A program made the translations under genes and the position numbers. From Thermosynechococcus vestitus BP-1 (GTDB lineage: Bacteria > Cyanobacteriota > Cyanobacteriia > Thermosynechococcales > Thermosynechococcaceae): a DNA stretch of 64,000 nt. The stretch lies in NCBI RefSeq assembly GCF_000011345.1, contig NC_004113.1, forward strand, positions 806,001 to 870,000. Direction: 5' to 3'. Within the stretch, counting starts at the first letter, position 1. Every line of letters begins with the position of its first letter. Below are positions 1 to 64,000 of the stretch, one piece after another. The notes below the pieces were generated by a model. It was not told the origin of the DNA and did no database searches. It saw nothing but the letters and a program-made list of their open reading frames with translations.

Positions 1-442
1 AGGCAAACTGGAGGAGGCCATTCGAACCGCTGAGCAAATTGGTCGCGATCGCGCCCTCTCCCCCGAAGCCCTCAATCGCATTTGGCAATGGGACTATGAA
101 CTCAGCCTGCGCCAACGTCAACAGGCAGCCCCCACCCCCGCCTGGTGGGACAGCCCCCCCACTACCTCTGAAAGGACTGCTGAACCAGTCACTGAGCCAG
201 AATCAGCTTCCCCGGCAACACCCACAGCAGAGGCCACCACCCCTGGGGTATCTCCCCCAGCAACACCCACACCAGAGGCCACTACCCCTGGAGTATCTCC
301 CCCACCCACCCCTGAGACCACCATTGCCCCTGCCAGTCCTTCACCAACCCCTGAAGCTACTGTTGTCCCTACGCCGACACCTGTTCAATCTCCACCTGTT
401 CAATCTCCACCAGCGGAACCGGAACCAACGGCTACCCCCTAG
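1..442 (+). CDS. C-terminal part of a Pro/Thr-rich protein (5' truncated)
   Basis: An open frame enters the window at base 2 and runs without a start codon to TAG at 440-442. The first 40 or so residues are charged and helical-looking ([20 protein letters not shown]), resembling the end of a repeat or coiled-coil domain. The remaining ~100 residues are a low-complexity Pro/Thr/Ala/Glu tail built from near-repeats of the [12 protein letters not shown] kind. Such tails are usually unstructured linkers or extracytoplasmic extensions. The N-terminal domain lies outside the window, so the function cannot be named. A longer-looking frame with an ATG at 117 overlaps it but is out of phase with this coding sequence. 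Confidence 0.75.
215..304 (+). repeat. Tandem 45-bp coding repeat, two copies
   Basis: Two adjacent imperfect 45-bp units (215-259 and 260-304) each begin gcaacaccca and end gtatctccccca. They encode 15-residue Pro/Thr-rich units. A shorter 15-bp perfect duplication (ctgttcaatctccac) follows at 381-410. Both keep the reading frame, as expected for a low-complexity tail expanding by slippage. Confidence 0.75.
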
Positions 443-495
443 GGATCGCTGGTCATCGTAAAATAGAGGCTCTGTGCAGTATCGATAGCCCAGGT

Positions 496-2304
496 ATGCG
501 CCTCTCCCAAATGCTCTTTGTCACGCTCCGCGATGAGCCAGCGGAAGCAGAAATTCCCAGCCACAAATTATTGCTGCGGGCGGGATATATTCGGCGGATT
601 GCCAGTGGCATCTATAGCTATCTGCCTTTGATGTGGCGAGTCTTGCAAAAAGTGAGCGCGATTGTTCGTGAAGAAATGAACCGCAGTGGTGCTTTGGAAT
701 GTTTGCTGCCGCAATTACAACCCGCTGAACTATGGCAAGAATCGGGACGTTGGGATACCTATACCAAAGCTGAGGGGATTATGTTTTCCCTCACCGATCG
801 CGCTCAGCGGCAGTTAGGACTCGGGCCCACCCATGAGGAGGTGATCACTGCCCTTGCCAAGGACTTGATTCGCTCCTATCGGCAGTTGCCCGTGCACCTG
901 TACCAAATTCAAACGAAATTCCGTGATGAAATTCGCCCGCGATTTGGCCTGATGCGGGGACGGGAATTCATTATGAAGGACGGCTACTCCTTCCATGCTG
1001 ATGTGGCCAGCCTGAAGGAAACCTACCAGGTGATGTACGACACCTATAGCCGTATTCTTCAGCGCTGTGGCCTGACGTTTCGAGCTGTGGAGGCGGATTC
1101 GGGGGCGATCGGCGGCTCGGGTTCCCATGAGTTTATGGTACTGGCTGCCGCCGGCGAAGATGAGGTGCTCTATACGGCTGACGGCCAATATGCCGCCAAT
1201 GTGGAAAAGGCCGTCTCGCTCCCCCCTGACGCGGTGCCAACAACCTACAAAACGGTGGCCACCCTAGATACCCCCAATGCAGCGACGATTGATGCCCTGG
1301 TTGAGCAGTTGCAGTGCCATCCTACGCAAATTGTCAAAAATGTCCTCTATCGAGCGGTCTTCGATAATGGGCGAGTGGGGCTTGTGCTGGTGAGTATTCG
1401 CGGCGATCAAGAGGTAAACAGCGTTAAGCTGCACAACACCCTCACTTCCCTTGCGCCCAACTACGGGGCAACGAAACTGCTGGATCTGCGGCTGGCAGAT
1501 GCCCATACAGCCCAAGAGTGGGCAGCCACCCCCATTCCCTTTGGTTACATTGGCCCTGATTTAGAAGATGCCGTTATTAAAGCCGATTCCCAAATCATTC
1601 CCCAGTGGATTCGCATTGCCGATCGCACCGTGGTGGAGTTAAAGCGATTTATTACCGGAGCCAATCGCGATCAACAGCATCGGGTGGGGGTGAACTGGGG
1701 CAAATCCTGTCCCCTGCCCGCAATTATTGCCGATGTTCGCAAAGCCCAGGCGGGCGATCGCGCCTGCCATGATCCAACCCAGCACCTAGAAGCGGCACGG
1801 GGCATTGAAATTGGCCATATTTTCCAGTTGGGCACCAAGTATTCTGAGGCAATGAAGGCCACCTATACCAATGAGCAGGGGGAAGAGGTCCCTCTGGTGA
1901 TGGGTTGCTATGGCATCGGCATTTCCCGCTTGGCCCAGGCGGCGGTGGAGCAGCACCACGACGCCCAAGGGATTGTCTGGCCGCTGGCGATCGCCCCCTA
2001 CCAGGTGATCATTGTTGTACCCAACATTGGGGATGCGCAGCAAATGCAGGCGGCCACTGACCTTTACGAGCAGCTTCAGGCGGCAGGGATTGAGGTGCTC
2101 CTCGACGATCGCGATGAACGGGCAGGAGTGAAATTCAAAGATGCCGATTTGATTGGCATTCCCTATCGGCTGGTGACCGGACGCGCGATCGCCAATGGTG
2201 AAGTGGAACTCATCATCCGGGCAACGGGGGCGAAATCCACCCTCCCCTTAACCGAGGTTGTTCGTTATCTTCAAAAGGAGATTGCTCAGCAGTTAGCCCC
2301 ATGA
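496..2304 (+). CDS. proS: Prolyl-tRNA synthetase
   Basis: Class II aminoacyl-tRNA synthetase that attaches proline to tRNA-Pro in the cytoplasm. At 602 residues it has the usual length of the bacterial type with the editing insertion between motifs 2 and 3. Visible motifs are GPTHEEV near residue 112, the motif 2 region [17 protein letters not shown], and motif 3 [17 protein letters not shown] near residue 470, followed by an anticodon-binding domain (IAPYQVIIV onward). The start is the ATG at 496, giving MRLSQML, typical of the family. The stop overlaps the start of the next gene by 4 bp, suggesting translational coupling. Confidence 0.97.
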
Positions 2305-2930
2305 TTCTCAATCCCCAACAGCGCACGAAATTGGATAGCCGTAGGGACGATCTCTTTTATGCGGCACCGCGCTTTGTTACCCATGTGGATGATTTCTTTC
2401 TGGCCCGCCTCACGGATCTCTACCGCCAATACTTGCAGCCACAGATGCGGGTCTTGGACCTAATGAGTAGTTGGGTGTCCCATCTACCCCCAGAACTCTC
2501 CTTTCAGGAAGTCGTGGGGCATGGGATGAATGCGGCGGAGCTAGCCCGCAACCCCCGGCTAGATCGTTATTTTGTTCAGAATCTCAATGAAGAGTTGGCC
2601 TTGCCCCTAGAGGATGCCAGTTTTAATGCCGTGTTGATGGCAGTGTCGGTGCAGTACCTCCAATATCCGGAGGCAACTTTTACGGAAATTGCCCGCATCC
2701 TTAAGCCCCAAGGGGTGGTTATTGTCAGCTTCTCAAATCGAATGTTTTTTGAAAAAGCGATTCAGGCGTGGCGGGAGGGTAGCGAGGGCGATCGCGTGCA
2801 GTTGGTGCAAACCTATATCAACAGTACTCCTTCCCTCAAGGTGATTGCAACGCATCTGCCCCGCCTTTGGCCTTGGCGGGGATTTACCGATCCCTTCTAT
2901 GCTGTCGTTGGTCAAAAGCAAGCCGTGTAA
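2301..2930 (+). CDS. SAM-dependent methyltransferase, class I
   Basis: 209-residue protein with a Rossmann-type methyltransferase core. Motif I is degenerate: [12 protein letters not shown] replaces the usual VLDLGCGTG. The post-I acidic region is replaced by a [11 protein letters not shown] stretch. The later motifs are clear ([20 protein letters not shown], then [19 protein letters not shown]). The layout resembles UbiE/type-11 methyltransferases, but the substrate cannot be read from the sequence. It starts inside the last codon of proS (ATGA overlap), so the two are probably co-transcribed. The missing glycine-rich loop leaves open whether SAM is bound in the standard way. Confidence 0.8.
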
Positions 2931-3502
2931 TGGTCAGAGGTGGGGTCTATGAGCAGTTTCGCGGTGCCCTCCTTGGCCTCCTATGGGGGATCGCTAAAGA
3001 GAATGTCAATCTAGGGCAGACATTGCCCCACCAATGGTTAGCCGGCAACCAAGGGGAGTGGCCAGTTCAGCTACCACAGTTGTTGGCATCATGGGATCAA
3101 CCCTTGGTTTTAGTCCCCGAAGGAGTGCAGGAGATTCAAACTCTGCTCCATGAGTACCTAGAAGCCGCTTGGGTACCTGTGCCTTTGCCTGTACCCCCCG
3201 AGAGGGGGGACATCCTCCGCTATGCCTTGGCGATCGCCCCTTGGGACTTAGAACTGGCCCATCAAATTGTCAGCAAACACCAACCCAGTGCCGCTTTGCT
3301 CTTAAGCTGTCTTTTTGGTGCCTATTGGGGGGCACTGGCCCTACCCCTCGGTGCTTGGGAGTATTGGACGCCCACCGTGGCTGCAGTTCTCAGGAATGTG
3401 ATGGCGCAATGGACAGGGGGGATGGGAAACGAGATCGCAATTGCCCCCAAGGCTGGATTACAACACTGGAGAAGGAACGGCACTGGGAACATAGCGCTCT
3501 AG
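2930..3502 (+). CDS. Conserved hypothetical protein
   Basis: 190-residue protein starting at the ATG that overlaps the methyltransferase stop by one base (TAATG). It opens with [17 protein letters not shown], which recalls the first helix of ADP-ribosylglycohydrolase-like proteins, and contains a second helix [18 protein letters not shown] near residue 125 with the same small-residue pattern. The metal-binding aspartates of that family are not evident, so enzyme activity is doubtful. Its last 45 bp overlap, tail to tail, the end of murA on the other strand. Confidence 0.65.
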
Positions 3503-4777
3503 CTGTGCACCCAAACCTTGCAATTTGGCTTCAATTTGCCAGTAGCCCCGATCTAAGTGCTGCAAGCCATAGACGTGGGTTTCCCCGTGGGCAGCGAGTC
3601 CAGCAACAACTAAAGCCGCTGTGGCGCGCAAATCCGTACCGGTTACCGGCGCACCGGAAAGATGGGGCACCCCGCGAATGGCAGCGTGATTCCCCTTGAC
3701 GCGAATATCGGCACCCATGCGATTCAGCTCAGCCACATGGCCAAAGCGATTTTCAAACACGGTTTCACTGACTAAACTATTTCCCTCACTAATAGCCAGC
3801 AACGTCATCATCAGCGCCTGCATATCCGTGGGAAAGCCAGGGTAGGGGAGCGTTTCAATGTCGGTGGCACGATAGCGCTGGGCAGGGGTGAAGCAGACAC
3901 GGGTGGGATCGGGAAATTCAATCTTCGCTCCCATCTCTGCCAGTTTGGCAACCACAGGCGTCAGGTGGCTAGGAATCACGGGTGCCAAAGTAATTGCCGA
4001 GCGGGTGACCGCCGCCGCCAAGAGAAATGTACCCGCTTCGATGCGATCGGGGATGATTTCGTATTCAGTACCGTGGAGGCGATCAACCCCGACAATCGTG
4101 ATCGAATTGGTGCCGGCGCCATAGATTTTTGCCCCCATGGCGATACAGAAGTTGGCCAAATCCACCACTTCCGGTTCTTGGGCCGCATTTTCAATCGTGG
4201 TTTCCCCCTCGGCAAGGGTGGCGGCCATCATTAATGTTTCAGTGGCACCGACGCTGGGATAGTCCAAGTAAATCCGGGTGCCTTTAAGTTTGGTGGCACG
4301 GGCGGTGACAACACCGTGATCAATGGTGACTTCGGCCCCCATTGCCTGCAAACCGCGCACATGCAGTTCCACTGGACGGGCACCAATAGCGCACCCCCCT
4401 GGCAAGGGAACGCGGGCAACACCCAAGCGTGCCACCAAAGGGCCAATGGCAAAAAAACTTGCCCGCAGTTGGCTGACTAGGGCATAGGGGGGATCATTGG
4501 TATTTAATGCTGTGGCATCAATAGCGATCGCCTCACTGCCAAGGCGTTGTACCTTGACCCCCAATGCCTGTAAAATTTCCCCCAGGCGACGAATATCTGC
4601 TAGATCAGGCACGGCACGGAGAATCGTTGTATCCGCTGCTAGGAGTGCCCCCGCCATCAAGACGAGTGCTGAATTCTTGGCTCCGCTAATCCTCACCTCA
4701 CCCGATAACCGATAGCCCCCCTGAATCTTGAGGTGTGCCTGCTCTGTGGTCAGCGGCGGTGTGGTCAAGGCTAGCAT
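3458..4777 (-). CDS. murA: UDP-N-acetylglucosamine 1-carboxyvinyltransferase
   Basis: First committed enzyme of peptidoglycan synthesis: transfers enolpyruvate from PEP to UDP-GlcNAc in the cytoplasm. 439 residues, normal length for the family. The N-terminal signature [16 protein letters not shown] (about 31-46) is present, and the catalytic cysteine is in [14 protein letters not shown] at residue 129, so the enzyme should be fosfomycin-sensitive in principle. The C-terminal half carries the expected GFPTDMQA and TGTDLRA motifs. It is transcribed alone on the reverse strand and converges with the preceding hypothetical gene. Confidence 0.97.
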
Positions 4778-4889
4778 AGTTCACTCTCACAGCCAAAAGA
4801 ATTCCAAGCGATTATATCCTATCAGTGCGAATTTTATGCAAAGATCAACAGAGGAAAGATAGTTATTGTGCAAGTCATTTCATTTTTTG

Positions 4890-5321
4890 ATGGAACCCCA
4901 AAATCTCAGCGATTTACTGCGGCAAGAGGTAGCTAAACAGAGTCAAGCCCCCAGCAAGCGGAGTCGCCACCAGCCCACCAAGGCAGAACTAGAGCAAGAA
5001 CTGGCCACCCTCAAGGCAGCCTTAGCAGCTGTAGAAGCTGAGAAAATGGCTCAGAGCGCCCAGATAGAACAACTGCAAAAGGAATTGCAAAGGTGGCGCG
5101 ATCGCGCCCAAGGGCTCGACAGCGAGCTTCAGGAACTCCAAACCCGCCATCAGGCGCTAGTAGCCGAATTTGAAGAGGCCAAGGCAGTCATTCGCCAACT
5201 CACTGCCCCTCGGCCCTACCGTTTTGAGGATGTGGGATTTAAGCCCCTTGTCAATGAAATTCCTACCCCCAATCCCAATGCCTCTCCCCTTGGGGATGCG
5301 GAAATTGGCTGGTTCGACTAG
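4890..5321 (+). CDS. Coiled-coil protein
   Basis: 143-residue cytosolic protein dominated by a long coiled coil (about residues 25-110) with heptad-spaced Leu/Ala and many Glu, Lys and Gln. The final ~35 residues (RPYRFEDVGFKPLVNEIPTPN) look like a short conserved peptide. No enzymatic motif is seen. The start is uncertain: the ATG at 4890 lacks a ribosome site, whereas an in-frame TTG at 4866 has GAGG at 4851-4854 and would add eight residues. Likely a structural or adaptor protein; function unknown. Confidence 0.7.
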   Translation: MEPQNLSDLLRQEVAKQSQAPSKRSRHQPTKAELEQELATLKAALAAVEAEKMAQSAQIEQLQKELQRWRDRAQGLDSELQELQTRHQALVAEFEEAKAVIRQLTAPRPYRFEDVGFKPLVNEIPTPNPNASPLGDAEIGWFD

Positions 5322-5484
5322 GGATGGTCCAAGCCCTGGGGAGCCTCTTTGAGAATATTAAAAAAATGTAAAGGCAGATAAATCAATTATTAAAATTCCC
5401 GCAGTGGTAATTTAATGTACATTTCACAAATCTGTATTAGCCTTAAGTTAAGTTATTGCCGATTCCTGCAGAGCCACAGTTTTC

Positions 5485-8085
5485 ATGAATAATCCCGCCA
5501 CTCCTGACGGTTATCCTGTTCATTCAGTTTCCCAGACCAACCCTGCTGCCAAGGATGAACACTGCGATTTGTATATCGAGAGCGATCGCACAGGGATGAC
5601 AGTGCAAACCCTGAAGCGCGCCTTTGTGGATAATCTCCACTACATCCAGGGCAAGGATGCCATGTTTGCTACGCCCTATGATTACTTCATGGCCCTGGCC
5701 TACACGGTGCGCGATCGCCTGCTGCATCGGCGGATTAAAACCGCCCAAACCTATTTTGAGCAGGATGCAAAGGTGGTCTATTACCTATCGGCAGAGTTTC
5801 TCATTGGTCGCTTGCTCCTGAACAACCTAATTAACGTCGGCCTCTACGAGCAAACAAAGCAGGCAATGGCCGACTTTGGCCTTGACCTCAACGAACTGAT
5901 GGATCGTGAACCAGAGCCGGGGCTAGGCAATGGCGGTCTAGGACGCTTAGCGGCTTGTTTCCTCGACTCTCTGGCTACTCTTGAAATCCCCGCTGTCGGC
6001 TATGGCATTCGCTATGAGTTTGGTATTTTCGAGCAAATTATCACCAATGGCTGGCAGCACGAGGTCCCCGACAACTGGTTGCGCTTTGGTAACCCCTGGG
6101 AAATTGCCCGTCCTGATTACAACGTTGAAGTGAAGTTTGGCGGTCATACCGAAGCCTACACTGATGCCCAAGGGCACTACCGCGTCCGTTGGATCCCCAG
6201 CACCACCGTTTTTGGCACGCCCTACGATACGCCCATTCCCGGCTATGGCAAAAATACGGTAAATACGCTCCGTCTCTGGAGTGCTCGTGCAGCCCAAGAC
6301 TTCAACCTTCAGGTGTTTAACGCCGGGGACTACACCCAAGCAGTTTCTGAAAAAACCTTTAGTGAGAACATCTCGAAGGTCCTCTACCCCAACGACAACA
6401 CCCCCCAGGGCAAAGAATTGCGGCTGCGGCAACAGTATTTCTTTGTCTCCTGTTCGTTGCAGGACATTATCCGCCTCTACTTGCGCCGGCACACCAGCTT
6501 TGATGCCTTCCCCGACAAGGTGGCCATTCAGCTCAACGATACTCACCCCGCCATTGGTGTGGCTGAACTGATGCGACTGCTGGTGGATGAGTACCAACTG
6601 GGGTGGGAAAAAGCGTGGGACATCACCCAGCGCACCTTTGCCTATACCAACCACACGCTGCTGGCGGAGGCCCTTGAACGCTGGTCGGTAGATCTCTTTG
6701 GTCAACTGCTACCGCGCCACTTAGAAATCATTTACGAGATTAACTACCGCTTTCTGAATGAGATTCGCCTGCGTTACCCTGGCAATACCGCGCGGTTGGC
6801 ACGGATGTCCCTGATTGAGGAAAGTTATCCCAAGCAGGTGCGTATGGCGCATTTGGCCTGTGTTGGCAGCCATACGGTCAATGGTGTGGCGGAACTCCAT
6901 ACAGAACTGATCAAGGAGGAACTCCTACGGGACTTCTATGAGATGTATCCCCACAAATTCCAGAACAAAACCAATGGCATTACCCCTCGCCGTTGGCTGC
7001 TGATGAGTAATCCCCCCTTGGCCAGTCTGATTACCGAAACGCTGAAGAGCGATCGCTGGATTACCCACCTAGAAGACCTGCGCGGCCTAGAACCCTACGC
7101 AACCGATCCCGCCTTTCAGGCGAAGTGGCAGCAAGTCAAACAAGCCAACAAAGAGCGCTTAGCGGAGTACATCTGGCGCAACAACCAAATTGAGGTGGAT
7201 CCCTACTCCCTCTTTGACATTCAAGTGAAGCGCATCCACGAGTACAAACGGCAGCATTTGGCCGTGCTCCACATCATTACGCTCTACGAACAAATTAAGG
7301 CCAACCCCAACATTGATCTTCAACCGCGTACATTTATTTTTGGTGGCAAGGCGGCTCCCGGCTACTTCATGGCCAAGATGATCATCAAGCTGATCAATTC
7401 TGTGGCCGACATGGTCAACCACGACAGCGATGTGAATGGTCGCCTCAAAGTGGTGTTCCTCAGCAACTACTCAGTCTCCCTTGGTGAAATGGTCTATCCT
7501 GCCGCTGATCTCTCGGAGCAGATCTCCACCGCTGGCAAAGAGGCCTCTGGCACTGGGAATATGAAGTTTGCTCTCAATGGCGCCCTGACGATTGGAACGC
7601 TAGACGGTGCAAATGTGGAAATCCGCCAAGAGGTGGGGGCAGAGAACTTCTTCCTCTTTGGTTTGACAGCGCAAGAGGTGATGAGCCTGAAAGCGGAAGG
7701 CTACAACCCCCACGAGTACTACAACAGCAACCCAATGCTCAAGAAGGTCATTGACAGCCTGATTTCCGACTACTTCAATCCGCGGGAGCCAGGGCTATTT
7801 GAACCCATTGTTAATTCCCTGCTCAATGAGGATCAATATATGCTCTTGGCGGACTACCAATCCTACGTGGACTGTCAACAACGGGTCGCCCAAGCCTTCC
7901 GCGATAAGAGCCACTGGACCCAGATGTCTATTCTCAATGTGGCGCGCATGGGCAAATTCTCCAGCGATCGCACCATTGCTGAGTACTGCAAGGACATCTG
8001 GCATGTTGAACCTGTTCCTGTTTCCTTGGACACTTGTCGGCCTGCGTTTCGCCCCAGTCGCATCAGTCAAGCCAGTGGTCTTTAG
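5485..8085 (+). CDS. glgP: Glycogen phosphorylase
   Basis: Releases glucose-1-phosphate from glycogen using phosphate and pyridoxal phosphate. 866 residues, full length for glycosyltransferase family 35. Visible motifs include [21 protein letters not shown] near residue 140, the substrate loop region, [15 protein letters not shown], and the PLP-binding segment [19 protein letters not shown] near residue 690 whose lysine holds the cofactor. It stands alone, preceded by a 160-bp AT-rich gap. In cyanobacteria it mobilises night-time carbon reserves. No clear promoter motif could be assigned. Confidence 0.97.
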
Positions 8086-8140
8086 GTGAGTGTCTTTTTG
8101 CTCTACACTAGGGCAAGTCTCAAGCTGGGGAACAAAATGA

Positions 8141-9406
8141 ATGGCAGGAATCGCTGCAGCCCTACGGGTTTTTCAAAGTCGCAAAATGGCGGCACTGCTC
8201 TTGTTGGGCTTTTCGTCAGGGTTGCCCCTGTTTCTCACCAGCCGAACACTGCAAGCATGGATGACCGTTGAAGGCATTGACTTGACGGCCATTGGCCTCT
8301 TTAGCCTTGTGGGGTTGCCCTACTCCCTGAAGTTTCTCTGGTCACCCTTGCTGGATCGCTATAGGATGCCCTTTTTGGGACGGCGGCGGGGCTGGTTACT
8401 GCTGATTCAGCTGCTCCTGTTGGGGGCGATCGCCCTGATGGCGGTGCAGGATCCCAGTAGGAGCCTGCGGCTGTTGGCGATCAATGCCCTCGCCATTGCC
8501 TTCCTAAGCGCCAGTCAAGATATTGCCGTGGATGCCTACCGTGCCGATGTCCTCGCGCCCCCTGAAATGGGAGCAGGTGCGGGTATTTATGTCCTTGGCT
8601 ATCGCATAGCGCTTTTGGTCACAGGTTCCCTAGCCTTGATCCTTGCGGATCAACTGCCCTGGCCAGTGGTTTACGCCCTGATGGCGCTGCTAATGGGGGT
8701 GGGTATGGTCACTACCCTCTGGGCACCGGAACCAGAGGTGCAGCCCCCGGCTCCGCCGTCATTGGCGCAAGCAGTCATTCGGCCCTTCCTTGATTTTTTC
8801 CAGCGCTACGGCTGGGGCACGGGGCTGATTATTTTGCTCTTTATCTGCCTCTATCGCTTGGGGGATGCCCTCACGGGCAACATGATGACCCCTTTCCTGT
8901 TGCAGCAGGGCTTTAGCCAAACCCAAATTGGGGCCGTACAGGGGGGTGTAGGACTGATGGCCACCATCGTTGGCGCCCTTGCTGGGGGAGCGGCCATCAG
9001 TCAAATTGGTATTCACCGTGCTCTGTGGATTATGGGGGGATTGCAAGCGTCTAGCAATCTCTCCTATTTTGTTTTGGCCAATGCCGGTGCCAATCCAACA
9101 GTGATGGTGGCTGCCATTAGTATTGATAACTTCTGTGCCGGGCTGGCGATCGCTGCTCTGACGGCTCTGTTAATGAGTCTTTGCAACCCCCAATTTAGTG
9201 CAACCCAGTATGCGCTGCTCTCCAGTCTCTTTGCTTTTAGTCGGGATATCCTGGCGGCCCCTGCGGGTAAAGTGGCAGAAATGATGGGGTGGCCACTCTT
9301 TTTTCTCTTTACAATTGGCGCTGCCTTACCAGCTCTGCTACTTTTGCCGTTTTTTGCTCCTTGGCAAGCGAGGCCCGCCTTTCCCCGTCCCGGCAGTGAT
9401 GATTGA
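8141..9406 (+). CDS. AmpG-like major facilitator transporter
   Basis: 421-residue integral membrane protein with about twelve hydrophobic helices. The N-terminal signature [19 protein letters not shown] and the [12 protein letters not shown] loop are characteristic of the PAT/AmpG branch of the major facilitator family, which imports muropeptides or transports acetyl-CoA. A conserved [16 protein letters not shown] segment lies near residue 125. Likely inner-membrane uptake of peptidoglycan fragments, but the substrate is inferred from the family only. The end lies just upstream of aroB. Confidence 0.85.
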
Positions 9407-9452
9407 AAATACTGGATGTGACTTGATGTCGATGCCCCTAGCAAATCCTCCA

Positions 9453-10559
9453 ATGACGACGCTGATTCCCGTTCCCCTTGGTGAGCACTCCTATCGGATC
9501 GCCATTGGTGCCAACACCCGGCGGCAGTTGCCCGCTCTTTTGGCCGCATATACCCCCTTGACCCCGAAAGCACCCGCCCTCATTGTCTCTAATCCACAAA
9601 TTTGGCGGCACTACGGCACGGATGTGCAAGGGGCATTAACGCAAGCCGGCTGGCAGGTGACCCCCTGCATCCTACCGGCGGGGGAACGCTACAAAACCCT
9701 CAGAACTGTTGAAAAGATTTATGATGCTGCCCTGAGTCAGCGTTTAGAGCGGGGTTCCACCCTCTTTGCCCTTGGCGGTGGCGTCATTGGCGACATGACT
9801 GGCTTTGCAGCAGCGACCTGGCTGCGGGGAATTGCGGTGGTTCAGATTCCCACCAGTCTGTTGGCGATGGTGGATGCGGCCATTGGTGGGAAAACAGGGG
9901 TGAACCATCCCCAGGGCAAAAATCTTATTGGCGCCTTTCATCAACCCCGTCTTGTGGTCATTGATCCTGATGTTTTGGCAACCCTGCCCCCGAGAGAATT
10001 TCGTGCTGGCATGGCAGAGGTGATTAAGTACGGCGTCATTTGGGATGCTGAGCTATTTCATTTGTTGAGTCAGTTGCCGCGCTTGGATTGCATGGGTGCT
10101 TTGCCCTCTGAGCAGTTCATCCAAGTCCTGCGGCGTTCCTGCCAAGCAAAGGTGGATGTGGTTAGCAAGGATGAGCGGGAAGCGGGGCTGCGTGCCATTT
10201 TGAATTATGGGCATACGATTGGCCATGCCCTTGAAAGTATAGGCAACTATCGTCTTTTGAACCACGGTGAGGCGGTGGCCATTGGTATGATTGCCGCTGG
10301 GGAACTAGCGGTGGCGCTGGGGTATTGGTCAGCAGAAGCTGCCGCTGCCCAACGGGCACTGATTCTCAAAGCAAAGCTGCCCACAACGATCCCCCCCCAC
10401 TTTGATGTGGAGGGACTGCTGGCACTCCTACAGCACGACAAGAAGGTTCAGGCGCAAAATGTACGGTTTATTCTCCCCACCGCCATTGGCCATGGGCAAA
10501 TTTGCGATCAGGTACCGGCAGAACTGATTCGAGAGACGCTCCATCGCCTGCAGGCCTAG
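9453..10559 (+). CDS. aroB: 3-dehydroquinate synthase
   Basis: Second step of the shikimate pathway: converts DAHP to 3-dehydroquinate using NAD+ and a divalent metal. About 368 residues from the ATG at 9453 ([16 protein letters not shown]), which fits the family length. In-frame ATGs at 9399, 9426 and 9432 are possible, and none has a good ribosome site. The NAD-binding [18 protein letters not shown], the [19 protein letters not shown] loop and the metal-site histidines ([21 protein letters not shown]) are all present. The last bases overlap the stop of the following reverse-strand gene. Confidence 0.95.
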
Positions 10560-10789
10560 CTAGAGGGTGGAGTGTCTAGCAAACTTTTTTTGCTGGCTTT
10601 TAATTCTTTCCAGAGATTTTTAATTTGCTTATAGGCGTCCTGAGGGGAGAGTTTGCCACTGTTTTCGAGGCTGGCAATGTAGCTCACTCGGGTTGCAAAT
10701 TCCTGCAGGTTGGCATCAAATAAAAAGTTTTCGGGTGTAAACTCACCATAGTAACGGTGGTGGGGGTGTAAAAATTCGTATTTATTCAT
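10556..10789 (-). CDS. Small conserved cyanobacterial protein (DUF7219-like)
   Basis: 77-residue soluble protein without signal or membrane segment. The sequence [20 protein letters not shown] and the later [20 protein letters not shown] are, from memory, those of a small cyanobacterium-specific family of unknown role; the family name is given with moderate certainty. The gene lies directly downstream of the Pho-box-like array at 10816-10856 when read on its own strand, so it is one of two candidates for control by that element. It overlaps the end of aroB by 4 bp. Confidence 0.75.
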
Positions 10790-10815
10790 TGCTTACCTAT
10801 CCTTTGCGCGCAGGA

Positions 10816-10856
10816 ATTAACCTAGGATTAACCTATTTTTAACCCTAGCTTAACTA
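10816..10856 (+). promoter_or_regulatory. Four-copy Pho-box-like direct repeat array
   Basis: Four 8-bp units sit at an exact 11-bp period: ATTAACCT (10816), ATTAACCT (10827), TTTAACCC (10838) and CTTAACTA (10849), separated by 3-bp spacers. This is the arrangement described for SphR/PhoB Pho boxes in cyanobacteria (PyTTAAPyPy(T/A) repeats with 3-bp spacing). It lies between divergent genes, 27 bp from the start of the 77-residue gene and about 200 bp from the forward gene at 11061. Binding is inferred from pattern alone. Confidence 0.55.
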
Positions 10857-10943
10857 ATTTTCCCTGGGATTAGTGTAACTGCCGTAACAAAACTGTGAAC
10901 TCCCTGGGGGGGTAAAAGGGGCTTTGTTAACAAATATTAGCAA

Positions 10944-10965
10944 AAAGTTAAGCATTATTAACTTT
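10944..10965. promoter_or_regulatory. 22-bp perfect dyad
   Basis: AAAGTTAA at 10944-10951 and TTAACTTT at 10958-10965 are perfect inverted copies around a 6-bp centre. Being AT-only in its arms it is a weak hairpin but a plausible site for a dimeric regulator. It sits between the Pho-box-like array and the forward gene at 11061. Confidence 0.35.
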
Positions 10966-10988
10966 GATTGATTAAATAAAGGAGACTT

Positions 10989-11014
10989 ATCACACTACAT
11001 AAGGGAAGTGTGAT
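10989..11014 (+). promoter_or_regulatory. Inverted repeat / leader hairpin
   Basis: ATCACACT (10989-10996) pairs perfectly with AGTGTGAT (11007-11014) around a 10-base loop. It lies about 47 bp upstream of the ATG at 11061, so it could be a leader hairpin or an operator. It has no T-run after it, which argues against a terminator. The half-sites are in the reverse order to a CRP site (TGTGA-N6-TCACA). Confidence 0.4.
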
Positions 11015-11060
11015 CCCTCGCGATCGCCAGATAAAATGCTGTGATTTAGGAAATGGATAG

Positions 11061-11495
11061 ATGATGCACGGACTCTCCTTGGCGCCCCGTTATCGCTTAG
11101 ATGATGTTGATCCTTGGCTCTTAGGAATTGATCCCAGCCGTCATTATTGGCTGCAAGTCAATGGAGATCCCGAGCAGCGGGTGGCCATTCCGGGAGTCTG
11201 CGTCCAGAGCATCTCTGAGCTGCGGGAGATCATGGCGGCGGTGCGATCGCTCCAGCCGGGGCAGCAGTTGCAAATTCAGCGGGCGGCTACCTGCTTAGAA
11301 ATTCACTGTGTCGCTGAAAATCTGCTGGCGATCGCCCACGCGGTTGACGGTGCTCCCGTTTGGCATCTTTTTGATCGCGAAACCCTCGAAAGTTTAGTGA
11401 TGAGTGCCCATCCCCACTGGCAATGCCGGCTTGAGGACGTGGAGTTGGGGCGGCAGCAATTGTGGCGGTCCTTTCAGTTACCGGTGGCTGCCTGA
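11061..11495 (+). CDS. Hypothetical protein, weakly PDZ-like
   Basis: 144-residue soluble protein. The middle part ([20 protein letters not shown] followed by PGQQLQIQR) has the spacing of a PDZ-type ligand-binding fold, but the similarity is weak and no enzymatic motif is visible. Two tandem ATGs (11061, 11064) could serve as start. The upstream gap is rich in regulatory-looking elements, suggesting tight control. The last 22 bp overlap the end of nusB on the other strand. Confidence 0.65.
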
Positions 11496-12112
11496 GCCGG
11501 GTCAAGGGCTTCGCTAATCCGCCGCAGCACGCCATTGATAAAACGGTGGCTGCCCTCATCGCTATAGCGTTTGGCCAATTCAATGGCCTCGTTAATCGCC
11601 ACCTGCTTGGCAACCTCAAGGTAGCGCATTTCCACTACAGCAATTTCAATAATGGCACGATCTAGCTGCGTCAGCCGCTCCAGTTGCCAATCCACCATTG
11701 AGCGATTGACCAGTTCTTCAATCTCGTTTTGGTATCGCTGTAAACAGCGCAGGAGGGCGATCGCGTAGGCCTGAACTTCCTCCTGATGGGCAAAGTAGAG
11801 GATCTCAGGTAAATCCAGAGCAGCGCCTATTTTATTCAAACCCTTTTCCGCCCGCTGCAGGGCATCCTGAAGCACCATCTGTGCCTTTTCCAGGTGGGGC
11901 AACTGGAATTCACTGTGGCGGAGTAGTCGTTGACTTTCACTGAGTTCGGTGCCGGCCTGTTCGAGGGTATCGCGCACATCACTCGCCAAGGTGCGTACCG
12001 CCATCAGGATCAAACTGCGGCAGTCGCTTTCATCCAGCAGTTTCGGTTGGCGTAACACTTGAGCCGCACTCAGCAAAGCCAATTCACGAGCAACACGACG
12101 AGCAGTAATCAT
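11474..12112 (-). CDS. nusB: Transcription antitermination protein NusB
   Basis: Binds boxA RNA with NusE (S10) to form antitermination complexes on rRNA operons. 212 residues: an [20 protein letters not shown] start and the C-terminal NusB fold with [20 protein letters not shown] and [20 protein letters not shown], where the Lys/Tyr/Ser segment is the conserved RNA-binding region. It is longer than the ~140-residue E. coli protein because of an inserted helical segment in the first half, as usual in cyanobacteria. It lies 23 bp downstream of a DUF502 gene on the same strand, so the two are likely one unit. Confidence 0.93.
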
Positions 12113-12135
12113 GGGTTAATCCTCAAAAAAAGTTC

Positions 12136-12816
12136 CTAGGGCACCGGAGCAGTGGCAGGGGTCAACGCCGAAGTTGGAACCGCTCCTGGGGTGACAATCC
12201 CTGCAAAAATAATTCGCTTAAAGGTGTCCTCGATCGCAATATCCAAATCTCGCACATCCGGGTCACTGGCCATCCCATACCAACCTGTGGTGGGGTTGGG
12301 GGAGGAGGGGAGCCATAGACTTAACATAGGATCAGAAAAGACCGTTGGCAACGAACCATTTGTGCCAGTGACAAAGGCCGCGGCCCACACACCCGGACGC
12401 GGGTATTCTACGAGCACCAGACGGTGAAAGCAATCGCGCGAGTCCCGCAGAATTGTCTCCAGGAGTTGTTGCAGCACTTTATGAATCGTGTGGTAAATTG
12501 TGCCCGCCAGGGAAATGCGCTGGAAAATGCTCTCACCAGTGTTCAACAGCCACTGGCCAAAGATATTGCGGACCATTAAGGCAATGCGCAAAACCCCTGT
12601 TAAGGGCACAACAATCCCCACGGCTACATTGAGCAAATCCACCAGCAGGGAGTGCCAAGTTTTGAAAGCGTTCACCTGCTTAGGAAGACGGGTCAGGAGA
12701 GCCAAGACCCAACGGGAAACAGAAATCGATAGCCAAATCCTCGTTGCTAGCGGGATCACCACCAGCAGACCGGCAATGAGATCGTTTTTAATTGCTTGTT
12801 GGCATCGGTGCAGCAC
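12136..12816 (-). CDS. DUF502 family membrane protein
   Basis: 226-residue membrane protein of the DUF502 family. Two hydrophobic segments lie near the N-terminus (LIAGLLVVIPLATRIWLSIS and LLNVAVGIVVPLTGVLRIAL), followed by a soluble domain with the family signature VLVEYPRPGVWAAAFVTG and a PTVFSDPMLSLWLPSSPNPT segment. The molecular role is unknown. Position directly before nusB on the same strand points to co-transcription. Confidence 0.85.
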   Translation of the reverse strand: MLHRCQQAIKNDLIAGLLVVIPLATRIWLSISVSRWVLALLTRLPKQVNAFKTWHSLLVDLLNVAVGIVVPLTGVLRIALMVRNIFGQWLLNTGESIFQRISLAGTIYHTIHKVLQQLLETILRDSRDCFHRLVLVEYPRPGVWAAAFVTGTNGSLPTVFSDPMLSLWLPSSPNPTTGWYGMASDPDVRDLDIAIEDTFKRIIFAGIVTPGAVPTSALTPATAPVP

Positions 12817-12849
12817 AGATACTCGCAGGAGCAGACTTCTGTTTCTAGC

Positions 12850-13959
12850 TTAGCGGTTGCTGCCACTGCGGGCACGGTGGAAGGCCAAACTGCTGTAGAG
12901 CATGAAGGCGGCATCCCACGGACTGTCCTCCCGGCGAAAGAGGTTAAGGTGGGGGGGGATTTTACTCAGAAGTTCTGTAAAGTCTAAGGCGGTTTCTGCA
13001 AAGCTGGTGAAGTCTTGCCAGACGGGGCGATCGCCACAGTGCTGCTGCCAAAGACTCGATAACTGCCGCCACTTCGCCCATGAGGTACTTTGATCCAAAT
13101 CCAACTCGCTCTGGATCACCTCTGTCACTTGGCTCAGGGGAATCCCTTGGTGAAACTGGTAACCGCCGCGATAAAAGCGCAGGATTTGATTTTGCTCCAA
13201 CAGATGAAGATCACAGCACTGGGCATGATCCTGAATCTGTTCTTTGCGGGTGACTTTCCCTTGGCGATCGCGATCGCATACCTGCTCAAAAATCGGTAGC
13301 AACCCCTCAACTCGCTGGCTCACCTGTGACCAACTAAACGTAAACTCCACTGGCTCTGATGATAGAGAAGCCGTACATACCACACGCGGCCTTGGCTCTA
13401 AGGCTGCAAAATAACGCACCTGCAAGACGGGTGTGGCTGTCAGGGCCTCAAAAGGGACACAAAAGAGGGTAAACCCCTGCTGCTTTAGTTCTTGACAATA
13501 AACGCTGAGTTCCCCAAAGTTGCCCGTGCGGATCAAACGCCAGCCCCGCGACGGGATCAAAAGGCGCGCCGTGTAGGGGTCAATCTTGAACAGGGTGGCT
13601 AAAAGGCGGGCAAGAATCACCCGCTGCTCTGCGGCAGCCACCCCCTCGAGGATCAAAACGCCCTGCTGCTCTAGGCCCACCACGGCATGGGTTTCTAAAA
13701 TGGCCTGCTGCCGCTGCTGTTGGCGAATTTGCTCAATTTTTTCGAGGCCGCGCCGTGCCATTTGCATCAGCTTGGGGCCACAGTTTAGCCGCAGTAATTG
13801 GCGAAAGTCTGACTCAGCCTCCTCTAGCCGCTTTGTCTTGAGATAGAGTTGGCCTCGGCACAGGAGGACCCCAGGCTCCTCAGGAGGCAAGGTGGCCAGC
13901 AATTGCTCTGCCTGCTGGAAATTTCCCTGATCCAAGGCTGTCAAAACCTCAGTCAGCAT
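12850..13959 (-). CDS. TPR-containing hypothetical protein
   Basis: 369-residue soluble protein. The first ~85 residues carry two tetratricopeptide-like units (ALDQGNFQQAEQLLATLPPE, then CRGQLYLKTKRLEEAESDFR), indicating a protein-protein interaction platform. The rest is a mixed region without a recognisable domain, containing a cluster of Cys and His (DHAQCCDLHLL) near residue 245. It is separated by ~34 bp from the DUF502 gene downstream and may be in the same unit. Function unknown. Confidence 0.75.
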   Translation of the reverse strand: MLTEVLTALDQGNFQQAEQLLATLPPEEPGVLLCRGQLYLKTKRLEEAESDFRQLLRLNCGPKLMQMARRGLEKIEQIRQQQRQQAILETHAVVGLEQQGVLILEGVAAAEQRVILARLLATLFKIDPYTARLLIPSRGWRLIRTGNFGELSVYCQELKQQGFTLFCVPFEALTATPVLQVRYFAALEPRPRVVCTASLSSEPVEFTFSWSQVSQRVEGLLPIFEQVCDRDRQGKVTRKEQIQDHAQCCDLHLLEQNQILRFYRGGYQFHQGIPLSQVTEVIQSELDLDQSTSWAKWRQLSSLWQQHCGDRPVWQDFTSFAETALDFTELLSKIPPHLNLFRREDSPWDAAFMLYSSLAFHRARSGSNR

Positions 13960-14000
13960 GGCAGCACCCCGACATTATTTTCTATTTTAGGCAACACTCC

Positions 14001-15122
14001 CTAACCACCAAATAGACTGCCGAGGAAGCCCTCTAAACCGCCTTTGCCCAGACGCTCGCCACGAATTTTTGCCAATTTCTCCAGCAGCTCACGCTCCTCA
14101 TGGGTGATATGGGTGGGAATTTCGACATCAACGGTAATTAGGTGATCGCCCCGCGCCACGGGATTGCCCACCCGCGGAACACCGCGACCTTCTAGAACTA
14201 ACACGGTGCCGGGTTGGGTACCCGCGGGAATTTTCAGTTCTGCTTCTCCATCCACCGTGCTGACGGAAATCCGACAGCCAAGAATTGCTTGCAGGTAGCT
14301 AATTTTAATCCGCGACAGGATGTTGTTGCCTTCGCGCTGAAACTCAGGATCAGGTTGAACAAAAAGGTAGACATAGAGATCGCCGGGAGGCCCTCCCCGC
14401 AAACCGGCATCCCCTTCACCTGAGACCCGCAGCCGTGTGCCGTTGTCCACCCCAGCAGGAATCGTAATTTTTAGCTTTTTGCTGACTTGGATATGGCCTT
14501 GGCCGCCACAGGACTCACAGCGGTCTTCAATCACCACACCGGAACCGCCACAGGTTGGACAGGTGGTTAGCTGGGTAAAACTGCCAAAGGGAGTTCGTGC
14601 CGATCGCCGCACTTGACCAACACCACCACAGGTACTACAGGTAACTGGTCGTGTGCCGGGTTTTGCCCCTGTGCCTTGACAGGTCTTACAGGTTTCCAAA
14701 TGGTTAATGCGAATTTCCTTCTCACCACCAAAAACGGCTTCGCGAAATTCCAGTTTTAGGTCATAGCGCAGATCCTCACCTCGAGTGGGTCCCTGCTGCC
14801 GCCGACTGCTAGTGGTAAAACCCCCAAAGAAGGTTTCAAAAATATCGGCGAAGCCACCCATATCGCCAATACCAAAGTCACTAAAGCCAGCCGCTCCCAC
14901 CCCACTAACGCCGGCTTCCCCAAAGCGATCGTAGTTGGCTCGCGCTTGGGGATCCGAGAGCACCTCGTAGGCGCGGTTGATTTCCTTGAACTTTTCCTCA
15001 GCGCCCGGTTCTTTGTTGACGTCGGGGTGATACTTGCGAGCCAAGCGCCGATAGGCTCGTTTTAATTCTTCAGCATCCGCAGACCGTGAGACACCTAGGA
15101 TCTCATAGAAATCACGAGCCAT
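14001..15122 (-). CDS. dnaJ: Chaperone protein DnaJ
   Basis: Hsp40 co-chaperone that stimulates DnaK ATPase and delivers unfolded substrates. 373 residues with the classical type I layout: J-domain with HPD motif (YHPDVN near residue 33), a short Gly/Phe region containing [13 protein letters not shown], a zinc-finger region with four CxxCxGxG repeats (first at CKTCQGTG), and C-terminal substrate-binding domains. The ATG at 15122 ([12 protein letters not shown]) is preferred over an upstream GTG at 15128. It lies 17 bp downstream of dnaK on the same strand. Confidence 0.96.
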
Positions 15123-15139
15123 AGCCACCGTTACCTAAA

Positions 15140-17095
15140 TTAATCAACCGCTTCATAATCTGAAACAACTGTTTCTTCATTATCGCTGATTATTGTGGCC
15201 TCGCTATCTAAAACTTGAGTCGCTTGGGAACTCATCGTCGCCCTCCCCATTGTCGGGGTGGAGGTCATCATTGAACCACCTGCCGTCTGTTGATAGACCA
15301 CGCTCCCCAAGGTCACCAAGGCCTGCTGCAGGGCTTCCATGCGCTTGCGAATTTCATCGGGGGTAATGTTATCATCCACCATTGCTGCCTGCATACTCTG
15401 AACCACTGGCTCAATGCGTGCCCGCAGCTCCGGGCTCAAGGTAATGCCATGATTTTTAATCGTTGACTCATAGCTGTAGAGCAGGGCATCAGCTTGGTTG
15501 CGCAGTTCGGCAATCTCTTTCTTGATTTGGTCTACTTGGGCATAAATTTGTGCCTCTTGGCGCATGCGCTCGATCTCCATGCTACTGAGGCCACCGCGAT
15601 TGGTGATGCGCACACTTTGTTGGCGGCCCGTGGCGCGATCGACGGCAGACACACTCAAGATGCCGTTGGCATCAATATCAAACGTCACATCAATTTGCGG
15701 CACCCCCCGAGGGGCGGGGGCAATCCCCGTAAGTTCAAAGCAGGCCAGTTGTTTATTGTCCTTGGCAATGGGGCGCTCCCCTTGATAGACGGCAATTTCA
15801 ACCACCGTTTGGCCATCGCTAGCGGTGGAAAAGGTTTGAGTTTTGCTCGTGGGCAAGGTAGTGTTGCGTTCGATAATTTTTGTAAAGACACCGCCTAGGG
15901 TTTCCAACCCCAAAGAGAGGGGTGTGACATCCAGCAGCAGGAGGTCTTTAACGGTCGTTTCTTTGCCAAGAATTCCCCCTTGAATGGCTGCACCGATGGC
16001 AACCGCTTCATCGGGATTAACAGAGCGATCGGGATTTTTGCCACAGAATTGCTTCACAAGCTCCTGAATAGCGGGAATACGGGTAGAACCACCGACGAGT
16101 AACACGCGGTCAATCTCCTCAACCGTCAAACCCGCATCGGCGATCGCCTGCTGCATGGGTTCAAGGGTTGCCTGCACCAAGTGGGCGCAGAGTTCCTCAA
16201 ATTTACTGCGGGTCAGTTCCATTTCAAGGTGCTTAGGCCCCGTTTCATCCGCGGTAATGAAGGGCAGGTTAATGGAAGTGCTCAGGGTGCCCGATAACTC
16301 CACTTTCGCTTTTTCGGCAGCTTCGCGGAGGCGTTGCAGTGCCATTTTGTCCTTGGACAGATCGATGCCCTCCTGCTCCTTGAAGCAGGCCAAGAGCCAA
16401 TCAACAATACATTCGTCAAAGTTGTCGCCCCCTAGGTGATTGTTGCCGGCTGTGGAGCGCACCTCAAAGACCCCATCCCCGAGTTGCAGAATCGAGACAT
16501 CAAAAGTGCCCCCGCCCAAGTCAAAAACTAAAATGGTCTGATCTTGATCCTGTTTGTCAATGCCATAGGCCAAGGAGGCGGCGGTGGGTTCGTTGATAAT
16601 CCGCAGCACCTCAAGGCCGGCGATCGCCCCCGCATCTTTGGTCGCCTGTCGCTGCGCATCACTAAAGTAGGCTGGTACAGTAATTACGGCTTGGGTCACG
16701 GGTTCCCCTAGATAGGCTTCTGCATCCTGCTTCAGCTTTTGCAGGACCATGGCGGAAATTTCTTGGGGGGTGTAGGTGCGATCGCGAATCTGCACATCCA
16801 CCATGCCATCGCGACCCGGCACACAGGCATAAGGAACACGGGCACGCTCTTGAGCCGTTTCCTCCCAGCGACGACCAATAAACCGCTTGATACTAAAAAT
16901 GGTGTTTTCGGCATTGGTGATGGCTTGCCGCTTAGCCAGTTGACCCACCAGCCGTTCGCCCGACTTGCCAAAGGCAACAATACTAGGGGTGGTGCGCCCG
17001 CCCTCTGCATTGGGAATCACGACAGGATTCCCCCCCTCTAAGACTGCCACACAACTATTTGTGGTTCCCAGGTCGATGCCAATGATTTTACCCAT
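15140..17095 (-). CDS. dnaK: Chaperone protein DnaK (Hsp70)
   Basis: ATP-driven folding chaperone. 651 residues with all family signatures: [19 protein letters not shown] at the start, [16 protein letters not shown] near residue 190, [17 protein letters not shown] near 335, then the substrate-binding domain. The C-terminal tail is Ser/Thr/Glu/Asp-rich and ends YEAVD, so this paralogue's tail differs from what I remember of other DnaK2 proteins; I cannot say which cyanobacterial paralogue it is. I looked for a CIRCE element in the 160-bp leader and did not find one. A 6-bp inverted repeat (AGACTT/AAGTCT, 17134-17153) is present there. Confidence 0.97.
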
Positions 17096-17258
17096 ACCCG
17101 TAATCGCTGTTTCCCAAAATGCGTTTCAGGAGAAGACTTCTTGCAAAAAGTCTGACTCTTTTAGGATGCCGCAATGCTGATGCTATCGTAACACCTGAAT
17201 TCAGGGCAAAACTGTTTACCAGTAATCTTAGTCAACTGGAACAGGATTGACCAGAGCC

Positions 17259-17798
17259 TTACTCGCGAATCAGCGCCACTGCCACACGGCCATGGCCCTC
17301 ATCGGTAATGGTGACCCGAATATTGGGGCCAAAGAAGGTCTGCATCTTCGCTTGCTTCGATTGCCACACCTCAAGGGGAACCGCCGGCGAGTCAAATTCC
17401 AAAATTAATGTATAGGCACCATCGGTGAGCCTCTCGGCGATCGCCACCAGGACAGGACGCTCGGCAGCCGAAGGACTCAGGCCTAAACTAGCCAAGGTGC
17501 TATCGAGATGTGCTTCTTGACCATAACGATAGCGAGTAACATCCTGACGGATTTGAGTTTGGGTCGGTGTTGCTTGGCTACGGCCAGCGATCGCCTCCGG
17601 CGTTGGGACTTCACGATAGGGCACTGGCTTGAGTTCTGCCGCCTTTAAGGCCAATCCTGCCAACAATAGGGGCACACCATAGAAAAAACCAGCCAGATTC
17701 AAGGTGGCATTCCCCGCAGCATAGGCCACCACCCCCACCACCGTCAGCAGTACACCGACAGTTAGCCCCAACGTTCCCAACGATACAGACCCCAACAT
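17259..17798 (-). CDS. DUF2854 family membrane protein
   Basis: 179 residues. Two N-terminal hydrophobic helices (LGLTVGVLLTVVGVVAYAAG, then AGFFYGVPLLLAGLALKAAE) are followed by a soluble domain with the conserved RYRYGQEAHLDSTLASLGLS stretch. The family is restricted to cyanobacteria and plastid-bearing eukaryotes, which suggests a thylakoid or plasma membrane role, but the function is unknown. It lies 13 bp downstream of the YajQ gene, probably in the same transcription unit. Confidence 0.85.
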   Translation of the reverse strand: MLGSVSLGTLGLTVGVLLTVVGVVAYAAGNATLNLAGFFYGVPLLLAGLALKAAELKPVPYREVPTPEAIAGRSQATPTQTQIRQDVTRYRYGQEAHLDSTLASLGLSPSAAERPVLVAIAERLTDGAYTLILEFDSPAVPLEVWQSKQAKMQTFFGPNIRVTITDEGHGRVAVALIRE

Positions 17799-17811
17799 GC
17801 CCCTTCAACCA

Positions 17812-18303
17812 CTAGCGGTAATTGGTAAATTGTAATGGGACGGGATAATCTTGCGTTTTCAGGCGTTGGATCACCGCTTGTAGGTCATCCTTTGACTTGG
17901 CACTGACCCGCACCACATCCCCTTGGATCGAGGCCTGCACCTTCTTAAATTCATTGCGGATGAGCTTGCTAATTTCCTTGGCTAGCTCTGAAGGGATACC
18001 GCGGCGCAATTTAATCAACTGTTTAACCCGCTGGCCCCCCGCTGCCTCCACAGGCCCATAGTCAAAAATTTTCAGAGACAACTGCCGCTTCGCTGCCTTC
18101 TGCTGCAGAATTGTTTGCACTGAATTGAGTGTAAACTCACTATCGGTGTGAATCGTCAGTCCCTCTTTTGTCAGTTCAAGGGCAGTCTGGGTATCCTTAA
18201 GGTCATAGCGGGCTTTGATCTCTCGCCCAGTCTGATCCACCGCATTGACCAGCTCTTGCCAGTCAAAATCGCTCACAATATCAAAGGAAAACGTGCTTGC
18301 CAT
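17812..18303 (-). CDS. YajQ family nucleotide-binding protein
   Basis: 163 residues, full length for the DUF520/YajQ family. N-terminal [20 protein letters not shown] and the C-terminal [20 protein letters not shown] are diagnostic. Members bind nucleotides, and some homologues bind cyclic-di-GMP; whether this one does is not visible. Soluble cytoplasmic protein. It starts 2 bp after the stop of the binding-protein gene upstream (18306), so translation is probably coupled. Confidence 0.9.
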
Positions 18304-18305
18304 GC

Positions 18306-19592
18306 CTAGGGTTTTTGGGGACTCACTTGACCAATTACCTTTAATTTACCGTCATCGGTGACCTGCCAAATGTCATAGACCCCCACAACATCCCCATTTT
18401 CATCAATATCCACATTGCCACTGGCGCCTTGGTAGTTAATTTCTTTGCCTTGCCGCAGTAAAGCCAGCGCGGCGCATACATCATCCACTGCTTCCCCCGG
18501 TGGATTGGCCACATCGCGCAATTTGTTGCGAATTCCTTCACCAGTATTTTGTCCGGAGGCCTGTGCAGCCAATACAAGGAGCGCGGCGGCATCCCAAGCC
18601 TGAGCACCAAAGGCAGGGAGATCACCACCTTTTTTCGCTCTCCAGAGTTTTTGGAGTTCAGCCAGGGCTGCACCATCGGCGCCGGGTACAGTGCCCTTAG
18701 CACCAGCAATGATGTATTTGCCGTCGGGGGTGCGTCCCACTTGCTCTGGGAAACTTTCAGACTTCACACCGTCGGTGAGGAGAATCGCCACATTTTGAGT
18801 TAGACCTTGCTCAAAAGCGGATTTCAGGAGTAAGCTGCCCGTTTCCGGATACAGAATGGCCACCACAGCATCAGGTTTGCCGCCAAAGGCAGCAGCGGCC
18901 TCTGTCGTGAAGGTAGTCGCTCGCTCATCATAACGGGTCGGACGGTCTTCATTGATCACTGTTCCCCCTAGGGCTTTGAAGGCACGGGTAAATTCCTGCT
19001 CAAAGCTGCGGCCGTAGTCGTTGTTGATGACAACTGTAGCAACCCTTTGATAGCCTTGCTGTTGGGCCAGTTGGGCAAGGGCTTGGGCTTGGTAGTTATC
19101 AGGGGGAGCGGTGCGTGCCCAATATCCCTTAAAGTCCCCTTTCTTGGCCCGTTCCGTAAGGAGGGTACTGGTACTGCCGGGGGAAATCAACATCACCTGA
19201 CCGCGGGTGGCAATATCGGCTGCGGCATTGGAGACACTGCTGCCAAAGGAGCCAACCACCCCTGCAACGCGGTCAATCTCGACCAATTTGGTCATCGCTT
19301 CAGCACCAGAGGCGGGATTCGATTGATCATCGGCGGCAATGAGCGTGACCGGCTCGCCGTTCACCCCACCACAGGCATTCACTGTTTCCACCAACAGGGG
19401 CACGACCTCAGCAATGGGGGTGCCCACGGAGGCTAAGTCACCGGTTGAGGGCAATAATGAGCCAATGCGCAGCCCTTTTCCCGTTGGGGCGGTGGTAGTC
19501 GTGTCCGCCCCGCAGGCACCAATGGTAAAGAGGAGGAGCAGCCCTGCAAAAATCTTGGCGGCTGCCCATCCGCTTGACGGCTGTTGACCCAT
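18306..19592 (-). CDS. ABC transporter substrate-binding lipoprotein, branched-chain amino acid type
   Basis: 428-residue periplasmic binding protein of the Leu/Ile/Val (Peripla_BP_6) class. The N-terminus has a hydrophobic signal ([14 protein letters not shown]) ending in a lipobox cysteine near residue 27, so it should be a lipoprotein. The binding domain opens with [20 protein letters not shown]. No permease or ATPase gene is nearby, so its transport partners are elsewhere. The ligand is unknown; family members bind amino acids, amides or urea. It is followed directly by yajQ and DUF2854. Confidence 0.85.
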
Positions 19593-19732
19593 AGCTGTGC
19601 ACCCTCACAATTTGCCAGAATCCTACTGCAACTGGGGAAATCTTGCAATGCGCAAAGAGGATACCCTAGGCAAAAAAGGGCATTTTCACATCAACAGCCC
19701 CTTGGCAGCCAATGCTCTGTGGATGAGTGCGC

Positions 19733-20074
19733 TTAGGTAGAGGGACGCACTTGCCGCGCCATATTCAAGAAGGCAGCCATATTGGCTCCCGGACGACGAC
19801 GGGCAAAACGGGTGTAGGGCACACTGGGAGTAACAGGGGTCGGTGTGGGTTCTACTGGAGCTGCGGCAACGGGTTGAGCGGGTTGAGGAGCAGGCGCAGC
19901 TTCAGCGGTTGGGGCCGCTTCTGCTGCTTTAGTGGTGGTTGGCGGTGCAGCAGGGGCAGCCTTGCTCTCATCTAATTCAATGTAAAATTCGCCCTTTTTG
20001 CCCAAGCCAAAGAGCTTAGCGATCGCCCCAAATAGGCCAAAGAGAGCCCCAAACAGTTTCTTCAACAGATTCAT
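19733..20074 (-). CDS. Hypothetical protein with amphipathic N-terminus and Ala/Pro linker
   Basis: 113 residues from the ATG at 20074, chosen because GGGAGG lies 7-8 bases upstream. The first ~25 residues (LLKKLFGALFGLFGAIAKLF) form a Phe/Leu/Gly-rich amphipathic segment with Lys on one face, suited to binding a membrane surface. A short GEFYIELDE element follows, then a 50-residue Ala/Pro/Thr linker and a basic tail (YTRFARRRPG...MARQVR). It is divergent from petB, sharing the 300-bp gap. Unknown function; possible thylakoid-surface adaptor. Confidence 0.7.
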   Translation of the reverse strand: MNLLKKLFGALFGLFGAIAKLFGLGKKGEFYIELDESKAAPAAPPTTTKAAEAAPTAEAAPAPQPAQPVAAAPVEPTPTPVTPSVPYTRFARRRPGANMAAFLNMARQVRPST

Positions 20075-20376
20075 TTCAAAGCCTCCCAAGCGGTCGTTAT
20101 CGCTGCAGGTAGTAGAGGATACAGCTCCAAGACGTCCTGAAGCTGTTGAGACTTTATTATCGGACGGTAGGTGGCACCAATCAACCTGAAAGAGCCTGGG
20201 CATTCCTTACTTTTATAAAGTGGGACACATCAGGGGAAAGCCAGCCTCTAGGTTTTCACAGTTTTCAGGGTGTGCTACCCCTGGGAAAAGGGCTGTAACT
20301 GAATGTGGAAAGTCTGAGGGGGCTTATGTTACATTTTTCAAAGTAAAGCAGCGGTTTCGCAGGACTAATCACTCTT

Positions 20377-21024
20377 ATGAACAAAGTTTACGACTGGTTT
20401 GAGGAACGCCTCGAAATTCAGGCGATCGCTGACGATATCACCAGCAAATATGTGCCGCCCCACGTAAACATTTTTTACTGTCTTGGTGGCATTACCCTCA
20501 CCTGTTTTCTGATCCAATTTGCCACCGGCTTTGCCATGACGTTTTACTACAAACCTACGGTGGCTGAAGCCTTTGCTTCTGTGCAGTACATCATGAATGA
20601 GGTCAACTTTGGCTGGTTGATCCGCTCCATTCACAAGTGGTCCGCCAGCATGATGGTCTTGATGATGATTCTGCACGTTTTCCGTGTCTATCTTACCGGT
20701 GGCTTCAAGAAACCCCGCGAACTCACTTGGGTGACGGGTGTGGTTTTGGCGGTGATTACCGTCAGCTTTGGTGTCACGGGCTACTCCCTGCCTTGGGACC
20801 AAGTGGGCTATTGGGCGGTCAAAATCGTTTCCGGTATCCCTGCGGCGATTCCCGTGGTCGGTGACCAACTGGTGGAACTGATGCGTGGTGGTGAAAGTGT
20901 CGGTCAAGCGACCCTCACTCGCTTCTATAGCTTGCACACCTTTGTGCTCCCTTGGTCAATCGCCGTCTTTATGCTGATGCACTTCCTGATGATTCGTAAG
21001 CAGGGCATTTCGGGTCCCCTGTAA
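20377..21024 (+). CDS. petB: Cytochrome b6
   Basis: Core haem subunit of the thylakoid cytochrome b6f complex, carrying electrons between plastoquinol and plastocyanin/cytochrome c6. 215 residues, standard length, four transmembrane helices. Cysteine in FYCLGG (residue 35) covalently attaches haem c1, and the b-haem ligands are in the helices containing [11 protein letters not shown]...ILHVFR and SLHTFVLPW...LMHF. The C-terminus RKQGISGPL is canonical. petD follows after 105 bp, the usual petBD operon. Confidence 0.99.
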
Positions 21025-21129
21025 GCCAAGCATCAAGAAATGTAACAGAGCCTGCCATTTTCGGCGGTTCCTCTTGTTATGCTCCAAGTAATCTCCCCCT
21101 TGCTGACCCTCTAGGAGAACGATTGATTT

Positions 21130-21615
21130 ATGGCAAAAGTTTTGAAAAAGCCTGATTTAACGAATCCGGCTCTGCGGGCAAAACTGAAAAAAGGCATGGG
21201 CCACAACTACTATGGCGAACCTGCTTGGCCCAATGACCTGCTTTACATCTTCCCTGTGGTGATTATGGGCACGATCGCCCTTGTTATCGGTCTGGCGGTG
21301 ATGGATCCTGCCATGGTGGGCGAACCAGCAGATCCCTTTGCCACCCCCTTGGAAATTTTGCCAGAGTGGTACCTCTATCCCACCTTCCAGATTTTCCGGG
21401 TGGTACCCAACAAGCTGCTGGGTGTGCTCATGAATGCCTCGATTCCCTTGGGCTTGATGCTGATTCCTTTCATCGAAAGTGTCAATAAGTTCCAGAATCC
21501 CTTTCGTCGTCCTGTGGCCATGACGGTCTTCCTCTTTGGCACACTGGTCACCCTGTGGCTGGGTATTGGTGCTGCTTTCCCCTTGGATAAGTCGCTCACC
21601 CTTGGCCTATTCTAA
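21130..21615 (+). CDS. petD: Cytochrome b6f subunit IV
   Basis: 161 residues with three transmembrane helices, equivalent to the C-terminal half of mitochondrial cytochrome b. The PEWY motif that lines the quinol-oxidising site is at [19 protein letters not shown] near residue 78. The N-terminus ([20 protein letters not shown]) is canonical. A purine-rich ribosome site (AGGAGAACGA) precedes the ATG. Co-transcription with petB is expected. Confidence 0.99.
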
Positions 21616-21670
21616 CCATCTTAGAAACGACTCTATGGCCTGCGCATCTGGCGATCGCCGGGTGCGCTGT

Positions 21671-22201
21671 TTAGTTTGAATGTTGCAGGTCAATTTTTTC
21701 AATAAAGGGGCGAATTTCATTGAGATCAATGTAGCGATCGGTGGCATTGCGCAGTTCACGGGCAATCATTCCTTCGGTGGAAACCACTGTAATATGGGTG
21801 TTTTTGGAACGCAGTAACTCGATTGCTCGCTCAAAATCACCATCGCCGCTAAAGAGAACCACGCGATCGTACTGACCAACGGTGTTGAACATATCAATCA
21901 CAATTTCAATGTCTAAATTGGCTTTTTGGTAGTACTTGCCAAGGCTTTCATCGTAGTACTCTTTCAACAGTTTTGTGCGCACGGTGTAGCCAAGGTTAAT
22001 GAGCGCATCGCGAAACGAACGCTGATCCTGCATATCCTTAAGGCCGGTGTACCAAAAGGCATTCACCAGTACAATCTTGGGATCACGGGTGAAGAATTCA
22101 AGGACACGACGGGGATCGAAAAACCAGCCGTTTTTCTGCTGGGCATAGAACATGTTATTTCCATCGATAAAAATTGAGAGCCGTTCTTGAGCAGGAAGCA
22201 T
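21671..22201 (-). CDS. NYN-domain protein, LabA-like
   Basis: 176 residues forming a single NYN (PIN-like nuclease) domain. The metal-binding acidic residues are visible in SIFIDGNNMFYAQQ (residue ~12), KANLDIEIVIDMF (~95) and VVLFSGDGDFERAI (~115). The family includes cyanobacterial LabA, which affects circadian output, and other DUF88 proteins; assignment to LabA itself is inference. Probably a soluble RNA-processing or regulatory protein. It converges with petD. Confidence 0.85.
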   Translation of the reverse strand: MLPAQERLSIFIDGNNMFYAQQKNGWFFDPRRVLEFFTRDPKIVLVNAFWYTGLKDMQDQRSFRDALINLGYTVRTKLLKEYYDESLGKYYQKANLDIEIVIDMFNTVGQYDRVVLFSGDGDFERAIELLRSKNTHITVVSTEGMIARELRNATDRYIDLNEIRPFIEKIDLQHSN

Positions 22202-22290
22202 AATTAGGGAGAACCTATGGATCAGTGATGGATGTGTAATAGGAGAACAGTTGATAGAAGCTTGAATAGGCGATGGGTTTTATAGATTCT

Positions 22291-22340
22291 CTGAGGAGGG
22301 AGCTTAACAGGATTCAAAAGAGAAGGAGCTCGCCCCTCAG
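22291..22340. other. Long imperfect hairpin in a 390-bp gene-poor gap
   Basis: The gap 22202-22589 has no convincing gene: the longest frame (22222-22431, reverse) lacks a ribosome site and any coding-like composition. Within it, 22291-22304 and 22327-22340 form a 14-bp stem with two mismatches around a 22-base purine-rich loop. This could be part of a small RNA or a leader of the NYN gene read from the other side. The rest of the gap is AT-rich with no recognised feature. Confidence 0.3.
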
Positions 22341-22544
22341 CAGATAACAGGGTAAACCGAAAGAGAGGATAAGTTCTAGGATTGCTAGTAATCAGAAAAA
22401 TAAAAGTTAGCCAATGGTTTAGTGGGAACACTTTTAAGAAAGAGAAAATATTTTTAATGCTTTTTTAATCACTGGAATCTATTTTAATGGAACTCCATAG
22501 GAGATGCCACACTTTTTCCTTGGCGATCGCCCCTGAAAAGCCGA

Positions 22545-22563
22545 AAAAGGGGGCAATGCCCCC
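22545..22563 (-). terminator. Rho-independent-type terminator
   Basis: Read on the reverse strand, a 6-bp GC-only stem (GGGGGC/GCCCCC, three-base loop) is followed directly by a T-run. It lies 27 bp beyond the stop of the secreted-protein gene 22590-23063 and should end its transcript. Confidence 0.7.
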
Positions 22564-22589
22564 AATCGTTAACGTTTTCCCACCAATTT

Positions 22590-23063
22590 TCAATACAGGG
22601 CACGTACGGGTGGAGCGGGCATAGCTGCGGGGCGCGGTGGCGGGGCAAAGAAGGGGGGTTGCGAGGGTGGTAGCGGCGACTCCACCCTCAAATTACAGGG
22701 AAAGGGCGTACCATACATCGAAGTACAGAAGGGGCTATCGAGATCACGGGTGCGGACAGGAGGTTGATTGCTTTGCTGATACCATGCGTCCTCAGAAAGA
22801 TAGTTGATTCGCCGGGCCCGCTTGGTGATATCGTTATCGCGATAGCTAGGAGCACCAAACGCAAAAGCGGCATCGCCAGCGATCGATTCATCCTCCCAGT
22901 ACCTTTGGCTGTCATCAATGCGTTCCAAGGCTTGGGGCAAGGTGGGCTGAGTGACCGGAAATTGTTGCGGATCAATGGGTTGGCGGCGGTTTTGGGCAGT
23001 TGCCGGAGCGACCACCGCTGCCAACATGGCCACACAGACCAGCGGCACAAATTTTATGCCCAT
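22590..23063 (-). CDS. Secreted hypothetical protein
   Basis: 157 residues with a clear signal peptide (KFVPLVCVAMLAAVVAPATA, cleavage near AQN). The mature part is Pro/Arg/Gln-rich with a possible disulphide pair in SPFCTSMYGTPFPCNL (residues ~112-126) and a proline-rich C-terminus. No known domain is recognised. Single gene with its own terminator at 22545-22563. Probably periplasmic or cell-envelope associated. Confidence 0.7.
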   Translation of the reverse strand: MGIKFVPLVCVAMLAAVVAPATAQNRRQPIDPQQFPVTQPTLPQALERIDDSQRYWEDESIAGDAAFAFGAPSYRDNDITKRARRINYLSEDAWYQQSNQPPVRTRDLDSPFCTSMYGTPFPCNLRVESPLPPSQPPFFAPPPRPAAMPAPPVRALY

Positions 23064-23247
23064 AGGTTTATCTCCATAAGCGTTTTACACTTCGGCAACA
23101 GTGATAGGCCTAAAGGGTGTTAGGTATCCTAGGATTTCTTGCTTAAAATTATTCTAAATTGACTTCTCCTGCTGCCTCTAGAGGACTGTGCCGCTTTTTG
23201 CAGCGCTGACAATTCCTAAAAATAATCTCAGGGGTTAGGCCAGTGCA

Positions 23248-24699
23248 ATGCCAGACGCGGATTTAAAGCCGATACAGGCTGCCCTACAGCAATACTGGGG
23301 CTATTCTGAGTTGCGATCGCCCCAAGCAGAGGTGATGAGGGCACTCCTGCAACGACGGGACGCCCTAGTGGTGCTGCCCACAGGAGCGGGCAAAAGTCTC
23401 TGTTTTCAGTTGCCAGCCGTGCTTCAAGGGGGATTGACGCTGGTGGTCTCGCCGCTGCTCGCCCTCATGGAAAATCAGATCACCGAATTGCGGCAACGGG
23501 GGCTTGCGGCCGCCGCCTATCACAGTGAACTGCCCAGCAGTCAACGCCGCCAAATTCTCTCGCAGCTAAGGGACTACCGTTTGCTGTATGTTTCGCCGGA
23601 GTCCTTATTTTCTAACCCTCTTTGGCAATCCCTCTGTTCAGCGCAGGTGCAACTCAATGGCTTGATTGTGGATGAAGCCCATTGCCTTGTGCAGTGGGGC
23701 GATCGCTTTCGACCGGCTTATCGTCGCTTGGGAACGGTGCGCCCTGCCCTTCGCCAATGTAAACCTCAGCAGTCACCACTGGCGATCGCTGCTTTTACCG
23801 CCACTGCCGATCCCCATGCCCAACGCACCCTCATTGAGGTTTTAGGTCTAGAGCAGCCGGTGCAGATCATCCACAGTCCCTACCGTGCCAATCTCCATTT
23901 GGCTGTACGTTCTGTGTGGAGTCGCGGGTATCGCCGCCATTGTCTCCAGCAATTTCTCAAGCAGCAGGGGAGAACCTGCGGATTGATCTATGCCCGCACC
24001 CGCCACGACTGTGAAACCATTGCCACTTGGCTGCAGGAGCAGGGACACCGCACCAGCCCTTACCATGGCGGACTACCGGCAGCACAGCGGCGCCAAATTG
24101 AGCGTGATTGGTTGCAGGACAAACTGCCTTTTGTGGTCTGTACCAATGCCTTTGGTATGGGAGTCAATAAACCCGATGTGCGTTGGATTTGCCACTACCA
24201 GCCGCCCCTGCAACTCAGTGAATATCTCCAAGAGGTGGGACGCGCTGGGCGAGATGGCGAAGCGGCACAGGCCCTGGTTTTGGTGAGCGATCGCTGGGGC
24301 TTGGATCGCGAAGATCAACAGCGTTGGTCTTTTTTTCAGCACCAAAGTCAAGACACCTACAATCGCGCCATGGCACTTCAGACGCAGCTGCCCCTCCAGG
24401 GTAATCTGCAGCAACTGCGGCAACACTTTCCTGAAGTGGAATTGACCCTGGCATTACTGCATCAACAGGGGGCCCTCCGCTGGCAAGATCCCTTTCACTA
24501 TTGCCGTCAACCCTTGGCACAGGTGCCACCCCCACCCAAAGACCCTCAAGAACAGTTGATGCAAAAGTTCCTCTATCACCGGGGCTGCCGCTGGCAGTTT
24601 CTCCTCCAAGCCTTTGGTTTTGCCACTGAGGCAAGGGGATTCCACTGTGGCCATTGCGATCGCTGTCGGCCGCCGCACCGCTCCCGCAAAATACCGTAA
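23248..24699 (+). CDS. recQ: RecQ-family ATP-dependent DNA helicase
   Basis: 483-residue superfamily 2 helicase that unwinds DNA 3' to 5'. Walker A LPTGAGKSLCFQLP (residue ~48), DEAH box IVDEAHCLVQWGDRFRPAYR (~142), the FTATAD motif III, and motif VI GRAGRDGE are all present. A short RecQ-type zinc element follows, with cysteines in the RGCRW and HCGHCDRC stretches. No HRDC domain is present, so this is a short RecQ of the kind common in cyanobacteria. The start is the ATG at 23248. Confidence 0.92.
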   Translation: MPDADLKPIQAALQQYWGYSELRSPQAEVMRALLQRRDALVVLPTGAGKSLCFQLPAVLQGGLTLVVSPLLALMENQITELRQRGLAAAAYHSELPSSQRRQILSQLRDYRLLYVSPESLFSNPLWQSLCSAQVQLNGLIVDEAHCLVQWGDRFRPAYRRLGTVRPALRQCKPQQSPLAIAAFTATADPHAQRTLIEVLGLEQPVQIIHSPYRANLHLAVRSVWSRGYRRHCLQQFLKQQGRTCGLIYARTRHDCETIATWLQEQGHRTSPYHGGLPAAQRRQIERDWLQDKLPFVVCTNAFGMGVNKPDVRWICHYQPPLQLSEYLQEVGRAGRDGEAAQALVLVSDRWGLDREDQQRWSFFQHQSQDTYNRAMALQTQLPLQGNLQQLRQHFPEVELTLALLHQQGALRWQDPFHYCRQPLAQVPPPPKDPQEQLMQKFLYHRGCRWQFLLQAFGFATEARGFHCGHCDRCRPPHRSRKIP

Positions 24700-24819
24700 A
24701 TTGCCAGCGCTGTATCACTGGAATATTGGGTACACTGGCACATAGAACGGTCGCTTTACCATTGGTAGGCAAAAGTTTCTCAGCAGTCATTCTGTTGCCG
24801 CAAGGTAGGGGTTGCAGGC

Positions 24820-25206
24820 ATGGGGCTACTACAAGTTGAGGAAATTCGCGAAGCACTTCAAGATGTGCTTTCAGAACACGCCCTTGTTGTGCAAGTTAAT
24901 CAGTTTCGCAACCAATTAAACATTATTTTGAACAAGCCCCCCGGCACCGTTGCCCATTATTCTGCCCTAGCGGATTTTCTCAAGTCGCGCTTGGGACAGT
25001 TTCATCTCAATGATATTGACCGCATTAAAATAATTGGCCGCATACAGGGTTCGCCTAAACCCGATTGGGAAGAGGTCATTGATCTACGTCCCCCCAACCC
25101 AGCCCTAGCTGCCCCTGTGTATGCTTCTTCTGCCCCGTGGGTGGTGGCGATCGCTGCTGGCTTTGTCAGTTTACTGGTGATCTTTAGCTATCACCTTGGT
25201 CAGTAG
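24820..25206 (+). CDS. Tail-anchored hypothetical protein
   Basis: 128 residues: a soluble N-terminal region of ~95 residues (LQVEEIREALQDVLSEHALV...) and a single hydrophobic segment at the extreme C-terminus (WVVAIAAGFVSLLVIFSYHL), the topology of a tail-anchored membrane protein. A GTAGGGG sequence precedes the ATG. No known domain is recognised; likely cyanobacterium-specific. It is followed by a small FxLYD-like gene after ~57 bp. Confidence 0.7.
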   Translation: MGLLQVEEIREALQDVLSEHALVVQVNQFRNQLNIILNKPPGTVAHYSALADFLKSRLGQFHLNDIDRIKIIGRIQGSPKPDWEEVIDLRPPNPALAAPVYASSAPWVVAIAAGFVSLLVIFSYHLGQ

Positions 25207-25266
25207 CAGCAACAGCAACGGCTGTAGCCGTTGATCGAAGGTTCCTTTGGTCAAAAGGGCGTCGTG

Positions 25267-25518
25267 ATGACGGACTTTAAGTGGCACATTGAGGGTGGTA
25301 CAGGGTTTATTGTCGGGGTTCTTAAAAACTACAGTAAAGGGTATTTTCGCTTAGTTCAGGCGGACTTTGAACTCTTTGACCAAGGCGGTCAGCAAGTTGG
25401 GACAGTGGCGGTACAGGTTTATGGTCTTGGCCCTGAGGAAACATGGCAATTCCGTGAACTGATAGCCAATCATCAGGCAGTGCGAGCACGGCTGGTAAAA
25501 TTACAGTCATTCAATTAA
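25267..25518 (+). CDS. FxLYD-domain-like small protein
   Basis: 83 residues starting at the ATG at 25267 (a GTG codon lies directly before it). The sequence GTGFIVGVLKNYSKGYFRLV followed by FELFDQGGQQVGTVAVQVYG is the immunoglobulin-like beta pattern of FxLYD proteins, usually extracytoplasmic modules. No signal peptide is seen here, so it is probably cytoplasmic. Unknown function. It may share a transcript with the upstream tail-anchored protein. Confidence 0.7.
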   Translation: MTDFKWHIEGGTGFIVGVLKNYSKGYFRLVQADFELFDQGGQQVGTVAVQVYGLGPEETWQFRELIANHQAVRARLVKLQSFN

Positions 25519-25567
25519 GGTTTTTCTAATGTTTAGGTTTCCCCAGCAGGGAGCGACACCGCTTGCT

Positions 25568-26353
25568 ATGGCACACCTTAAAGCCCTGATCTTTGATGTC
25601 GATGGCACCTTAGCAGATACGGAGCGGGATGGCCATCGTATCGCCTTCAACAAGGCCTTTGCCGCCGCTGGTCTAGATTGGGAATGGGACATTCCCCTCT
25701 ATGGTCAACTCCTGGCGGTGGCTGGGGGCAAGGAGCGGATCCGGTATTACCTTGAGTGCTTTCGTCCCGATTGGCCACGTCCCCAAAATTTGGATGCTCT
25801 GATTGCCGATTTACACAAGGCCAAGACCCGCTATTATACCGAGCTATTGGCGGCAGGGGCTATTCCCCTGCGGCCGGGGGTGAAACGGCTCCTCACTGAA
25901 GCCCGGGAAGCAGGATTACGTTTGGCGATCGCCACCACGACCACCCCTGCCAATGTCACCGCACTCCTTGAAAATGCCCTCGCTCCTGATGGCGTCAGTT
26001 GGTTTGAGATAATTGCTGCCGGGGATGTAGTTCCAGCCAAGAAACCCGCGCCCGACATTTACTTCTACACGCTTGAAAAGATGCGCCTCTCACCCCAAGA
26101 GTGCCTTGCCTTTGAGGATTCCGCCAATGGGATTCAGGCGGCCACTGCCAGTCACCTAGCGACCATTATCACGATTACCGACTACACCAAGGATCATGAT
26201 TTTCGTGATGCAGCGCTGGTCTTGGATTGCTTAGGGGAACCGGACTACCCCTTTCAGGTTCTGCGCGGTGAGGTGGGTTGGACAACCTATGTGGATGTCC
26301 CCCTATTGCGATCGCTGCACCAGCAGTGGACAAGCACGTTGAGTCAGGGATAA
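25568..26353 (+). CDS. HAD-superfamily sugar phosphatase/phosphoglucomutase-like (CbbY type)
   Basis: 261 residues from the ATG at 25568, which is immediately followed by the HAD motif I FDVDGTLADTERDGHRIAF. Motif II is ATTTTP (residue ~120), motif III is KKPAPDIYF (~158) and motif IV is FEDSANGIQAA (~177). The C2-type helical cap matches the CbbY/beta-phosphoglucomutase group, which dephosphorylates sugar bisphosphates such as xylulose-1,5-bisphosphate. Substrate assignment is by family. An in-frame ATG at 25529 would add 13 unlikely residues. Confidence 0.88.
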   Translation: MAHLKALIFDVDGTLADTERDGHRIAFNKAFAAAGLDWEWDIPLYGQLLAVAGGKERIRYYLECFRPDWPRPQNLDALIADLHKAKTRYYTELLAAGAIPLRPGVKRLLTEAREAGLRLAIATTTTPANVTALLENALAPDGVSWFEIIAAGDVVPAKKPAPDIYFYTLEKMRLSPQECLAFEDSANGIQAATASHLATIITITDYTKDHDFRDAALVLDCLGEPDYPFQVLRGEVGWTTYVDVPLLRSLHQQWTSTLSQG

Positions 26354-26415
26354 TTTTCTGGCCGCAGCGTTTTACATTGAATATGACCCCCTTAGTCTGA
26401 GGATCAAGGAACATA

Positions 26416-26697
26416 ATGTACACGATTGATTTAATTCTGCGTCATGTCCCCATGCCCGTCAGCATTGAACGCAAGGAAAGTGCAGCAGCGATGGCAGTCT
26501 ATCAGCAAATTCAGCAGGCCATGGCCAGTGGTACTCCAACTTTCCTCGAACTGACGTGCGATCGCCAAGTGGGCAAGAAGTTAACGGTGCTCACCTCAGA
26601 AATTGTCGCCGTGCAAATGGCGGATAAGGATGCCCCCTCCAGTACTATCAGTCGTGGGGGATTCTTTGCTCAATTAGTGCAGCAAACCAGCAACTGA
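26416..26697 (+). CDS. UPF0367 family protein
   Basis: 93 residues, matching the small cyanobacterial/plastid-lineage UPF0367 family from its start YTIDLILRHVPMPVSIERKE through FLELTCDRQVGKKLTVLTSE. Soluble, function unknown. It is monocistronic, with a weak terminator-like hairpin just after the stop. Confidence 0.85.
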   Translation: MYTIDLILRHVPMPVSIERKESAAAMAVYQQIQQAMASGTPTFLELTCDRQVGKKLTVLTSEIVAVQMADKDAPSSTISRGGFFAQLVQQTSN

Positions 26698-26707
26698 GGG
26701 AAAATGC

Positions 26708-26727
26708 CTCAATAAAGTTGAGTTTTT
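26708..26727 (+). terminator. Weak Rho-independent-type terminator
   Basis: CTCAA (26708-26712) pairs with TTGAG (26718-26722) around five bases and is followed by five T residues. The stem is only 5 bp, so efficiency may be low. It lies 11 bp after the UPF0367 stop. Confidence 0.45.
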
Positions 26728-26847
26728 CTTGGCAATGCTGATTCTTTGCCGTTAGGATACTAAGCAGACCGATCCGTAGGGGAACGTGAAGCAAATCCTC
26801 CCCGTCTGAAAGTCAGGTATCTCTGGTGTGTCGTAATAGGGTTGTCT

Positions 26848-27414
26848 ATGGTGCAGCGTTTCCTGCCGGTTCTGATTTTGTTGGGGTGTAGTTTTGGTCT
26901 TGCGACCCCTGCCCTTGTGCGTGCCCAAGCCAATCAGGGCTTTACGTTTACTTGGGGTGAGGGGCCGAGTGGCCGACAGCAGTTGCAATACCACTTAGAT
27001 AACGGCACCCCCGGTTTTATGGGCGATCGCTATTGGCTGCGGCTGGGTCAGCAGAAAGTGGCCATCAATCGCATTAACATTACCTATCCCGACTACTACA
27101 ACGGTATTATTGATCCCAAAGGCATTGAGGTGCGCATCGGTGGCGATCGCGGCAATCGCTTCTTCCAATTTCGCCGTGACCCCGGCACCAAAATTCAATT
27201 GGCGGAAGTCTCCGTTGATCGCGATAACCGCGTGATTGATATTGTGCCGGCTGAGGTGATTCCCGCCGGAACACCGGTGCAAGTTATTCTCAATAATGTG
27301 CGCAACCCTAACAATGGCGGCATGTACTATTTCAATGCCCGCATTGGCTCCCCTGGAGATATTCCCCTCATGCGCTACGTTGGCACCTGGATTCTCAGCA
27401 TTGCCAATAACTAA
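26848..27414 (+). CDS. DUF2808 family secreted protein
   Basis: 188 residues from the ATG at 26848 (an in-frame TTG lies 6 bp upstream). A signal peptide (FLPVLILLGCSFGLATPALV, cleavage near VRAQA) precedes a beta-rich domain with the DUF2808 signature INRINITYPDYYNGIIDPKG and a closing FNARIGSPGDIPLMRYVGTW. Cyanobacterium-specific, presumed periplasmic or outer envelope; function unknown. Confidence 0.8.
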   Translation: MVQRFLPVLILLGCSFGLATPALVRAQANQGFTFTWGEGPSGRQQLQYHLDNGTPGFMGDRYWLRLGQQKVAINRINITYPDYYNGIIDPKGIEVRIGGDRGNRFFQFRRDPGTKIQLAEVSVDRDNRVIDIVPAEVIPAGTPVQVILNNVRNPNNGGMYYFNARIGSPGDIPLMRYVGTWILSIANN

Positions 27415-27525
27415 AACCCGTCAAACTCGAGCATTGGTGAGCGGGTTAGCCATTTCTAACTATTGCGGGGCGATCGCCCTAGACTAGTTTTTTGTCTATT
27501 ATTGCCGGTTCACTCTTTACACCAG

Positions 27526-28212
27526 ATGCCAGATTCCGTTAGGTCTTCATTCCCCTCCATTTCTCCTCTGCTCACGCCTCTGATGTACCGCCTCGTGGGG
27601 GACGTTGTCCTGCGGCGCTATTTTCGTACCCTTGAGGTGCAAGGGCAGGAGCGGGTGCCCCAAAGGGGTCCAGTGATCTTGGCCCCCACCCACCGTTCCC
27701 GCTGGGATGCGCTGATTATTCCCTATGTCACTGGGCGGCGGGTGAGTGGGCGCGACCTCTACTACATGGTGTCCCACGATGAGATGTTGGGACTACAGGG
27801 CTGGGTGATTGCTCAGTGTGGCGGTTTTCCCGTCAATACCCAAGCGCCTTCGGTGAGTGCGTTGCGTACGGGTGTGGAACTGCTCCGGCAGGGGCAAGCC
27901 TTGGTGGTGTTCCCTGAGGGGAATATCTTTCGCGATCGCCAGATTCATCCCCTCAAGCCGGGGTTGGCTCGCTTAGCCCTTCAGGCGGCCCAGCGCTGTG
28001 AACAAGCAATCCAGATTCTGCCAATTTTACTCGATTATGCCCAGCCCTACCCACAGTGGGGAAGTGCGGTCAAGGTAATCATTGGGGCTCCCTTGAGTAC
28101 CGACAATTACGATGCCAGCCGGCCAAAAAGTGCTGCCCAACAACTGACCAGTGATCTCTTTAGAAGACTTCAGCAGCTCCAAGGGGGGCGATCGCCCCTG
28201 TGTTTTGCTTAG
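27526..28212 (+). CDS. plsC: 1-acyl-glycerol-3-phosphate acyltransferase (PlsC family)
   Basis: Adds the second acyl chain to lysophosphatidic acid at the membrane, giving phosphatidic acid. 228 residues from the ATG at 27526. The acceptor motif HX4D is HRSRWD (residue ~54), and the glycerophosphate-binding motif is VVFPEGNIFRDRQIHPLKPG (~128-147). Peripheral or single-anchor membrane protein. An upstream in-frame start would add ~21 residues of non-conserved sequence. It converges with a second, larger acyltransferase gene. Confidence 0.9.
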   Translation: MPDSVRSSFPSISPLLTPLMYRLVGDVVLRRYFRTLEVQGQERVPQRGPVILAPTHRSRWDALIIPYVTGRRVSGRDLYYMVSHDEMLGLQGWVIAQCGGFPVNTQAPSVSALRTGVELLRQGQALVVFPEGNIFRDRQIHPLKPGLARLALQAAQRCEQAIQILPILLDYAQPYPQWGSAVKVIIGAPLSTDNYDASRPKSAAQQLTSDLFRRLQQLQGGRSPLCFA

Positions 28213-28231
28213 ACCTCAAACTTCCATCCCC

Positions 28232-29605
28232 CTAAGCGTCCGTAGGCACAATTAAGGCTTCAAATTGTTGGCGAAGCTGCTCAGTCACTTCCTTGACGGC
28301 TTGCCGTGCCCCTTGGCGATCGCGCCGGTACAGAGGCCAATAGCTCTCTAAATTGAGAGGGTCGCCGACACTGAGGCGCACCTGCCGCAAACCCACCAAA
28401 CGATTGAGATTCGAGCTTTTTCCCTCTAGCCAATCAAATGTGCGCCAGAGAATCAGCGCGACATCTGCAAAGCGATGAATCGTGAATTTCTCACGGATAT
28501 AGCTACCCGTAATTGAGGTAAATCGCTCCGCAAGACGCATATGACGCAATCGCACATTGGCTTCCTCGGCCAACCAATCGGCTAGGCAGCGCTCTACGGC
28601 CGAAAGTTGTGCCAAATCACTGCGAAACATCCGTTCCCAAGCAGCCTGTTCAATGCGTCGGCAGCGACTCACAAAATCGGCACTGGGCTTCAGACCAAAG
28701 TAGGACTCTGCCACCACAAGGGCGCTGTTGAGGAGGCGCTGAATTCGCGCTGCCAATTTAGCATTGGCAGAGTCAAAGGGGGGCAGTTCGGGAAAATCTT
28801 GACCATAGGAGGTGGCATAAAAAGCCTCCAGGCGATCCAAGAGGTGGATCGCTAAATTCAGCAGGCGGCGGTAGAGGTCGTCTGGCTGGGTACTGTGAGA
28901 ATCTGTAGGGCACCCAAGGCGGTTCTCCAGTTGTGCCATCAGCCTTGCCATGCGCTCCCAAGAGGGCTGACTGAGGCTGTACTGAATGCCAATGGGAAGA
29001 ATGACCACGGGGAGCGATCGCCCCGCCTTGGCTAAATCTTCTAGACACCAAAATCCCAGTTGGGCCACCCCCGGCTCCAAAGGTGCGACCAGTTCGTTGT
29101 GCTCATTCGTTGCTCCCTCCGGCGCTGCCGCTAGGGGAAATCGTCCTCCGAGAAGTAGCTCCCGCGCTGAGCGCAGGGCTTGGCTATCGAGCTTACCGCG
29201 CATGATGGAAATCCCCCCCAACCGTGAAAAGAGCCAACCAATCTGCGCCCCTGCCCAGAGGGGAATCCCGCGATCGTAGAGAAAATAGCCATTTGTCGGC
29301 GGACGCAAGGGAATGCCCAGCCGCCGTGCTGTTTGCGGCAGTAAATGCCACATCAAATAGCCCATCACCAACGGATCATCCGTACAGGGATGGCGAAAGG
29401 CAATGAGGAGCCGGACCTGTCCCTGCTGAAACTGCTGGTAATAACGGGCAAGGGTCTCCACATTCACCCCTTCAACCCGCTGTAGCCCAAGACCATAGCG
29501 AATGTAGAGGGGCAGGAGTCTTGCTACTGTCCACCAGACGGGGTAGCTAAACCGCTGGGGGAGAAAATGCAACGGCGGTTGGGCAGTTGTCACTACACTG
29601 GACAT
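28232..29605 (-). CDS. Large PlsC-like acyltransferase homologue
   Basis: 457 residues. The N-terminal half has an acyltransferase pattern: HX4D as HPCTDD (residue ~72) and AAAPEGATNEHNE (~160), matching the EGxxN-type phosphate-binding motif. The C-terminal half (~230-450) is an all-helical extension not found in ordinary PlsC. Such fused forms are seen in cyanobacteria; the substrate is unknown. It faces plsC tail to tail with 19 bp between stops. The next gene on this strand is hslO. Confidence 0.75.
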   Translation of the reverse strand: MSSVVTTAQPPLHFLPQRFSYPVWWTVARLLPLYIRYGLGLQRVEGVNVETLARYYQQFQQGQVRLLIAFRHPCTDDPLVMGYLMWHLLPQTARRLGIPLRPPTNGYFLYDRGIPLWAGAQIGWLFSRLGGISIMRGKLDSQALRSARELLLGGRFPLAAAPEGATNEHNELVAPLEPGVAQLGFWCLEDLAKAGRSLPVVILPIGIQYSLSQPSWERMARLMAQLENRLGCPTDSHSTQPDDLYRRLLNLAIHLLDRLEAFYATSYGQDFPELPPFDSANAKLAARIQRLLNSALVVAESYFGLKPSADFVSRCRRIEQAAWERMFRSDLAQLSAVERCLADWLAEEANVRLRHMRLAERFTSITGSYIREKFTIHRFADVALILWRTFDWLEGKSSNLNRLVGLRQVRLSVGDPLNLESYWPLYRRDRQGARQAVKEVTEQLRQQFEALIVPTDA

Positions 29606-29629
29606 TAGGCAAGCTCCTCAGGGCAATGG

Positions 29630-30529
29630 CTAAACTGAGGCAGTGGCCAACTCCGCAATTAACTGCTCTAACATCGGTTGATCGGCCCAATAGACAGCAT
29701 TACAAAACTGACAGGTGGCTTCTGCCTTTGCCTCTGTGGCTAGGATATCTCTTAATTCTGCCTCCCCTAGGAGCTTGAGTGCCGCTAACATCCGTTCATG
29801 GGAACAGCCACAGTGGAAGCGCACCATTTGCCGTTGGGGCAAGATTTGTAAATCCATATCCCCTAAGAGTTCCTGAAAGATATCTGGCAGTGTCCGCCCT
29901 GCCTGTAGCAGTGGTGTAAAGCCCTTAAGATTGGCCACCCGTTGTTCAAGGGTCGCGATCAGGTGTTCATCATTGGCCGCTTTGGGTAGCACCTGTAACA
30001 TCAACCCACCGGCGGCAGTCACCCCGGACTCTTCGACAAAAACACCCAACATCAGGGCGGAGGGGGTTTGCTCTGAGGTGGCGAGGTAGTAGGTGATGTC
30101 TTCTGCAATTTCGCCGGAGACTAGCTCCACCGTGCTGGAATAGGGGTAGCCGTAGCCAAGATCGTGGATGACGTAGAGATATCCCTGATGGCCCACCGCT
30201 GCCCCCACATCGAGTTTGCCCTTGGCATTGGGGGGCAGTTCAACACTGGGGTACTGCACATAGCCGCGAACTGTGCCATCGGCACCAGCATCGGCAAAAA
30301 TGGTTCCTAGGGGACCGTTGCCCTGAATGCGCACATTCACCCGTGCTTGGGGCTGTTTGAAACTGGAGGCAAGGATTAAGCCTGCGGCCATGGTTCGTCC
30401 CAAGGCCGCTGTGGCCACGTAGGACAGTTGGTGACGTTTGCGGGCTTCATCAGTGAGTTGAGTGGTAATCACACCTACGGCCCGGATGCCTTCGGCAGCG
30501 GCAGTTGCTCGCAACAGAAAATCGGCCAT
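29630..30529 (-). CDS. hslO: Hsp33 redox-activated chaperonin
   Basis: Holdase chaperone switched on by oxidation and unfolding of a C-terminal zinc centre. 299 residues from the ATG at 30529 (MADFLLRATAAAEGIRAVGV), the normal start of the family. The redox motif CxC is in FHCGCSHERM (residue ~236) and CxxC in ATCQFCNAVY (~270). Cytoplasmic. It lies 24 bp upstream of the acyltransferase on the same strand. Confidence 0.95.
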   Translation of the reverse strand: MADFLLRATAAAEGIRAVGVITTQLTDEARKRHQLSYVATAALGRTMAAGLILASSFKQPQARVNVRIQGNGPLGTIFADAGADGTVRGYVQYPSVELPPNAKGKLDVGAAVGHQGYLYVIHDLGYGYPYSSTVELVSGEIAEDITYYLATSEQTPSALMLGVFVEESGVTAAGGLMLQVLPKAANDEHLIATLEQRVANLKGFTPLLQAGRTLPDIFQELLGDMDLQILPQRQMVRFHCGCSHERMLAALKLLGEAELRDILATEAKAEATCQFCNAVYWADQPMLEQLIAELATASV

Positions 30530-30741
30530 GTTCAACCTACGAAATGTTTTGTTACATTTAGTGTGACATACTCCCACCGCTGACCAGGGCACAATGGGGC
30601 AAAAAACCATCAATCCTGCCTTTGGTGACCGATCCAGTACAGCCAGCCAGGGCTTAAGACTGGGAAGACCCCTAGCACTGGGGCTAGAAAATTGGCGATG
30701 ATAGGCAAGCAATAGTCATTCAGCGTCCAGTCATTCCGCCT

Positions 30742-31827
30742 ATGGCCATGCCCCTCACTGTCTTGCCTGCCACAACTGTTTTGACAGAAGCGACTCAATT
30801 GCCCCAGGGCGGCTTGATTACGGAGATTCCGACGCTGGCGATCGCCCACCGTTTGGCCCAGCAGTTGCGCCGCCATTGGCCCCTAGAGACCCCCTTAACG
30901 CTGATTGATGCGCAATACCAGAGTATCCCCCTGACCCTTGGGGAATTGGCCGAGCTCACCGATGCCAACTGTCCTTTACAGCTCTATGTGCCGCCCCCCT
31001 TGCCAGAGGCCTTGACGCAATTTCAACGCCTGATGGATGTGGTTCGAGAGCTGCGCCATCCGGAGCGTGGCTGTCCTTGGGATTTGCAGCAAACCCCAAC
31101 CAGTCTCATTCCCTATGTCCTTGAGGAAGCCTATGAAGTGGTACATGCCCTGCAGGAGGGAGATGCGGGGGCGATCGCCGAAGAATTGGGAGACCTGTTG
31201 CTTCAAGTTGTTCTCCAGAGCCAACTTGCCCAAGAAGCCGGCCAATTTACCCTTGCTCAAGTCATTCAAAGGATTACCGATAAACTCATCCGCCGCCATC
31301 CCCACGTCTTTGGTGAAGTGGCACTCACCACTGCTCAAGAGGTGCGCGACCAATGGGAGCAAATCAAAGCGGCTGAAAAAGGCACCGAACTCCCCCTGAG
31401 TCAAACGCTGCAACGTTACGCACGCACCCTCCCACCCCTGATGGCCGGCATGAAAATTGGTGAGCGAGCCAGTCGCGCTGGCCTCGATTGGCCGACGATT
31501 AGTGGTGCATGGGAGAAATTTTACGAGGAACTGGCGGAGTTTCAGGAGGCCCTTCTGCAAGGGAATGCTGAGCAACAGGCAGCGGAATTAGGAGACCTGC
31601 TCTTCAGTGTGATTAACCTTGCCCGCTGGTGCCAACTGGATCCTGTTAATGCCCTGCAACAAACCTACCAACGCTTTATTCAACGCTTGGCCTGTATTGA
31701 GGCAGTCATCGATCGCCCCCTTGAGACGTACACCCTAGAAGAACTAGAAGCCCTCTGGCAACAGGCCAAAGTACAGTTAGCCACCGACAGCGAGGCAACC
31801 CCTATGGAGACTGAGGAAGAGGCCTAG
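30742..31827 (+). CDS. mazG: Nucleoside triphosphate pyrophosphohydrolase MazG
   Basis: Hydrolyses NTPs to NMP and pyrophosphate. 361 residues: an ~85-residue N-terminal extension, then two MazG domains. The first has RHPERGCPWDLQQTPTSLIP and the metal-binding EEAYEVVHAL...EELGDLLLQVVLQ motif, and the second has EFQEALLQGNAEQQAAELGD. The N-terminal extension (PATTVLTEATQLPQGGLITE) is typical of the cyanobacterial form and may be a degenerate tetrapyrrole methylase remnant. ATG at 30742, alternative at 30748. Ends 4 bp over the next reverse gene. Confidence 0.92.
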   Translation: MAMPLTVLPATTVLTEATQLPQGGLITEIPTLAIAHRLAQQLRRHWPLETPLTLIDAQYQSIPLTLGELAELTDANCPLQLYVPPPLPEALTQFQRLMDVVRELRHPERGCPWDLQQTPTSLIPYVLEEAYEVVHALQEGDAGAIAEELGDLLLQVVLQSQLAQEAGQFTLAQVIQRITDKLIRRHPHVFGEVALTTAQEVRDQWEQIKAAEKGTELPLSQTLQRYARTLPPLMAGMKIGERASRAGLDWPTISGAWEKFYEELAEFQEALLQGNAEQQAAELGDLLFSVINLARWCQLDPVNALQQTYQRFIQRLACIEAVIDRPLETYTLEELEALWQQAKVQLATDSEATPMETEEEA

Positions 31828-33572
31828 TCCGCTGCGGCCCTTGCCACCTTCAGTTCATCGAGATTCCACAGGGGGCCCCCCAGCGCCGTGGGCTTGGCGC
31901 CAATGACATGATTGCGAAAAGCTGTAAGGGAGAGGGGATTCACGAGGTAAATAAAGGGGAGATATTCCTGAGCTAGTCGTTGGGCTTCCGCATAAATTTG
32001 CTGCCGTCGTTCCAGATTGAGCTCCTGGGCACCTTGGACATACAGGTCACTGATGCGCTGCTCCCAGTCAGCGACGACTCGACCCGTAATGGGTGGTTGA
32101 TTCGGTGACGGTTGCTGATTGAATGTATGCAAAAGGCCATCCACACGCCAGATATTGGCACCGCTATTGGGTTCATTGCCCCCCCCAGTAAAGCCGAGGA
32201 TATGGGCTTCCCACTCTAGGGAATTGGAGAGACGATCCACGAGGGTACCAAAGGCCAAAAATTGCAGATCCACCTGCATGCCGATCGCCCCTAGGTCCTG
32301 CTGAACTTGCGTCGCTATCGCCTCACGGATCTTGTTGCCCGCATTCGTGATCAGTGAAAAGCGGACGCGGTTCCCCTTGGCGTCAAAGAGGCGACCTTGC
32401 TCGTCGTAGCGGAAGCCTGCCTCTTGGAGTAATGCCTTGGCTTTGGCCACATTGTAACTGTAGGTGGGCAGTCCCTGCTCCGGCGAGAAGTAAAAGGGAC
32501 TGTGTACGGGAATCGTTGAATGTTGGGGCGCTCCTAGGCCTTGGTAGAGGTTGTTAATCATCCGCTGGCGATCGAGGGCATAGGCCACTGCCTGACGGAA
32601 CCGCACATCATTAAACCAGTCGGACTTCACGGGATCCACCAGCGGCTTGCCATTGCGGCGACCGCGATTGAGATTAAAGCAAATAAAGAGGGTGTTGGGA
32701 CTGGGCCCACTATTGTAGATGGTGAACTGGCCACGCTTTTCCTCTCGTTTCAAAAGGGCAAACATTTCAGGGGTGACGGCCAATAAATCCAGACTACCAG
32801 AGCGAAATTGCAGCATGGCTGTGTCAGTGGATTCAACAATTTGCCAAATAAAGCGTTCTAGATGGGGCAGGGGCGATCGCCAGTAGAAGGGATTGCGCCG
32901 AAAAATCAACCGCTGGCTATTCACATAGCGATCCATGACAAAAGGGCCATTGCCGACAATTTGCCGGGGGTCGGTGTCTGTGCCCCACATGGACAGGAAC
33001 TTCAACCGCCCTTGGCTATCCCGTTCCCGTACTGCTTCCTGCAGCCGGTGGGCAGGCAAAATTGGTAATCCCGTATTGCGTAAAAAAGGGGCAAAGGGTT
33101 CAGGCAGCTTAAACGTTACTTGGCGATCGCCTTGGGCAGTCACTTCCGGCAGCAACCCCTTCTGGCCGATGCGGAGAATATCGCGGCTACTGGTGGGAAT
33201 CTCAGGATTGAAATAGATCTCATTGTAGGTGAAAACCACATCCTTACTGGTGAGGGGCACGCCATCCGACCATTTCAGATTTGGCCTGAGTTGAAAGACA
33301 ATCTCCAGGGTCTCAGGCTTCATTTCCCAAGACTCAGCAAGGGCAGGCTCCAGTTCACCCGTGAAGCCATTTTCTTGAACTAACCCTGTGTAGAGATAGC
33401 CAAAAACATTGGGGGATTCTTGGCTCAGAGCATAGTTAAAGGTTTTCGGGTCTGAGGTGACGGCGGTCACCAACTGATTGCCACGGGGCATCACCAGGCC
33501 CCCACAGCTTCCAAGGCCAAGGGTGCACAGATAAACCAGCAGCGCAATCAGAGGCCATCGCCACCAGCGCAT
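31824..33572 (-). CDS. ABC transporter substrate-binding lipoprotein, family 5 (oligopeptide type)
   Basis: 582 residues from the ATG at 33572. A signal with lipobox (LIALLVYLCTLGLGSCGG, Cys near residue 23) precedes the family 5 solute-binding fold: DPKTFNYALSQE near residue 42, LRPNLKWSDGVPLTSKDVVF near 95. Members bind oligopeptides, nickel or sugars, so the ligand is open. The ATG overlaps the TGA of thiS by one base (TGATG), so translation is coupled to thiS and probably trxA. No permease or ATPase gene is adjacent. Confidence 0.88.
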   Translation of the reverse strand: MRWWRWPLIALLVYLCTLGLGSCGGLVMPRGNQLVTAVTSDPKTFNYALSQESPNVFGYLYTGLVQENGFTGELEPALAESWEMKPETLEIVFQLRPNLKWSDGVPLTSKDVVFTYNEIYFNPEIPTSSRDILRIGQKGLLPEVTAQGDRQVTFKLPEPFAPFLRNTGLPILPAHRLQEAVRERDSQGRLKFLSMWGTDTDPRQIVGNGPFVMDRYVNSQRLIFRRNPFYWRSPLPHLERFIWQIVESTDTAMLQFRSGSLDLLAVTPEMFALLKREEKRGQFTIYNSGPSPNTLFICFNLNRGRRNGKPLVDPVKSDWFNDVRFRQAVAYALDRQRMINNLYQGLGAPQHSTIPVHSPFYFSPEQGLPTYSYNVAKAKALLQEAGFRYDEQGRLFDAKGNRVRFSLITNAGNKIREAIATQVQQDLGAIGMQVDLQFLAFGTLVDRLSNSLEWEAHILGFTGGGNEPNSGANIWRVDGLLHTFNQQPSPNQPPITGRVVADWEQRISDLYVQGAQELNLERRQQIYAEAQRLAQEYLPFIYLVNPLSLTAFRNHVIGAKPTALGGPLWNLDELKVARAAAD

Positions 33573-33793
33573 CAGCCGCCACCGACAATCGTCACAATTT
33601 CCAAGCGATCGCCCCCCTGGACATAGGTTGTTTCCCAAAACTGCCGGTGCAAAATTTCACCATTGTATTCAATGGCAACCAGGCGGGGGTGAATGTTGAG
33701 CAGGTTACAGAGTTCTGGAATCGAGAGCGATCGCTTTAAGGTGTGAGGAGTGCCATTGACATGAATGACGATCGCTGGCTCAGCAGGAACCAT
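33572..33793 (-). CDS. thiS: Sulfur carrier protein ThiS
   Basis: 73-residue ubiquitin-like protein ending in the required Gly-Gly (VTIVGGG), the residue adenylated and thiocarboxylated to donate sulfur for thiazole synthesis in thiamine biosynthesis. The N-terminal VIHVNGTPHTL and SLSIPELCNLLNI segments match the family. It lies 21 bp downstream of trxA and overlaps the start of a solute-binding lipoprotein by one base. No other thiamine gene is in the window. Confidence 0.9.
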   Translation of the reverse strand: MVPAEPAIVIHVNGTPHTLKRSLSIPELCNLLNIHPRLVAIEYNGEILHRQFWETTYVQGGDRLEIVTIVGGG

Positions 33794-33814
33794 GGCTGTA
33801 GGGGTAAATTTGAC

Positions 33815-34138
33815 CTACAGGAACTGTGCAAGAGTGGCCTCAATTTTGGTTTTTGGCACTGCGCCGACCAAAATATCCACCTTTTGGCCGCCCTTAAAAA
33901 TCATCAGCGTCGGGATACTGCGAATGCCAAAATCAGTCGCCACCTTAGAGTTTTCGTCAGTATTGACCTTGACGACCTTGACTCTGCCCTGATACTCATT
34001 GGCGATTTCATCAACAACGGGTGCCACCATGCGGCACGGCCCACACCAAGGTGCCCAGAAATCCACTAACACAGGAATATCGCTATTTAATACTTCTTCT
34101 TCAAAGGTGGCATCTGTAACCGACAATGCACTGGACAT
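33815..34138 (-). CDS. trxA: Thioredoxin
   Basis: 107-residue redox protein with the WCGPC active site (residue ~31, [16 protein letters not shown]), a cis-proline at SIPTLMIF (~75), and normal length: an m/h-type bacterial thioredoxin. Reduces disulphides of many enzymes, in cyanobacteria fed by ferredoxin-thioredoxin reductase. First gene of a likely trxA-thiS-lipoprotein unit. Confidence 0.96.
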
Positions 34139-34313
34139 AGGCAGAACCCTTATAGCGAATCAGCAACCTTAAAAATATACTCTAGCAACCTTTAGGCTAA
34201 CCTTGGGCTTTGGACTATTTTTTTAATTTTCCGGACCCTAGGTAGTCTAGCTCACAACTAGGTTTGATTTGCAGTATATCACGTCCCCCTCCGCATACAG
34301 GAGACTATCGGCA

Positions 34314-34319
34314 TATAAT
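34314..34319 (+). promoter_or_regulatory. psaX promoter -10 element
   Basis: A consensus TATAAT hexamer lies 35 bp before the psaX ATG, implying a start site near 34326 and a short leader containing the GAGG ribosome site. No good -35 hexamer is obvious 17 bp upstream. Confidence 0.55.
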
Positions 34320-34353
34320 AAAGTTGCCGTTTCCTATCAAGAGGATGTCAACT

Positions 34354-34464
34354 ATGGCAACAAAATCTGCAAAACCCACCTACGCTTTCCGTACCTTCTG
34401 GGCTGTGCTCCTGTTAGCCATTAACTTCTTGGTTGCCGCCTACTATTTTGGCATCCTCAAGTAG
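34354..34464 (+). CDS. psaX: Photosystem I subunit PsaX
   Basis: 36-residue single-helix membrane protein (TFWAVLLLAINFLVAAYYFG), which I recognise as the PsaX polypeptide of the Thermosynechococcus photosystem I crystal structure. It sits at the edge of the PSI monomer on the membrane-intrinsic side and contacts a chlorophyll. The start is the ATG at 34354 (MATKSAKP), preceded at a suitable distance by GAGG; longer frames starting upstream are not real. Found mainly in thermophilic and some other cyanobacteria, so it marks the lineage. Flanked by its own -10 box and terminator. Confidence 0.97.
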   Translation: MATKSAKPTYAFRTFWAVLLLAINFLVAAYYFGILK

Positions 34465-34480
34465 GACTTGAGACTAAAGG

Positions 34481-34506
34481 ATTGCGGGGGCACCCTAGCC
34501 CCCAAT
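34481..34506 (+). terminator. psaX terminator hairpin
   Basis: GGGGGC pairs with GCCCCC around a six-base loop, extended by ATT/AAT outer pairs across a small bulge. It lies 17 bp after the psaX stop. No long T-run follows, which is common for cyanobacterial terminators. Confidence 0.6.
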
Positions 34507-34523
34507 GATTCACTTATTCACAC

Positions 34524-34892
34524 TCATCTCAACTGGCGGCCAAAGGGCAGTAATCCTAAAATCATTAGTTTGAAGTGCTGCTGCGCAAAGGGCAGGCCAA
34601 TAATGGTCACCGCCAAGATCAATCCCCAAAAGAGATGATTCAGGGCAATGCCCCAGCCTACGACCAAAAGCCACAGGATATTAAAAATCATCGTTAGAGT
34701 GCTGTTGGCATCGGGCGCCTCAACAACTTGCTTGCCAAAGGGGAGTAGGGCACTCCAACCCAATTGAATGGCCTTAATCCCAAAGGGGATGCCAATGATT
34801 GTTAGGCACAGCGTCACACCGCCAAGCATATAGCCAATGCCCGTGAGGAAGCCGCCAAAGATCAACCAAATGATATTGCCAAGAAGACTCAT
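34524..34892 (-). CDS. YccF family membrane protein
   Basis: 122 residues with two copies of the YccF motif, each a helix ending in a G-x-PF turn: CLTIIGIPFGIKAIQLGWSA (residue ~28) and VTIIGLPFAQQHFKLMILGL (~95), plus the starting SLLGNIIWLIFGGFLTGIGY. Inner-membrane protein of unknown function, sometimes linked to nucleotide-related stress systems in other bacteria. It stands alone on the reverse strand between psaX and a pseudogene. Confidence 0.88.
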   Translation of the reverse strand: MSLLGNIIWLIFGGFLTGIGYMLGGVTLCLTIIGIPFGIKAIQLGWSALLPFGKQVVEAPDANSTLTMIFNILWLLVVGWGIALNHLFWGLILAVTIIGLPFAQQHFKLMILGLLPFGRQLR

Positions 34893-34992
34893 GAGCCGCT
34901 ACTCCAAACATTGCTTAGGCCCACTCTAGCAGTCACCTGCTGCTATTTTGGTAGCGTAATGGGGCATCCGGGGGACGAGAGTCGTCTCCTAA

Positions 34993-35376
34993 CTACTTGT
35001 TGGGAATTGTGCTGGTGTTGCCATCCCGCAGTGCTAAATAGCTCCGTGACATGATTTCAATACCTGCTTCATTGCAGGCCTCTTGGAGGTTTTGAGGTAA
35101 TTTAGAGAGGCTATAGTGCAGCTCCTTCCAGTTACGGGTGTAAACATTAAGCCCATAGGCAATGGGGTAGTCATTGACGGCAATGCAGAGTTCACGAAAC
35201 AGAGGTGGCAATTCGTTGTAGTCGGGGAGATGGGTTGAAGAACACCCGGCAAAGCAAACACAACAACTGTTTTGCCATTGATACAGATCAGGGGTGGTCC
35301 CATTGACCCATTGATCGCCTTTGTGGGTGCGAAAGGTCACTTCCGAAATACGTTGGCCTTCACAGTTGGGTAGCAT
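34993..35376 (-). pseudogene. Decayed peroxiredoxin (Prx5/AhpC-TSA type)
   Basis: A 127-codon frame remains open, but it matches peroxiredoxin 5-like proteins only in pieces. Residues ~1-29 (EVTFRTHKGDQW) fit the enzyme start. The strand with GKTVVVFALPG appears in a different frame at about 35250-35285, and the next piece, CSSTHLPDYNELPPLFREL, returns to the first frame with the residues before the peroxidatic cysteine deleted. Later parts fade (CIAVNDYPIAYG). Two compensating frame changes plus loss of the C-terminal half indicate a degraded gene, although the open frame could still be translated. It is divergent from the P-type-ATPase-like gene. Confidence 0.65.
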
Positions 35377-35444
35377 GGTGGCATCCTCTACATACTGTGG
35401 CTTTCTAAGGCGTAGTCATTATGGCTTTGTTTTGTTAAGTTGTT

Positions 35445-37265
35445 ATGGAACAGCAAATTGTTCATGCCACAACAGGGCGGGTACGCTTTCGAGTGCCGCG
35501 TGTGCAACGGGATCCTGCCTATGGAGAGTTATTGGTGCAGTTGCTGGAATCTTTGGCGATTGTTGAGCAGGTGCGTCTCAATCGGCAGGCGGCGACAGTG
35601 GTGGTCCAGTATCAGCCCCATTTGCTCGATGAGGCGGCGGTCTATGAACGTTTGAATCAGTGTTTTGAACAGGCAATGGTGGCCATGCCGCAGCCCTTCC
35701 CGGACAGTGCGGCTCCTGCGGATGCGATCGCCCTTGAAGACTACCAAGCGCAGGTAGAGGCGGATGCTCGCCTTGAAACCGATTGGGAACGCTTGGGGCT
35801 GCCCTTAGTGGCCTTGGGGCTCTCACTCCTCAGTGGGCCCTTGGAATTGCCCTTGGCGGTTGTCGGGACTACGGTCTTAGCCAGTGCTTGGCCTTGGTTC
35901 CAGCGGGTGGGGCATCAGATCAGTCAGGGGCATCCCCCCAATGTGGATCTGCTCGATAGCCTCTGGATGGTCCTGCATACCATCAATGGCCAGTTCTTAG
36001 CGCCTGCATTGAAGACCACCTTGGCTGGGGCCCGGGCAGACGTGCGCGATCGCCAGCGACGACAACAGTTGCATCGATATCCCAGTGTCTTGATGGCTCA
36101 CTGTGAATACCTGACGGTGGAACGTCAAGGCCACTCCCTCACGATTGAACGTCAGGAGTTGCAAGCGGCGGATCTGCTGTGGTTGCGGCCAGGGGATCTG
36201 GTGCCGGCGGATGGCGTCGTTGTTGCCGGATTGGCAGAAGTCGAGCCTGCCCATTTTGAAGCCTCTCGAGAAGTGTGGGTTTGCCGCCCCGGCGATGCCC
36301 TTTATGCAGGCTCTCAAATTCTCACAGGACAGGTGCAACTGTGGGTGATCCGCAGCGGTTGGCAAACGCGCCTTGGTTTAATAACGCATCTGCTGCACAC
36401 TGAACCGGTCTATGACAGTGCCCTTGCCCACCAACAGGGGGAATTTGCCCGCCATGCGGTGCTGCCAACACTTGCCCTGAGTGGTGCCCTCTGGCTAGGG
36501 ACAACCGGTGTCTATGGACCGGCAATCGCCCCCCTACAATTGGACTTTGGCAGTGGTGTGCAACTGTCCCTGCGGACGGTGATGCTCTCGGCGCAGGTAT
36601 TCGCCGTGCAACAGGGGGTGTATCTACCCACTGCTGGTACTTTAGAGCAACTGGCACAACTGGAGAGCTTGGTGATTGATGCGCGCGCAGGTCTTCCCCA
36701 GCCTCAACAGGCACAAATTCTGATTCAACAACTGCGACAGCTCGGCCTTCATATCTATCTGCTTCAAGATCAAGGTAGGCCCCTTGGGGGTACCACAGAG
36801 GTCACGCGCGATCGCCTCCCTGATCTTCAGGCCTATCTCGTCAGTCAGCGGCGGCGGGTCGGCTGGATCAGCTTTGGTGAAACCTGCTCCTGTCCTGAAC
36901 CCACATGGTTACCGATTCGCTGGCAGCCCCCTACCTTTGACCCCAATGCCAAGGGGGTTGTTCTTTTAGAGGGCGACTGGTCTGCCCTTGGCCGCGGCAT
37001 TGCCATTGCCCGCGATGCCCTAGAGCGAACCTATCAAAATGTGGCCTTGATTGCTCTGCCAAATTTAGCGGTTACCTTTGGCGGCATGTTTTTTGGCTTG
37101 CATCCTGTGGTCAATGTTGTCACCAACAACGCCACTGCCTTTATTGCTGAGTTTTGGCATGGAAACTCAACCCAGTTTCGTACCGCCCTATTGCCCAGGG
37201 TGTCAACGACTCTCCCCCTGCAACCCCTACCCCTAGAATTTCCTCAACTGGCGGTGGCTTCATAG
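35445..37265 (+). CDS. P-type-ATPase-like pseudoenzyme lacking catalytic motifs
   Basis: 606 residues. Layout follows a P1B-type metal ATPase: N-terminal ferredoxin-like metal domain region (TTGRVRFRVPRV), helices at ~115-155, actuator signature LRPGDLVPADGVVVAG at 247-262, later helices, and the C-terminal helix pair GLHPVVNVVTNNATAFIAEF near 551-570. The catalytic motifs are gone. TGES of the actuator is replaced (FEASREV). DKTGT is VIDARAGLP at 410-418, keeping the Asp but losing Lys and Thr. TGD and GDGxND are LLQDQG and ISFGET. The frame is intact and long, so it is probably expressed and non-pumping. Confidence 0.75.
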   Translation: MEQQIVHATTGRVRFRVPRVQRDPAYGELLVQLLESLAIVEQVRLNRQAATVVVQYQPHLLDEAAVYERLNQCFEQAMVAMPQPFPDSAAPADAIALEDYQAQVEADARLETDWERLGLPLVALGLSLLSGPLELPLAVVGTTVLASAWPWFQRVGHQISQGHPPNVDLLDSLWMVLHTINGQFLAPALKTTLAGARADVRDRQRRQQLHRYPSVLMAHCEYLTVERQGHSLTIERQELQAADLLWLRPGDLVPADGVVVAGLAEVEPAHFEASREVWVCRPGDALYAGSQILTGQVQLWVIRSGWQTRLGLITHLLHTEPVYDSALAHQQGEFARHAVLPTLALSGALWLGTTGVYGPAIAPLQLDFGSGVQLSLRTVMLSAQVFAVQQGVYLPTAGTLEQLAQLESLVIDARAGLPQPQQAQILIQQLRQLGLHIYLLQDQGRPLGGTTEVTRDRLPDLQAYLVSQRRRVGWISFGETCSCPEPTWLPIRWQPPTFDPNAKGVVLLEGDWSALGRGIAIARDALERTYQNVALIALPNLAVTFGGMFFGLHPVVNVVTNNATAFIAEFWHGNSTQFRTALLPRVSTTLPLQPLPLEFPQLAVAS

Positions 37266-37283
37266 GGGGAAGGCATCCAGGGG

Positions 37284-37460
37284 TTAATAGCGCTGCTTCA
37301 AAAATGTGAGAACTGACCAAAGCCCCGTCAACCAACTGGCCAGGGCGAGGGTTAGGAAAATTCCCCCCGGCAGCATCGTCAGCCAACCGATTCCTCTTAA
37401 GGTGTAGAGAATGAGGAAGATGCTAAAACAAGCAGCAAAAGCATAATAGGCAAGGCGCAC
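37284..37460 (-). CDS. Small two-helix membrane protein
   Basis: 58 residues from a GTG at 37460 (an in-frame TAG lies just upstream). Two hydrophobic helices (AYYAFAACFSIFLILYTL and TMLPGGIFLTLALASWLTGL) flank an RGIGW loop, ending in LKQRY. The strong hydrophobic pattern over 58 codons argues for a real gene. It faces the P-type-ATPase-like gene tail to tail with 18 bp between stops. No family is recognised; the GTG start and the close upstream stop leave open a truncated gene. Confidence 0.5.
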   Translation of the reverse strand: MRLAYYAFAACFSIFLILYTLRGIGWLTMLPGGIFLTLALASWLTGLWSVLTFLKQRY

Positions 37461-37523
37461 GGCAAATTGGGTAATGAAGTGCTATAGTGATCTCGTAATG
37501 TAAGGGCATGGGACTTGTCAACA

Positions 37524-37711
37524 GTGAAACAATTGACGTTGATGGGCTATCCCAACATCGCAGCTTGGTATCTCGAAATGGGGTTGCGCCAACGGCGAGC
37601 AGCCATCCCTGCACTGTCGGTTGTGGATAATTGCGAAGGACCGAGTATGAGCTGATCGGCCTGCAACTGGAGGTTCACACCGTTGTGAACTGGGTCGATC
37701 AGAAGTGTTGA
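37524..37711 (+). pseudogene. Possible frameshifted small coding remnant
   Basis: Two reading frames of coding-like composition abut: GTG 37524 to TGA 37655 (containing LTLMGYPNIAAWYLEMGLRQ, 43 residues), then a frame open from 37631 to TGA 37711 (LIGLQLEVHTVVNWVDQK). Joined by a single shift near 37631-37650 they would make a ~60-residue peptide. There is no ribosome site and no family match, so this may be a decayed gene. The rest of the 37461-37857 gap holds no gene; its last bases carry the ribosome site (GGGAGGA) of the next gene. Confidence 0.25.
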
Positions 37712-37857
37712 GTGTGTTCACCACGATTACTGCACTTCAAGTTTTTAACAACTGAAGCCAATGAACACCCCTCAGCGGGCTCAATAGTGCTGCGGTTAGG
37801 AATGTTCCTGCCTAAGTGGCTGTGCCTGCTGTGGAATTCCCTTGGGAGGAACAACCG

Positions 37858-39021
37858 ATGTCTGCATTTGCTACCCCCATTACCCCCGCACCCATTCCTG
37901 ATAACATCAGCTTAACAGAACTGATTGACAAATACTTCACCGCCTATAACTCAGCACGGCTACGGGAAATTTGCCAACTGTTGAGTCAACGGGTGTTTAA
38001 GCCAGAGGTGACGGTTGGCCTGAGCCTTTCAGGGGCGATGACCCCCACGGGGTTGGGGATCTCAGCCTTGGCGCCTCTCGTGCGGGCTGGCTTTGTCGAT
38101 TACATTATTAGCACGGGGGCAAACCTCTACCACGATATTCACTATGCCCTGGGCATGGATCTCTATGCGGCACATCCTTTTGTCGATGATGTGCAATTGC
38201 GCAAAGAAAGCAAAATTCGCATTTATGACATCATCTTTGACTACGATGTGCTCCTGGAAACCGATGCCTTTTTGCGGCAGGTGCTGCGCAGTGAAACGTT
38301 CCAACGCCGCATGGGTACAGCTGAGTTTCACTATCACTTGGGGCACTACGTGCGCGAACTGGAGGTGCAGCGGGGACAGCCCCATTCCTGTTTGTTGGCC
38401 ACAGCCTATGAGTGCGGTGTGCCCATTTACACCTCCTCGCCGGGAGATAGCTCCATTGGCATGAATGTGGCGGCGATCGCCCTCGAAGGGTCAAAACTGA
38501 TCATTGACCCCGCCATTGATGTCAATGAAACCGCAGCCATTGCCTACTTTGCCCGCGAAGCCGCTGGGGGCAAGGGCAAAAGTGCTGCCTTGATTATTGG
38601 TGGGGGGAGCCCGAAAAACTTCCTGCTGCAAACTCAGCCGCAAATCCACGAAGTCTTGGGGCTCGAGGAACGGGGGCACGATTACTTTATTCAGATTACC
38701 GATGCCCGTCCGGATACCGGTGGCCTGTCGGGTGCCGTGCCCAGTGAAGCGGTCAGTTGGGGCAAAGTGGATCCCCAAGGGTTGCGCGATACCGTTGTTT
38801 GCTACACCGATAGCACGATTGCCCTGCCCATTCTCACCGCCTACTGCCTCAATCGCTGTCAACCCCGTCCTCTGAAACGGCTCTACGATCGCCGCGGCGA
38901 AATGGTCGAACGCCTCCAGCAGCTCTACCTGCAAGCCCAACTTCAGCACAAGGTGAAGGAGCTGCCCACTGAAGCCCCTGTTGCCACCTATCCCTGTGGT
39001 ACGCCGATTCGTCGCCCTTAG
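37858..39021 (+). CDS. Deoxyhypusine-synthase-like protein
   Basis: 387 residues of the deoxyhypusine synthase fold: NAD-dependent transfer of an aminobutyl group from spermidine. The start at 37858 is set by GGGAGGA eight bases upstream; a GTG at 37816 has no such site. The active-site lysine context is conserved ([11 protein letters not shown] near residue 303; the human enzyme uses this lysine), as is the [13 protein letters not shown] segment. Bacteria lack eIF5A, so the true product is probably a polyamine such as homospermidine or a related conjugate; this is inference. Confidence 0.85.
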
Positions 39022-39764
39022 TCACAGCGCCGGGGGATCCGCAGGGATCCCTCGAAGGCGCGTGCTAGATTTTCTGGCGTAAATACCTCACTGGTGCGGC
39101 CATAGGCTAGGATGCTGCGGTTCACCAGCACCACCTGATCACAGAAGGTGGTTATCGAGGAGAGATCGTGGGTGGAGATGAGAATCGTGTGCCCTTTCTC
39201 CCGCTCCGCCATGAGCAGATCAATCATCAGTTTCTCCGTTTTCACATCCACACCCGCAAAGGGTTCATCCAAGAGCAACACCTGTGCTTCTTGGGCAAAG
39301 GCCCGCGCAAGAAACATCCGTTTCTTTTGTCCGCCGGAGAGTTCGCCAATTTGGCGCTGCCGCAAGGGCCAGAGGTCCACCTGCTCTAGGCTTTCCCGTA
39401 CCCGCTGGCGATCGCTCCCCCTCGGTTGGCGCAGCCAGTTCATCCTGCTGTAGCGCCCCATCATCACCACATCCCAGACCCGCAGCGGAAATTGCCAATC
39501 CACATCTTCGCTTTGGGGCACATAGGCCACAAGGGACTGCCGTTGTACCTGCTGGCGGGGGAGTCCATGAATGCGCACCTGACCTCGGATGGGCTTGACA
39601 AATCCCATGATGGCCTTGAAAAGGGTGGATTTACCGGCACCATTCATGCCCACAACCCCACAGATCGTGCCGGCGGGCAGTTGCAGCGTTGCCCCATGGA
39701 GGGCGAGATGGCGATGATAGGCCACCGTTACATCTTGTAAGTCAATGGCAGGGCTAGAAGTCAT
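39018..39764 (-). CDS. Metal (Mn/Zn) ABC transporter ATP-binding protein
   Basis: 248-residue ATPase of the MntA/ZnuC type. Walker [21 protein letters not shown] (residue ~34), Q-loop with [16 protein letters not shown] (~80), signature [17 protein letters not shown] (~137), Walker [14 protein letters not shown], and H-loop ILISTHDLS. The YVPQSE-DWxFP segment is typical of Mn/Zn importers. It overlaps its partner binding-protein gene by 4 bp. No permease follows: the next gene is on the other strand and overlaps it tail to tail. Confidence 0.92.
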
Positions 39765-40708
39765 GGGGCTGTCCTCCCGCTGAGACCACGGATCAGGGTG
39801 TTGATGTTGGACTTGAGTAGGTCAAGGTAAGTGGGGGCATTCCCCGCAGGGGGCGATAGGGAGTCCACATAGAAAATGCCAGCAAAGGTAGCGCCCGACT
39901 CCCGTGCCACCTGTTGTTGGGGATTTGCATTGACGGTACTTTCGCAAAAGACGGCGGGAATCTGTTGCCGTCGCACAATGTCAATCACCCGCGCAATTTG
40001 GCGGGGCGTCCCCTCCTGATCGGCATTCAGTGGCCAGAGATAGACCTCTGTAAGGTCATACTCTCGCGCGAGGTAAGAGAAGGCACCTTCACAGGTGACA
40101 ATGTAGCGTTTGTGGGCAGGAAGGGGAGCAAGGGCTTGACGTAGCTCTTGATCAAGGGCGCGAATTTGGGCTTGATAGGCTTTGGCGTTGGCGGCATAGA
40201 TCTTGGCACCAGCAGGATCGAGGTTTGTGAGGGCTTTACGAATGTTTTCAACATAAATCAGGGCATTTTGGGGCGACATCCAAGCATGGGGGTTGGCTTG
40301 TCCTCGGTAGGTACCCTCTTGAATGGGAATGGGGGTAATCCCCTCTGTGAGGGTGACCTTGGGCACATTCGGTAAGCTCTTGTAGAAGCGATCGCCCCAA
40401 TGTTCGAGGCCAAGACCATTTTCTAAAATGAGGACGGCTTCCTGGCCCCGCACCAAGTCACTGGGGGTAAATTCATAGCTGTGAACTTCAGCTCCCGGTT
40501 TAATCAGTGACTCTACCCGCAGGCGATCGCCCGCCACCTGCTGCGCCATATCGGCCAGGACGGTAAACGTGGTCAGCACTAAGGGGCGTTCATCTCTAGG
40601 GGTTGGGCTGGAGTGCGTTTCTTGGCGATTCTCCGCGGCTGGGACTGCACACCCACCCAGCAAGAGAATTCCTACCAGTAACCAACTCAGACCACGCATG
40701 GTGGGCAC
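39761..40708 (-). CDS. Metal (Mn/Zn) ABC transporter substrate-binding lipoprotein
   Basis: 315 residues of the ZnuA/TroA/MntC (cluster A-I) family. Lipoprotein signal with cysteine in LLGGCAVPA (residue ~20). Metal ligands are visible: His in AEVHSYEFTP (~75), His in NPHAWMSPQNA (~140), Glu in TCEGAFSYLA (~208) and Asp near the C-terminus (FYVDSLS). No His-rich loop, so Mn/Fe is somewhat more likely than Zn. Overlaps the ATPase start by 4 bp. Confidence 0.9.
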   Translation of the reverse strand: MPTMRGLSWLLVGILLLGGCAVPAAENRQETHSSPTPRDERPLVLTTFTVLADMAQQVAGDRLRVESLIKPGAEVHSYEFTPSDLVRGQEAVLILENGLGLEHWGDRFYKSLPNVPKVTLTEGITPIPIQEGTYRGQANPHAWMSPQNALIYVENIRKALTNLDPAGAKIYAANAKAYQAQIRALDQELRQALAPLPAHKRYIVTCEGAFSYLAREYDLTEVYLWPLNADQEGTPRQIARVIDIVRRQQIPAVFCESTVNANPQQQVARESGATFAGIFYVDSLSPPAGNAPTYLDLLKSNINTLIRGLSGRTAP

Positions 40709-40842
40709 TCTTTCATAATCCTTTCATAATTCTCAGCCTAACACAGGATGCCGAGGAAAATGAAAGAAAAATGAAAAGCTCCCCCTTGGAGGGCGATCGC
40801 CTCGTCCGATACACTGAGGGGAGACAGTCATGGGAAGAAACG

Positions 40843-41949
40843 GTGAAACGACGCAAACGCTGGCTCGCTGTTTTGGTGATACTCCTTTGCTGCTGGGGGA
40901 CCTTCCTGTTGCCGCCGCTGGCGATCGCCCTGCCTGTTGCACCGCCATTAATTGCTGCCCTGCCCCAAGGGAATGCCATTACTGATCCCAAAGCTCTGCT
41001 CCGCTGGGCCTTACCTATTGACAATCCAACGGTGCGAGAACTGCAAAAGGATCTGGAACAAATCTCTTTTTGGGTGCGGGGCAAACAGTGGTCAAAAATT
41101 GTCAGCAACATCAGCAAGGCGAAAACCATTATCCGCGATCGCACCGCTGACCTCCTCCAAAGTATCCCTGCCGAGAAACAGGAGGCAGCCAAAACCCTCT
41201 TGGCAGAGTTAGAGACCTCCCTCGATACGCTTCAGGAAGCCGCCAAAGCCAAAGATCGCAGCCAACTCTTACCCGCTAAAGCCGCTGCCCTCGACAAAGT
41301 GGGGGAGTTGGAGGCCATGATGGTGCAAAACTTTAGCTACACCCCTCCCAAAGGCTATGAGCACTTGCCGCGATTGTTGGGTCGTGCCACTGTGGAGATG
41401 GAAACTACTAAAGGCAAGCTCACGATTGTTGTCGATGGCTATAGTGCCCCCCTAACCGCTGGCAACTTTGTGGACTTGGTCCAACGCCACTTCTACGATG
41501 GCCTCCCCTTTACCCGGGCTGAGGAATCCTATGTGCTGCAGGCAGGGGATCCACCGGGACCAGAGGTTGGCTTCATTGATCCAAAAACCAACCAATACCG
41601 CGCTATTCCCCTTGAAATTTTGGTTGAGGGGGATAAGTATCCCCTCTATGGCATCACCCTTGAGGATGCAGGGCGTTACCTAGAACATCCTGTGCTGCCC
41701 TTTTCCGCCTATGGTACCGTTGCCTTAGCACGTCCCAACGATGATCCCAATGGCGGCTCGTCACAATTTTTCTTTTTACTCTTTGAACCTGAACTCACAC
41801 CCGCCGGGCTAAACCTCTTGGATGGTCGCTATGCTGTCTTTGGTTACGTGGTCGAGGGAGAAGAAACCCTGCGGCAACTGCGCCAAGGGGATAAGATTCT
41901 CTCCGCTAAGGTGGTGGATGGCCTTGAAAATCTGGTACAACCGGCGTAG
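40843..41949 (+). CDS. Lumenal cyclophilin-type peptidyl-prolyl isomerase (TLP40/CYP38-like)
   Basis: 368 residues from the GTG at 40843, preceded by GGAAG and giving a proper signal peptide (KRRKRWLAVLVILLCCWGTF...LAIALPVAP). ATG at 40771 is an alternative. After export comes a helical domain (~60-170; WSKIVSNISKAKTIIRDRTA) and a divergent cyclophilin domain (TTKGKLTIVVDGYSAPLTAG, ...FFYDGLPF-like, GGSSQFFFLLFE). The layout matches plant TLP40/CYP38, which assists photosystem II assembly. Catalytic Arg of cyclophilins is not obvious, so it may be mainly a chaperone. Confidence 0.85.
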   Translation: MKRRKRWLAVLVILLCCWGTFLLPPLAIALPVAPPLIAALPQGNAITDPKALLRWALPIDNPTVRELQKDLEQISFWVRGKQWSKIVSNISKAKTIIRDRTADLLQSIPAEKQEAAKTLLAELETSLDTLQEAAKAKDRSQLLPAKAAALDKVGELEAMMVQNFSYTPPKGYEHLPRLLGRATVEMETTKGKLTIVVDGYSAPLTAGNFVDLVQRHFYDGLPFTRAEESYVLQAGDPPGPEVGFIDPKTNQYRAIPLEILVEGDKYPLYGITLEDAGRYLEHPVLPFSAYGTVALARPNDDPNGGSSQFFFLLFEPELTPAGLNLLDGRYAVFGYVVEGEETLRQLRQGDKILSAKVVDGLENLVQPA

Positions 41950-41987
41950 GTTAGGATGACCAGTATAGACACCGTTGAGAGAGTGCG

Positions 41988-42449
41988 ATGATGGCCAAGG
42001 TTGCTCCTGCCCTTTTGCTCCTCCTGATCAGCACTTCTGCTTGGGCCGCCAATCCAGCCCATTTAGAACAACTACGGCGCACGGGCAACTGCCCCAACTG
42101 TGATCTCAGCTATGCCCGCTTGCGGGGTCGGAATCTTCAGGGAGCTGATTTGCGGGGGGCAAACCTCAATGCCGCCAATTTGCGCGGCGCCAACCTGAGC
42201 GGTGCCAACCTCAGTGGTGCTGTGCTCAATCATGCTGATTTAACGAAAGCCAATCTCACCAATGCCAACCTCACTGGGGCCAGCCTCCTCATCACCCGTT
42301 TGGATCAAGCCCTTCTTGGGGGGGCAACGTTAGTGGATGCGATTCTCGGGGGGCGCGATCGCTTGGCACGGGTGCAGACTTTCCGTGATGCCACATTGCC
42401 CAATGGTGAAAAAGCCTTCTTTTTAGAAGAGTCCAGCCACCGTCCCTAG
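41988..42449 (+). CDS. Secreted pentapeptide-repeat protein
   Basis: 153 residues with a signal peptide (KVAPALLLLLISTSAWAANP; tandem ATG start at 41988/41991). A short Cys pair (GNCPNCDLS) leads into about twelve pentapeptide repeats of the A(D/N)LxG/A type (LQGADLRGANLNAANLRGAN, onward to ~residue 120), which fold as a right-handed beta-helix. It ends with a non-repeat tail. Many cyanobacterial members are lumenal; function unknown. It precedes a small membrane gene by 3 bp. Confidence 0.88.
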   Translation: MMAKVAPALLLLLISTSAWAANPAHLEQLRRTGNCPNCDLSYARLRGRNLQGADLRGANLNAANLRGANLSGANLSGAVLNHADLTKANLTNANLTGASLLITRLDQALLGGATLVDAILGGRDRLARVQTFRDATLPNGEKAFFLEESSHRP

Positions 42450-42452
42450 TCT

Positions 42453-42605
42453 ATGGAGATTGCGATCGCCAGCTTTATTATTTTGTTTCTCCTTAGCGAA
42501 GCCGTATTGTACCTACGGCAGTGGCTGATTCCCTTACCTGTGGTCTTAATTGCTGCTGTTGGTTTAGTGGTGGCCTCCAATTGGTCGCTCTTTCGCCGTG
42601 AGTAG
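42453..42605 (+). CDS. Small single- or two-pass membrane protein
   Basis: 50 residues from ATG 42453 to TAG 42605. Two hydrophobic stretches (IAIASFIILFLLSEAVLYL and PLPVVLIAAVGLVVASNWSL) flank RQW, ending SLFRRE. It starts 3 bp after the pentapeptide gene and its last 8 bp overlap the GTG of the GTPase gene, so it is probably translated between them. The GTPase also ends in hydrophobic segments, suggesting a partnership, which is inference. No family recognised. Confidence 0.7.
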   Translation: MEIAIASFIILFLLSEAVLYLRQWLIPLPVVLIAAVGLVVASNWSLFRRE

Positions 42606-43674
42606 CCTCCCCATCCTAGACGCAACGGCTAAATGTCTAGAGGAACTCCTTGTCTGGCATCAGGTACACCATCCCCAATTAAGTGCCCAATGGCAACCCC
42701 TCTATGAATTGCGGGATCGACTGCACCAGAGCGCATGGCACATTGTTGTCCTTGGCCAAGTGGGCCGGGGCAAGTCCGCCCTTTTGAATGCCCTCTATGG
42801 CGAAGCCATTTTTCCCGTGGGTGCTATTCATGGCACCACCCAATGGCCGCGCACCGTTCGCTGGCACTGTCAAGATCAAATCGTCGATCTCACAGATACC
42901 CCCGGGCTGGATGAAGTGGCGGGTAGTGACCGCGAAACCATGACATGGAGTGTCCTTGAGACGGCTGATCTTGTTCTTTTTGTGACCCAAGACAGCCTCA
43001 CCCCCGTCGAATGCCAAGCTCGCGATCGCCTGCACACCCTTAGGATTCCCCACAAGCTCATTCTCACCAAGGCGGATCTCTACCCACCCATGGCTGAAGG
43101 TATCGCCGTGAGCAGCACAACGGGTCAGGGGATTCCAGAACTGCGACAGCTGCTTCAACAGTGGCTACAACAGGAGGCGCCTCAAGCCCGTGCTCTACGA
43201 ATTCTCCACCAAGCCAGTCAAGTTGAACAGAGCCTCGGGGCAGCGCTGGGTCCTCAAGACACGTCGGCATGGTCTTGGTTAAGCGCCCAGATGGTGGCCA
43301 GTCTGCTGCTGCCGGGGGGATTGTTCGATGTGGTGCTGGCCATGATCAGTACCCTTGCCTATATCCGCAAAGCGTGCCAAGCCTACGGTGTGCCTTTTCC
43401 CCTGCCGGCCTTTGGGGGTCTGAGTCAGTTTGTCTTGCTGTGGTATGCGGCGATTTATCTCTCCAGTTGGTCAGGCTTCACCTTCGGCAGTGAACTCTGG
43501 GGAGTCAATACCAATGTTCTTCTACAGGGGGGAGTGATCTTCTGGGGTTACCAACAGATTCGCCGCCGGCTCGACCCCTATCTTCAGCAGGGCTATCAGT
43601 GGGGACACCATGGACCCCAACGACTGTTGCAGCAACTCACTCAAACCCGCGCCAATGTAACGGCCTCCGGCTGA
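42598..43674 (+). CDS. Membrane-associated GTPase
   Basis: 358 residues. The TRAFAC-type G domain shows G1 VLGQVGRGKSALLNAL (residue ~50), G3 DLTDTPGLDEVAG (~100), G4 ILTKADL (~158) and a G5-like VSSTTGQG. The C-terminal ~130 residues contain hydrophobic helices (SLLLPGGLFDVVLAMISTL...LYASW-like), as in DUF697/era-like cyanobacterial GTPases, so it should sit on a membrane. The GTG start at 42598 overlaps the preceding 50-residue gene. Role unknown. Confidence 0.82.
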   Translation: MSSLPILDATAKCLEELLVWHQVHHPQLSAQWQPLYELRDRLHQSAWHIVVLGQVGRGKSALLNALYGEAIFPVGAIHGTTQWPRTVRWHCQDQIVDLTDTPGLDEVAGSDRETMTWSVLETADLVLFVTQDSLTPVECQARDRLHTLRIPHKLILTKADLYPPMAEGIAVSSTTGQGIPELRQLLQQWLQQEAPQARALRILHQASQVEQSLGAALGPQDTSAWSWLSAQMVASLLLPGGLFDVVLAMISTLAYIRKACQAYGVPFPLPAFGGLSQFVLLWYAAIYLSSWSGFTFGSELWGVNTNVLLQGGVIFWGYQQIRRRLDPYLQQGYQWGHHGPQRLLQQLTQTRANVTASG

Positions 43675-44222
43675 TCTTGGTATTTGCCCCGCCGTGTTTC
43701 ATAACTCACATCACAGGGCTCACCCTCAAAAAAGAGCAACTGCACAACTCCCTCATTGGCATAGATACGGCAGTCGGCACTGGAGGAATTCGAGAATTCC
43801 AAGGTCAGATGGCCTCGCCAGCCCGCTTCTGCCGGTGTCAAGTTGGCAATAATCCCCGCCCGTGCATAGGAACTTTTACCAATACAGAGAACTGTGACAT
43901 TTTCGGGTACCTGTAGCCGTTCTAGGGCGACCCCAAGGCCGTAGGAATGGGCGGGCAAAATAAAAAACATGCCATTGGCATCCTCATGGAGGGGAGCAAA
44001 TTCTAAATTCGCAGGGTTAAAATTCTTTGGGTCCACCACTGTCCCCGGCACATGGCGAAAGATACGAAACTCCTTGGGGCTGAGGCGAATATCATAACCG
44101 TAGGAAGAAAGACCAAAACTAATCACAGGCTGTTCAGCCACCCGCCGCACCAATGTTGGCTCAAAGGGCTGAATCATGCCTTGGGCAGCCATGGCCCGAA
44201 TCCAAATGTCATTTTTAATCAT
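43641..44222 (-). CDS. dcd: dCTP deaminase
   Basis: 193 residues from the ATG at 44222 (MIKNDIWIRAMAAQGMIQPF), the family's usual start. Converts dCTP to dUTP for thymidylate synthesis. Motifs: GLSSYGYDIRLSPKEF (~45), GKSSYARAGIIAN (~115) and the catalytic glutamate in GWRGHLTLEFSN (~138), with EGVVQLLFFEG near the C-terminus. Its tail overlaps the GTPase tail by 34 bp. Confidence 0.95.
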   Translation of the reverse strand: MIKNDIWIRAMAAQGMIQPFEPTLVRRVAEQPVISFGLSSYGYDIRLSPKEFRIFRHVPGTVVDPKNFNPANLEFAPLHEDANGMFFILPAHSYGLGVALERLQVPENVTVLCIGKSSYARAGIIANLTPAEAGWRGHLTLEFSNSSSADCRIYANEGVVQLLFFEGEPCDVSYETRRGKYQDQPEAVTLARV

Positions 44223-44374
44223 TGTGCTGCCGCAACTGCACAAACCACCCATGTATATTACAGCCCTTTTCCCATCAATAGAACCCACTTAACACTCAAG
44301 GCGCTGCGGTTGGCGCTGCCCCCAGGGATAGCCCAATTCAAACCCAATGAGGGAATTGACAAAGTAGATCCCAG

Positions 44375-44629
44375 CTACAGTGAACCTTGCCCTATCTGAT
44401 TCACCGCTGGCCAAAGCCACGGCAATAGAACAAACCCCATGGCAAGACTCACTAGGAAGCCAAGAACCGTACCCCCTGCTATCACCAGCATGATGAACAA
44501 GCCACCCAGTTCTAGGCTGTTGGGCAACTGGCGGCGAAATAGCCAAAAGTAAAACTGGATGAGCTAGAGAGGCGGCCATGTCAGCAGGAGGATAACCGCC
44601 CCCAAGAGACTGGAGAATAGCCCTCCCAT
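44375..44629 (-). pseudogene. Small membrane protein gene interrupted by an in-frame TAG
   Basis: One frame from ATG 44629 to TAG 44375 would encode 84 residues, but codon 22 (44566-44564) is TAG. The part before it (LFSSLLGAVILLLTWPPL) and the part after it (LIQFYFWLFRRQLPNSLEL, then GGLFIMLVIAGGTVLGFLVS and AMGFVLLPWLWPAV) are both strongly membrane-like and fit as one three-helix protein. Either the gene is inactivated by a nonsense change, or the second part has its own start (TTG near 44525). The 44223-44374 segment upstream of dcd and the 44630-44693 segment hold nothing else recognised. Confidence 0.5.
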
Positions 44630-44693
44630 ACTTTAGAAAATCCCCTCCCAGAAATGGCGTCAGTCTGTTGTGTCCCAGTGTAACCAGTAGGCG

Positions 44694-46448
44694 CTAAATG
44701 CGATCCAAAACTGGAATCCCCAGGAGGGATAGCCCTAGTTTCAGTGTTTGAGCAGTGAGATAGGCAAGGGTGAGACGGGATTGCTTCGTTGGCTGAGGAG
44801 CCGAGAGGATAGGGCAGCGATCGTAGAACTGGTTGAAAAGCTGGCTGAGTTCAAAGAGGTATTGGCAGAGGCGGTTGGGCAATAGCTCCGTGCTAACAAG
44901 GTCAAGGGTTTCCTCGAGTTGCACAAGGTGCTTGGCAAGGTGTTGCTCCGTCTCATCCTCTAGCAATAGGGGGCTATCTGGTGAGAGGGTACACCAATCA
45001 ATGTCGCCGCGCCGTGTGAGGCCTTGGACACGCACATAGGCATAGAGGAGGTAGGGCGCAGTGTTGCCCTGTAAAGAGAGCATCTTGTCGTAGCTAAAGA
45101 CGTAGTTGCTGTTGCGGTTTTGGCTGAGATCTGCATACTTGACAGCACCGATGCCGATCGCCCGTGCCACAGTATCAATGAATTCAGGGGACTCGGTGCG
45201 ACCTTCGGTAGCAAGACGCTGCTCTAAATCTGCTCGACTACGGGCGATCGCCTCCGTCAGTAAATCGATGAGGCGAATCGTTTCCCCTGAGCGGGTTTTC
45301 AGGCGTTTGCCATCTTCCCCCAGTACCAAGCCAAAGGGGACATGGGTTAATGTTACATGGGGCGGCACCCAACCGGCGCGCTGCGCCACCTGAAACACCT
45401 GGGCAAAGTGGGTAGACTGCCCAACATCAGTGACGTAAATTATCCAATCGGCTTGATCTTTGTCAATGCGATAGCGAAGGGCGGCTAAATCCGTGGTTGC
45501 GTAGTTGTAGCCCCCATCGGACTTTTGAATAATCAAGGGTTGGGGTTGCCCTTCTTTATTGGTGAAGCCCTCAAGGAAGACCACCTTTGCCCCCTGATCT
45601 TCCACCAGTAGGCCGCAAGCAGCCAAGTCTTCAATCACCGCCGGTAAAAAGGGATTGTAGAAGGACTCCCCTCGCTCGGTCAGTTGAATATCCAGCAGAT
45701 CGTAGATCTTTTGAAACTCGCGGCGGGATTGCTCACACAGAAGCTGCCAAGCACGGCGACTCTGCTCTTCCCCCTGCTGCAGTGCCACCACCTTTGCCCG
45801 TGCTTTTTGCTGAAACTCCGGATCGCTGTCAAAGCGTTGTTTGGCTTTTTTGTAAAATGTGACTAAGTCCCCCAAGTCAAGGGCATTGGCGGTAGTCAGA
45901 GCGTCAGGATAAACCTCATCCAAGTAGGCAATCAGCATGCCAAATTGGGTACCCCAGTCCCCCACATGGTTGAGCCGCAGGACTGTGTGGCCTTGAAATT
46001 CAAGAATGCGGGCAATACAGTCACCAATAATTGTGGAGCGCAGGTGACCCACGTGCATTTCCTTGGCAATGTTGGGGCTGGAAAAATCAACCACCACCCG
46101 TCGTGGCTCCCGTGCTGGCGGAATCCCCAAGCGATCGCTCCCGCGAGCAGCCTGCAGAGTGGCGGCCAAAAACTCTGGTTTCAGGCGAAAGTTCAGGAAG
46201 CCGGGCCCGGCAATTTCAACGGGTTGACAGAGGTCCTCCACCTCCAGATGTGGCACAACCTCTTGGGCGAGCTCACGGGGCGCTTTGCCCAGTTGCTTGG
46301 CGAGGCTGAGGCAAACATTGGATTGATAGTCGCCAAACTTGACTTGACTGGCTGGGACTAACAGGGGCTGGGGATAGGTGTCTAGGGGAAGGGCAGCTTG
46401 CAGAGCCCTGCGGAGGCGATCGCCCAAAATCTTTATAGGAGCAACCAT
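44694..46448 (-). CDS. argS: Arginyl-tRNA synthetase
   Basis: Class I synthetase charging tRNA-Arg. 584 residues from the ATG at 46448, which overlaps the stop of a small membrane gene by one base (TAATG). The HIGH motif is [12 protein letters not shown] (residue ~125), the KMSKS-equivalent is [16 protein letters not shown] (~385), and the C-terminal DALR anticodon domain ends in GIPVLDRI. Normal length. Confidence 0.97.
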
Positions 46449-46603
46449 TAACGTTTGCGCCCCCGTCGTTGTTCTTTTTGTTCCGCTTGCAGACGCCGGC
46501 GATCGCGCCACTCAGCAAAGGTCAGATAGCCAATACCGCCAGTCACGACAATCAGCAGCAACAGGGCCACCAGAGCCAGAAGATCGGCTAATGCAGTGGT
46601 CAT
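46448..46603 (-). CDS. Small single-pass membrane protein upstream of argS
   Basis: 51 residues from ATG 46603 to TAA 46448. One transmembrane helix ([20 protein letters not shown]) is followed by a strongly basic cytoplasmic tail ([20 protein letters not shown]). It lies between petN (17 bp) and argS (one-base overlap). The topology is common among small photosynthetic-complex or assembly proteins, but no family is recognised. Confidence 0.7.
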
Positions 46604-46620
46604 ACCCCCAGCCCTATGCC

Positions 46621-46710
46621 TTACATGCCGTGGCGACCCCAGACCACAAAGGCGATCGAGAGCGTAAAGACACTGAGAACACCCACCCAACCGAGCGTGA
46701 TAATATCCAT
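46621..46710 (-). CDS. petN: Cytochrome b6f subunit PetN
   Basis: 29-residue single-helix subunit VIII of the b6f complex, needed for assembly. The sequence [20 protein letters not shown] followed by VVWGRHGM is the PetN consensus. The frame upstream of ATG 46710 is open but not conserved. Located 17 bp upstream of a small membrane gene and then argS, away from petBD. Confidence 0.95.
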
Positions 46711-46798
46711 GGCATGCGATCCTGAACTCAATGCAGACCTCATTTTAACCCAGATAGATGATCTTTTCCTTATTAGAATTAGAGGCAGACGACAGGCA

Positions 46799-47278
46799 AT
46801 GATGCAGCGGATGACAGCCATTGAAACCGCCATTGAGCAAGGAGACCTGGCCGCGATTCAGGAGGCGATCGCCAACGGCCTTGAAATCCCAGCCGAGGCC
46901 TTGGCACTGGCAGCAGAACTGGGTCACATCCAGATTGTGGAGGCCTTGATGGCCGCAGGTGCAGATGTCAACCAAGGGGACAGTGAGGGTTGGACACCAT
47001 TGATGGCTGCAGCCGGTGGAGGACATACCGCCATTGTGGAGAAACTCCTAGCAGCCGGTGCCAATGTCAATGCTCAAACGGTCTTTGGTCTGACCCCCTT
47101 AATGGCCGCAGCGGCGAAGGGACAAACGGCGACGGTTAAACAACTGATTGCCGCCGGTGCAGATCTCAACGCCAAGGACCAGAATTCTTGGACGGCTCTG
47201 GTGTGGGCGCTAGACGGGAAACATGCCGACGTGGTGGCAGTCATTAAAGCCGCTCGCGCACACTCTTTGGGACCATGA
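46799..47278 (+). CDS. Ankyrin-repeat protein
   Basis: 159 residues, almost all ankyrin repeats: about five ~33-residue units with the consensus G-x-TPLMAAAxxGxxxxVxxLLAAGA (for example [20 protein letters not shown] and [20 protein letters not shown]). A protein-interaction module without signal. Start uncertain: ATGs at 46799, 46802 and 46811. Its stop overlaps the MscS channel start by 4 bp, so the two are translationally coupled and may act together on the channel. Confidence 0.85.
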
Positions 47279-49059
47279 CGAAGTACCTCGGTTTATTTTT
47301 AGCAGCAGCCCCTGCGAGCATTCTGATTGCCCAAGTGGCCCGAACTCAACGGCTGTGGGTCGCCTTTATTGAAGCCGTTCAAATTATGGGGATTGTCGCT
47401 ATTGCGATCCTCGCTGACTGGCTGCTGTTGAACTTGGGAATTCATCAACTGCAACAGCGGCTCCACCAAAAAGCCAGCCAACAATCCCAGCCTTGGCTCT
47501 CCCTTGGCGCTAGTCTACTGCGCCTGACACTAAGAATTTTACTTTGGTCATTTGTTTTATCTTGGATTCTGCAATCGGCTCAAAGTCTTTCCCCTTGGCA
47601 TGAGCGCATCGATAGCACAATTCAGTTTCTTCTCAAGCGGGTGACAGTGGTGTTTAACACCCCCTTTATGGAGTTGGGGCGCACCAAAATTACCCTCAAC
47701 TTTCTCTTTTTAATTCTCTTTCTATCCTTTGGGGTAATCTTTATCTCCCACTGGGTGAGTGAGTGGCTCAAGAGTCGAATTCTCGTGCAGTTGCGGGTGG
47801 ATCGCGGTAACCAAGAAACCATCACCCGTGTGGTTAGCTATAGTCTCAGTTTTATTGGCTTTATTGTTGTCCTGCAAACCGCAGGCATTGACCTCAGCTC
47901 CCTCACCGTGTTGGCAGGGGTTTTGGGAATCGGTTTTGGTTTTGGTTTGCAAAACCTTGCCAGTAACTTTATTAGTGGTTTAGTGATTTTGCTGGAACAC
48001 CCAATTAAAGTGGGTGACTTTATCGAAGTGGATGGCCTCCTGGGCACGGTGGAGAAAATCTCAATTCGCGCCACAATCATTCGCACGAATGATAGCCAGT
48101 ACGTGATTGTTCCCAACAACCGCTTTATTGAAAAGAATGTCGTCAACTGGAGTTACGGTAGCCCCGATAGCCGCATCCATATCCCCGTAAGTGTTGCCTA
48201 CGGCAGTGATACGGTTCTAGTCACCGAAGCACTCCTGAGTGCTGCCCGTCAGGATCCGCGCGTCCTACTAACCCCACCCCCTAGCGTTTGGTTTCGTGGT
48301 TTTGGGGAGAGTGCCTATCTCTTTGAATTGCTGGTCTGGATTAACCGCCCCCAGGATTCTGAACCCATTAAAAGTGCCCTCAATTTTCTCATTGAGCAGG
48401 AACTACGGCAGCGGCAGATTGAAGTGCCCTTTCCCCAGTTAGATCTGCGGTTGCGGGACTTGGGGGAACTGCGCTCCTTGGCTCATTATTACCACCGTTG
48501 TGCAGCCAGTGTACCTCAAACTTCAGCGGTGACTGCGCCAGCCGCTCCCGAAATGGCCAAAGCAGAACCCTCCCTTACTAATTTACTGCGCAATATCAGT
48601 TGTTTTTCCCGCTGCTCCAATGCAGAATTGCAAATGCTGATTGAGTTGGGCAATCGCGAATTTTATACTGTAGGGGAAGTTATCTGCCGTGAGGGGGATC
48701 CAGGGGATGCCTTTTACATCATCCTTGAAGGATCCGTCGAAGTCCGCTCCGAGCAATTGAATCAGATTTTAGCTACCCTCTATGAGGGGGAATTTTTTGG
48801 TGAAATTGCCGTGCTTACGGGGATGCCGCGATCGGCCACGGTACGCGCCTTAGAAGAAACAGTTCTATTTGTGGTCCATCGTGCAGCGGTGCAGCGACTG
48901 CTGCAGGCCCACCCCCAATTGGCGGAAGAGATTGCCCGCGAGCTCGCAGTACGACAACAGGTCCTCCAAGAGCTGGGCCTAGTGAACTCCCAAGAAATTA
49001 AAAGCCTGCCCCCTTTGCATTGGATTCGCCACCGTTTGAAAACCCTCTTTGATGTTTAG
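47275..49059 (+). CDS. MscS-type mechanosensitive channel with cyclic-nucleotide-binding domain
   Basis: 594 residues. Four to five N-terminal helices lead to the MscS pore helix and domain (GVLGIGFGFGLQNLASNFIS near residue 222, then HPIKVGDFIEVDGLLGTVEK near 243 and NRFIEKNVVNWS). A linker with an AlaPro-rich stretch leads to a CRP/CNBD domain at ~440-560 with GEVICREGDPGDAFYIILEG and the phosphate-binding cassette FFGEIAVLTGMPRSATVRA, which keeps the Glu and Arg needed for cyclic nucleotide. It is probably a plasma-membrane channel gated by tension and cAMP/cGMP. Confidence 0.92.
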   Translation: MTKYLGLFLAAAPASILIAQVARTQRLWVAFIEAVQIMGIVAIAILADWLLLNLGIHQLQQRLHQKASQQSQPWLSLGASLLRLTLRILLWSFVLSWILQSAQSLSPWHERIDSTIQFLLKRVTVVFNTPFMELGRTKITLNFLFLILFLSFGVIFISHWVSEWLKSRILVQLRVDRGNQETITRVVSYSLSFIGFIVVLQTAGIDLSSLTVLAGVLGIGFGFGLQNLASNFISGLVILLEHPIKVGDFIEVDGLLGTVEKISIRATIIRTNDSQYVIVPNNRFIEKNVVNWSYGSPDSRIHIPVSVAYGSDTVLVTEALLSAARQDPRVLLTPPPSVWFRGFGESAYLFELLVWINRPQDSEPIKSALNFLIEQELRQRQIEVPFPQLDLRLRDLGELRSLAHYYHRCAASVPQTSAVTAPAAPEMAKAEPSLTNLLRNISCFSRCSNAELQMLIELGNREFYTVGEVICREGDPGDAFYIILEGSVEVRSEQLNQILATLYEGEFFGEIAVLTGMPRSATVRALEETVLFVVHRAAVQRLLQAHPQLAEEIARELAVRQQVLQELGLVNSQEIKSLPPLHWIRHRLKTLFDV

Positions 49060-49064
49060 AAGGT

Positions 49065-49574
49065 TTAGGGCGTCAAGCGTTCAATTAATCTCTGGTGTTG
49101 GGGAAACTGCTGCTGCAACTGCTGGCGATCGCCCAATTCAAAATCGCGAAAGTCAAACCCCGGTGCCACCGTACAGCCGACAAGACTAAAACTGTCTGGC
49201 GCATCCACTGTGGCTCCAAACCATGCCCCCGCCGGCACCACCTGTTGCAATTGCTCCCCCTGATCCAGATTGATCCCCAACCGTAGGGCCTGGTACTCAC
49301 CCGTTGGTAGAATCACATGAATCCTGAGGCTACTGCCCGTGTAAAAGTGCCACAGTTCATCACTGGCAATGCGGTGTAGTCGCGAGCAGGCCGTGGAGGG
49401 GAGCAAGAAATAGATGCTCGTACAGTAGGGGCGATCGCCCCCCTGAAAGCCTGAGGGCAAAACCGCTCTGGGAATGCTCCCTGCTGAACGATAGACCTCA
49501 CGGAAATAGCCCCCCTCCGGATGGGGCTGCAGGCCAAGTGCCTCAATCCACGCCTTAGCTGGCCAAGTATTCAT
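49065..49574 (-). CDS. DUF985 cupin-like protein
   Basis: 169 residues from ATG 49574. Signature of the DUF985/cupin_5 family: [20 protein letters not shown] (~14-33), [20 protein letters not shown] (~53), [15 protein letters not shown] (~76) and [17 protein letters not shown] (~128). These are small metal- or sugar-nucleotide-binding beta barrels of uncertain activity. The start lies 20 bp inside the end of the sigma factor gene on the same strand, so it is likely expressed with it. Confidence 0.88.
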
Positions 49575-50538
49575 ACATTTGCTGGCGCCGCCGCCGCAGG
49601 TGATCAAGGGCTTGCCGCTCCAGTTGCCGCACCCGTTCACGGCTAAGGTTGAGCTGCTCACCCACCTTGGCGAGGGACAGTTCTTGGCCATCCCCCAACC
49701 CGTAGCGCAGGGTGAGGACTTGCCGTTGTTGGGGCGTCAGTTCCGCCAGCCACAGGTTGACATCATCCCGCAGGGATTCCACTGTGGTAAATTGCTCTGG
49801 CGAAAGACTGTCATCCTCGAGCAGTTCACCGAGTTCAGTGTCCTGATTGTCCCCCACACGTAGATCAAGGGAAACCGGTTGGCGAGCTAGGGTCAGGTAT
49901 TCCCGAATTTGCTCGGGTTCGAGTTCTAGAGCCTTGGCCACCTCAGCAGGCGTGGCACTCCGTCCCAGCTTTTGCGCCAGTTCCCGTTGGGTGCGTTTGA
50001 TCTTGTTGAGCTTCTCAGTGATATGGATGGGTAGCCGAATGGTCCGCGCCTGTTGGGCGATCGCCCGTGTAATTGCCTGACGAATCCACCAGTAGGCATA
50101 GGTAGAGAACTTGTAGCCCCGCGTGGGATCAAACTTTTCCACACCGCGTTCGAGGCCCAGGGTGCCCTCTTGCACCAAGTCCAGCAACTCAAGATTACGT
50201 TTTTGATACTTCTTGGCCACCGAAACCACGAGCCGTAGGTTGGCTTCAATCATTTTTTGCTTGGCGCGTTCACCGCGCTTGAGGATATTGCACAATTCCG
50301 TAGGCGTCAGATTACAGGCCGCTGCCCATTCTTCAAAAGTGGCTTCACGTCCGAGTTCTTTGGTTAAGGCATCGCGTTTTTCCCGCAGTGCCATCATTTG
50401 CTGCACCTGTTTACCGAGAATAATTTCCTGTTCATGGGTCAGCAGCGGCACGCGCCCAATTTCCTGGAGGTAGGTGCGCACCATGTCGGTGCTAACGGTG
50501 GGTGTAGGGGATGCATTTTTAGAAGCGGAGTTCATCAT
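49555..50538 (-). CDS. Group 2 RNA polymerase sigma factor (sigma-70 family)
   Basis: 327 residues: region 1.2 ([20 protein letters not shown]), 2.1-2.4 ([40 protein letters not shown]), 3 and 4.2 ([20 protein letters not shown]). It lacks region 1.1 and the large non-conserved insertion, so it is a non-essential group 2 sigma, related to cyanobacterial SigB/C/D/E; which one cannot be decided by eye. These direct stress, nitrogen, circadian or dark responses. Followed by the overlapping DUF985 gene. Confidence 0.93.
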
Positions 50539-50764
50539 AGCAGCACAGGTTCTAAACAGGGTTTGGTAAGGAGTAGATAAAAGATTGATCAGAGATTTAT
50601 CGAGATGAAGATGACGACTGGTACTAATAAAGCTGAGGTTTGTATAGGGTTAGCCTAGCAGGGGAGAGGGAGTTAGCCTGTATCCTAATCTACTTAGACT
50701 TCAATTGTGCCCTGAAAGTTGCCAATTCATAACAGCCGATTCCTGAAATAAAGATTAAACTTTG

Positions 50765-51445
50765 TCAACTAGAGGTGGGGATCAGGAGATCAGCAAGGGC
50801 TTTGGGGGCAAATTCGAGCCCAAAAACACGGCTAAAGGCAGCAACAAACTGCTGCCGGACATCCTCCAGCTGAATGTCGGCACAAAATTGCCGCAGGTTG
50901 CCCACCGGGCGATCGCCAATGCCACAGGGGACAATGCGACCAAAACCCTTTAAATCGTTCACCACATTAAGGGCAATGCCGTGGAAGCTAATCCAACGGG
51001 TCACCTTGATCCCAATTGCGGCCACCTTGTACCCCTCTACCCAAACACCGGTCAGACCGGCAACGCGCTCTCCCTTAATACCGTAGTGTCTTAGGGTTTG
51101 AATGATGACTTCCTCCAACTGGTGGAGATACCAATGTAAATCGCAGCAGTGGCGGCGTAAATTCAAAATCGGATAGGCCACTAATTGGCCGGGGCAGTGG
51201 TAGGTGACATCGCCACCCCGCTCAATACGCAATACCTCAATGCCCGTAGCCACGGGATCAAAGTGAATGTGGGCGGTGGTTGCCCCTTGGCCAAGGGTGT
51301 AGATGGCGGGATGCTCAAGGGTGAGGAGAACATCTGGGGCTGCCAGATTTTGACGGCGCTCAGCCACCAGTTGCTGTTGCCAGCGCCAAGCATCGCGGTA
51401 GGGGATGATTCCCAAGGCACAATGCCAACCGAGGGCATTTTTCAT
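50765..51445 (-). CDS. lipB: Octanoyltransferase LipB
   Basis: Moves octanoyl from acyl carrier protein to the lipoyl domains of the pyruvate dehydrogenase and glycine cleavage complexes. 226 residues from ATG 51445 (MKNALGWHCALGII). Motifs: RGGDVTYHCPGQLVAYPIL (~74), the lysine of KVAAIGIKVTRWISFHG (~134), and the catalytic cysteine in RIVPCGIGDRPVGNL (~168). A Fur-like palindrome lies 29-43 bp upstream of the ATG. The gap 50539-50764 downstream holds nothing recognised. Confidence 0.94.
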   Translation of the reverse strand: MKNALGWHCALGIIPYRDAWRWQQQLVAERRQNLAAPDVLLTLEHPAIYTLGQGATTAHIHFDPVATGIEVLRIERGGDVTYHCPGQLVAYPILNLRRHCCDLHWYLHQLEEVIIQTLRHYGIKGERVAGLTGVWVEGYKVAAIGIKVTRWISFHGIALNVVNDLKGFGRIVPCGIGDRPVGNLRQFCADIQLEDVRQQFVAAFSRVFGLEFAPKALADLLIPTSS

Positions 51446-51473
51446 AGGGGGGCCCAATTGTCAAAAGCTAGAT

Positions 51474-51488
51474 GATAAGAATTATCAC
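51474..51488. promoter_or_regulatory. Fur/Zur-like 7-1-7 palindrome
   Basis: TGATAAGAATTATCA matches the 7-1-7 Fur-family consensus TGATAAT-N-ATTATCA at all but one position of the arms. It lies between divergent lipB (29 bp from its ATG) and lrtA (117 bp from its ATG), so it could control either. Confidence 0.45.
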
Positions 51489-51604
51489 AGAACACGAATA
51501 AAGGTGAAGAGCCTCAGGATGCCCTGTAATCCCCGATACGAAGATGTTAGGGTGGAAGTAGATCAGCCTTAGATTTATCTGTTTTGCTCAGGGGAGGCAA
51601 CCCT

Positions 51605-52234
51605 ATGAGGCTAGTGATTCACGGTAAAAACATTGATATTACGGATGGCATTCGCAGCTACCTGAACCAAAAAATTGAGCGAGCCACCAGTCATTTCCAG
51701 AATGTGATTAACGAAGTTGATGTGCATCTTTCCGTGGCTCGTAACCGCAGCACAGCCCCCAAACAAACCGCTGAAGTAACTGTATTTGTTAATGGCTCAG
51801 TGATTCGCGCTGAAGAAAGCAGTGAAAATCTCTACGCCAGTATTGATCTCGTTGCTGACAAAATTGCGCGCAAACTTCGCAAGCTTAAAGAGAAACGCCA
51901 AGATAAGTCCCGCGCTAAAGACACCAATAGTGTTGTTGAACCTGAAGTGGTGACCGATTTAGTGGGCGATCGCACACCACAACTGCCCGAACAAGTGGTG
52001 CGCATGAAATACTTTGCCATGCCGCCGATGACCATCCAAGAAGCCCTTGAGCACCTAGAAATGGTGGATCACGACTTCTATGTCTTCCGCAATCGCGATA
52101 CGGGAGAAATCAATGTGGTCTATGAACGTAATCATGGGGGCTATGGTGTCATTCAACCCCGGCCCACTTCCAATAACCACCATCACAATACTGCGGATGC
52201 CGCTGCCAAAGCCACCGCTAAAGCTGGTCCTTAA
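51605..52234 (+). CDS. hpf: Ribosome hibernation promoting factor, long form (LrtA-like)
   Basis: 209 residues from ATG 51605 ([15 protein letters not shown]), preceded by GGGGAGG. N-terminal S30AE/YfiA-like domain (to ~105) and C-terminal dimerisation domain with [20 protein letters not shown] and [20 protein letters not shown]. Long HPF dimerises 70S ribosomes into inactive 100S particles. The cyanobacterial form, LrtA, is transcribed in the dark. The final ~20 residues are His/Ala-rich. It has a leader of about 100 bp. Confidence 0.94.
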
Positions 52235-52286
52235 CACAGGATAGACGCTATGGTGTAAAACTCCCTCTGCCAACCTAGGACGTCCC

Positions 52287-52793
52287 CTAGGGGCGGAGGA
52301 TCAACTGCCACTCTTGAGTCTGGCGATCGCGCTCTAGTTCGCTATTTTCGCCAATCACATAGGGTCCCCAGTAGCGTTTGGAACCGTCGAGGGTAAAGGC
52401 CAGGACAATATCCCCTAACTGGAGGGTGAGCTGACCTTCGGGCAGTGTTAACAGTAAGCCCTTAACGTTACCTTCCATAGGCGCAAAATCCCAGTGAACT
52501 GCTCCTTTGTTGGGATGGGCGCGATCGCGGGCAGCAAGCAAGACCACGCGCACAGGAAAGGCCGTCTGATTACTGACGCGCAGACCATTTGGTTGCGGGT
52601 TGGTTGGCACCTGGGGAGGCGGTAAGGGCTCAACAGCCGTGGTTTCTGATTCTGCCTCAACAATGGGTGGCGGTTGTGTCAGCAGGTCTGGCTCCCACCA
52701 CAGTGTAAAGTGCAGTTGGGAAAGGATAATCGCCCCAATGACCCCGATCAGCACTGCCACGAGGTAAGGAAGAAATTTAATTCGGATAGACAT
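52287..52793 (-). CDS. Membrane-anchored hypothetical protein
   Basis: 168 residues with one N-terminal membrane helix (KFLPYLVAVLIGVIGAIILS), a Pro/Glu-rich linker (~45-70), and a beta-rich outer domain (GLRVSNQTAFPVRVVLLAAR ... WDFAPMEGNVKGLLLTLPEG). It probably faces the periplasm or lumen. No known domain; cyanobacterium-type. A CCCCTAGGGG palindrome sits at its stop. Confidence 0.65.
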   Translation of the reverse strand: MSIRIKFLPYLVAVLIGVIGAIILSQLHFTLWWEPDLLTQPPPIVEAESETTAVEPLPPPQVPTNPQPNGLRVSNQTAFPVRVVLLAARDRAHPNKGAVHWDFAPMEGNVKGLLLTLPEGQLTLQLGDIVLAFTLDGSKRYWGPYVIGENSELERDRQTQEWQLILRP

Positions 52794-52877
52794 AGGGATA
52801 GGTTACTGCGGATGCCGCGCCTTTCTTTCCAGTTTAGGGAGTTGTCGCAGAAGCCGCAGTCGCCAAAAAGTTTGATC

Positions 52878-53570
52878 TCAATTGCCCGTGCCCTGAACTT
52901 CAGAGGAAAGCCGCTCCTGCAAGCGTTGCAAAGAAATCTGAGCTGCTAAGGCCACATGGGGATGCTCGTCTTTGGCGAGGCATTCTAGAGCGGCTTGAGT
53001 TTTGGGGCTAGGCAGGTTGCCCAGAGCTTCCGCAAGCCGTTGCCGTAGCAACCAATCCTCTGCGGTGACAAAGGGCAAAATATCTTCGACAACACAGGGG
53101 TCGCCAATTTCCCCTAGGGCAGCGATCGCCCCTTGAAGCATCACCACTTCCTGACTTTTCAGCGCCGATCGCAACACCTCCACTGCCCGCGGATCCTTGA
53201 GATTGCCCAGAGCGACAGCGGCGCTAAAGCGCACTAACCAATCGGTGTCTTCATAGAAGGCGCGCACCAGAGGTTCAAAGGCACGCCCGTCTTCAAGATA
53301 GCCCAGGGCCCCCGCCGCATCGGCACGAATACCATAGTCAGGCTCACTCTCAAGCAACTGCACCAGAATTTCAAAGCACTCCGGTGTGGATTTGACGCCA
53401 AGGGCAAAGACAGCCATTGAGCGAATTTGCAGATTTTCGTCCCAAAGGACTTTTTTAATCAGGGGTACGGCATCTGCAGAAGGGACATCCCGTAGTGCCG
53501 CTAGGGCCAGCAGGCGATCGCGGGAATTGGGACTTTCCAGTTGGTGGGCAAGCTGTTCGAGGGAAGGCAT
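52878..53570 (-). CDS. HEAT-repeat protein, NblB / phycobilin-lyase-like
   Basis: 230 residues forming about six HEAT-like repeats of the PBS-lyase type (RDRLLALAALRDVPSADAVP, IRADAAGALGYLEDGRAFEP, LVRFSAAVALGNLKDPRAVE). Length and repeat spacing match NblB, which helps degrade phycobilisomes in starvation, and the CpcE/F-type bilin lyases. Which of these it is cannot be settled by eye, and no phycobilisome genes are nearby. Soluble. Confidence 0.75.
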   Translation of the reverse strand: MPSLEQLAHQLESPNSRDRLLALAALRDVPSADAVPLIKKVLWDENLQIRSMAVFALGVKSTPECFEILVQLLESEPDYGIRADAAGALGYLEDGRAFEPLVRAFYEDTDWLVRFSAAVALGNLKDPRAVEVLRSALKSQEVVMLQGAIAALGEIGDPCVVEDILPFVTAEDWLLRQRLAEALGNLPSPKTQAALECLAKDEHPHVALAAQISLQRLQERLSSEVQGTGN

Positions 53571-53628
53571 GGCAGTAACCTGAAAACTAATTTACAAAAG
53601 TTAACAATATATTCGCCATTATAAAAAA

Positions 53629-53681
53629 TTCTCCCCAAAGTAAAACCAGGGGAAAGACACCTACCGATGGTTTGGGGAGAA
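53629..53681 (-). terminator. psbY terminator, perfect 11-bp stem
   Basis: TTCTCCCCAAA (53629-53639) and TTTGGGGAGAA (53671-53681) are perfect complements around a 31-base loop. Read on the reverse strand the stem is followed by TTTTTTATA. It lies ~30 bp after the psbY stop. Confidence 0.65.
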
Positions 53682-53711
53682 CTTGCCCACCAACTCTCTC
53701 CAATGCAAGTC

Positions 53712-53837
53712 CTAGGCTGCTTTTGCTTTTTGCAGCAGCTTTTGAACTTGCTTCACTGCATAGGGCAGAATATTGCGAACTGCCCAGCCCGCCGCCAGTA
53801 GGACAGGTAATAGGACAACCAGGACACGCCAATCCAT
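53712..53837 (-). CDS. psbY: Photosystem II protein PsbY
   Basis: 41-residue single-helix subunit at the edge of photosystem II near cytochrome b559. The sequence [20 protein letters not shown] and the following [16 protein letters not shown] match the T. elongatus PsbY I remember. ATG 53837 is chosen because GGGAGG lies eight bases upstream; the ATG at 53843 is too close to it. Monocistronic, with a candidate promoter and a strong terminator. Confidence 0.96.
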
Positions 53838-53856
53838 ACCCATAACCTCCCAAAAT

Positions 53857-53869
53857 GTTTTCTGAAAAC
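53857..53869. promoter_or_regulatory. 13-bp palindrome in the psbY leader
   Basis: GTTTTC and GAAAAC are perfect inverted copies around one base, lying 20 bp upstream of the psbY ATG and just after the -10-like TACAAT. It could be an operator or a small leader hairpin. Confidence 0.35.
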
Positions 53870-53879
53870 TTTATGAACT

Positions 53880-53885
53880 ATTGTA
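53880..53885 (-). promoter_or_regulatory. psbY -10-like element
   Basis: TACAAT on the reverse strand, about 43 bp before the psbY ATG, is close to the TATAAT consensus and would place the start site near 53872. No clear -35. Confidence 0.4.
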
Positions 53886-54031
53886 CAGCCTTCCCTCAGG
53901 AGAGAAAGGGGGGACACGATGTCACAAAGAAAAATTCTCAGGACAGACTTTCTAAACCATTGACAGGCTAGCTCATCCGAGTCCGGACTTTCGCAGTTTT
54001 AAGCGCGTTCTGCCCTTGAGAAAAGGTCTGT

Positions 54032-55261
54032 ATGATTGGGTTAATTCCTTTAGGGCAAATCTTGATGGGCGAAGACAACATGACCCTCCGTGAAAACCAG
54101 ACAGCGTCTGCTCTGCGTCCCAGTAAAGTGTTGGCAGCCCGCAACCGTTGGCGCATGGGTTGGCAGTCTCTGCGTTCCGTGTTGCTGCCCGTTGCCATGG
54201 TTGCGGTCTTGGTGGCTTGGGGACTGGATTGGCATGGGGGTGGGGTGGTGGCTGCGCTCGTGCTGGGGGGACTGAGTTTCCCCTTGGTCTGGACTTCCGC
54301 CTACCACTGGTTTACGGAGGATTTGACGGAAGAGCAGCGGCAGTTCATTTTAGCCTCATTGGGTTTGAGTTTGGCAGTGGTGGCACTCATGGCCATGACC
54401 GGGGCTATGGACTGGATTCGGGCACGGTTTCAAGGCACAAATTGGGAGGCAGTGGGGGCACTGGCTGAGGGCTTCGGTGCCCTGGGACAAATTTTGGTGG
54501 CGCTCTTGGCTGCCTATGTGGCTTGGCGACAGTACGTCATCTCGCGGGATTTGACGATCCAACAGAACCGCATTACCCAACAGCAAACGATTGACAGTTA
54601 TTTCCAAGGGATTGCTGATCTCATCCTTGACGATGAGGGCCTATTGGAGGATTGGCCGCCGGAGCGGGCGATCGCCGAAGGACGCACTGCTGCGATCTTG
54701 GCGGGACTAGATGCCGAAGGCAAGGCCAAGGTTATTCGCTTTTTGTCAGGAGCAAAGTTACTATCGCCGCTGAAGCGCGATCGCCGGCTGGGACGGCCGA
54801 TTTTTGATGGGCTGGGTGGCTACGAGGAAGACATTGAGTATGGTGTGCGGGTGATTAACCTTGGCAGTATGCTGGCGGGCGCAGATCTCAGTGGTACCGA
54901 CTTGCGCTGGACCGAGTTGAGTGATGCCAATCTAACGGGAGCGCTCTTTCGCAACTGTAATTTGACGCGAGCCAATCTCGCAGGGGCGATTTTGCAGGGG
55001 GCGGATTTCACCAATGCCGATCTCAGTCGGGTTCGCTTATTTTATGGCACGGTCGAGCAGGCCAGTCCCCGCGATCGCCTGAATCCTCCGAATTTTCGCA
55101 CGGGGGCACAGACGGGCGCAGTGGTCGAAGATGTGAACTTTACCAATGTCAAAAATCTTTCTGAGGAACAGCGCTACTATTGCTGTGCTTGGAGTGGTAG
55201 CCGCTCCCGTGAAACAATCCCCGGTGGCTGTGAGGGAATTCCTAATAAGCTAGGACGCTAG
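54032..55261 (+). CDS. Pentapeptide-repeat membrane protein
   Basis: 409 residues. N-terminal half has four hydrophobic helices (SVLLPVAMVAVLVAWGLDW, VVAALVLGGLSFPLVWTSAY, ASLGLSLAVVALMAMTGAM, ALGQILVALLAAYVAWRQYV). A linker with a QNRITQQQTIDSYFQGIADL helix follows, then ~12 pentapeptide repeats near 285-345 (ADLSGTDLRWTELSDANLTG). The YVAWRQYVISRDLTIQQNRI arrangement is seen in other cyanobacterial pentapeptide proteins. Start ATG 54032 has AAAAGG upstream; 54065 and 54080 are alternatives. Function unknown. Confidence 0.82.
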   Translation: MIGLIPLGQILMGEDNMTLRENQTASALRPSKVLAARNRWRMGWQSLRSVLLPVAMVAVLVAWGLDWHGGGVVAALVLGGLSFPLVWTSAYHWFTEDLTEEQRQFILASLGLSLAVVALMAMTGAMDWIRARFQGTNWEAVGALAEGFGALGQILVALLAAYVAWRQYVISRDLTIQQNRITQQQTIDSYFQGIADLILDDEGLLEDWPPERAIAEGRTAAILAGLDAEGKAKVIRFLSGAKLLSPLKRDRRLGRPIFDGLGGYEEDIEYGVRVINLGSMLAGADLSGTDLRWTELSDANLTGALFRNCNLTRANLAGAILQGADFTNADLSRVRLFYGTVEQASPRDRLNPPNFRTGAQTGAVVEDVNFTNVKNLSEEQRYYCCAWSGSRSRETIPGGCEGIPNKLGR

Positions 55262-55459
55262 AGCCTCGGTGAGTCGGGCGATCGCGGGCAATAATTCGCT
55301 CCGGAGAGCACCCTACCTCAGCCAAGATCCGTCCCTAGCAGCGCTGAAATGACCGTAGTTGCCCAAACAGCCCCCAGCCGCAGCCATCCACGCCTCGCCA
55401 AGGCTAAAACCAGCTAGAAGTCCGCCGTCGGGGTCCTCCCCTAGTCATCAGCAACTCTC

Positions 55460-55591
55460 CTAATCTCTCTTAGGGGGGTCGTCTATCGATTGCCCCAAAA
55501 GGGTGCCAGCAACAGCTCCGACAACCGACAGGAAGCCTTGCGGTGGTGTATTATCCGAAAGGTTGATCTTTTTTAATATTCCGTCCGACAA
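55460..55591 (-). CDS. Doubtful small ORF in the 340-bp gap before pdxJ
   Basis: A TTG-initiated frame of 43 codons contains one hydrophobic stretch ([20 protein letters not shown]) and ends PPKRD. It has no ribosome site and the upstream TAG is only 21 bp away, so it may be a relic. Further down the same strand (55270-55440) are other short coding-like fragments in shifting frames (for example GAVWATTVISALLGTDLG). The rest of gap 55262-55603 has no recognised RNA or gene; the AAGGAG at 55590-55595 is the pdxJ ribosome site. Confidence 0.25.
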
Positions 55592-55603
55592 GGAGCGATC
55601 GCA

Positions 55604-56320
55604 GTGGCAACCCTAGGGGTCAACATTGATCATGTAGCAACGATTCGGCAAGCCCGGCGCACGGTTGAACCCGATCCTGTCGCCGCAGCTCTCTTGGCAG
55701 AACTCGGGGGCGCCGATGGCATTACCGTACATCTGCGTGAAGATCGTCGCCATATTCAAGAGCGGGATGTGCGGCTCCTGCGGCAGACGGTACGCACCCA
55801 TTTGAACCTAGAGATGGCTGCCACCCCCGAAATGGTCGCGATCGCCCTTGATATTCGTCCAGATTACGTGACATTGGTGCCCGAGCGACGCGAAGAAGTC
55901 ACCACTGAAGGGGGGTTAGATGTGGTCAGTCAGCAGGAACCCTTGACCCAAGTGGTGCAAACCCTTCAAGGAGCGGGGATTCCTGTGAGTTTATTCATTG
56001 ATGCGGATCCTACCCAACTGGCAGCTGCCGCCAAAACTACGGCTCAGTTTATTGAATTGCACACCGGCCGCTATGCGGAAGCCAAGGGGGAAGTGGCGCA
56101 ACAGCGGGAATTAGCGATTTTAGCCGACGGTGTTCAACAGGCAAAAGCCTTAGGCCTGCGGGTGAATGCGGGTCATGGGCTGACCTACAGCAATGTCGGA
56201 GCGATCGCCCGCCTTGAAGGCATTGAAGAACTGAATATTGGCCACACGATTATCAGCCGCGCCGTTCTTGTGGGCATGGTACAGGCGGTACGGGATATGA
56301 AAGCCCTCATTAGCCCTTAA
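55604..56320 (+). CDS. pdxJ: Pyridoxine 5'-phosphate synthase
   Basis: Last step of de novo vitamin B6 synthesis: condenses 1-deoxyxylulose 5-phosphate with 3-amino-2-oxopropyl phosphate. 238 residues, TIM barrel. GTG start at 55604 with AGGAG upstream gives [18 protein letters not shown], the family's exact start. Further motifs: [20 protein letters not shown] (~35), [10 protein letters not shown] (~70), TVRLxxE-like, and the C-terminal [12 protein letters not shown]. Tail overlaps the next gene by 11 bp. Confidence 0.97.
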
Positions 56321-56765
56321 ACTCAGCCCTAAGGGCGTCATCATAGTCATCGGCTAGGGTTGCCACAATCGTAATTAGGCGGGAAATTTCACCGGCAGTA
56401 ATGCCTCCTAGGGTGCGGCTAGCCACCACCTGGACTTGCTCTTCGGCAATGGCAAAGTGGGCCTCGAAGGTGGTGAGCCAGTTCAACGTCAGGAGCTTGC
56501 GATAGAGTGCCAATTCATCTGCTACGGGCAGGGGCAGCACGGGGGACCAAATTGTGAGAAAGTCCTCCTCGGTGTGGCCACTCAACTGCACAAAGACCTC
56601 GGCACTGCCATAGCGAAACATCCAAATTTTGCCACTATCCGTTTGGCCAACGAGGGGAGCGTCCCCTTGATGGAGACTAGAAATAACCGTTTCAATAATC
56701 TCAACCGCGTTTTCTAGAGGTGCGTCCAGGGATGCTGGGGACACAGGCTGTACTTCACTGACCAT
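56310..56765 (-). CDS. YbjN-domain protein
   Basis: 151 residues from ATG 56765. The fold pattern [40 protein letters not shown] and [20 protein letters not shown] matches YbjN/type III-chaperone-like proteins, usually small soluble adaptors or regulators. Role unknown in cyanobacteria. It is followed upstream on the same strand by another conserved unknown gene. Confidence 0.75.
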
Positions 56766-56797
56766 GGTCATTCCTTGTTGTGAATCAGAACAACTCT

Positions 56798-57235
56798 TTA
56801 GAGGACTTGGTGGGTATAGGCGTGTTGTTTGACATTGTCGGCGGCGGTAACGATGCGCTCGGAGTTGAGCACCCGTTTGCGTTCTGTAGAGGTATTAAAG
56901 TTGCGGTAGGTTGCCCCAAGGGGAATATGACGGGTACTTTGGGGACGGGCAATGTAGGTGCGGGCGGCCGCTGCCAGGCGATCGCCATAGTCATCACACA
57001 GATGGGCATGGGGGGGAAACTGCTGTCGCGCCTGCTGCGGGTCTTGGGCAGTACCGTAGGTGAGGGCATGGGCTTCACTGTAAGACGTGGGCAAGCCGTG
57101 GAGCAAGGCTTCCAAAGCCGCTGAGGGAATTGGCTCAATGATCTCTACGGGCTGGAGTTTTCCCTCTACCTGCACAAAACAATGAGCCAGTCCAAGCACG
57201 ACATAGGCTTCGGGGGGGGGAACTTCTTGACTCAT
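56798..57235 (-). CDS. Conserved hypothetical protein
   Basis: 145 residues from ATG 57235 (a GTG lies 6 bp upstream). No recognised domain; the sequence EAYVVLGLAHCFVQVEGKLQ followed by LLHGLPTSYSEAHALTYGTA looks like a globular cytosolic protein with a basic C-terminal half (TERKRVLNSERIVTAADNVK). It lies 32 bp upstream of the YbjN gene on the same strand, so the two may be co-transcribed. Confidence 0.6.
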   Translation of the reverse strand: MSQEVPPPEAYVVLGLAHCFVQVEGKLQPVEIIEPIPSAALEALLHGLPTSYSEAHALTYGTAQDPQQARQQFPPHAHLCDDYGDRLAAAARTYIARPQSTRHIPLGATYRNFNTSTERKRVLNSERIVTAADNVKQHAYTHQVL

Positions 57236-57389
57236 TGCCACCTCACAATGATGGGGTTCCCCTCAAGTCTAGCCTGCTTTTTGAAAAATCAGCGCAGTGG
57301 GCAACCTAAGGATAAGCGGCAGTTGTCATTGGAGAAATGGCTAAGATCATTTAGGCCGATTTCATGAGTCCTGTCATTATTGCTGTATA

Positions 57390-58034
57390 GTGAGCACTCT
57401 AGAGCGTATGGAAACGGCAAACTCAATGCCAGCAGCAATCGAATCCCCTGAAGTGGAGCTATTACCCCCGATGTTGGCCGCACTGCCCGACCCCCAAGGG
57501 GTGAGTGTGTGTCCTCGGCGGGCCCGTTGGCAATTAGACTTATTGTTGCTTGCCCTAGAGTGCGTGGATTTGAATGCCTCTGAGTTGATGCTCCAAGTGC
57601 TGCGGGATCTGCAACTGCAAGTGATGATCCCCAATCGGGTCATCTTTTGGCAAATTCGCTGTACCAATCCCTTTCGCCAAGTGACCCAGCGTACCCCTTT
57701 GCCCTTGGCGGAAACAAAGGCACTCACCGCCGTCGTTGTCCAGGTGGCGCGGCGGCAGACGGCAATTCTGCGGCATTTACTTTTGGTGCTGGATCAGTTG
57801 CAGGCGCAAAATTTGCCCCCAGAAACCTATGCCCCCTTGGCGGAATATTTAGATCGCTTCCGCCGCCATTTTCGCAAGCGCATGAACCTCCAGCGATCGG
57901 GTCTCTTTCTCTACAAAAATAACCAAGCCCTCAATGAGTTGGCTCTGAAGCTTTTGGCACAACTTCTGCTCTGCGCAGGCACAAAGGGCATGGAACGCCT
58001 TTGGTTTAGTTTATTTGATGGGGAAGTGAGTTAA
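57390..58034 (+). CDS. DUF3038 family protein
   Basis: 214 residues from GTG 57390 (ATG 57408 is an alternative giving 208). Cyanobacterium-specific all-helical family: RARWQLDLLLLALECVDLNA (~44), PNRVIFWQIRCTNPFRQVTQ (~80) and FRRHFRKRMNLQRSGLFLYK (~160). It ends one base into the ATG of the DUF4335 gene (TAATG), a pairing that is widely conserved in cyanobacteria; the two products probably act together. Function unknown. Confidence 0.8.
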   Translation: MSTLERMETANSMPAAIESPEVELLPPMLAALPDPQGVSVCPRRARWQLDLLLLALECVDLNASELMLQVLRDLQLQVMIPNRVIFWQIRCTNPFRQVTQRTPLPLAETKALTAVVVQVARRQTAILRHLLLVLDQLQAQNLPPETYAPLAEYLDRFRRHFRKRMNLQRSGLFLYKNNQALNELALKLLAQLLLCAGTKGMERLWFSLFDGEVS

Positions 58035-58693
58035 TGCTGCTGCAACGCCAGTATTCATTGCCCAACTGCACCCTGCGAGTTGAAGGGCTCAGCGGTCCAG
58101 CCGGTGCACAACAGTTGGATATTGTCACCCTTTGTGAGTGGGAAATTGTTGGCCAGAATCAGCGGCTCAAGGGGGGCAAGGAATTCCTTGTTGCTTTGCT
58201 CAATAGCGTGCCAGCCGCTGCCCAAACCTGGTTGAGTGGTGTCAAGTTGCGGCGATCGCCCCAGCACCCGATTCAGGTCGAGATTCAGGGTTTTAACCAA
58301 GTATCCCTCCACATTCCGCGAAAATTGCTGCAAACGTCCGCCGAAGAGAATGCAGAGCCACCCCCTGAACCCCTAGAAGTGCGGCTCACTTGGCTGCAAC
58401 TGGCGGATCTGGTGGAGGCGTTGGATCAACTCTGTAGTGATAGCCAGACACTGCCTACCCTGAGACCCACATTCCATTCCCTCCCTCGGCGGGCGATCGC
58501 CCCTGCTGTGCCCCTGCGCAAGCAACTCATGCCCTTAGGTATTGGCGCCGCTAGCTTAGCCGTCATGGCTGCGATCTTTTTCCACCTACCCGTGCCCGAG
58601 CGCCGTCCTTCCCGAGAGGAGGCTCTCCCTCCCACCCCCGAAGCCGTCACGCCCTCACCGGCACCCACGACACCAGCAGTTCCGAATCCTTAG
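58034..58693 (+). CDS. DUF4335 family protein
   Basis: 219 residues: an N-terminal domain (RQYSLPNCTLRVEGLSGPAG, QNQRLKGGKEFLVALLNSVP), a middle region, one membrane helix near 175-190 (LGIGAASLAVMAAIFFHLPV) and a Pro-rich C-terminal tail. Translationally coupled to the preceding DUF3038 gene. Membrane-anchored; function unknown. Confidence 0.82.
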   Translation: MLLQRQYSLPNCTLRVEGLSGPAGAQQLDIVTLCEWEIVGQNQRLKGGKEFLVALLNSVPAAAQTWLSGVKLRRSPQHPIQVEIQGFNQVSLHIPRKLLQTSAEENAEPPPEPLEVRLTWLQLADLVEALDQLCSDSQTLPTLRPTFHSLPRRAIAPAVPLRKQLMPLGIGAASLAVMAAIFFHLPVPERRPSREEALPPTPEAVTPSPAPTTPAVPNP

Positions 58694-58742
58694 GTTGAGG
58701 TTGGAAACAGTTGTTATACCGTTTTGAGGCTTGGGATACACC

Positions 58743-59276
58743 ATGGTAATCACTGCTCCTAGTGCTTTTTGGCCACCCGTTGCCAGCGATCGCGCCGCCT
58801 TTATTGCCCCCAATGCCACCCTTGTTGGCGATGTTCGCTTGGGTGAAGGCTGTAGCATTTGGTACGGCGCTGTTTTACGCGGTGACGTCACCTACATCGA
58901 GATTGGTGCCCACACCAACGTGCAAGATGGTGCCATCCTCCATGGCGATCCGGGGCAGCCTACAATTCTCGGTGAAGAGGTCACTGTTGGGCATCGCGCG
59001 GTCATTCATGGGGCAACGGTGGAAGACGGCTGCCTAATTGGCATTGGCGCGGTGGTTCTCAATGGCGTTCGGGTGGGAGCTGGCAGTATTGTCGGTGCTG
59101 GGGCAGTCGTCAGCAAAGATGTTCCTCCCCGCTCTTTGGTTCTGGGCATTCCCGCCAAAGTCGTGCGCGAAGTGAGTGACACTGAAGCTGCCGATCTACG
59201 TCAGCATGCCCGCAAGTACGAACAACTTGCCCAGGTCCACAAGGGTACAGGCCGCAATTTAGGTTTCTCTGCCTAA
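58743..59276 (+). CDS. Gamma-carbonic-anhydrase-like protein
   Basis: 177 residues from ATG 58743, a left-handed beta-helix of hexapeptide repeats (GDVRLGEGCSIWYGAVLRGD...). The three zinc histidines of the gamma-CA family are present: HG in NVQDGAILHGD (~62) and the VGHRAVIHG pair (~81-86), with Arg at LRGD and Gln/Asp nearby. Related to YrdA/PaaY and the CcmM N-terminus. Whether it hydrates CO2 is not certain. Confidence 0.88.
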   Translation: MVITAPSAFWPPVASDRAAFIAPNATLVGDVRLGEGCSIWYGAVLRGDVTYIEIGAHTNVQDGAILHGDPGQPTILGEEVTVGHRAVIHGATVEDGCLIGIGAVVLNGVRVGAGSIVGAGAVVSKDVPPRSLVLGIPAKVVREVSDTEAADLRQHARKYEQLAQVHKGTGRNLGFSA

Positions 59277-59470
59277 ATGGGCTGCTCGCTTTGACCGTGA
59301 TTTGAAAGGAAAAGGTTCAGGAGGACTTCAGCCCCTTTTTTGCCAATTGGGCTAGGGATTGGGGGATTGAAGACCCTCTGCTCCTGGCCGCCCTGGGGGA
59401 TTGGCCATCCATAGGAAAAGGGCTACCATCTGCTAAAATTCTGAAGGATTTTGTCGTAAGAGTGCAGCCA

Positions 59471-60496
59471 ATGACTCGTGCACGGATTGCTGTGGATGCC
59501 ATGGGGGGTGACTATGCTCCCGATGAGATTGTTGCTGGTGCCCTCAGAGCCAGTGAAGAATTAGATGCCGATATTCTCCTTGTGGGTAATCCGGTGCCCA
59601 TTCAGCGCTACCTTGATGAACATGCCCCCACAGCCAAGCCCCAAATTGTTGCAGCCAATGATGTTGTTGACATGGGGGAAGAACCCCTCAGCGCCCTCAA
59701 ACGTAAGCCCAAGGCCTCGATTAATGTGGCCATGGATCTGGTCAAAGCAGGTGCAGCCGATGCAGTGGTTTCCGCTGGTCACTCAGGGGCAGCCATGGCG
59801 GCGGCACTATTGCGCTTAGGTCGACTCCCCGGCATTGATCGCCCAGCCATTGGTGCAGTTTTACCCACCCTCCTCCCCGGCAAATCCGTTCTTGTTCTCG
59901 ATGTCGGTGCCAATGTAGACTGCCGCCCCAAATACCTTGAGCAATTTGCGGTCATGGGCTCCATTTACAGCCAATACGTTCTGGATGTTGAAAATCCCAA
60001 GGTGGGCTTACTCAACATTGGCGAAGAGGACTGCAAAGGCAACGATCTGGCCCTAAAGGCACATCAACTCCTGCGGCAAAATCGCCAAATCTCCTTCTTG
60101 GGCAATGCAGAAGGCCGCGATGTCCTGTCGGGACAATTTGATGTTGTGGTCTGCGACGGCTTTGTTGGCAATGTTCTGCTCAAATTTGCTGAATCCTTGG
60201 GGAGTGTCCTTGTACAAATTCTCCGTGAAGAGTTACCTCGCGGCTGGCGGGGTCAACTGGGTACGGCGCTGCTGCGTCCCAATCTCCGCAAAATTAAGCA
60301 GCGCATTGATCATGCAGAACACGGGGGTGGCCTCCTTTTGGGGGTGGATGGCATCTGTATCATTAGCCACGGCAGTTCCCAAGCGCCCTCGATTTTTAAT
60401 GCCATTCGCCTGGCCAAGGAAGCAGTGGATCATCGGGTTTCAGAGCGGATTCAGGCCTGTTACCAGGATGCGGTTGCCGTTGAGGATCAGGCTTAG
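59471..60496 (+). CDS. plsX: Phosphate acyltransferase
   Basis: Makes acyl-phosphate from acyl-ACP for glycerophospholipid synthesis. 341 residues from ATG 59471 (MTRARIAVDAMGGDYAP), with GTG 59462 in frame upstream. Motifs: AVDAMGGDYAPDEIVAGAL, SAGHSGAAMAAALLRLGRLP (~100), ANVDCRPKYLEQFAVMG and EHGGGLLLGVDGICIISHGS (~285). Directly followed by fabH with a one-base overlap, the classical plsX-fabH arrangement. Confidence 0.96.
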   Translation: MTRARIAVDAMGGDYAPDEIVAGALRASEELDADILLVGNPVPIQRYLDEHAPTAKPQIVAANDVVDMGEEPLSALKRKPKASINVAMDLVKAGAADAVVSAGHSGAAMAAALLRLGRLPGIDRPAIGAVLPTLLPGKSVLVLDVGANVDCRPKYLEQFAVMGSIYSQYVLDVENPKVGLLNIGEEDCKGNDLALKAHQLLRQNRQISFLGNAEGRDVLSGQFDVVVCDGFVGNVLLKFAESLGSVLVQILREELPRGWRGQLGTALLRPNLRKIKQRIDHAEHGGGLLLGVDGICIISHGSSQAPSIFNAIRLAKEAVDHRVSERIQACYQDAVAVEDQA

Positions 60497-61485
60497 TGAC
60501 TGTGCAGGGCGTTAAATTTAGCGGCGTGGGTGCGGCAACCCCCCGTCAATGCTTGACCAATGCCCACCTCAGTGCTCTTGTGGACACCTCAGATGAGTGG
60601 ATTCAGTCCCGTACCGGCATTCAAGAACGGCACGTAGCGGCTCCTGATCAGCGCCTTGTGGATCTAGCCAGCGAAGCCGCAGGTGCGGCCCTACAGATGG
60701 CGGGACTAGACCCCACAGCGGTAGACTTGATCATCTTGGCCACCTCGACGCCCGATGATCTCTTCGGTACGGCCTGCTTGGTGCAAACTCGCATTGGGGC
60801 GGTGAATGCCGTGGCCTTCGACTTAACAGCGGCCTGTTCTGGCTTTCTCTTTGCCTTGGTCACGGCGGCTCAGTATTTGCGCACCGGTGCCTACCGCAGT
60901 GCCCTTGTCGTTGGGGGAGATATTCTCTCCCGTTGGGTCGATTGGGGCGATCGCCGCACCTGCATTCTCTTTGGCGATGGCGCCGGCGCCATGGTCTTGC
61001 AAGCCAGCGATGTCGATCAGCTCTTGAGCTTTGAACTGCGCAGTGATGGTCGCCTCAATGAGCACCTGACCCTTGCCTTTGCGGGGACTCCCCAGACCCT
61101 AGGGGAAAATCTCGCGATCGCCCAAGGGGGATTTGCTCCCATTACTATGAATGGCCGTGAAGTTTATCGCTTTGCCGTCACCCAAGTTCCCGAGGTGATT
61201 GAGAAAGCCCTGCACCGTGCCGGGTGTACGGTTGAGGAAATTGACTGGCTGGTGTTGCATCAGGCAAACCAGCGCATCCTTGACGCGGTGGCTGAGCGTT
61301 TAGGTATTCCTCAGGAGAAAGTGATTAGCAATGTGGGTCAGTGTGGCAATACCTCCGCCGCCTCGATTCCCCTCGCCCTGAGCAAGCCGATTCAACAGGG
61401 GCATATTCAACCTGGAGATTTAATTGCCACCGCTGGCTTTGGCGCCGGTTTAACTTGGGGAGCTGCCCTGTTCCGCTGGCAATAG
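60496..61485 (+). CDS. fabH: 3-oxoacyl-[ACP] synthase III
   Basis: Starts fatty acid synthesis by condensing acetyl-CoA with malonyl-ACP. 329 residues from the GTG at 60496 that overlaps the plsX stop. Catalytic triad: Cys114 in FDLTAACSGFLFAL, His in WLVLHQANQRI (~251) and Asn in ISNVGQCGNTSAASIPLALS (~283). N-terminal GVGAATPRQCLTNAHLSAL and SRTGIQERHVA are canonical. Confidence 0.97.
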   Translation: MTVQGVKFSGVGAATPRQCLTNAHLSALVDTSDEWIQSRTGIQERHVAAPDQRLVDLASEAAGAALQMAGLDPTAVDLIILATSTPDDLFGTACLVQTRIGAVNAVAFDLTAACSGFLFALVTAAQYLRTGAYRSALVVGGDILSRWVDWGDRRTCILFGDGAGAMVLQASDVDQLLSFELRSDGRLNEHLTLAFAGTPQTLGENLAIAQGGFAPITMNGREVYRFAVTQVPEVIEKALHRAGCTVEEIDWLVLHQANQRILDAVAERLGIPQEKVISNVGQCGNTSAASIPLALSKPIQQGHIQPGDLIATAGFGAGLTWGAALFRWQ

Positions 61486-61488
61486 CCT

Positions 61489-62010
61489 ATGCAAGGGGAC
61501 ACTGACCTGCGTACATTAACGATGCGGGTAGAGGCAATTCTATACCTGAAGGCCCAGCCCCTGACGCTGACTGAACTGGCAACCCTTGCCGGCACTGACC
61601 GTGAGGCCATTGAACTGGCGCTAATTGAGCTACTCAACGACTATGCCCATCGCCAGACGGCCCTTGAGATTGTCCAAATTGACGATAAATATAGCCTGCA
61701 ACTAAAGTCCGCCTTTCAAGAACTGGTTCAGTCCCTTGTCCCCGTTGAACTGGGGGTTGCGGCACAACGCACCTTAGCCCTAATTGCCCTTCGTGGACCC
61801 ATTCGCCAACCAGAGGTGATTGCCCTGCGGGGTGCTAACGCCTACCAACACATTCAAGAACTCCTTACCTTAGGGTTTATTCGGCGGCGGCGGGATAGTC
61901 AAAGTCGTTCCTATATCCTCCAAGTGACTGAGCGCTTTCACCAGTATTTTCAGGTGGATCACCTGCCAACTATTGCGGAGCAGAGGGCGGACGATTCACA
62001 TACTCACTGA
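61489..62010 (+). CDS. scpB: Segregation and condensation protein B
   Basis: 173-residue subunit of the SMC-ScpAB condensin, made of two winged-helix domains: VEAILYLKAQPLTLTELATL (~13-32) and AAQRTLALIALRGPIRQPEV with LRGANAYQHIQELLTLGFIR (~115). Starts 4 bp after fabH (ATG 61489, ATAGCCTATG). No scpA or smc in the window. The last 41 bp overlap the FHA gene tail. Confidence 0.9.
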   Translation: MQGDTDLRTLTMRVEAILYLKAQPLTLTELATLAGTDREAIELALIELLNDYAHRQTALEIVQIDDKYSLQLKSAFQELVQSLVPVELGVAAQRTLALIALRGPIRQPEVIALRGANAYQHIQELLTLGFIRRRRDSQSRSYILQVTERFHQYFQVDHLPTIAEQRADDSHTH

Positions 62011-62848
62011 GCAACTGGGAGGGCAAATCATCAGTTATTGCCAATTGCAGATTCAAAAGAGTAACTGCGAGCTTGTCTTGATCTAGTGTGTTGCGCCCCA
62101 AGGCCTTGAGAATGCGCCGCAATTGAGCCGCAATTTCTGCCCCAAACATTGTCAGATTTTCATCGGGCAGTGCCGGCAACCAATCCATTGCCCCATGTTC
62201 TACTGCCCATTGTCGCTGCACGGGGGAAATATGGTTGTCGTAACGATCAATGAGGAAACTGCGCAGCTGGGGATACGTTGCCTTGATCCAATTCAAGAGG
62301 TTACCAATATCCGGTTTTTCCAGTTGCGAATCAAGGAGCAACAGGTCAGGGTTGCGCTGCATCACGGTCACAAAATCACTAATGATGCGGCGGCTGTTGA
62401 TTTGTCCCGATTCAACGATAACTTCTAGACCCTGACTGCGCAGGAGTTCTTGCCAAATTTGTACCTGAATGCCGGTGGGTTGAATGATGAGAATGGTGGG
62501 TTGAAGAGTAGCAGAGGCATCTGGCGGTCTGGTGGAGACAGCTTCATCGGTGCGAAATTCAAGGGTTGTTTTGCCGATAATGAAGCGATCGCCCGTTTTG
62601 AGGAGCGTTGGCACCTGAATCATTTGGCCATTGAGAACAGAGCCATTGCGACTCCCCAAATCAATAAGGTAATAATCATCATTATCTAGACGCTGAATCA
62701 TCGCATGGCGACGGGAAGCCCAGCGATCTGCCAAAACAATCGTGCAGTCTTTGCCCCGGCCAATCACCCATGAATTTCCCTCAATAAGAGGGACGATATA
62801 GGTACTCGCCTCTGTGGAGATGACCAATTGTGGATACTGTCGTAGCAA
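61970..62848 (-). CDS. FHA-domain protein with degenerate receiver-like domain
   Basis: 292 residues. N-terminal FHA domain binding phosphothreonine: SWVIGRGKDCTIVLADRWAS with RRH (~28-48) and LIDLGSRNGSVLNGQMIQ (~61). The middle region (~116-235) has the alternating pattern of a response-regulator receiver: ILIIQPTGIQVQIWQELLRS and NPDLLLLDSQL. The acidic pair at the first strand is missing and no phosphorylation lysine is seen. A helical tail follows. Likely a signalling adaptor rather than a phosphorelay protein. Confidence 0.82.
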   Translation of the reverse strand: MLRQYPQLVISTEASTYIVPLIEGNSWVIGRGKDCTIVLADRWASRRHAMIQRLDNDDYYLIDLGSRNGSVLNGQMIQVPTLLKTGDRFIIGKTTLEFRTDEAVSTRPPDASATLQPTILIIQPTGIQVQIWQELLRSQGLEVIVESGQINSRRIISDFVTVMQRNPDLLLLDSQLEKPDIGNLLNWIKATYPQLRSFLIDRYDNHISPVQRQWAVEHGAMDWLPALPDENLTMFGAEIAAQLRRILKALGRNTLDQDKLAVTLLNLQLAITDDLPSQLLSEYVNRPPSAPQ

Positions 62849-62881
62849 GGTGATCCCTCTGCCAACTGTCTATAGGAGGTG

Positions 62882-63151
62882 TTATTCCAAATGATAGTCG
62901 GGACACTGAATCGCGGCCTCGGTGCCTGCCCAATCGGGATGCAGTGAACACTTTAACCGATAGTCTCCTGAAAAGAAGCGACAGCGGGCACAGGGAATTT
63001 GATGCAACCGGCGAGCGATCGCCAGCCCCTCCTGTGTCAGCTGCCACAGATTCCAAGCCAAGATGGCCAGCAGTAACCAAGCAAAACAAAAACAAATGGG
63101 CACTAGAACTGGCCCTACTGCCTGTAAAAAAGAGACTAACCAAGCAACCAT
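62882..63151 (-). CDS. Small membrane protein with Cys-rich tail
   Basis: 89 residues from ATG 63151 (an in-frame TTG lies 15 bp upstream). One or two hydrophobic helices (VGPVLVPICFCFAWLLLAIL) are followed by a soluble part with CARC, a CSLH segment and a final CPDYHLE, suggesting a metal- or redox-active small domain on the cytoplasmic side. The CxxC and later Cys pattern is seen in small cyanobacterial proteins. Function unknown; it lies 33 bp upstream of the FHA gene on the same strand. Confidence 0.65.
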   Translation of the reverse strand: MVAWLVSFLQAVGPVLVPICFCFAWLLLAILAWNLWQLTQEGLAIARRLHQIPCARCRFFSGDYRLKCSLHPDWAGTEAAIQCPDYHLE

Positions 63152-63253
63152 AGGCGGCCACGCCAAACCCTAAAACGGCAGGGTGCTAGCTATCTATTAT
63201 CTTATTTTGTGATCTTGTAATCTGACCTTAATAGTTTTTCAGCATATACCCCC

Positions 63254-63274
63254 TATACTAACCACATATACTAA
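63254..63274 (+). promoter_or_regulatory. Twin TATACTAA elements upstream of the ComFB-like gene
   Basis: TATACTAA occurs at 63254-63261 and again at 63267-63274, 13 bp apart, with a third TATACC just before. Each resembles a -10 box. They lie 16-36 bp before the ATG at 63290, so either alternative start sites or a repeated regulator site is possible. The remaining gap (63167-63250) shows nothing else. Confidence 0.4.
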
Positions 63275-63289
63275 ATTTGAGTGGGGCAA

Positions 63290-63877
63290 ATGCCCCCAGA
63301 GATAATTACAGCGGAAACACCTATGGGCATTCAAGAGATTGTTGAGCAAGCACTGCGCAACGGTTATTTGACACCAACGCAGGAAGCAGAAGTAGGGCGC
63401 ATTTGCGATAAAGCTACAGAACTTTCCATGGAAGATTACATGGCGTTAGATCGCCTCATGGGTGCCCTATTGACGGGTCAAGTGGTCGCTGTCCCCCGCA
63501 AGCAATTCATCAACGTCATGGAAGAACTGGTGCTCACCGAGGCCATGACCCGCATTGCCGCCATTGAAGCAGAGCAAAAGTGCGCCCTTGATTTGGGAGA
63601 TATTGCTGCCTATGCCCTCAATCGTCTGCCGCCACTTTATGCCACCACGGAAGAGGGAGCACAGTACCAGCGGCAGCGGGCCCAAGAAGAGCTGATGGAC
63701 TTAATTCGCAGCCAAGTTCAAGAGGCCATTAACCACAACATGGCGCGGCCACAATTTCATCCGGAGCGATCGGTCATTGGCAAAACCTCCGGCAAAGAGG
63801 TCTTTAGCCAAGTCAGTTCTCTCCTACAAGCCTACGCCAATGACTATGAGGGTCCCAAGGGAGAGTCGGCACGGTGA
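63290..63877 (+). CDS. ComFB-domain protein
   Basis: 195 residues from ATG 63290 (GTG 63281 and ATG 63323 are also in frame). The C-terminal half has the late-competence ComFB pattern: [14 protein letters not shown] (~80), [20 protein letters not shown] and [20 protein letters not shown] (~105-145). Some cyanobacterial ComFB proteins bind cyclic-di-nucleotides and affect natural competence; that is family knowledge. The N-terminal half ([20 protein letters not shown]) is a short helical region. It overlaps the next gene start by 4 bp. Confidence 0.8.
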
Positions 63878-64000
63878 AAATTTGGCTGTACGATACCACC
63901 CTGCGCGATGGCGCCCAGCGGGAAGGTCTCTCGCTCTCCCTGGAAGATAAACTGCGGATTGCCCGCCACCTCGATCGCCTTGGCATTCCCTTTATTGAGG
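63874..64000 (+). CDS. cimA: Citramalate synthase-like protein (3' truncated by window end)
   Basis: 42 codons before the window ends. GTG 63874 overlaps the ComFB stop (GTGA). The start [20 protein letters not shown] is the DRE-TIM metallolyase signature with the metal-binding Asp and catalytic Arg, followed by [19 protein letters not shown]. The DGAQREG variant matches citramalate synthase (isoleucine synthesis) rather than LeuA. Only the first strand and loop are visible. Confidence 0.8.

Follow-up and report, generated by a model that had tools for sequence, protein, structure and literature searches.

P-type ATPases are defined by a phosphorylated aspartate, and a gene in Thermosynechococcus vestitus BP-1 raises the question of why a protein built like one of these pumps should be retained once the catalytic motifs have gone. 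It lies in the window analysed here, a 64,000-nucleotide stretch of contig NC_004113.1 (positions 806,001–870,000), where it occupies 35445..37265 on the forward strand as an open reading frame of 606 codons with an ATG start. An earlier note made from the letters and reading frames alone had described a P-type ATPase fold in which TGES, DKTGT, TGD and GDGxND are all replaced while the actuator signature is kept, and had proposed selection for a non-pumping role, for example as a metal sensor or as the partner of a true ATPase. The frame is real, and the ORF list, Pfam, alignment and a structural model together identify its product as a dead HMA_2-type P1B ATPase without the nucleotide-binding (N) domain, which we refer to below as the dead pump.

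The Pfam profiles place an E1-E2_ATPase match (PF00122) at residues 223–353 (E 2.6e-15) and an HMA_2 match (PF19991) at residues 4–68, the latter with 31.9 bits against a gathering cut-off of 30. No HAD or Hydrolase family in Pfam matches the 606 aa protein, whereas both of the intact BP-1 paralogues do match. The single HAD-type match in NCBIfam is weak (NF009699, E 0.01), and the NCBIfam ATPase-IB_hvy match (residues 223–412) reaches 64.4 bits against a cut-off of 346.25. Neither database offered a better-fitting non-ATPase family, no output domain was found by Pfam, and PADLOC gave no match. By sequence, the closest proteins of solved structure are the CopA actuator domain and HMA4. An AlphaFold2 model (pLDDT 80.9, pTM 0.76) retains a P domain reduced to a small core and lacks an N domain; it should be noted that it was built on 34 aligned sequences which include intact pumps, and is not independent of them. 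Its best PDB match by VIA is 7r0g_B (Z 25.8, rmsd 5.1, 469 residues aligned), with Z 24.2 to 7qbz, and Foldseek finds 7r0g_A (E 1.3e-17). The profile matches, model and fold search bear out the fold that had been proposed, and indicate that the P-type membrane bundle and actuator fold are present in the dead protein by descent.

The individual parts of the protein, all on the forward strand, can be followed along this fold. The HMA_2 domain (residues 1–72, 35445..35660; Pfam and alignment) contains no cysteine and hence no CxxC of the classical or CopA-type HMA, and in the 34 aligned rows H7, R12 and R14 are invariant and R44 almost so. The first membrane helices (residues 111–205, 35775..36059; model helices and alignment) precede the actuator-like domain (residues 206–318, 36060..36398), which is supported by PF00122 and by a VIA match to the CopA A-domain 2hc8 (Z 13.2, rmsd 1.9, 113 aligned), and which has the actuator signature RPGDLVPADGVVVAG at residues 248–262. 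Alignment and position put EASR (residues 272–275, 36258..36269) in the place of TGES. In the TM3–4 region (residues 319–406, 36399..36662), the CPC ion-site place of CopA-type pumps reads LDFGSG by alignment (residues 366–371, 36540..36557); CPC is also absent from the intact HMA_2 pumps, where those shown have LDFG, LDLG or LDFS, and DFGSG (residues 367–371) is invariant across 13 aligned orthologues. The P-domain remnant (residues 407–505, 36663..36959; model strands and helices, motif distances) contains D412, the aspartate of VIDARAGLP, which aligns with that of DKTGT in the alignment of relatives, and the DARAG found there by alignment and position (residues 412–416, 36678..36692) retains the aspartate with the remainder of the motif lost. 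TGD is replaced by QDQ and GDGxND is lost when compared with intact relatives. D412 is 28 residues from the TGD position as opposed to 146–180 (median 152) in 63 DKTGT rows (56 HMA_2-type and 7 CopA-like), which indicates that the N domain has been deleted. The model then gives TM5–6 (residues 506–572, 36960..37160), which includes NNATAFIAEF. The N-domain deletion, the cysteine-free HMA_2 domain and LDFGSG at the CPC place go beyond the earlier note, as does the link with calcyanin-like genes described below.

The worn catalytic parts might be those of a decaying pseudogene, and we searched 58 genomes for the gene, BP-1 included. It was found in ten of the 11 Thermosynechococcus genomes (it is absent from G006, which is 90% complete), with frames open in nine of the ten copies and the G009 copy split over two frames. 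Outside the genus, relatives share 56% (G012), 46% (G019), 37% (G016) and 36% (G035) identity. The BP-1 gene compared with six close species has dN/dS values of 0.12–0.20 (Nei–Gojobori), and the pooled value for seven close species (21 pairs) is 0.14; the two intact paralogues have values of 0.07 and 0.11. Constraint varies along the protein: it is strongest in TM3–4 (0.04), followed by the linker (0.07), HMA_2 (0.09 for residues 1–90), TM5–6 (0.10), TM1–2 (0.14), the actuator (0.15), the P remnant (0.26) and the C tail, which has the highest value (0.37). TM3–6 and HMA_2 are thus the best-guarded parts of the dead pump. The earlier note had held that intact DKTGT in orthologues would mark a recent pseudogene, and no N-domain-less row carries DKTG. 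Despite the split G009 copy, the open frames, a dN/dS of about 0.14 and conservation across families make decay a highly improbable explanation, and within Thermosynechococcus it is ruled out by dN/dS. The conserved loss of motifs in orthologues and the low dN/dS agree with the selection for a non-pumping role that had been suggested.

We then ran a 13-member profile against 388 Cyanobacteriia genomes, where scans scored the best three or four candidates per genome and dead-pump counts are therefore lower bounds. Long dead members occur in at least the ten Thermosynechococcus genomes plus G012, G019, G016, G035, G197, G221, G135 and G218, with a further one in pieces in G287. LTGE and DQTG persist in the G135 member, which suggests stepwise loss of the motifs. 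Shorter forms in which the N and actuator domains are both absent were found in G042, G270 and four genomes of family f17 (G044, G062, G088 and G127), and these six are set apart in the class-wide profile search (E ≤ 5e-157, with the next at 1.6e-71). The HMA_2 scores of the reduced forms are above the cut-off of 30 bits in G042 (48.1) and G270 (32.9) and below it in f17 (20.5, 18.9 and 24.8), and the alignment shows the DFGSG site altered in the f17 (DFATP) and G270 forms. A model of the 409 aa f17 form (pLDDT 83.2) consists of an HMA-like domain, a membrane bundle and a small remnant, and matches 7r0g_A with Z 21.4 across 296 residues. The furthest reduction leaves the HMA-like region and membrane bundle, and not the motor.

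Phylogenetic trees were constructed after 32 of 100 rows had been dropped as near-duplicates or fragments, with L139 also dropped from the tree based on HMA_2 and membrane columns. In this tree (317 columns, 67 rows) all 20 N-domain-less rows fall on one side of a branch with support of 85/91 (not starred), and their nearest intact relative is the pump found in a gene cluster in G016, G135, G197 and G218 (support 80/73). We note that the G270 and f17 proteins sit on long branches which join in this tree, possibly a false grouping, and that an earlier quick tree of 737 columns placed the G270 protein outside the N-domain-less group. A separate case is a 748 aa HMA_2 pump in G271 (L178 2914–5157), which keeps its N domain and is dead by point changes, with AKTGT for DKTGT, NGDL for TGES, and GEGIDD; the search for such point-dead pumps covered the loci retrieved. 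A scan of genome contigs gave seven loci.

The dead pump does not occur alone. BP-1 has two intact HMA_2 P1B ATPases (L031 and L032, at 671k and 2294k of G000:C1) with Hydrolase matches, and each of the 26 sampled genomes with a dead pump also encodes an intact HMA_2 pump that keeps DKTG and TGE. Four genomes (G016, G197, G135 and G218) have two intact HMA_2 pumps some 5–18 kb from the dead gene. BLAST clustering shows the gene cluster there to include a Get3-like ATPase, a cax-type Ca/proton exchanger and a YtaF/MntP-type protein, with a P2A Ca-ATPase-like gene additionally present in G016 and G135 (profiles were checked for one example each of the Get3-like, cax and YtaF genes, and for both P2A genes). 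The Get3-like ATPases (L037 8821–9921, L079 10311–11453, L081 12236–13408 and L083 3230–4330, the first of these belonging to family NosAFP) have unusual P-loops such as GAAGSQQTT and GSVGTAQTT, and are perhaps altered ATPases too. In two assemblies the dead gene and a pump are adjacent: in Phormidium LEGE 05292 (L130) the two genes share a strand and the dead gene starts within the end of the intact pump gene, and in L131 the dead gene begins about 30 bases after a pump which is truncated by the contig end. The latter contig (L131 1–4980) is titled Clostridia bacterium and is probably mis-binned, as it holds a cyanobacterial-type HMA_2 pump as well as the dead pump. The dead gene, pumps and calcyanin-like gene are dispersed in Thermosynechococcus, where the dead gene adjoins neither of the others, and the neighbour comparison found no conserved synteny with window genes past the closest species. 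Upstream, 34993–35376 of the window is a deletion remnant, with about 2.1 kb missing in comparison to a sister species that has a peroxiredoxin–glutaredoxin gene and an MscS-type channel gene at this site (L048 9600–12082).

Calcyanin (ccyA) is linked to intracellular calcium carbonate, and a 'CoBaHMA' domain is named alongside it. We take an HMA_2-type domain together with three glycine zippers to be the calcyanin architecture, and use calcyanin-like here on the basis of architecture only. Proteins of this kind (approximately 320–380 aa) were found in BP-1, G035, G012, G019 and G042, with HMA_2 scores of 41.2, 33.8 and 32.2 bits for the first three and scores below 30 for G019 (26.3) and G042 (22.2), and HMA_2 did not match the glycine-zipper proteins of G270, G062 and G271. 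At E ≤ 1e-12 a profile of the zipper part, for which the best seven candidates per genome were scored, identified 26 of the same 388 genomes, and the E values show a gap from 1.7e-30 to 1.2e-21. A cut-off of E ≤ 1e-25, picked after this gap had been seen, leaves 20 genomes with a calcyanin-like gene, and every one of them also encodes a dead HMA_2 ATPase: the BP-1 type in 13, a reduced form in six and the point-dead pump in G271. The remaining 368 genomes include at least six with a dead HMA_2 ATPase (G009, G016, G135, G197, G218 and G287), and among these, calcyanin-like pieces were seen in G009, a short zipper protein in G218 and a weak match in G016. At the looser E ≤ 1e-12 a dead pump is present in 21 of 26 genomes, and none was seen in G281, G331, G334, G360 and G363.

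The same relationship is seen by genus (9/9 with a calcyanin-like gene compared with 3/151 without), by family (7/7 compared with 1/~36, where the total of 43 families is the highest code seen and not a complete list), and when restricted to the 58 genomes with HMA_2-type ATPases (20/20 compared with 6/38), it being understood that our Fisher tests treat genomes, genera and families as independent and that ancestry is handled only through the genus and family counts. In G271 the point-dead pump gene is divergently arranged beside the calcyanin-like gene. The L130 genome gives weak calcyanin-like matches and the L131 genome none. Family f2 (L120, L121 and L122) has HMA-like plus glycine-zipper proteins which are divergent calcyanin-like genes, with no dead pump found there, and one such gene, in the f2 genome G331, has an intact HMA_2 pump about 3 kb away. 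All cultured species of the Thermosynechococcus clade are reported to make intracellular calcium carbonate (PMC4085569), T. elongatus BP-1 produces these granules (PMC6087745), Microcystis is reported as forming such carbonates (PMC12836880), and the transport machinery involved in cyanobacteria is considered an open question (PMC11773610).

Our preferred reading, which we hold tentatively at somewhat under an even chance, is that the protein does not pump and instead serves calcium and carbonate handling as a membrane partner or dock. An HMA_2-carrying P1B ATPase would have been duplicated, and one copy would have shed the ATP-binding domain together with the catalytic motifs and been retained as a non-pumping membrane protein, with the membrane bundle holding the HMA_2 domain at the cytoplasmic face. 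There the domain may contact the intact HMA_2 pumps, and perhaps also the calcyanin-like protein in lineages where the latter has HMA_2, and the dead pump could thereby tune or place calcium or alkaline-earth transport for intracellular carbonate formation; the physical contact, the ion, the cell location and the carbonate role are those we infer. We favour a partner or dock because the motor is gone while selection guards the HMA_2 and membrane parts, and because live pumps share the domain and, in this sample, always accompany the dead one. Of the two roles suggested earlier, it is the partner of a true ATPase which gains from the two adjacencies and the accompanying pumps, while the metal sensor is weakened by an HMA_2 domain without CxxC. 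The lack of HMA_2 in the calcyanin-like proteins of G270, G062 and G271 means that pairing with calcyanin through this domain cannot be general and weakens docking by that route; such pairing is possible in Thermosynechococcus. Other observations also sit poorly with a partner or dock: the dispersed Thermosynechococcus genes, the six dead-bearing genomes without a clear calcyanin-like gene and the five at the looser cut-off with the reverse, the dependence of one of the 20 co-occurrences on the separate G271 pump, the three f17 proteins scoring 18.9–24.8 bits for HMA_2, and the changed DFGSG site in the f17 and G270 forms. A stricter version, in which a dedicated membrane dock pairs its HMA_2 domain with live pumps (and with calcyanin where present) and so fixes the sites of calcium loading and amorphous carbonate nucleation, at the cell poles in Thermosynechococcus, seems to us unlikely but worth keeping in mind; motor loss would then be recurrent, with one old N-domain deletion, further reductions and the separate point-dead G271 pump.

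The dead pump might instead be a passive channel or uniporter, in which a membrane core with DFGSG passes a cation without ATP. The exceptional constraint on TM3–4, the invariance of DFGSG in the 13 orthologues and the P1B membrane fold of the model all suit such a role, but the long forms keep the actuator domain too, no gate is evident, and the f17 and G270 reduced forms would have to conduct despite their changed site, which leaves this a rather improbable explanation. We regard as slightly more doubtful again the suggestion that the protein is a general non-pumping subunit of HMA_2 pumps which has nothing to do with carbonate, with the calcyanin link reflecting the shared ancestry of a few lineages. 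It would account for the L130 and L131 dead genes which adjoin a pump in genomes where calcyanin-like matches are weak or absent, and for the several calcyanin-like proteins without HMA_2, but the co-occurrence spans seven families and persists within the 58 HMA_2-ATPase genomes. A CxxC-based metal sensor was dropped when no cysteine was found in residues 1–72. The wider idea of a metal or ion receptor, which binds a ligand in the membrane core or HMA_2 and signals to other proteins without transport, faces the same lack of CxxC and cysteine and has no output domain detected by Pfam to signal through; the conserved HMA_2 region and the apicomplexan guanylate cyclases joined to P-type ATPase-like domains (PMC6592433) speak for it, and we consider it the least probable of these functional roles.

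The dead pump is of interest for two reasons. An old bacterial P-type ATPase lineage without the ATP-binding domain and yet under strong selection is unusual, and the co-occurrence with calcyanin-like genes makes the membrane-bound protein a candidate for a second component in the formation of carbonate inside the cell. Its role could be tested in T. elongatus BP-1, as this strain forms granules (PMC6087745). Among the matches listed in our searches for Thermosynechococcus, carbonate and P-type ATPases, for DKTG or pseudoenzymes, and for inactive P-type ATPases, none describes this protein in its title or the start of its abstract, and a search for 'CoBaHMA' gave no match; earlier mention in the founding calcyanin or CoBaHMA papers is possible.

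Of the known systems, the apicomplexan guanylate cyclases also link a P-type ATPase fold to signalling, but there the domain is of the P4 type, eukaryotic and fused to a cyclase. Calcyanin resembles the dead pump in that the calcyanin-like proteins of BP-1, G035 and G012 also have HMA_2, and differs in that calcyanin-like proteins have glycine zippers and no ATPase fold. The P1B ATPases (CopA 7r0g, ZntA 4umw and 7qbz) share the membrane bundle, actuator, P-domain core and N-terminal HMA-like domain with the dead pump, which differs from them in having no N domain, DKTGT, TGES, TGD or GDGxND, no CPC or SPC in TM4 and no CxxC in its HMA_2 domain. The intact cyanobacterial HMA_2 P1B ATPases have the HMA_2 domain, membrane helices and LDFG, LDLG or LDFS motif in common with it, and differ by keeping DKTG, TGE, GDGxND or GEGxND, and the N domain.
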